IMG/VR virus record: IMGVR_UViG_3300017917_004374
Coordinates: 1 to 21,928 of that record
Direction: 5' to 3' (one strand)
From: a virus
Length of the DNA stretch: 21,928 nucleotides
Below, piece by piece: positions 1-21,928 of this stretch (within the stretch, counting starts at the first letter, position 1; every line of letters starts with the position of its first letter). The position numbers and the translations under genes were made by a program. The notes under the pieces are model-generated. The model was not told the DNA's origin, searched no databases, and saw only the letters and a list, made by a program, of their open reading frames with translations.

Positions 1-754
1 CACGGTTGATCAGAACAGCTAGAGCAGCGTGTTCGTCACCAACGAATGTAGCAGTACCAGAAACGGTAGCTTGGTTGTATGTGAACTCAGTAGCAGCCAA
101 AGTGCGCAGAGACAACAGGATCTCTTGGTCAATTTCAGCTGTAATTTCTTGTGCTAGAGCAGCCATGATTTCTGCTTCAACGTCAATGCCGTGCATGGCT
201 TGTGCGTCTTGTGCAGATTCAAATGTCCAGCGAGCTTGCAACTTACGGGTCTTGGCTTCAACAGCTTGCTTCAGGATCTGAATGCTGATCTGCTTACCGC
301 CAGTACCTTCCATGGTAGCTGTGTTACCACCAGTGTAGGCAGTAGCTGTGGCTGTGTTCTGAGGAACAGTAGAATATGCCTGAGCAATTGTGAATGGGCT
401 CAATGCTTCCTGGCCAGCTGTAACGCTGGTAGCAGCAGCAGATTGGTCATCCAAGCTCTGAGCATAACGCACACGCAGAGTGTGAATCTGTCCAACAGGA
501 CCAGTCATGGGCTGAACGCCAACCAACTCGTTAGCAATAACGGTGGGCATCACACGACGGATCACTGGAAGAATCACGCGGTTCAGTGTAGCGATATTGC
601 CAGAGGCGGTAGAGCCAGAACTTGCGTTTTCCTTCAAGTACTTACGAGTGTTTTCTAGGATAACACTCATGCTATTGCGCTTGGTGCCGGAAAGGCCTTC
701 CATTAGAGCTTCTTTGGTTTCGCTCCAGCGACTTTCAAGTAGTTCTTGTGACAT
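1..754 (-). CDS. 23: Major capsid protein, T4 gp23 type (3' end cut by window edge)
   Basis: This gene encodes the main shell protein of the phage head (HK97-like fold in the T4 family). Translating the minus strand from the ATG at 754-752 gives 251 codons with no stop before the window edge, so only the N-terminal half is present. Residues about 61-90 (VMPTVIANELVGVQPMTGPV and on) and the stretch KLQARWTFESAQDAQAMHGI match the conserved gp23 core. The first ~65 residues should form the delta domain removed by the gp21 protease; LKE at residues 40-42 and ILE at 32-34 fit its L/I-x-E cleavage rule, but the true site is inferred. A good ribosome site (AAGGAG, about 8 bases upstream) supports the start. 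It follows the scaffold gene by 21 bases, in the T4 order 21-22-23. Confidence 0.96.
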   Translation of the reverse strand, partial: MSQELLESRWSETKEALMEGLSGTKRNSMSVILENTRKYLKENASSGSTASGNIATLNRVILPVIRRVMPTVIANELVGVQPMTGPVGQIHTLRVRYAQSLDDQSAAATSVTAGQEALSPFTIAQAYSTVPQNTATATAYTGGNTATMEGTGGKQISIQILKQAVEAKTRKLQARWTFESAQDAQAMHGIDVEAEIMAALAQEITAEIDQEILLSLRTLAATEFTYNQATVSGTATFVGDEHAALAVLINR

Positions 755-775
755 TTAAGTCTCCTTTTTCTTTCT

Positions 776-1876
776 TTAAATCCCTGCCAGGCGTTTGAGT
801 TCGATCACGTTGCTTTCGCTTGGTGCATCTTCTTCCTGGACGCGGGCGGCAGTTTTATCGCCAGTGACTTCAGTAACGCTCTCAGCAATCACTTTTGAGG
901 CTTTTGCTGGTTTGTTTTCTGCTAATACAGCTGGTAGATATTTTTCAAAAGCTGACTTCAAACGTGATGTTTGAACGCTTTCAAGTAAATTACGCATGAC
1001 TTCTTGCTTTTCCTTGTTTAGAGGACGCAGCAATTCGCCCAGAGTGTTTTCACGCTCATTGGACTCACGAATCATACGCAACTCACGTTCTTTACTTTCA
1101 ACCAGTGTTTTGGCACGAGCAGAAAGTTGGATGGCTTCGTCAAGTTTGCGGTCTTTCTCAGCAATGATATTGTGCAACTTGCGAACTTCGGCCTTCTCAT
1201 TCAAATGAGTGGCACCAAATTCGGCTGCATATGCTTCGAAAATACGACGACCAAAATTGTTCTCACGAGCAACTTTGATGTCTTCCTGTAACTGACTCAG
1301 TTCAGCCTTTAAATGCTTGCTAACAGCCTGGCTCATCTTGGTAGCACTTTCTTTTACAAAACGTGCTTTTAGATTTTCCAGTTTGGTACGAGCTTCGCTG
1401 ACCAGCTTGACCTTGGTGTTAACCAGGTCTTGCTTGTCTTCAGCAAATTCACGAATCTCGCGTGCAAGAGCGTGCACAACAAATCCTTCGAGTTTTTCGA
1501 GGCCTTCGTTGTGTGCTTTGCGATCCTTACGCAGTTCGCCAAGTTCTTCTGCCAACTTGGTTACCAAAAAGTTGTTGAACTTTGTGGCAGACTCAGTCAT
1601 CTTCTTTTGAAACTTGACACGATCCTCTGCCAGCTGTGCTTTTTCAGCAGCAATGCTTTGGATCTCTGTGTTTAGACCTTCTGTTACCATACGATCAAGG
1701 GCTTCCACCATCACTTGTTTGTCATGTTCATAGCGTTGTGCAAATTCCTCGCGGAGTTCTGCACGAGCTTGCTCACGAGCTTCATTCAACTTGGCTTCCC
1801 AAGCTTCGTTGATCTCTTGACGAGTTTCCTCTGTGATCAAGTTGCTATCTAGTAATGGTTTGATTGCATCTAGCAT
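776..1876 (-). CDS. 22: Prohead core scaffold protein, T4 gp22 type
   Basis: This is the main internal scaffold on which the capsid shell assembles; in T4 it is later degraded by the gp21 protease. The product is 366 residues, highly charged, and almost entirely predicted coiled coil (long runs of E/K/R/A with heptad-like spacing), with no hydrophobic segment or enzyme motif. Identity rests on this composition and on its place between gp21 and gp23. The reading frame extends one codon further to a TTG at 1879, but the ATG at 1876 sits 6 bases after a strong AAGGAG and is preferred. The C-terminus ends in a short acidic-then-basic tail. It begins 10 bases after the protease stop codon, so the two are probably co-translated. 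Confidence 0.9.
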   Translation of the reverse strand: MLDAIKPLLDSNLITEETRQEINEAWEAKLNEAREQARAELREEFAQRYEHDKQVMVEALDRMVTEGLNTEIQSIAAEKAQLAEDRVKFQKKMTESATKFNNFLVTKLAEELGELRKDRKAHNEGLEKLEGFVVHALAREIREFAEDKQDLVNTKVKLVSEARTKLENLKARFVKESATKMSQAVSKHLKAELSQLQEDIKVARENNFGRRIFEAYAAEFGATHLNEKAEVRKLHNIIAEKDRKLDEAIQLSARAKTLVESKERELRMIRESNERENTLGELLRPLNKEKQEVMRNLLESVQTSRLKSAFEKYLPAVLAENKPAKASKVIAESVTEVTGDKTAARVQEEDAPSESNVIELKRLAGI

Positions 1877-1882
1877 CAATGT

Positions 1883-1888
1883 CTCCTT
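1883..1888 (-). promoter_or_regulatory. Ribosome binding site that fixes the scaffold gene start
   Basis: The minus strand reads AAGGAG overlapping the protease stop codon, 6 bases before the ATG at 1876. For the TTG at 1879 the gap would be only 3 bases, so ATG is the better start. Confidence 0.75.
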
Positions 1889-2528
1889 AGATCTTGAGCT
1901 CTCTAATCAGCTTGACAACTTCGCTTTTTAGATAACGCTCTACCCTGTTGTCCTGACCAGCTTCCTTGGCAATTTCCAGCAATCTATGACCATACTTCAT
2001 ATTCATGAGACCTTCATAGATAGCTTTGGGATATGCATTGGGGGCACTGGGCTGGGCAACCACATCAACAGTGACTATTTCAAAGTCACTGACGTGTCCT
2101 GTTCTGTCGTCGACGTTTCCTGATCCACGACTTGAAACACCAAGTTTTACACCACTGTCCAGCATGGTTTTAACCAACTGGCCCATGGGAGTGGGCAACA
2201 ACTTGAGTTTACCGTATCCGATTGAACCTTCACACCACATTTTGTCGATCATGTGACTGACTCGGTCCAAATTAATCTTGAGATCATCGGGGTGATCAAC
2301 TTCACCCAACACACTATGACCTTGATTGATTTGTTCGTTGATAGATTCAACAGCTCTGCGTATTTCGTGTCCAGGATAGATACGCTCGTTGGCATTGCGT
2401 TTGTCACCTTCGATGAAGATGCCCTGCATGCCATACAGCTTTTTACCTGAACCATCCGCAGCATCCTCAAGCACCAGTTCGCACTGAGCTTGAGTGAAGC
2501 TGAGATGTTCTTTTAGATACTGAGCCAT
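1887..2528 (-). CDS. 21: Prohead core protease, T4 gp21 type
   Basis: This serine protease matures the prohead by cleaving scaffold, core proteins and the capsid N-terminus. The 213-residue product has the family's herpes-assemblin-like motifs: GEVDHPDDLKINLDRVSHMI around residues 75-94 with the likely catalytic His79, GVSSRGSG around 130-137 with the likely nucleophile at Ser132 or Ser133, and VDVVAQPSAP around 154-163 with a conserved Asp155. Length matches T4 gp21. The gene starts 9 bases after the acidic core protein and ends 10 bases before the scaffold gene, in T4 order. No strong ribosome site is visible, so translation may depend on coupling to the upstream gene. Confidence 0.94.
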   Translation of the reverse strand: MAQYLKEHLSFTQAQCELVLEDAADGSGKKLYGMQGIFIEGDKRNANERIYPGHEIRRAVESINEQINQGHSVLGEVDHPDDLKINLDRVSHMIDKMWCEGSIGYGKLKLLPTPMGQLVKTMLDSGVKLGVSSRGSGNVDDRTGHVSDFEIVTVDVVAQPSAPNAYPKAIYEGLMNMKYGHRLLEIAKEAGQDNRVERYLKSEVVKLIRELKI

Positions 2529-2537
2529 ATCTTACGT

Positions 2538-3374
2538 TTAACCTTTGGGGAAAGGTGTGCGAGCATTTACACCAGCTGCCTGTGTGGTAACTGGCTTGGG
2601 TGCTGCGGTTTTAAATGCCTTGCTGCCTGCGTCTTGTGTGGGTGTTACACCAACATCTTTGGCTGCGGGCGCAGCACGGCCTTTTTCTTCGCCGCCTGTG
2701 GTGTGTACAGGCTTGGCAACAGCACCTTTGGCACCGCTGTTAGCAGCTACCACATTGTGCTTGTTTACTGAACCTTCTTCGCTGGTCACTGGCTTGGGAG
2801 CGGCTTTGAGTTCCAGGCCTTCGGCCAATTCAAACTCTTCTTCTTCGCCTTCTTCTTCGCCTTGATCGCTGAATTCTTCTGTGTCGTCAACTTCTAGAGC
2901 ATCGCCGCCCATGTCAGCATCGCCCATGTCGCCGTCACCGTGGGCTTTGTCTTCGTCGCCCATGAGAGCTTCAAATTCAGCCATGAGTTCGTCCAGCTTG
3001 TCTTCCAGGTCAACTACACGATCTTCTAGATCTTCGCCGCCTTCTTCTTCCATCATGCCTTGTTCTTCGACTTCCACTTCGTCCATGAATTTTTCTGCTG
3101 CGTCGCCGCCCATTTCTTCCATGTTGTCCATGCCTTCGTCGAGTTCTTCTTCGTCGTGCTTGGCTTCGTCGAGTTCTTCTTCGCCTTCTTTGGCTTCGTC
3201 AAGTTCCTCTTCGTCGTGCTTGGCTTCGTCGAGTTCTTCTTCGGCTTCCTCTTGCATGAGGCTTTCGTAGATCTCGCGGCTCTTTTCTACAACGATATCG
3301 TGGAAAAGCTCTTGAGCTTTTTGTTCTTCGTCGTTAATCACATATTCGATTAACTGTTCAAATTTCGATGTCAT
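2538..3374 (-). CDS. 68: Acidic prohead core protein (gp68/gp67-like) with tandem acidic repeats
   Basis: This is probably a minor internal protein of the prohead core. The N-terminal ~45 residues (FEQLIEYVINDEEQKAQELF then a helix ending in ESLMQEE) resemble the short T4-type core proteins gp67/gp68. Next come nearly four copies of a 10-residue unit LDEAKHDEEE (about residues 45-80), a long Asp/Glu-rich region, and a Lys/Ala/Pro/Thr-rich tail from about residue 190. At 278 residues it is about twice the length of T4 gp68 (141 residues in T4, from memory). GGAGG lies 6 bases before the ATG, with a late-promoter-like motif 32 bases upstream and a terminator upstream of that, so it probably heads the 68-21-22-23 transcript. 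The assignment to 68 rather than 67 is by position. Confidence 0.8.
   Translation of the reverse strand: MTSKFEQLIEYVINDEEQKAQELFHDIVVEKSREIYESLMQEEAEEELDEAKHDEEELDEAKEGEEELDEAKHDEEELDEGMDNMEEMGGDAAEKFMDEVEVEEQGMMEEEGGEDLEDRVVDLEDKLDELMAEFEALMGDEDKAHGDGDMGDADMGGDALEVDDTEEFSDQGEEEGEEEEFELAEGLELKAAPKPVTSEEGSVNKHNVVAANSGAKGAVAKPVHTTGGEEKGRAAPAAKDVGVTPTQDAGSKAFKTAAPKPVTTQAAGVNARTPFPKG
3134..3243 (-). repeat. 30-bp tandem repeats coding an acidic 10-residue unit
   Basis: Near-identical copies begin at about 3134, 3164, 3194 and 3224 with period 30 bp, in frame, encoding LDEAK-HDEEE, LDEAK-EGEEE and a partial copy. Copies differ by a few third-position changes and an HD/EG swap. The period matches the reading frame, so this is protein-level repetition. 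Confidence 0.9.
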
Positions 3375-3406
3375 ATTTTTCCTCCGTAAAGTATGGCTCG
3401 TAATTT

Positions 3407-3414
3407 TATTTACA
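3407..3414 (-). promoter_or_regulatory. Candidate late promoter for the 68-21-22-23 transcript
   Basis: The minus strand reads TGTAAATA, one mismatch from the T4 late consensus TATAAATA used by gp55. It lies just after the terminator and 32 bases before the start at 3374, leaving room for a leader containing GGAGG (3381-3385). Confidence 0.55.
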
Positions 3415-3445
3415 TATAATTCAAAATATCGGGCTTTTACAAGTG

Positions 3446-3472
3446 AAAAACTGCCTAAAAAGGCAGTTTTTT
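3446..3472. terminator. Bidirectional rho-independent terminator hairpin
   Basis: A perfect 6-bp stem CTGCCT/AGGCAG (3451-3456 with 3461-3466) has an AAAA loop and is flanked by A5 on the left and T6 on the right, so each strand has a U-run after the stem. On the minus strand it follows the small gene ending at 3479 and precedes the late-like promoter at 3407-3414. It should separate the portal transcript from the capsid transcript. Confidence 0.85.
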
Positions 3473-3478
3473 GGTGTG

Positions 3479-3700
3479 TTAGATAGCTGGCGGCGCTGGT
3501 GGAGGCGAGTATTGTTTTTTGATTAGAGCCAACTTTTCTTTGTACTCAAATGTTCTAACATCATTCATCATTCTCAGTTTACGCAATTGACGCAGTGTCA
3601 AACGAGTTTTGCGCAAATCACCATAGGTGGGCTGCGAATTGTCTTGACTTACATCCTGCAAGGCTTGGGGTTGTTTTTTGTACAGCTCATTGAGAATCAT
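3479..3700 (-). CDS. Small basic protein in the gp67 position (conserved in T4-like phages)
   Basis: The product is 73 residues: MILNELYKKQ, then a Lys/Arg-rich helix (KTRLTLRQLRKLRMMND around residues 31-47), then FEYKEKLALIKKQY and a PPPAPP tail. The pattern, with RKTRLTLRQLRKLR and a Pro-rich end directly after the portal gene, is familiar from marine T4-like phages, where it stands in the place of T4 gene 67. It is basic, unlike the acidic T4 gp67, so I do not assign the symbol. The frame is open further upstream to 3781, but that part lies inside the portal gene and is Gln/His-rich out-of-frame sequence. The ATG at 3700, 7 bases after the portal stop, is the sensible start. There is no clear ribosome site. 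A terminator follows 6 bases after the stop codon. Confidence 0.72.
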   Translation of the reverse strand: MILNELYKKQPQALQDVSQDNSQPTYGDLRKTRLTLRQLRKLRMMNDVRTFEYKEKLALIKKQYSPPPAPPAI

Positions 3701-3704
3701 ATGG

Positions 3705-3712
3705 TATTTATA
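3705..3712 (-). promoter_or_regulatory. Perfect TATAAATA late-promoter motif overlapping the portal stop codon
   Basis: The minus strand reads TATAAATA, an exact match to the T4 late consensus, and includes the portal TAA. It ends only 4 bases before the ATG at 3700, so a transcript starting at the usual distance would begin at about the start codon. It is either fortuitous, drives a leaderless message, or serves an internal start. Confidence 0.4.
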
Positions 3713-5501
3713 CCGCAGGTGCTGGACCGCCAGGTGTTGCAGGTGCTGTTGCGGCAGGTGCTGCTGCACCAGGTGCACCACCAGTTAGCCCTGTATCAGC
3801 GCCAGTGGGTGTGAGATTGGTCAGCTCCTGACCTGCTTCTATATCAGTTTCCAGACCAGCTGGAGTAATGCCAATTGATCTTAGGTCCTGTCCTTGAGTG
3901 GTGTTCAAATCGGGTTCATCGCGTTCTTCACGCCACAGTTTTTCGTTTTCTACAATTTCTTCTTCGCTGAGTCCCAAATAGCGTTTCAACAAGAAACGCT
4001 TGCTGAGATAGGGAGTTGGTTCCAGAGTAGTAAAAGTATTGACTCTGGCAGTGTCCATTTCACTTTGGCGATAGCTGGCAAAATTTTGTGGTGGGCAAAA
4101 AGCCAGATTAAACAGGCCAGAATCAATGTTGAATCCGCGCCAACGCATGAACATTTTGAACTCGTCGTCCAGCTTTTGAATAATGAGTTTTTGCAGGCGT
4201 TCGCAGTACTGATTGAAACGATACTCCTGTATCAGTGCTGTGCCCACACGCCCGTCGTTGAGCGGTGTGCTGGAATCATCGGGTCCAGTGGGCAAATAGC
4301 TGCTGGGCACACGCAGACCACGAGCCATTTTGTTGTTGAAATACTTTAGGTCGTCGATTTCGCCTAGACTTTGTCCGCCGGGCAAGGTGTCAACTGAGCT
4401 GCCACGACCATCAGCAGTTTGTGGGAAAAAGTAGTCTTCGTTGATGCTGAGTGGGTTGTAAGTGGCATCCATCATGTTGGTGCCGCCGCCACTGAGTGTG
4501 GGAATTCTGCGCTGGTGCATTTCGTTTTTCACACGCTCCACAAAGGCCATGGCCATGTGGCTGGGCATGTTGCCCACATCAATCTTAAACACTCTGCGTT
4601 CAGGAGCACGACTCACACGATAGATCAACACAGCATCTTCCAGCAGTTCTTTCTGCTTGTAGACCTTGAAAATATTTTCCAACACACTCTTGCCAAAAGG
4701 CCAAAACACATCTAGGCCTTCGCTCAAACTGATGTGTACCACGTGCTTGGCATCCAAGGTGGATTCGTTAACTGCTCTGGCAAAACGGCTGTTGCCCACC
4801 AGTCCTTGACTGCCCGATGGTGCTGTGTAGTTGCCTTGGTTTGTAATCGATCCCACACTGGGGTTGACCACAAAGTCCTGGGCTGTTTTGGCAGCCACAG
4901 TCATGTTTTCAAAGTTGGGATTAAGATCCCGTATCACATACTGTTCGGGGCGCTTGCCCTCTGATTCGTTCACAATGATACGACTGACCTTGGTCATGTC
5001 CACCCACATCATTTCAAAGTTTTCGGGATCACGCACAAATACTTGATCACCGTATTTGATGGTGTTGCGGAACAGTTTGAATATTCTTTGATCCAGTCGA
5101 TTCAGTTTGACCCATTGTTGCAGTTGCTTTTTGATGATTTCTACTTCGTGATCAGTGGGCTGATCTGTAAACTGTATATCAAAAGGTGTGTTGTTGTCTT
5201 GGTTGTTCTGTGTGCTGAATTCGGCTATGATGTCTAAACAGGCATTTATTTCCGAATCACAGTCCATGTTTTCGTACTGATTGTAGCGTTCAATTCGGTT
5301 GGGGTGTCCTGAGTAAACTTCAGGCAATCTACTGGCATAGTTGCGATAGGCAAAATCATTGGCTGTGTACAGGTTATTTGCGCCGCCAGGTCCTGCGGTT
5401 CCTGTTTTGCCATAGCCAGGCAAACCAAATTGATTGACCCCGTTGATGGGGCTCATGCTGCCGTCGCTGTTTGCAACTTTGAAATATTTACGCCATGACA
5501 T
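3708..5501 (-). CDS. 20: Portal vertex protein, T4 gp20 type
   Basis: This protein forms the 12-subunit ring at the head vertex through which DNA is packaged and to which the tail attaches. At 597 residues it is slightly longer than T4 gp20. Conserved stretches include RLPEVYSGHPNRIERYNQYE (~59-78), MDCDSEINACLDIIAEFSTQ (~79-98), a long clip/stem region with the KVYKQKELLEDAVLIYRVSR helix, and the motif KYFNNKMARGLRVPSSYLP. The C-terminal ~50 residues are rich in Ala, Pro, Gly and Thr and probably disordered. The gene starts 20 bases after the stop of the tail gene, with a TAAATAC motif close to the ATG but no clear ribosome site. The neighbours 67-68-21-22-23 confirm the head module. Confidence 0.95.
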   Translation of the reverse strand: MSWRKYFKVANSDGSMSPINGVNQFGLPGYGKTGTAGPGGANNLYTANDFAYRNYASRLPEVYSGHPNRIERYNQYENMDCDSEINACLDIIAEFSTQNNQDNNTPFDIQFTDQPTDHEVEIIKKQLQQWVKLNRLDQRIFKLFRNTIKYGDQVFVRDPENFEMMWVDMTKVSRIIVNESEGKRPEQYVIRDLNPNFENMTVAAKTAQDFVVNPSVGSITNQGNYTAPSGSQGLVGNSRFARAVNESTLDAKHVVHISLSEGLDVFWPFGKSVLENIFKVYKQKELLEDAVLIYRVSRAPERRVFKIDVGNMPSHMAMAFVERVKNEMHQRRIPTLSGGGTNMMDATYNPLSINEDYFFPQTADGRGSSVDTLPGGQSLGEIDDLKYFNNKMARGLRVPSSYLPTGPDDSSTPLNDGRVGTALIQEYRFNQYCERLQKLIIQKLDDEFKMFMRWRGFNIDSGLFNLAFCPPQNFASYRQSEMDTARVNTFTTLEPTPYLSKRFLLKRYLGLSEEEIVENEKLWREERDEPDLNTTQGQDLRSIGITPAGLETDIEAGQELTNLTPTGADTGLTGGAPGAAAPAATAPATPGGPAPAV

Positions 5502-5507
5502 AGACAG

Positions 5508-5515
5508 TATTTAGC
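5508..5515 (-). promoter_or_regulatory. Weak late-promoter-like motif before the portal gene
   Basis: The minus strand reads GCTAAATA (6 of 8 to TATAAATA), in the short gap between the tail gene and the portal gene, 6 bases before the ATG. Spacing is as tight as at 3705-3712, so a promoter role is doubtful. Confidence 0.25.
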
Positions 5516-5520
5516 GTCGG

Positions 5521-7716
5521 TTACTGCTGATACTTTAGTATTCGTTCGTTGACATTGAGCTGAGACTTGCTTACACTGACCAGCTCGTCCACTCTTTCAA
5601 TCAATTTGATCACAGCACCTTCGCTGGCACCAGAATTCATATTAGTGGAACCTGTAGACGATGGTCTAATTGACAATTCTTCCGTGCCATGCATCATCAA
5701 ATTGGGTCTATACCCACTCATGGGTCCAGAAAGCGTTCCTCTAAATCCAGCTGCACCGCTGATTTCGGCATGAATATGACCTCCAGTAGCACGTCTGCTG
5801 GGGTTGGCATATTCATCTCTGACATTTTTGACATTGGGAAAACCTTGTAACAAAGCTGCAATTTGTGCGGCTTTTGACGGATCATTTAAAACAAAATCCA
5901 AAGCAGTGCCTTTGGGATGTGCACTGCCCGGATCTCTTCTATAAGTGTCGTTAAATGCACTGAAATATTTCAAGTCGGCGCCCAGTTTTTCTTGAATTGT
6001 TCTTGCCAACTGAATCAAATTGGGATGCACATATCCGCCTGCATATGCTTCATTGCTTTTGATTCTCAGTCCACTGAAATCCAATACTGTAGGTGCGGCT
6101 GCGCTGGGTGCACCAGGAGCCGGTGCTGCACCACCAGGGGCTGGAGCCGACGGTGCCGGCGGGCGAGGAGGTGCCTGGGGCGCAGTTGGAGTAGGTGCAC
6201 TGGGGGCACTGGGGGCACTAGGGGCTGCAGGTCCGGTAGCAGCTCTACCACCAGCAGCAGCTGGGCCTTGTCGAGATAATCTTTCGAACACACTGGTTAG
6301 ACCCGATGCCGCTGCATTCAAATCATTGAATTTTTCCACAGTGACATCCAGTGTTTGTGCTATGTTCAGCTGTTTTCTGCGAGTAGCTACTTGTCGTTCT
6401 AGTTCGCCTTTGTCAAACTCAGCCATGAGTTGTTGATCTCTGACCATTTCTTCAAGAGTTTTTCCTCTTTGAGCAGCAAAGGCCTCCATGGCAGCCATGC
6501 GTTCAGTGGTCATCAATGTGCCTTCGGCGCCGCCAACTTTGACACCTGGGCCCTGGCCAGTTAATGCAATCAATGGTGCAAAAGTCTGTTGATAATTTTT
6601 CAAACCGCGATTCAATTCCTGCGCACCTTGCACAAATGACATTTGACCGCGTGCCACCTGTTGCATGATTTCATAGGCACGAGGATCAGATTGCATGACC
6701 CGTTGTGCTTCTTCACTGCCTGGTAAACCTCGGCCTGCCATCAGGTGCTGTAGACCACGTATCAATTCTGGATCGTTGAACATGCCAAAGAAACTTTCCA
6801 GAGCAGTAACATCGTAACCCATGCTTCTGGCTTCTGTGGCCATGAATGCAGCATAGCGTTCGTCTTCGACCAAGGCTTTGCGTCGTGCTTCTTCTTCCTC
6901 TCTGGTTCGGCCAGTGAGTCGGGCCATTTTGTCCATTTCCAACGCAAACTTGGCACCTTCTACAGCCAGTTCATTGGCAGTTTTGGTCTGTACTCGACCC
7001 AGTCGGGTCTGCAGATTGAGATAAGAAGCTGTGGATTCAGCCAAACTGGCCGAAGTAAATCCCAGTTTTTCCAGGGAATAGCCCAGATCACTTTTGTAAA
7101 TAGCTCCCGAAATTGCTGCCAAATTCTGTGCACCATCCTGTGCGTTGGCACCAAACATGGTTAAATCTTTGGCGTTTTTTTTGATTACTGCTGTAAATTG
7201 ATCCAGTTCAGCTACAGTGAATCCTGCACGTTGCAGACTTTCATTCAGTCGTTCTAGGCCGCCGGCACCCGCCGCACCCATGTCACTGAGATTTTGATAG
7301 GCTTTGTATAAATTATCGCTTTGTTCAGCAGTGAGCTTTTGTACAGAACTGAACATTTTCGCTATAAAAGCGCCAGCATTCAGTATAATTTTGGTAGTAA
7401 CACTGAGTGCTCGCCCCATGGGCGTGAACAGGGTAAAAATACCAATGGCCACCTGCAAACTATCTGCTATCTTGTCTACACCATCGGCCATTACTTTCAG
7501 ACCGCGTTGACCTTTGTAGAGATCTGCTGCTGTACTGAATGCTGCTTCGCCTAGGCCTTCTAACCCAGCTTGCACTGCCTTGCTGGTACTAACAAGCTTT
7601 CTGTTTTGACCAGTTGTTGTGTTGGTATTGTTTATGGCTGCTGATTCCATTTCAGCCAAAGCTTGGTTCATTTGATTAATTTGCTGTCTGAACTGCTCGA
7701 TTTCTTGTGGATCCAT
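5521..7716 (-). CDS. Tape-measure-like tail protein with C-terminal M15-type zinc peptidase domain
   Basis: The protein has 731 residues. An N-terminal helical region (1-75) is followed by a hydrophobic stretch (about 87-122, with IGIFTLFTP and IILNAGAFIA). A long helical middle (130-480) has GFTVAELDQFTAVIKKNAKD-like sequence as in tape measures, then comes an Ala/Pro-rich linker (about 490-545). The C-terminal domain (about 555-690) carries SAHPKGTALDF (His600, Asp607) and GGHIHAEI (His647, His649), the HxxGxAxD plus HxH signature of M15/VanY-like murein peptidases. The likely role is to fix tail length and help cut peptidoglycan during DNA entry. T4 gp29 is 590 residues and lacks such a peptidase. 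The gp26/gp51-like neighbours on the other strand fit a tail-hub setting. It could instead be a tail-associated lysin. Confidence 0.7.
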   Translation of the reverse strand: MDPQEIEQFRQQINQMNQALAEMESAAINNTNTTTGQNRKLVSTSKAVQAGLEGLGEAAFSTAADLYKGQRGLKVMADGVDKIADSLQVAIGIFTLFTPMGRALSVTTKIILNAGAFIAKMFSSVQKLTAEQSDNLYKAYQNLSDMGAAGAGGLERLNESLQRAGFTVAELDQFTAVIKKNAKDLTMFGANAQDGAQNLAAISGAIYKSDLGYSLEKLGFTSASLAESTASYLNLQTRLGRVQTKTANELAVEGAKFALEMDKMARLTGRTREEEEARRKALVEDERYAAFMATEARSMGYDVTALESFFGMFNDPELIRGLQHLMAGRGLPGSEEAQRVMQSDPRAYEIMQQVARGQMSFVQGAQELNRGLKNYQQTFAPLIALTGQGPGVKVGGAEGTLMTTERMAAMEAFAAQRGKTLEEMVRDQQLMAEFDKGELERQVATRRKQLNIAQTLDVTVEKFNDLNAAASGLTSVFERLSRQGPAAAGGRAATGPAAPSAPSAPSAPTPTAPQAPPRPPAPSAPAPGGAAPAPGAPSAAAPTVLDFSGLRIKSNEAYAGGYVHPNLIQLARTIQEKLGADLKYFSAFNDTYRRDPGSAHPKGTALDFVLNDPSKAAQIAALLQGFPNVKNVRDEYANPSRRATGGHIHAEISGAAGFRGTLSGPMSGYRPNLMMHGTEELSIRPSSTGSTNMNSGASEGAVIKLIERVDELVSVSKSQLNVNERILKYQQ

Positions 7717-7740
7717 GTTTTTTGCCGGTAAGTATGATTA

Positions 7741-7748
7741 TATTTATG
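7741..7748 (-). promoter_or_regulatory. Candidate late promoter for the tail protein/portal transcript
   Basis: The minus strand reads CATAAATA (7 of 8 to TATAAATA), 24 bases before the ATG at 7716, which is normal spacing for a T4-type late promoter. It lies in the 40-base gap between divergent genes and touches the ribosome site (GGAG, 7748-7751) of the plus-strand gene. Confidence 0.6.
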
Positions 7749-7756
7749 GAGACAAA

Positions 7757-8593
7757 ATGACCAATCCGTTGAGTAATTACTTTAGACAGCCCGCAATCTA
7801 CATCAGGCTTCCCAGCGGCGGGAAATTTTACCCAGAACACACAGTGGTGGTTCCACCCAACGGCGAATTGCCTGTGTTGCCCATGACTGCCATTGACGAA
7901 ATTACCTATCGCACACCCGATGCCTTGTTCAACGGCACTGCTGTGGTCAATGTAATACAGAGCTGTGTGCCTGGCATCAAAGATGCTTGGGTAGTGCCGG
8001 CCTGTGATTTAGACACCATTTTGGTGGCCATACGAATTGCCACATATGGGCACGAAATGGAAGTCAACTGCACCTGCCCAAAATGCAAGCACGAAGATCA
8101 ATACACCACTGATCTGCGCAGCAGTCTAGATCTGTTGAAGCCTGGCGAGTACGAAAAACCATTTGTGCACTCAGACATGGAAATCTATTTTAGACCCATG
8201 ACCTACAAGGTTCTGAATCAAAACAGTCAACTTCAATATGAAGAACAACGTGCATTGCAAAGCATTGCACAAGCATCAGAAGCTGCAACAGAAGCGCAGA
8301 GTCAGACCATTAGCTTGGTGTTGGCCAAGATCACTGATATGACTGTGAAAGCCCTGGCACAAAGCATTGCGGCCATACGCACACCCACCAGTATTGTGAC
8401 AGATCTACAGCAGATTGAAGAATTTTTGAAAAATACCGATCGACGACTGTTCAATCAAATTCGAGATCGTATCATTGCTCTAAAAAGTGCCGGCGAACTC
8501 AAGCCCCTCAAAGTCGAATGCACCAGTTGCAGTCATCAATACGAGCAGGGATTTACCATGGACATGAGCAGTTTTTTCGAATCCGCCTCTTGA
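7757..8593 (+). CDS. 26: Baseplate hub protein, gp26-like, with a four-cysteine zinc site
   Basis: The 278-residue product resembles proteins annotated gp26 (baseplate hub/assembly) in marine T4-like phages. It opens with NPLSNYFRQPAIYIRLPSGG, then MTAIDEITYRTPDALFNG (~43-60) and ILVAIRIATYG (~88-98). Cys107-x2-Cys110 (in CTCPKC) and Cys255-x2-Cys258 (in CTSC) should together bind one zinc, bracketing an all-helical segment. The frame is open back to 7715, but the ATG at 7757 follows GGAG by 5 bases and gives the family's usual N-terminus. It is divergent from the tail protein and overlaps the gp51-like gene. The T4 function is inferred from family resemblance; sequence similarity to T4 gp26 itself is weak in this group. 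Confidence 0.8.
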   Translation: MTNPLSNYFRQPAIYIRLPSGGKFYPEHTVVVPPNGELPVLPMTAIDEITYRTPDALFNGTAVVNVIQSCVPGIKDAWVVPACDLDTILVAIRIATYGHEMEVNCTCPKCKHEDQYTTDLRSSLDLLKPGEYEKPFVHSDMEIYFRPMTYKVLNQNSQLQYEEQRALQSIAQASEAATEAQSQTISLVLAKITDMTVKALAQSIAAIRTPTSIVTDLQQIEEFLKNTDRRLFNQIRDRIIALKSAGELKPLKVECTSCSHQYEQGFTMDMSSFFESAS

Positions 8594-8808
8594 TACTTAA
8601 TCCTGAAGAAATATCTGGTCTGGTTGATCAAATGGAAAAAGAAACCAATCAGATCCGTCAAGAGGCACTGAGAATTTCTTGGAGCATGAGAGGCGGCGTC
8701 AACTATGATCAAGCTCTGCAATTGAGTGTTACTGAACGCAATCTTGTTAACGAAATCATCAAAGAAAACTTTGAAACCACAAAGAAATCAGGATTGCCAT
8801 TCTTTTGA
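8590..8808 (+). CDS. 51: Baseplate hub assembly protein, gp51-like
   Basis: This is a 72-residue helical protein. The core ISWSMRGGVNYDQALQLSV and the ending ETTKKSGLPFF are characteristic of the short gp51-like proteins that follow gp26 in cyanophage-type T4 relatives; gp51 is an assembly helper for the baseplate hub in T4. The likely start is the TTG at 8590, whose last two bases are the first two of the gp26 stop TGA, giving an N-terminus (x-ILNPEEI) like its relatives. The first in-frame ATG after that is at 8632 and would remove the conserved first 14 residues. No ribosome site is visible, which fits translational coupling. Confidence 0.75.
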   Translation: MILNPEEISGLVDQMEKETNQIRQEALRISWSMRGGVNYDQALQLSVTERNLVNEIIKENFETTKKSGLPFF

Positions 8809-9250
8809 TTGATCAAAGATGTGCTACGCACATCTGTTGTTTTCGCTATCGCTCAACAACATTTTAAGTTTCAAAGAGCGAAGCGATTTAAGTATTCATC
8901 CAGATTCAATGGTCACACTTTGCCCGCACAGGGCAAAAGGTGCTTCATCCGAGTTGGCAAGTCACACAGCGTTGGGGTGTTTAGCAGAGGCGGTTGTCCG
9001 GTACCTCCATCCCCGTCTTATTACAACGGCGGTCAATGTAACATACGCTATCATATTACATCAACGTGCTGCTCCACAGCAGCGTCATTTTAGCTCTATA
9101 TTCTGTTCAAACAACCAAGCCGCGGCATTTGCGACCTTCATCCTGATGGGTAGTGGTTGAGTGCTCACTGGCAGCGGTGAGGCTTCGGCTCCCTGCGACC
9201 CTGGGTCCAGGTTTCTTCTGTTCGGCACACGATGTTGACCTGTGCGAGTC
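8809..9250. ncRNA. Gene-free structured region, candidate non-coding RNA
   Basis: About 440 bases lie between convergent genes (gp51-like on plus, GIY-YIG on minus). Open frames here translate to low-quality, Cys/Ser/His-rich sequence with no ribosome site, so I see no gene. Many hairpins are visible: 8817-8835 (8-bp stem), 8836-8860 (GTTGTT/AACAAC), 8919-8937 (TTTGCCC/GGGCAAA), 9037-9060 (TGTAACAT/ATATTACA, one mismatch), 9068-9083 (GCTGC/GCAGC), 9171-9196 (GCAG/CTGC enclosing a GC-TTCG-GC tip) and 9200-9211 (CCTG/CAGG). The C(UUCG)G tetraloop favours the plus strand. I found no group I intron core or tRNA. It could be a phage ncRNA, a long 3' region with paired terminators, or a packaging/recombination element. 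Confidence 0.5.
8817..8835 (+). terminator. Strong hairpin just after the gp51-like gene, possible terminator
   Basis: A perfect 8-bp stem AGATGTGC/GCACATCT with a 3-base TAC loop lies 8 bases after the stop codon and is followed by a broken T-rich run (GTTGTTTT). It could end the plus-strand gp26-gp51 transcript, but the U-run is interrupted by G. Confidence 0.4.
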
Positions 9251-9685
9251 TTAACTGCTGAGTTTGTTGATTATGTGGCTGCCGTGTACTCTGACTTGAA
9301 TGTGTCCGTTGTACCAGTCTTGAGATTCTAGCACTCTGCGTGAAAATTGTTCTCTTGCTTCGATGTAACTACACTCTGCTTTGCTTTTGCAATAATAAAG
9401 TATTTCTCTTATAAAGTTTTCTTTGCCAAGAAGTTCCACATCTCGAGTGAGTTCAGGTGAGCTACCGTAGTAGTCTCTCCAATCTGAATCCACCTTGCTG
9501 CGAATTTTCCGTTTCTTTTTGTTACCGTTTTTGAGTTTGACTGTGCGTTGAGTGGTTCGAGAAAATTTTGCTAGTTTTTTGCCTATGTATTTGCGATCGT
9601 TGGTGATGTTAGTAATAAGATAGACAAAGCCCACACAATCTTCCGGGAGAGTTTCCACTGGTTGATTTTGATAAAGCCATGTCAT
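9251..9685 (-). CDS. GIY-YIG family endonuclease (free-standing, homing type)
   Basis: The 144-residue protein consists of a single GIY-YIG nuclease domain. FVYLIT (20-25) and KYIG (32-35) are the two name-giving motifs; Glu109 in YIEAREQF fits the metal-binding Glu and Asn126 in DWYNGHI the conserved C-terminal Asn. A basic insert (LKNGNKKKRKIRSK, ~51-64) followed by DWRDYYGSS is typical of short phage GIY-YIG proteins found as stand-alone genes in T4-like genomes. There is no separate DNA-binding domain. It is the last gene of the minus-strand block, 38 bases after the radical SAM gene, with its own candidate late promoter. A role in homing is inferred from the family; a role in repair or in host DNA cleavage is also possible. 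Confidence 0.82.
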   Translation of the reverse strand: MTWLYQNQPVETLPEDCVGFVYLITNITNDRKYIGKKLAKFSRTTQRTVKLKNGNKKKRKIRSKVDSDWRDYYGSSPELTRDVELLGKENFIREILYYCKSKAECSYIEAREQFSRRVLESQDWYNGHIQVRVHGSHIINKLSS

Positions 9686-9720
9686 GATCCATACTTAGTT
9701 GGGATGATGTTTTGCTGAGT

Positions 9721-9728
9721 AATTTATA
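9721..9728 (-). promoter_or_regulatory. Candidate late promoter before the GIY-YIG gene
   Basis: The minus strand reads TATAAATT (7 of 8 to TATAAATA), overlapping the radical SAM stop codon and 35 bases before the ATG at 9685. Spacing fits a late promoter with a short leader. Confidence 0.4.
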
Positions 9729-11277
9729 AAATTTGTATATCAGTGCTGCTTGTGATTGGTTTATGATTGCTGTTTTTGAGAAAGATGACAGGGCTGGTAA
9801 CTTTTGTTGATAATTTTGATTGTTTGGCCAGATTTTTTATAGCCATTAACTCTTGTCTGACTCGAGGTTGTGCATAGCCATATTTTACACACTGTTCGTG
9901 TATTTCCACTCGACGACGTATTCTTTCGGTCAGCGTAAGCTCTGGATTTTTTTCGCTGATCCAATTGTAAACACTGCTAAGACCAGCTGCAGGCCCTGAG
10001 TAAACTCGAATGCCCAGTTCTTGGATCATTGAATCACTGACAATGGGAGTATCGTCGAACAAGTGCATGGTAGTGCCCCATCTAATAAGTTGTATTGTAC
10101 CTTGTTGTGCATACCGATGATACTTTTCCAAGGCAGACAAGTTTTCGTGATGGTCATCGATTGTTTCAGTGGGGTAACCACAGATCATGAGCCAAACGTT
10201 TCTAATACCCCAGCGGCTGGATTGCTCAATATGATAATCAATGTCGGCATTAGAAAACTTCTTTCGCATGTGCATTCTTACTTTTTCGCTGAAGCTTTCA
10301 ATGCCAATGGTCAACTGATTGCATCCAGCATAGTGCATGGCTTCATAGTGATGGGCTGGCATTTGCGATTGCGGTCTACAAATGAATTGTCCAATGTAGT
10401 TGATGTTTTTTAAATCTGTGTTTTTGGCTTTTTCTTCTGCCAGTAAAACATTGAATTCATAAAAGTTTGTGATGCTGCCATTGATAAGACTGTCAGTGAA
10501 GTCAAAACTTTCAACACCTAGGTCATAATAGTGTTTTTTGATTTCTTCAACCAAACTTTGAGCTTTACGATATCTAAATTTGGGCCAGGTCACTGCAATG
10601 TCGCAAAATGTACAGTTTCGTACACACCCACGACTGCCTGTGATGTAGACTTTTTTAGAATTATATAGAGACAAATCAAATTTACTATAGTCTGGAATAG
10701 GATATGTGTTGATATCCCAATCAAACTTTTGTGGTGTGTGATTGACTCCAGGTATGTCTTGTTGACCTTTGAGTATTGAAGAAAATGTAGGTTCCCCGTC
10801 TCCTTGTACCACAAAGTCGGCCAATTTGTTGTCTAGCACCCAATGCGAAAATGGCAGTTTTGAATCAAGAAAGTTACTGGAGCAACCATTGCCGCCTAAC
10901 ACAATCAATGCATCTGTTGATTGTCTAAGTATGGGCAGTATTAATTGAGCTATCCGTAAACTCCATACTGAAAATACAGACACAGCAATTATATCAAAAT
11001 TTTTCAAAAAATCTTTGGTCAAAGAAGTGGTCCATAGATCAATCAACTGTTGCTTCAACTCGGGATCTAGATTGTTATAGTCAGGAATAATGCCCACCAG
11101 CCAATCGCTGAGTAGCAGCAGTTGACTCTCTGAAAGAGTATGATGTAATTTGATATTGTAATCAAAAAATTCGTAATCGTAGTTGTGCTGTGTGCAGACA
11201 GCCGCAAGAATAGCCAACGCACCGGGTGGTGCAATTGTATCATATTGCGGCAAGTTTACCAACAGTGTTTTTTTCAT
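9724..11277 (-). CDS. Radical SAM enzyme with N-terminal B12-binding-like domain
   Basis: The 517-residue protein has two parts. Residues 1-170 look like the cobalamin-binding Rossmann domain of B12-dependent radical SAM enzymes (LLVNLPQYDTIAPPGALAIL at the start, IVLGGNG at 125-131, FVVQGDGEPTF at 155-165). Residues ~205-420 form the radical SAM barrel with the 4Fe-4S motif GCVRNCTFCDI: Cys218-x3-Cys222-x2-Cys225. The C-terminal ~100 residues are basic and helical. The DxHxxG histidine that ligates cobalt in some B12 proteins is not visible, as is usual in this class. Such enzymes often methylate unreactive carbons or rearrange substrates; the substrate here is unknown. The ATG overlaps the upstream stop as ATGA and has no ribosome site, so translation is coupled to the small partner gene. 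Probably acquired, as it is not a T4 core gene. Confidence 0.88.
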   Translation of the reverse strand: MKKTLLVNLPQYDTIAPPGALAILAAVCTQHNYDYEFFDYNIKLHHTLSESQLLLLSDWLVGIIPDYNNLDPELKQQLIDLWTTSLTKDFLKNFDIIAVSVFSVWSLRIAQLILPILRQSTDALIVLGGNGCSSNFLDSKLPFSHWVLDNKLADFVVQGDGEPTFSSILKGQQDIPGVNHTPQKFDWDINTYPIPDYSKFDLSLYNSKKVYITGSRGCVRNCTFCDIAVTWPKFRYRKAQSLVEEIKKHYYDLGVESFDFTDSLINGSITNFYEFNVLLAEEKAKNTDLKNINYIGQFICRPQSQMPAHHYEAMHYAGCNQLTIGIESFSEKVRMHMRKKFSNADIDYHIEQSSRWGIRNVWLMICGYPTETIDDHHENLSALEKYHRYAQQGTIQLIRWGTTMHLFDDTPIVSDSMIQELGIRVYSGPAAGLSSVYNWISEKNPELTLTERIRRRVEIHEQCVKYGYAQPRVRQELMAIKNLAKQSKLSTKVTSPVIFLKNSNHKPITSSTDIQIL

Positions 11278-11663
11278 TTTAAATAATCTTTTATTTGTTC
11301 AACAATGTCTGTGTTGCTGTTGTTGATACCCAAATAGTAATCTATGTCTTCCTGCTTGGTCAACCCAAGGTATTCCATCTTGGACTCAATGTCTCTTTGC
11401 TGATACTTTTGGTAAAAGTCCAAAGACCAGTGTAGTTTTACCATATGATCAAACTGTTTTACATCTGCAAGTCCGTAATTGATCAAATGATTGTCAATTC
11501 TGATCAGCGGCTTGATACCCCAAGGCTCAAAGAATATTTCAACGTTGCTTTGGTTTTCTATATTTACAACGAATTCCTGGTCTACTGTTTGATAGTCAAC
11601 TACAACACTGTTGATTTCAAATCTAACCATTGTTAGGTCGCGGTGACTCACTGATAATTTCAT
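11274..11663 (-). CDS. Uncharacterised 129-residue protein coupled to the radical SAM gene
   Basis: I do not recognise this family. Residues 12-60 alternate as in a beta-sheet domain (MVRFEINSVVVDYQTV, then EFVVNIENQ and NVEIFFEPWGIKPLIRI), and residues 70-129 are predicted helical and charged, ending in a short helix EQIKDYLK. No signal peptide, membrane segment or cysteine motif is present. The stop codon overlaps the start of the radical SAM gene by four bases (ATGA), so the two are made together and may act together, for example as a substrate, carrier or accessory subunit. Start choice is uncertain: the ATG at 11663 has no strong ribosome site and Met12 is an alternative. It lies 51 bases after gp46. 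Confidence 0.65.
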   Translation of the reverse strand: MKLSVSHRDLTMVRFEINSVVVDYQTVDQEFVVNIENQSNVEIFFEPWGIKPLIRIDNHLINYGLADVKQFDHMVKLHWSLDFYQKYQQRDIESKMEYLGLTKQEDIDYYLGINNSNTDIVEQIKDYLK

Positions 11664-11714
11664 GACGCACTCTTGCGGTAACAGTGTGGAACTATTGTAA
11701 TAGCCCGGCTGAGT

Positions 11715-13478
11715 TCAAACAATGTCAACATCCGTATTATAATTAGTAAAACCGTTTTCTTTGACCACCTTGAGAATGTTTTCAACGCGACCTGCCAATT
11801 CGTCTTTGTGACTGACCAGCCAGATACTTTTGTTGCGTTCACGACTCATCTTCTTCAACAAGCTGAGTCCGTTTTCTACGCCTTGTGAGTCTAGACCGTT
11901 GTCCATAAGCTCGTCAATAAACAACAGGTTGATGGGATGATACAAACTTTCCCACACATCTCGAAACGCCCAACTCATTGAAAGAATCAAACGAGTGCGT
12001 TCGCCGCGACTCAAGTTATCAAAGTCCAGTTCTCGACCCAACTCTTCAATGCTGACTGTGAGGTCGTTTTGAAACTTCACAGTGTGCGGCAGTCCAATGC
12101 GATCCAGGTAATGTGTGAGTCGTTGGTTCAAATAGCTCAAGTTTTGATCAATAATTTTCTTGCGTACAAAACTGTCTTTGCTGGTCAGCAGCTTGATCAA
12201 AAATTCCTGATGTTCTTGCAAACGAGTTAGTTCGTTCAGTGTGTCATAACTGATGATTTGCAAGGCCTGTCCCTGCATGTCCCCAATTTGTTCACCGTAG
12301 GGATCAGCTTCTAGTTCTCGTGTAGTTAAGTTAGATTTGAGTGTGGTCAAGCTGTTTTTGTGATTCAGCGCATCCTCCAAGGTGTCATAAAACACAGTGG
12401 GAGCCGGGCCCAGTGTGCCCAGTTGTTGTAATTTGGTTTCGTGTTCTGTTCGCTGAGTGTCATTGGTTAACAGTTGTAGTGCAGTTTCTTTGACCAGCTC
12501 TTCTTTGGCCTTCTTGAGTTCATCCTGCTTGTTGTCGTGAATGTCTTGACCGCAAGCATGACACTTGTGAGCGTCTAAGGATGCTATCTCTTGCTTCAAC
12601 TTGTCCAGTATCTTTGTTAGTTTGGCATCGTCGGCAGCAATTTGTCTGATATACTTGTTGGCTTCATCAATGGCTGTTTTTTTGGTGTGATATAGATCTA
12701 GATCACGGTGTGCTTGCACTTCTGCTTCAATGTCAATGTGTTCAAGATCAGCAATGGCAGTGCGAAAAGCACTCACATCCTCGGCTTGCTTAGTCAACCA
12801 AAGTCTTTGTCTCTTGCGTAAACTTTCAATTTGTTCTTCGATACGCTTGTTGGCTTCTTGAACGGCTCGGATACGCATTTCTTCTTGCTGAATAGAATCT
12901 TTGGTTGCCTTGTTGAGTTCTTTGATTCGTTCAGCTTTTTCAGAAAGCAAAGTAATACCCAATAACTGTTCAATCATGGTGCGTTGATCATTGGATTTCA
13001 GACTCAAAAACGCTTCGGTATAAGTGTTTAGCGCCAAGATGTGTTTGAACATTTCGTGGCTCATACCTACCACATGCTCAATGGCTTCTTGTGTTTCTCG
13101 GCTGTCGCCTTGAGCTTCGTCTGTGACCACCTGTTCTTCGCTGTTGACATAGAATCTCAACACGTTAGGTTTGCGACCTCGCTCAATTTTATACTCTTTG
13201 CCGTTGCTGACAAATTCCAAACTGACCAACATGTTTTTGCCGTTGGTTTTGTTGACCAAATTGTCTTTTCGAATATTGCTGAGTGCATTACCATACAACG
13301 CATAGCTCAATGCATTGATGATTGTGGTTTTGCCAGTGCCGTTGCGACTGCCATCTCCGCCTAGGTCGAGGTTTTCTCCCAGCACCAATGTGAGATCTCT
13401 TCGATCAAAATCGATGCCTTGCGTGGCATTGCCCACGCTCATAAAGTTTTTGACTGTGAGATTTTTAAAATGAATCAT
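11715..13478 (-). CDS. 46: Recombination endonuclease ATPase subunit, T4 gp46 (Rad50/SbcC-like)
   Basis: This is the SMC-like ATPase that with gp47 forms the DNA end-processing complex for recombination-dependent replication and host DNA breakdown. The 587-residue protein has Walker A GSRNGTGKTT (~43-52), a long coiled coil interrupted by the zinc hook CHAC (306-309), the ABC signature LSRGERTRLILS (~489-500), Walker B LLFIDE (~518-523) and an H-loop SHKDE (~556-560). Length is close to T4 gp46 (560). The frame is open upstream to 13559, but the ATG at 13478 overlaps the previous stop as ATGA and gives the normal N-terminus MIHFKNLTVKNFMSVGN. The loop before Walker A contains an extra Gly/Asp-rich stretch (ENLDLGGDG) as in gp46 relatives. 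Confidence 0.96.
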   Translation of the reverse strand: MIHFKNLTVKNFMSVGNATQGIDFDRRDLTLVLGENLDLGGDGSRNGTGKTTIINALSYALYGNALSNIRKDNLVNKTNGKNMLVSLEFVSNGKEYKIERGRKPNVLRFYVNSEEQVVTDEAQGDSRETQEAIEHVVGMSHEMFKHILALNTYTEAFLSLKSNDQRTMIEQLLGITLLSEKAERIKELNKATKDSIQQEEMRIRAVQEANKRIEEQIESLRKRQRLWLTKQAEDVSAFRTAIADLEHIDIEAEVQAHRDLDLYHTKKTAIDEANKYIRQIAADDAKLTKILDKLKQEIASLDAHKCHACGQDIHDNKQDELKKAKEELVKETALQLLTNDTQRTEHETKLQQLGTLGPAPTVFYDTLEDALNHKNSLTTLKSNLTTRELEADPYGEQIGDMQGQALQIISYDTLNELTRLQEHQEFLIKLLTSKDSFVRKKIIDQNLSYLNQRLTHYLDRIGLPHTVKFQNDLTVSIEELGRELDFDNLSRGERTRLILSMSWAFRDVWESLYHPINLLFIDELMDNGLDSQGVENGLSLLKKMSRERNKSIWLVSHKDELAGRVENILKVVKENGFTNYNTDVDIV

Positions 13479-14245
13479 GTGTTTTTGAGATCTTTGGCCG
13501 CTTGATATTTTCGATACAGCATGTTTTCGACTGCTGCAATTTCGCGAGACGATCGCCAAGGCAAGTCCACAGCAGGCAAAATAAATTGTTGGATGAAATC
13601 CAATTGGATCAATGAAATTGGTTGTGTAATACCAAAATCTAAATTGGCAAATTTACTTAATGTTCTAAAACTGTCCATGCCTTTGAATAGCTGATGCCAG
13701 CACCAATTGTTTTCGTCCACTGCACCGTTGAGATACTCACTGTCTGCAGACAATAGAAATCTGTGATCGATGCCGTGTTTTTCTAGCAGCAGTTTAGCAT
13801 GTTCAATAAAAATTTGCGATCGCAATTGATGTTGTTTGTTACTTATAATTTTTCCGTTGTATTCTGTTACCATTGGTGATTTGCTGCCACTGGATAGCCA
13901 CCAACGATCAACACCCAGTTCTATAACATTGTCTTTGTAGACTGGATCTTGGCTGATTTGTTCTTGCCAATGATTGGATTTGTGAGCCAAAATTAAATCT
14001 AATCGTTTGGGCATGGCCCACTGCACAAAAACAAAGTCAATGTCTGCTAGATGTTTTTTCAAACACTGCAACAGATATTCGTTGCCTGCACCATAACGAG
14101 ACAGGTTCACAACCTCTACTCCCTTGGTCATAAATTTGATAATTTCGGGCCATTTGTAAAATTCTGGGTACCATTCAGGACAGGCCTTGCTGTCACCAAA
14201 TCCGTCGGCCAGTGTGAGGATTCTTAGAGATTTGATCTGAGCCAT
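13475..14245 (-). CDS. Uncharacterised protein with SGNH/GDSL-hydrolase-like sequence, apparent nucleophile missing
   Basis: The 256-residue protein looks like an SGNH fold. Residues 7-19 (LRILTLADGFGDS) resemble the first strand and block I, residues 43-58 (VEVVNLSRYGAGNEYL) resemble the G...N region of blocks II/III seen in phage SGNH-like proteins, and FVFVQWAMPKRLDL (71-84) a following core strand. If ADGF aligns with the usual GDSF, the catalytic Ser is replaced by Gly15; no clear block V DxxH is seen, so it may be inactive or a binding protein. The rest is Trp/His-rich and helical. It overlaps the upstream gene by 22 bases and gp46 by 4, so it is embedded in the 47-46 operon. Function is unknown; the fold call is tentative. 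Confidence 0.6.
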   Translation of the reverse strand: MAQIKSLRILTLADGFGDSKACPEWYPEFYKWPEIIKFMTKGVEVVNLSRYGAGNEYLLQCLKKHLADIDFVFVQWAMPKRLDLILAHKSNHWQEQISQDPVYKDNVIELGVDRWWLSSGSKSPMVTEYNGKIISNKQHQLRSQIFIEHAKLLLEKHGIDHRFLLSADSEYLNGAVDENNWCWHQLFKGMDSFRTLSKFANLDFGITQPISLIQLDFIQQFILPAVDLPWRSSREIAAVENMLYRKYQAAKDLKNT

Positions 14246-15024
14246 TGTCTAAATTGAGTTTGATCAGCAAAAAAATTACTAAAATCGTTGTGCGGAACTT
14301 CGATTGCGTGGCGACACCATATCTGATAGTATGCCACGGCCTGTGTCCAAAGATCAGTGGGAGTTTCACAGTTGTGCTGGCTGATAAATTTTTCGGCCTG
14401 TGTGATTGGCTCAAAATATTTTTGATTGGCTTGCCACCATTGATCATGCATGGCCTCAAAGTTGTCAAATTCTATGCCCATTGAAGTCAACCTTTTGCAC
14501 AATGTGTTGTAATCAACAAGGTCATCGATCAGCAAGTTATGCGACACAGTTGAGGGTTTCCATGCTTGTCTCAATGCATGGTCTCGAAGAAACAAAAAGT
14601 ATTTTTCTCGTTGTGACCATGGTTCGGATTCGATCCAACTGTTGGAATCTAGCTGTAGTTCTTGATCCATGGACACCTTCATGGCCTTGGCAAAAAGTGT
14701 TTTTGCAACCACAGGCCAAGTGCGCTCGCTGTAGCAAAGTTTGATTATATGCGCACCTGGAAAAAATTTTACAAATTCTGTGCTTTCGTTGTTGATGCCA
14801 TTGTCTACGATCACACTGTAGTTGAGTGCAGGATCAAAATCATACTTGTACTCGGCTTGATTTTTAGAGTATGGAGGAGCAATATAGTTCAGACTATGAC
14901 TGTCTCCGGTGTTGGAAAATGTCAAACTATTTTTGGGACGTTTGAAATTTTTGCCGTGTATCGATAGCACTGCATTGATGTAGTGACCAAAGCCACCACT
15001 GGGATACCAAACACAAAATATCAT
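14224..15024 (-). CDS. Uncharacterised phage protein (WYPSGGFGHYIN family)
   Basis: I do not recognise a characterised family. The 266-residue protein starts MIFCVWYPSGGFGHYINAVL, a Gly-rich loop after a short hydrophobic strand that loosely recalls the nucleotide-binding loop of sulfotransferases, but a proper P-loop or PAPS signature is not evident. Other recognisable parts are NSLTFSNTGDSHSLNYIAPP (33-52), VIVDNGINNES (71-81) and AHIIKLCYSERTWPVVAKTL (91-110), followed by a Trp/Gln-rich helical C-terminal half. There is no signal peptide. It overlaps gp47 by 4 bases (ATGA) and the next gene by 22, so it is tightly coupled to recombination genes. Similar sequences seem familiar from aquatic T4-like phages, but I cannot cite a function. 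Confidence 0.62.
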   Translation of the reverse strand: MIFCVWYPSGGFGHYINAVLSIHGKNFKRPKNSLTFSNTGDSHSLNYIAPPYSKNQAEYKYDFDPALNYSVIVDNGINNESTEFVKFFPGAHIIKLCYSERTWPVVAKTLFAKAMKVSMDQELQLDSNSWIESEPWSQREKYFLFLRDHALRQAWKPSTVSHNLLIDDLVDYNTLCKRLTSMGIEFDNFEAMHDQWWQANQKYFEPITQAEKFISQHNCETPTDLWTQAVAYYQIWCRHAIEVPHNDFSNFFADQTQFRQWLRSNL

Positions 15025-16037
15025 AGAGTTTGATAAATTTTCAGCAACAACCGGTTGTCGTAGAATTCAGATTCAATGTTGGTAATTTGATCGGTGACAA
15101 TTTGATCCACCGATTCAAATTTGATTTCGCCGGGTGCAAGGTCTTCATCTACTCCGGCCAACTTGTTGGGAATCAAACTCATTTCTCTAAGTTCGTACTG
15201 TTGAATAAATGTGTCTTTGATGAATCCTGCTTCTTCGTATGAAATCTCAATGTCTAGATTGACACGTACATGCATTCGGGGTCGAAGCAGTGTCGCAGCG
15301 TTGTCAATAAGGTTGGCGAGCCCGTAAACTCTGTAAGTAGGCTGATCGGGCCATGCATGATATACCGGATCTTTACCCCACTCCAGTACAGTGAGACCGC
15401 GTTCGTCGTCGCCGGCATCTGCGTAGTTGTGCGGGAAGGCATTGCCAATGTATGTAATATTCTTTTTAGTCTGGCGCTTGTGAAAGTGTCCTGTGAATAC
15501 ATGTTCAAATCCTGACAAATCTTCTCGTTTGATTTCGCCATGGTCTGGCATTTCCACCATGGCATTCATTAGGTAACCCGGCAATTCAAAGTGACCAAAC
15601 AGGTATCGACCCTGCATCTTGGCTAGTCGAATATGATCATCACCCACCAGCCAAGGAGCAATAACCACATCATCACTGACAAACCAATCGTTGCAAATTT
15701 CCACACGGGGGAGGTGTCTAGCCCACTCAACACTTTGTATATCTCGCTTGTCGCGATAGTACAGGTCGTGATTACCAGGAATAAAATAAACACGTTCAAA
15801 ATTAGCATTCAAGTGCTCCAAGGCTCGCAAACTGTAGTTTAGCGTTACAATATTTAGGCTGGCACGGTTGTTGTGCCAGTCGCCTAGAAACAAACAGGTT
15901 TCGCAGCCTTCCTCTTGAGCTTTGGCAGTGGCCCATTTTACAAAAGCCAAACAGTCTTCGTTGTGAAGTTGGCTGTTTGACTTGAGTCCAAAGTGGATGT
16001 CAGTAAAGATTGCTGCTTTGCGGAATAGATTACTCAT
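15021..16037 (-). CDS. 47: Recombination endonuclease nuclease subunit, T4 gp47 (Mre11/SbcD-like)
   Basis: This metallophosphoesterase partners gp46 to resect DNA ends. The 338-residue protein shows all five motifs: DIH (Asp13, His15), GDWHNN (Asp53), GNHD (Asn89, His90), GHFE (His149) and GHFHKRQ (His184, His186), which bind the two metal ions. Residues ~210-338 form a capping domain with mixed charge. Length equals T4 gp47. It starts 12 bases after the gp55 stop codon and overlaps the next gene by ATGA. T4 also has small genes between 47 and 46, and here two larger ones occupy that place. Confidence 0.96.
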   Translation of the reverse strand: MSNLFRKAAIFTDIHFGLKSNSQLHNEDCLAFVKWATAKAQEEGCETCLFLGDWHNNRASLNIVTLNYSLRALEHLNANFERVYFIPGNHDLYYRDKRDIQSVEWARHLPRVEICNDWFVSDDVVIAPWLVGDDHIRLAKMQGRYLFGHFELPGYLMNAMVEMPDHGEIKREDLSGFEHVFTGHFHKRQTKKNITYIGNAFPHNYADAGDDERGLTVLEWGKDPVYHAWPDQPTYRVYGLANLIDNAATLLRPRMHVRVNLDIEISYEEAGFIKDTFIQQYELREMSLIPNKLAGVDEDLAPGEIKFESVDQIVTDQITNIESEFYDNRLLLKIYQTL

Positions 16038-16049
16038 CCAACTAGTATA

Positions 16050-16949
16050 CTATTCTTCGTAGCTGGAAACAACCGGTCCGGACGAGTATGTGCCTTTGCC
16101 GGCATTTTGACGGGTCCATGAAGGATTGAGTCCGTTCATTTCCAAGATGTCATCTCGGATGTTTTGCATTTTCTTTTCAATGTTGAGAATTCGAGTAAAG
16201 CTGTTGGTAATTGCAGCCGTGTAATAAGCAAATGGGTTCTGACTCTTAGATTCATCAAACTGTAGACCAATCTGTGATAACTGCAATAGAGCTTGACCAC
16301 GCATTTCTTCGTTGTAGGTATATCCGCGCCAGTTTGAGCGTGTGGCATAACGCTCGCACAGTTTCATAAACATCATGGCCAGCTTGCGAGTCATTTCGCC
16401 GTGGTCCTTAGAAAACTCGCCCGAATTCAAATCGCCACGCCAGTGACTGCGACCCACAATGTAAGGTTGTTTGGCATCGTCCAGTCGATAGTGTTCAAAC
16501 GGTGGAAAGTTTACACGCATTTTGGTGGTGTCTTGCACAACATCGTCTAGAATTTCCACAGCATCGTCTTCGTTTTCCAGCAAATCTTCAAACTCCAGAA
16601 TGTCTTCGATTTTGCGTTTTTTGGTTTGAGTTTTGGGTACTTTTTTGGGTGCAGCTGGTATGTGATCCCAACAAGTGATTCTAAAAACCAAGTCAGTGTT
16701 GGGAATTTTCTTTTCGTTGACTTCTTGACCAGTTTCGCGTTTGAGTCGATCTGCACGATTGCGGCGTGCTTCAGCAATGGTGCGTTGATTGATCTTGCTG
16801 AGACTTGGCAAAATAATATCGTACTGATGATCAAGATCTCGGTCACGGAACCAGCAGTAGGTGTTTTTGCTGAGGTGAATTTCTTTTAAAATGTCTCGGT
16901 TGTTGAGGTAGTTTACCTTGGCAGGTGTTCTTGTTAGTGTGTCGGACAC
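16050..16949 (-). CDS. 55: Late-transcription sigma factor, T4 gp55 type
   Basis: This sigma-like protein directs host RNA polymerase to late promoters (TATAAATA), normally with gp33 and the sliding clamp. The 299-residue product is longer than T4 gp55 (185). Residues ~1-100 (KVNYLNNRDILKEIHLSKNT, later DTDLVFRI-type sequence) are an N-terminal part found in marine relatives. A variable acidic linker (about 112-140) follows, then the conserved sigma part: FPPFEHYRL, YIVGRSHWRGDL, AMMFMKLCERYATRSNWRGY, NPFAYYTAAITNSFTRILNI and a C-terminal tail. The start is GTG at 16949 after GGAG, 9 bases away. It is the first gene of the operon and sits behind a strong sigma70-like promoter, so it is made early by host polymerase. 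Confidence 0.92.
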   Translation of the reverse strand: MSDTLTRTPAKVNYLNNRDILKEIHLSKNTYCWFRDRDLDHQYDIILPSLSKINQRTIAEARRNRADRLKRETGQEVNEKKIPNTDLVFRITCWDHIPAAPKKVPKTQTKKRKIEDILEFEDLLENEDDAVEILDDVVQDTTKMRVNFPPFEHYRLDDAKQPYIVGRSHWRGDLNSGEFSKDHGEMTRKLAMMFMKLCERYATRSNWRGYTYNEEMRGQALLQLSQIGLQFDESKSQNPFAYYTAAITNSFTRILNIEKKMQNIRDDILEMNGLNPSWTRQNAGKGTYSSGPVVSSYEE

Positions 16950-16975
16950 AGGAAAAATCTCCTAATAGAATACTT

Positions 16976-17003
16976 ATTGTAACACAAAAGTGTAGGTTGT
17001 CAA
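16976..17003 (-). promoter_or_regulatory. Sigma70-type early promoter for the gp55-47-46 operon
   Basis: The minus strand reads TTGACA (17003-16998), 16 bases, TACAAT (16981-16976), an excellent sigma70 match. The expected start is about 10 bases before the ribosome site of gp55. The spacer holds a small inverted repeat, ACAC-AAAA-GTGT (16982-16993), which could be an operator or chance. Confidence 0.8.
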
Positions 17004-17029
17004 TACCTGATGTATAAACTTAGCCTATT

Positions 17030-17057
17030 TTGAAATGGGTAAATACAGCTATACAAT
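17030..17057 (+). promoter_or_regulatory. Sigma70-like promoter for the plus-strand structural genes
   Basis: The plus strand reads TTGAAA (17030-17035), 16 bases, TACAAT (17052-17057): one mismatch in each box, and the same -10 hexamer and spacing as the divergent gp55 promoter. It would give a leader of about 36 bases before the ATG at 17100. Confidence 0.55.
17038..17045 (+). promoter_or_regulatory. Candidate late-promoter motif inside the sigma70 spacer
   Basis: GGTAAATA followed by C resembles the TAAATA core of the other late motifs in this window (6 of 8 to TATAAATA). It is 54 bases before the ATG at 17100. It is expected here because the downstream gene is structural. Confidence 0.4.
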
Positions 17058-17099
17058 CTAGGTCTCATATAGATTTTGATATAGAATGGAAACATACTC

Positions 17100-20000
17100 A
17101 TGGCAGCAGGCGACGACATAGGCGGTGGCAGTGGCGATATAGCCGACGCTCCAGCGGATGTAGCTTCAGTAACCAGTACCAACGGTGATGTTACAGTTAC
17201 TGAATCTTCCGCTATAGCTGGTATTGCCAGCGGCCTTGCTGATCCTGCGGTAGCAGAAGGGCTAGGTCCGCAGGCCGGATCTTTGGGAGGGCAAGCTGAC
17301 TTCTTCAATGAGTTCTACGGCGAAGAAATCAACAGCGGACCACCCATTGGTGCTGGCGGCCAGGGCGGCTTTGACATTGACGCTAATGCCGCTGCAGGCC
17401 TAGCAGGCGAGCTGGCCCAACTAGATCTAGGAGATCTGGCAAACCTTGGCTACGGAGGTTATGGCGCTTTCACTGGTCCAGTGAATCCTGAAGAAGTGGT
17501 TGGACCGGCACCTCTGGCAGCCAGTCAACTGTCATTTTCTACTCAGATTAACCTTGGATTACAAAACTTTAGAGACGATCTTGCACTGTTTGGCCAAAAC
17601 CTACAAACTGGACTGCCTGCGGTTCTTAATGCGCTTAATCCTGTCAACATTGTTTCTAGTTTACTGGGAGGTAACCAACCTGCTCAGGCACCTGCAAGCC
17701 CCACAGTCTCTCAAGCCAACCCTATATCCGCAGCCATTAATGCTTTGTTTGGTGGCGGCCAATCTAGTGCGCCTGCCAACCCGGCACTAGGAACTCCAGC
17801 ACAGGTCAATGCTGCCAACTTGGGATTCCAGGTATCTACACCCACAACACCTGCACAAAATGCATTGGCTCAGGCCATAATTGGGCAGATACCCTTTGGT
17901 GGCGCAGTTCTTGCTGCGGGCCAGGCAATTACAGCAGCTCAACAAGCGGCAGCCATAAACGCATTTGGTGCATACGGAGAAAACGTTCCTCCTGTTGAAT
18001 CATTTGGAGTGGCAGGCTTTGGAACCTATTCTGAAAACGTTGCTCCAACTGTGCCCAGCGGTTCTTTTGCCACTGGCAATGCACCACCGGGTGGCGATCC
18101 CGGTAATCCTTTTGATCCCAACGCCCCAATCAGTCAAGCTGAACTGGAACGACTGAGAATTCTTCAAGCCAACGCAGTGAGTGCAGCACAAGATCCCGGT
18201 GGTGGTGGCGGAGGTGGTGGCGGATTCTTTGGAGACCTGCTGGCAGGAGCAGGACTAGTGGCTGCTGGTGTGGCCGGATTCAATGCACTGAGTTCATTTT
18301 TTGGTCGACAAACTCCATCGCCCACTTCATATAGTCTAGAGGCATTTGGGGCCTACTCCGAAAATGTGCCGCCTACCGGTCCTGTTAGTGCAGCATCATC
18401 TGCTATTCCTGCATCAGAGGCATTTGGTTCTTATGCAGAAAACATTGCTCCAACTGTATCAGCTGTCGGCATTGGCCGTCAGATTCTGTCAGATGTTACA
18501 GCAGCAGCCAACAACATTAGAACTGCTCTACCTCAGATACTGCCATTTTTGAACACAGCACAGGCTGTTGCTGGGGCAGCCGGTATACAATTGCCCGGCG
18601 GTGCAGATGTTGCAGCACTTCTTGGTACCACAAATAATGTTGTTAATGCAGTATCCGGACTCACAGGCAATGCAGCTCGAAATCCTTTTGCAGTGGCAGA
18701 AGATCCGCTTAATGCTCAGTACAGTGTTTACAACACCATCACTGGCGATGTTATTGCCACAGGACTCAGTCAACAAGACGCAGCCCGCCAAGTAGCTGGA
18801 CTAGGCATTGCGTCCAACGCAGTGAGTCTAGCCACTTCGGGTCAAACATCACTGGAAAGCATATTCACCGGTTTGCGAGCCATTACAGGTACTCCACAGG
18901 GCATCAATGCCATTGGCGCTATATCGGGTGTAGTGACCAAACAAAATGATTTTGGTGTACTGGAAGATCCGTTGAATGGTACATGGAGTATCTACAACAA
19001 AGTCAACAACACAGTGCTTGAAGCAGGCCTGTCACAACAAGAAGCCAATCAACGAGTACAGGCTCTGGGGATCTTCTCGTCGGCAGTGAGTTTGGCCACT
19101 TCAGGGCAAACCAATATTGGTGCAATCATAGCTGGTTTGCCTGTGGGCAGCAATGCAGTGAATGCCATCACTGGCCTGGCCGCACAACAAACACAGTTTG
19201 GTATTGCGCAAGATCCCAACACCGGTACCTACAGCGTGTACAATCGCAACACAGGAGCAACTGTTCTCACAGGACTCAGTGAACAAGCAGCACGCGAACA
19301 AGCACAAGGACTAGGCATTATAACAACCGCAGTAAGCCTGGCTGGACAGGGCGGTACCACTGTCAATAACACTATTTTGAATTCGTTGTTCCCTCCTACC
19401 ACTGCTGCCGGCGGTGGAGCCGCAGGTGGAACTACGGCTATCAATCTAGGTACAGGAGCCAATGCAGGTGCAGTCAACGGGCAAACCAATGTGGCTGCCT
19501 TGGTAGCACAGGCACGACAGCAACAGACCGTGCGTGAATTACGGCAAAACAAAGCACAAAGCGGCGATTGGCGTGTGCGCTTGAGATTGGCTCCCAATAG
19601 CGACTACTTGTATAATGATCCCAGCAATGGCTTGCTGGCACCGTTGAGCAAGAGGAGCGGCACAGATGGTGTGATATTTCCTTACACACCCTCAATCGAT
19701 ACCTCGTACAAGGCCAACTATGATGCCTACGATTTGACACACTCAAACTATCGTGGTTATTTTTACAGAAACAGTTATGTTGATGCTGTAAACATTCGTG
19801 CGCAATTCACTGCGCAAGACACCAACGAAGCCGATTATCTTTTGGCAGTGATACACTTTTTCCGCAGTGTGACCAAGATGTTCTACGGACAAGATGCACA
19901 ACGAGGTACACCACCTCCTTTGGTTTATCTCAGCGGACTTGGAAATCTACAATTTGCTGAACATCCTTGTTTGATCAGTCAGTTTAATTATGTGCTGCCA

Positions 20001-20321
20001 CCCGATGTAGACTATATACGAGCCAACAGTGTGCTGAGTGCCAACACAAACTTGTTGGGAAGCCGTGTTAGATCTACCAGTGCATCCAATCCTTTGGCCT
20101 ATTCGGTCAACCGATTGCTCAACAACCGATTGACCCAGGGTGCACAAGATAATCGTCCCAGTATCACCACCAATCTTGGCGCAGGCAATCCTACCTATGT
20201 GCCAACCAAAATGGAAATCTCTCTCACACTGCTGCCCATACAAACTCGAGTACAAGCCAGTCAGCAGTTCAGTGTCAAAGCATTTGCCAATGGCAACCTA
20301 CTATCAAATGGATTCTGGTAA
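17100..20321 (+). CDS. Large repeat-rich baseplate/tail structural protein with gp48/gp54-like C-terminal domain
   Basis: The 1073-residue protein has an Ala/Gly/Asn/Gln-rich N-terminal ~820 residues and a compact C-terminal domain (about 820-1073). The C-terminal part, with IRAQFTAQDTNEADYLLAVI near residue 900, EHPCLISQFNY near 953 and KMEISLTLLPIQTR near 1037, parallels T4 gp48 (tail-tube cap), which has a similar FTWDLTPR..., GPCQIQSIRF and TFTLEITMREI series. This alignment was made by eye. The N-terminal part holds four FGxYxENxxP motifs (residues 289-452), a nine-Gly tract near 367 followed by a hydrophobic stretch, and three ~85-residue repeats (530-755). T4 gp48 is only ~364 residues, so this would be a greatly extended form. 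It is followed with 1-base overlap (TAATG) by the gp53-like gene, which supports a baseplate role. The ribosome site is weak (GGAA). Confidence 0.72.
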   Translation: MAAGDDIGGGSGDIADAPADVASVTSTNGDVTVTESSAIAGIASGLADPAVAEGLGPQAGSLGGQADFFNEFYGEEINSGPPIGAGGQGGFDIDANAAAGLAGELAQLDLGDLANLGYGGYGAFTGPVNPEEVVGPAPLAASQLSFSTQINLGLQNFRDDLALFGQNLQTGLPAVLNALNPVNIVSSLLGGNQPAQAPASPTVSQANPISAAINALFGGGQSSAPANPALGTPAQVNAANLGFQVSTPTTPAQNALAQAIIGQIPFGGAVLAAGQAITAAQQAAAINAFGAYGENVPPVESFGVAGFGTYSENVAPTVPSGSFATGNAPPGGDPGNPFDPNAPISQAELERLRILQANAVSAAQDPGGGGGGGGGFFGDLLAGAGLVAAGVAGFNALSSFFGRQTPSPTSYSLEAFGAYSENVPPTGPVSAASSAIPASEAFGSYAENIAPTVSAVGIGRQILSDVTAAANNIRTALPQILPFLNTAQAVAGAAGIQLPGGADVAALLGTTNNVVNAVSGLTGNAARNPFAVAEDPLNAQYSVYNTITGDVIATGLSQQDAARQVAGLGIASNAVSLATSGQTSLESIFTGLRAITGTPQGINAIGAISGVVTKQNDFGVLEDPLNGTWSIYNKVNNTVLEAGLSQQEANQRVQALGIFSSAVSLATSGQTNIGAIIAGLPVGSNAVNAITGLAAQQTQFGIAQDPNTGTYSVYNRNTGATVLTGLSEQAAREQAQGLGIITTAVSLAGQGGTTVNNTILNSLFPPTTAAGGGAAGGTTAINLGTGANAGAVNGQTNVAALVAQARQQQTVRELRQNKAQSGDWRVRLRLAPNSDYLYNDPSNGLLAPLSKRSGTDGVIFPYTPSIDTSYKANYDAYDLTHSNYRGYFYRNSYVDAVNIRAQFTAQDTNEADYLLAVIHFFRSVTKMFYGQDAQRGTPPPLVYLSGLGNLQFAEHPCLISQFNYVLPPDVDYIRANSVLSANTNLLGSRVRSTSASNPLAYSVNRLLNNRLTQGAQDNRPSITTNLGAGNPTYVPTKMEISLTLLPIQTRVQASQQFSVKAFANGNLLSNGFW
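17964..18455 (+). repeat. Four dispersed copies of an FGxYxENxxP motif
   Basis: Copies begin at residues 289 (FGAYGENVPP), 307 (FGTYSENVAP), 416 (FGAYSENVPP) and 442 (FGSYAENIAP) of the large structural protein, as two pairs separated by a Gly tract. The DNA of the copies differs at third positions, so the amino acid pattern is what is kept. Confidence 0.8.
18687..19364 (+). repeat. Three tandem ~82-88-residue protein repeats
   Basis: Units start at 18687, 18951 and 19197 (residues 530, 618, 700). Each begins F-x-V/I-x-E/Q-DP, continues YSVYN or WSIYN, then GLSxQxA, LGI and AVSLA...GQ. Spacing is 264 and 246 bp, in frame. Divergence between copies indicates old duplication. Confidence 0.88.
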
Positions 20322-20620
20322 TGGCCAACTACGATTCAACTAGTCCTTATTATACCACTGGTTACAGCCAGTTTTACTTGGATGTCATGGTCAATCGACC
20401 CATACCCAAATTACCCGACGATTTGCTGTGGGAAATTACCAGTACATATCAGTATAGACCAGATTTGCTGGCCTATGATCTTTATCAAACTTCCACACTG
20501 TGGTGGGTATTTTATCAACGCAACCCCAACACACTTCAAGCACCTCCCTTGGACTTCATAGCGGGTACCTCGATCTATCTGCCCAAAATTGATACCTTGC
20601 AACGAACTTTAGGATTCTAA
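20321..20620 (+). CDS. 53: Baseplate wedge protein, gp53-like (short form)
   Basis: The 99-residue protein has a LysM-like core: LWEITSTYQYRPDLLAYDLY, WWVFYQRNPN, FIAGTSIYLPK. T4 gp53 (196 residues) has the corresponding RPEELANAIYGNPQLYWVLL stretch and sits in the baseplate wedge, linking wedges around the hub. Only this core is kept here, and the T4 C-terminal half is absent. The start ATG shares its A with the TAA stop of the preceding gene, and the gene ends one base before the next start codon, so three genes are tightly coupled. The product is probably a small wedge subunit; the low length makes the exact T4 counterpart less certain than the family. Confidence 0.8.
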   Translation: MANYDSTSPYYTTGYSQFYLDVMVNRPIPKLPDDLLWEITSTYQYRPDLLAYDLYQTSTLWWVFYQRNPNTLQAPPLDFIAGTSIYLPKIDTLQRTLGF

Positions 20621-20621
20621 A

Positions 20622-21928
20622 ATGGCCAGTCTTGCTGACCTTGAAATCGAACGACAAAGAATATTGGCCGAACGGGAAAAATTTGTCAATGCAGACGAAG
20701 ACCTGCTGATGCAAGGCGATCCTGCGGCCAGCGCCAGGTTACGCGAAATTAACGCCCGCCTGGCGGCAGTGGTCAATCAAATAGAAAACATATTGGCACT
20801 CAACAGCTCGGGTAGAATCGTCAGTGACGATCAAGCCGCAGAAGTTTCACGATCGAATCCTGTGAATCCTCAAGGTCAGCCCTTGATTTTGGAAAATGGA
20901 CGAGTTCGACCAGCACCTCAAACCACAGCCGGTACTACCGCAGCTGAAACACCACCCCGTACCACTGTGGACTCGGGAACCAATGCGCCAGTCAGGCCCA
21001 CTACTCAAACTCAGAGTGTGACACCTGGCTCAGGGCAAGTTAGTCCAGGCGCTGTTGTACCTGGTCCAGGCGCAACCGGTGCAGTAGGAGCAGGAGCAGG
21101 TCCAGTACCTGTACCAGGAGTTGTTCCTGGTTTGATTGGAGATCGACCCAGACCCGGTGGGGCAGTGCCCGGAGCCGCTGCACCCAAAGATGATGCTGGC
21201 ACACCCACTGTGTCCACTACCAGCGATGTGGTGTCATCTCTCAATGCCATTGATTTCTCTGACAAAATATTGGCGCAGGAAAATATTCTCAACAAGTATG
21301 CCAGTTACAGTTATGTGGCCAGTCTTTACCTGTTGGACCCAAATGATTACGCAAGAATGGTCAACACCAAACAAAAAGTTTTGTCTAATTCTAATCTATT
21401 GATTCAATCAGGTGGTGCTGCGCTGTCTGCTGGTAGAAATCCATACTTTGATTTGGACTATTACATTGATGAAATTGAATTGAAAAGTTTTGTGGCAGGA
21501 CAGGCTGTGCGTCTAGCTCACAATGTGAGTCAGATAAAGATGACTGTGATCGAACCCAATGGTATCAGCTTTTTAGAAAAATTAGATGCAGCAGTGCAGT
21601 CCTTTTTGCAACAACAATCAGGAGCTGCCTTTGCTACCAATCCAACTGATGCCCGCCTAGCAGCAGGCACTCAAACATCCCCAGGCTCAACTACTGCACC
21701 AATTAATAGAAACAAAAGATCTTGGACATCGCAGATCTATTTGTTGGCCATTCGTTTTTATGGTTACGATCAGCAAGGAAACATAGTACGTGGCGGAAAC
21801 AACAGTTTGAATCAGACTTCAGATCCCAATGCCTTTGTTGAAAAGTTTTATCCCTTGGTCATAACCAACATCAATTTCAAAATTGCCAACAAAACTGCCG
21901 AGTATCAAATTGAAGCCAAAGCACCGCC
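20622..21928 (+). CDS. Large virion structural protein, probably baseplate-associated (3' end cut by window edge)
   Basis: The frame from the ATG at 20622 stays open for 435 codons to the window edge. AGGA 7 bases upstream supports the start. Order: a charged helix (residues 1-60, ERQRILAEREKF...), a Pro/Gly/Thr-rich linker (~85-190), then a globular part with ENILNKYASYSYVASLYLLD (~220-239), IQSGGAALSAGRNPYFDLDY (~259-278) and KMTVIEPNGISFLEKL (~305-320). The ASYSYVASLYLL and NPYFDLDYYID patterns recur in large structural proteins encoded beside gp53 in aquatic T4-like phages. No enzyme motif is seen in the part present. Specific T4 equivalent not recognised. Confidence 0.7.
   Translation, partial: MASLADLEIERQRILAEREKFVNADEDLLMQGDPAASARLREINARLAAVVNQIENILALNSSGRIVSDDQAAEVSRSNPVNPQGQPLILENGRVRPAPQTTAGTTAAETPPRTTVDSGTNAPVRPTTQTQSVTPGSGQVSPGAVVPGPGATGAVGAGAGPVPVPGVVPGLIGDRPRPGGAVPGAAAPKDDAGTPTVSTTSDVVSSLNAIDFSDKILAQENILNKYASYSYVASLYLLDPNDYARMVNTKQKVLSNSNLLIQSGGAALSAGRNPYFDLDYYIDEIELKSFVAGQAVRLAHNVSQIKMTVIEPNGISFLEKLDAAVQSFLQQQSGAAFATNPTDARLAAGTQTSPGSTTAPINRNKRSWTSQIYLLAIRFYGYDQQGNIVRGGNNSLNQTSDPNAFVEKFYPLVITNINFKIANKTAEYQIEAKAP

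Follow-up and report, generated by a model that had tools for sequence, protein, structure and literature searches.

A structured RNA of about 435 nt with an RF01718 5' domain and twin heptamers follows a GIY-YIG nuclease gene in freshwater T4-like phages and has relatives in bacterial islands

HEARO and OMEGA RNAs are encoded beside a nuclease gene. Large phage RNAs include GOLLD, which combines a conserved 3' region with a variable 5' region, and ROOL; both form RNA-only oligomers (PMC12286853). The phage ICP1 produces an abundant noncoding RNA from a gap in its genome that lacks ORFs, and another noncoding RNA is encoded by the PLE satellite (PMC7567579). The Polynucleobacter-1 motif (Rfam RF01718) was described in 2010 in a paper whose main text names it once, in a table (Weinberg et al. 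2010, PMC2864571).

The window analyzed here is the entire 21,928-nucleotide stretch of IMG/VR record IMGVR_UViG_3300017917_004374. Within it, positions 8809-9250 are the exact interval between the stop codons of two convergent genes: a gp51-like gene (8518-8808, plus strand), an ORF that matched nothing in Pfam or PHROGs and that we named by position only, and a SegE-like GIY-YIG nuclease gene (9251-9685, minus strand; PF19835, E 1e-33). PHROGs (phrog_447) and many phage records label the family of the latter 'NAD synthetase', which is likely a misannotation. The initial annotation had described the interval as a gene-free gap without a tRNA or a group I intron core, and our searches agree on each point. 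The gap's ends coincide with the two stop codons, and a protein-coding gap was rejected because the two plus-strand ORFs that cross it (94 and 113 aa) are interrupted by stops in most relatives. Neither ARAGORN nor Rfam identified a tRNA or tmRNA in the window or across 25 loci, and the Rfam group I intron models had no match in the region. Conserved coding through translational bypassing of the T4 gene 60 type was also rejected: the longest stop-free run in the sense frames had a median of 51 aa, versus 55 aa in shuffled sequences, and the bacterial island heptamers described below, which have no stop codon at the site matching the bypass element, count against bypassing.

The interval is occupied by the gene for a structured RNA of about 435 nt, encoded on the minus strand from 9250 to approximately 8817, directly after the nuclease gene. 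A whole-window Rfam search returned a sole above-threshold match, RF01718, on the minus strand at 9250-9109, spanning the full model (positions 1-141; 89.8 bits, gathering threshold 37); no other family matched the region at E <= 1. The Rfam search that the initial annotation had proposed therefore did return a family, one that covers a third of the RNA. The end of the 141-nt model is not the end of the conserved RNA, as in nearly all relatives RF01718 is directly followed by a conserved 3' part (the 300 nt that come next in the window), and covarying structure runs to about 435 nt. This new 3' part of about 290 nt (8817-9108, minus strand) is absent from Rfam and was recognized by blastn and nhmmer comparison with other loci and by covariation. 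A 434-position profile match and our alignment A1 place the whole RNA at 8817-9250; we infer that its exact 5' end is at 9250, immediately after the nuclease stop codon, and its 3' end at a terminal hairpin. The RNA's identity and extent are well supported, and the longer extent bears on the boundary of the family, not on the membership of the 5' domain in RF01718.

Relatives occur both in freshwater T4-like phages and on some bacterial chromosomes. Searching with the SegE-like protein retrieved 80 viral loci; RF01718 was present in 40 of the 50 records searched first, and an iterated profile of 434 positions recovered the RNA in full at 62 of 81 phage loci. The 47 non-redundant complete copies have a mean identity of 62%.

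Several loci depart from the common arrangement. In seven (L021, L061, L064, L075, L028, L036 and L037), other sequence replaces the RF01718 domain after the nuclease; in most of these the profile still detects the 3' part, and nothing else of the RNA, and in L075 it detects no part. These replacements suggest that 5' domains are exchangeable. A phage locus (L011, from 4433 onward) and a weak bacterial match (L319, near 8689) have in common a AAGGTTGGC-like 5' stretch unlike RF01718, possibly a further subtype found in both phages and bacteria. Six loci (L024, L026, L033, L044, L055 and L030) carry tandem AATTATAGT-like units inserted in one loop of the RNA. The 3' part was also found with gp51 and baseplate genes on a contig filed as a Bacteroidetes MAG (L155), which is probably a mis-binned phage contig.

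Folding energies assigned the structure to one strand. The minus strand gave a z score of -2.76, with 0 of 100 shuffles as stable, versus -1.36 and 9 of 100 for the plus strand; only on the minus strand does structure clearly exceed chance. Folded alone, the 5' domain was no more stable than its shuffles (z +0.72), so that the evidence for this domain is covariation rather than energy. RNAalifold predicted 75 pairs, 54 of them with double changes, and the top columns of a mutual-information ranking, which was uncorrected for ancestry, were mostly Watson-Crick helices and suggested pseudoknots. In the structure drawn for the 3' part from alignment A1, 96.3% of cells were paired and 39 of 49 pairs showed changes on both sides. 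Double-change cells numbered 438, versus 117 (sd 10) after shuffling and at most 83 in slid versions of the structure, the latter comparison being partly circular as the structure was drawn from the same sequences.

Three pseudoknots emerge, two among the helices of the 3' part and a third in the 5' domain. The latter accompanies a 5' hairpin (9225-9250; 9245-9241 with 9229-9225), pairing 9250-9248 with 9239-9237 in co-varying columns. In the 3' part, a long covarying hairpin (9032-9065; helices 3-5) presents a loop, 9051-9046, that pairs with 8971-8966; the second pseudoknot (8993-9027; helix 6) joins 9027-9024 to 8996-8993, with 100% of cells paired. The RNA closes with hairpin AGATGTGCGTAGCACATCT (8817-8835; helix 12), with changes on both sides in 7 of 7 pairs, and this is likely the 3' end. 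A terminator scan listed its palindrome on the plus strand only, as a terminator-like site after gp51.

The initial annotation had proposed a plus-strand RNA transcribed after gp51. This is not supported: the minus strand is indicated by the Rfam match, by the significance of the structure and by synteny with the nuclease gene that lies upstream. The C(UUCG)G tetraloop noted on the plus strand is present (9183-9188), but it is unconserved in relatives (alignment A1) and lies on the strand opposite the RNA. The broader suggestion of a large phage noncoding RNA fared better: judged from sequence comparison, strong covariation across homologues and the absence of any conserved protein frame in relatives favor a large RNA.

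The gene order of the locus, gp46-nuclease-RNA-(convergent) gp51, was invariant in two differently retrieved sets, from a protein scan and a DNA-pattern scan of one common collection in which some contigs recur. The pattern scan identified 119 loci with the RNA. The nuclease gene lay upstream on the same strand in 108, with the RNA no more than about 60 nt from its end in 97 of these (90%). Nine of the remaining eleven loci begin within 41 bases of the RNA, one (L217) is short, and in one (L241, about 8800-9400) a PDDEXK_15 nuclease gene precedes the RNA in place of the GIY-YIG gene. Wherever a pattern locus showed gp51, it was convergent (83 of 83). Within the 40 nt preceding the start of the nuclease gene, 33 of 81 loci contain the motif ATAACTA, against 0.3 expected, an enrichment that is the basis of our reading it as a promoter; the window copy has no exact ATAACTA in these 40 nt and has TATAAATTA further upstream. 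Three RNA-containing queries found no blastn match in cultured phages.

In most loci the RNA begins at the stop codon of the nuclease gene or overlaps with it, and it ends in a terminator-like palindrome beside the convergent gene. Both features would fit a cis-acting 3' untranslated element, whose structure stabilizes, terminates or regulates the nuclease message without being a separate functional RNA. Polynucleobacter-1 also carries a 'y' in a table column that we read as cis-regulatory (Weinberg et al. 2010, PMC2864571). However, 435 nt with pseudoknots far exceed what a terminator needs, other genes intervene between nuclease and RNA in several loci, and in L241 the neighbor is a PDDEXK nuclease. 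Bacterial copies without a same-strand gene just upstream, described below, also argue against a cis element, as do the twin heptamers, which it does not predict. We consider it unlikely, though worth keeping in view.

The most surprising feature of the RNA is that two short loops change in step nearly always. In the window, GGATGAA occurs at 8950-8944, preceded by ACTC, and again at 8901-8895, preceded by ATCT (both minus strand), with a near-invariant GCCC/GGGC hairpin between them (8921-8935; helix 9). Using a pattern that held the GAT core constant, we found 167 RNAs matching both motifs; the two heptamers were identical in 165 of these (99%), over seven variants. Among RNAs that missed the pattern and were read directly, several were full-length with a concerted change at positions that the pattern had fixed, carrying GCATAAT twice or GAATGAT twice. 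The heptamers were identical in 124 of 125 phage RNAs, although on a tree for which both motifs had been masked the heptamer changed at least 32 times. In sign tests on supported branches, all independent pairs agreed (10 of 10 and 6 of 6). Unlike heptamers occurred in L005 and one other phage RNA, and in bacterial island loci L342, L346 and L347; most island copies follow the twin rule with other heptamers. A duplicated or mobile cassette was rejected as a source of the twins, as no third copy occurs at a constant place and the phage genes downstream of the RNA appear to be ordinary and varying.

Among bacteria, RF01718 exceeded threshold in 3 of 399 sampled Burkholderiales genomes, in 13 of 151 genomes within one Burkholderiales genus and in 0 of 274 genomes of a class-level sample. 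The name of the RNA family points to Polynucleobacter as the genus that bears these islands. Seventeen island copies align end to end, with their elements in the same order as in the phage RNA. An nhmmer search with the phage profile barely reaches the island 3' part, so homology there rests on architecture and the twin motifs. A divergent DUF6641-type gene adjoins the RNA in 18 loci, and a small tyrosine recombinase gene lies downstream in 14. The conserved island (L316, L317, L338-L349) comprises DUF6641, the RNA, variable genes, the small tyrosine recombinase and an AAA ATPase, with two copies in some genomes. Searches for DUF6641 in phages, plasmids and viral contigs had one distant plasmid as their sole match, and we found no literature on this domain. 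Upstream of the island RNAs is a common TAAATAA-type element, and no same-strand gene lies immediately before them; the element suggests that these copies have a promoter of their own. Elsewhere in the window, GCTAAATACT (5502-5546, minus strand) lies just ahead of the gp20-like start and is similar to the element that precedes the bacterial RNA copies; we take it to resemble T4 late promoters as well.

We therefore read the locus as encoding a minus-strand RNA of about 435 nt, whose 5' third is RF01718 and whose covarying 3' part contains two pseudoknots; we take it to be a putative trans-acting, twin-loop phage RNA, and give this reading a probability of roughly 60%. The RNA would be transcribed with the GIY-YIG nuclease message or processed from its 3' end, and the transcript would stop at the terminal hairpin. 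It may then act in trans during infection, with both identical heptamers (8950-8944 and 8901-8895) contacting one common partner, a proposal that we hold only tentatively and with low confidence. If the partner is common to both, a change in it would select the same change in both copies. One bacterial genome (G895) has two island loci 18 kb apart with different heptamers, so that the partner would belong to each element or to its target and would not be a fixed host RNA. We offer this hypothesis because it is testable rather than because it is established.

Searches for a partner covered several places. We found no complementary partner in cis within the RNA and no heptamer complement at a constant flank position, where some site occurred in 115 of 167 loci but was scattered. 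Three phage contigs of 91-131 kb showed no excess of heptamer complements, although with so few contigs and such short motifs a single or host target would escape, and one E. coli rRNA operon had no complement of the full motif. These results also bear on whether the RNA serves a DNA-acting enzyme as partner or guide (in phages the nuclease, in islands the small tyrosine recombinase), its heptamers corresponding to two DNA sites with a core in common. The adjacent phage gene is indeed a nuclease, GIY-YIG and once PDDEXK, the recombinase lies downstream of the RNA in 14 island loci, and a copied heptamer would suit two such sites. Yet covariation with the heptamer singles out no GIY-YIG residue, the flanks and the three contigs yielded no matching target, the phage and island enzymes differ, and SegE relatives in cultured phages (four loci inspected) occupy other gene contexts. 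We regard this guide role as improbable, and give an equally small chance to its extension, in which the twin loops would direct a DNA-cutting or rejoining enzyme to two places having one core sequence in common, the RNA being shared by lytic T4-like phages and by islands that may be their parasites. Slightly less probable still is that the heptamers contact each other, or matching sites in an RNA oligomer, by same-base pairing, with the RNA as a scaffold: the copies match position by position and GOLLD and ROOL provide the precedent for oligomers, but parallel same-base pairing over seven nucleotides would be very unusual and an oligomer is only hypothetical here.

If the extent holds, the RF01718 family, whose function has been unassigned since its description, would triple in length. 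It would also gain two settings, bacterial islands and a widespread group of freshwater T4-like phages that are uncultured. For the proposed trans-acting RNA, the twin heptamers, which must remain identical even as they both change, would be a sharp clue to function, and make it directly testable by compensatory mutation.

Comparison with described RNAs locates this element among several systems without equating it to any one. Like HEARO and OMEGA RNAs, it is encoded beside a nuclease gene; the nuclease family is a different one, Rfam gives no match to these RNAs, and a guide role here is hypothetical. With GOLLD and ROOL it shares being a large, pseudoknotted phage noncoding RNA without known function, but it is smaller, does not match them in Rfam and has no tRNA in the window or in the 25 loci. 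Its 5' domain matches RF01718 at full length in the window and in both phage and bacterial loci, whereas the conserved structure extends about 290 nt beyond the 141-nt model. As in ICP1 and PLE, there is one RNA in an ORF-less phage gap and another in a different kind of element. The two RNAs of that system are not described as related, whereas here the RF01718 domain is common to phage and island RNAs, and the islands are candidate satellites.
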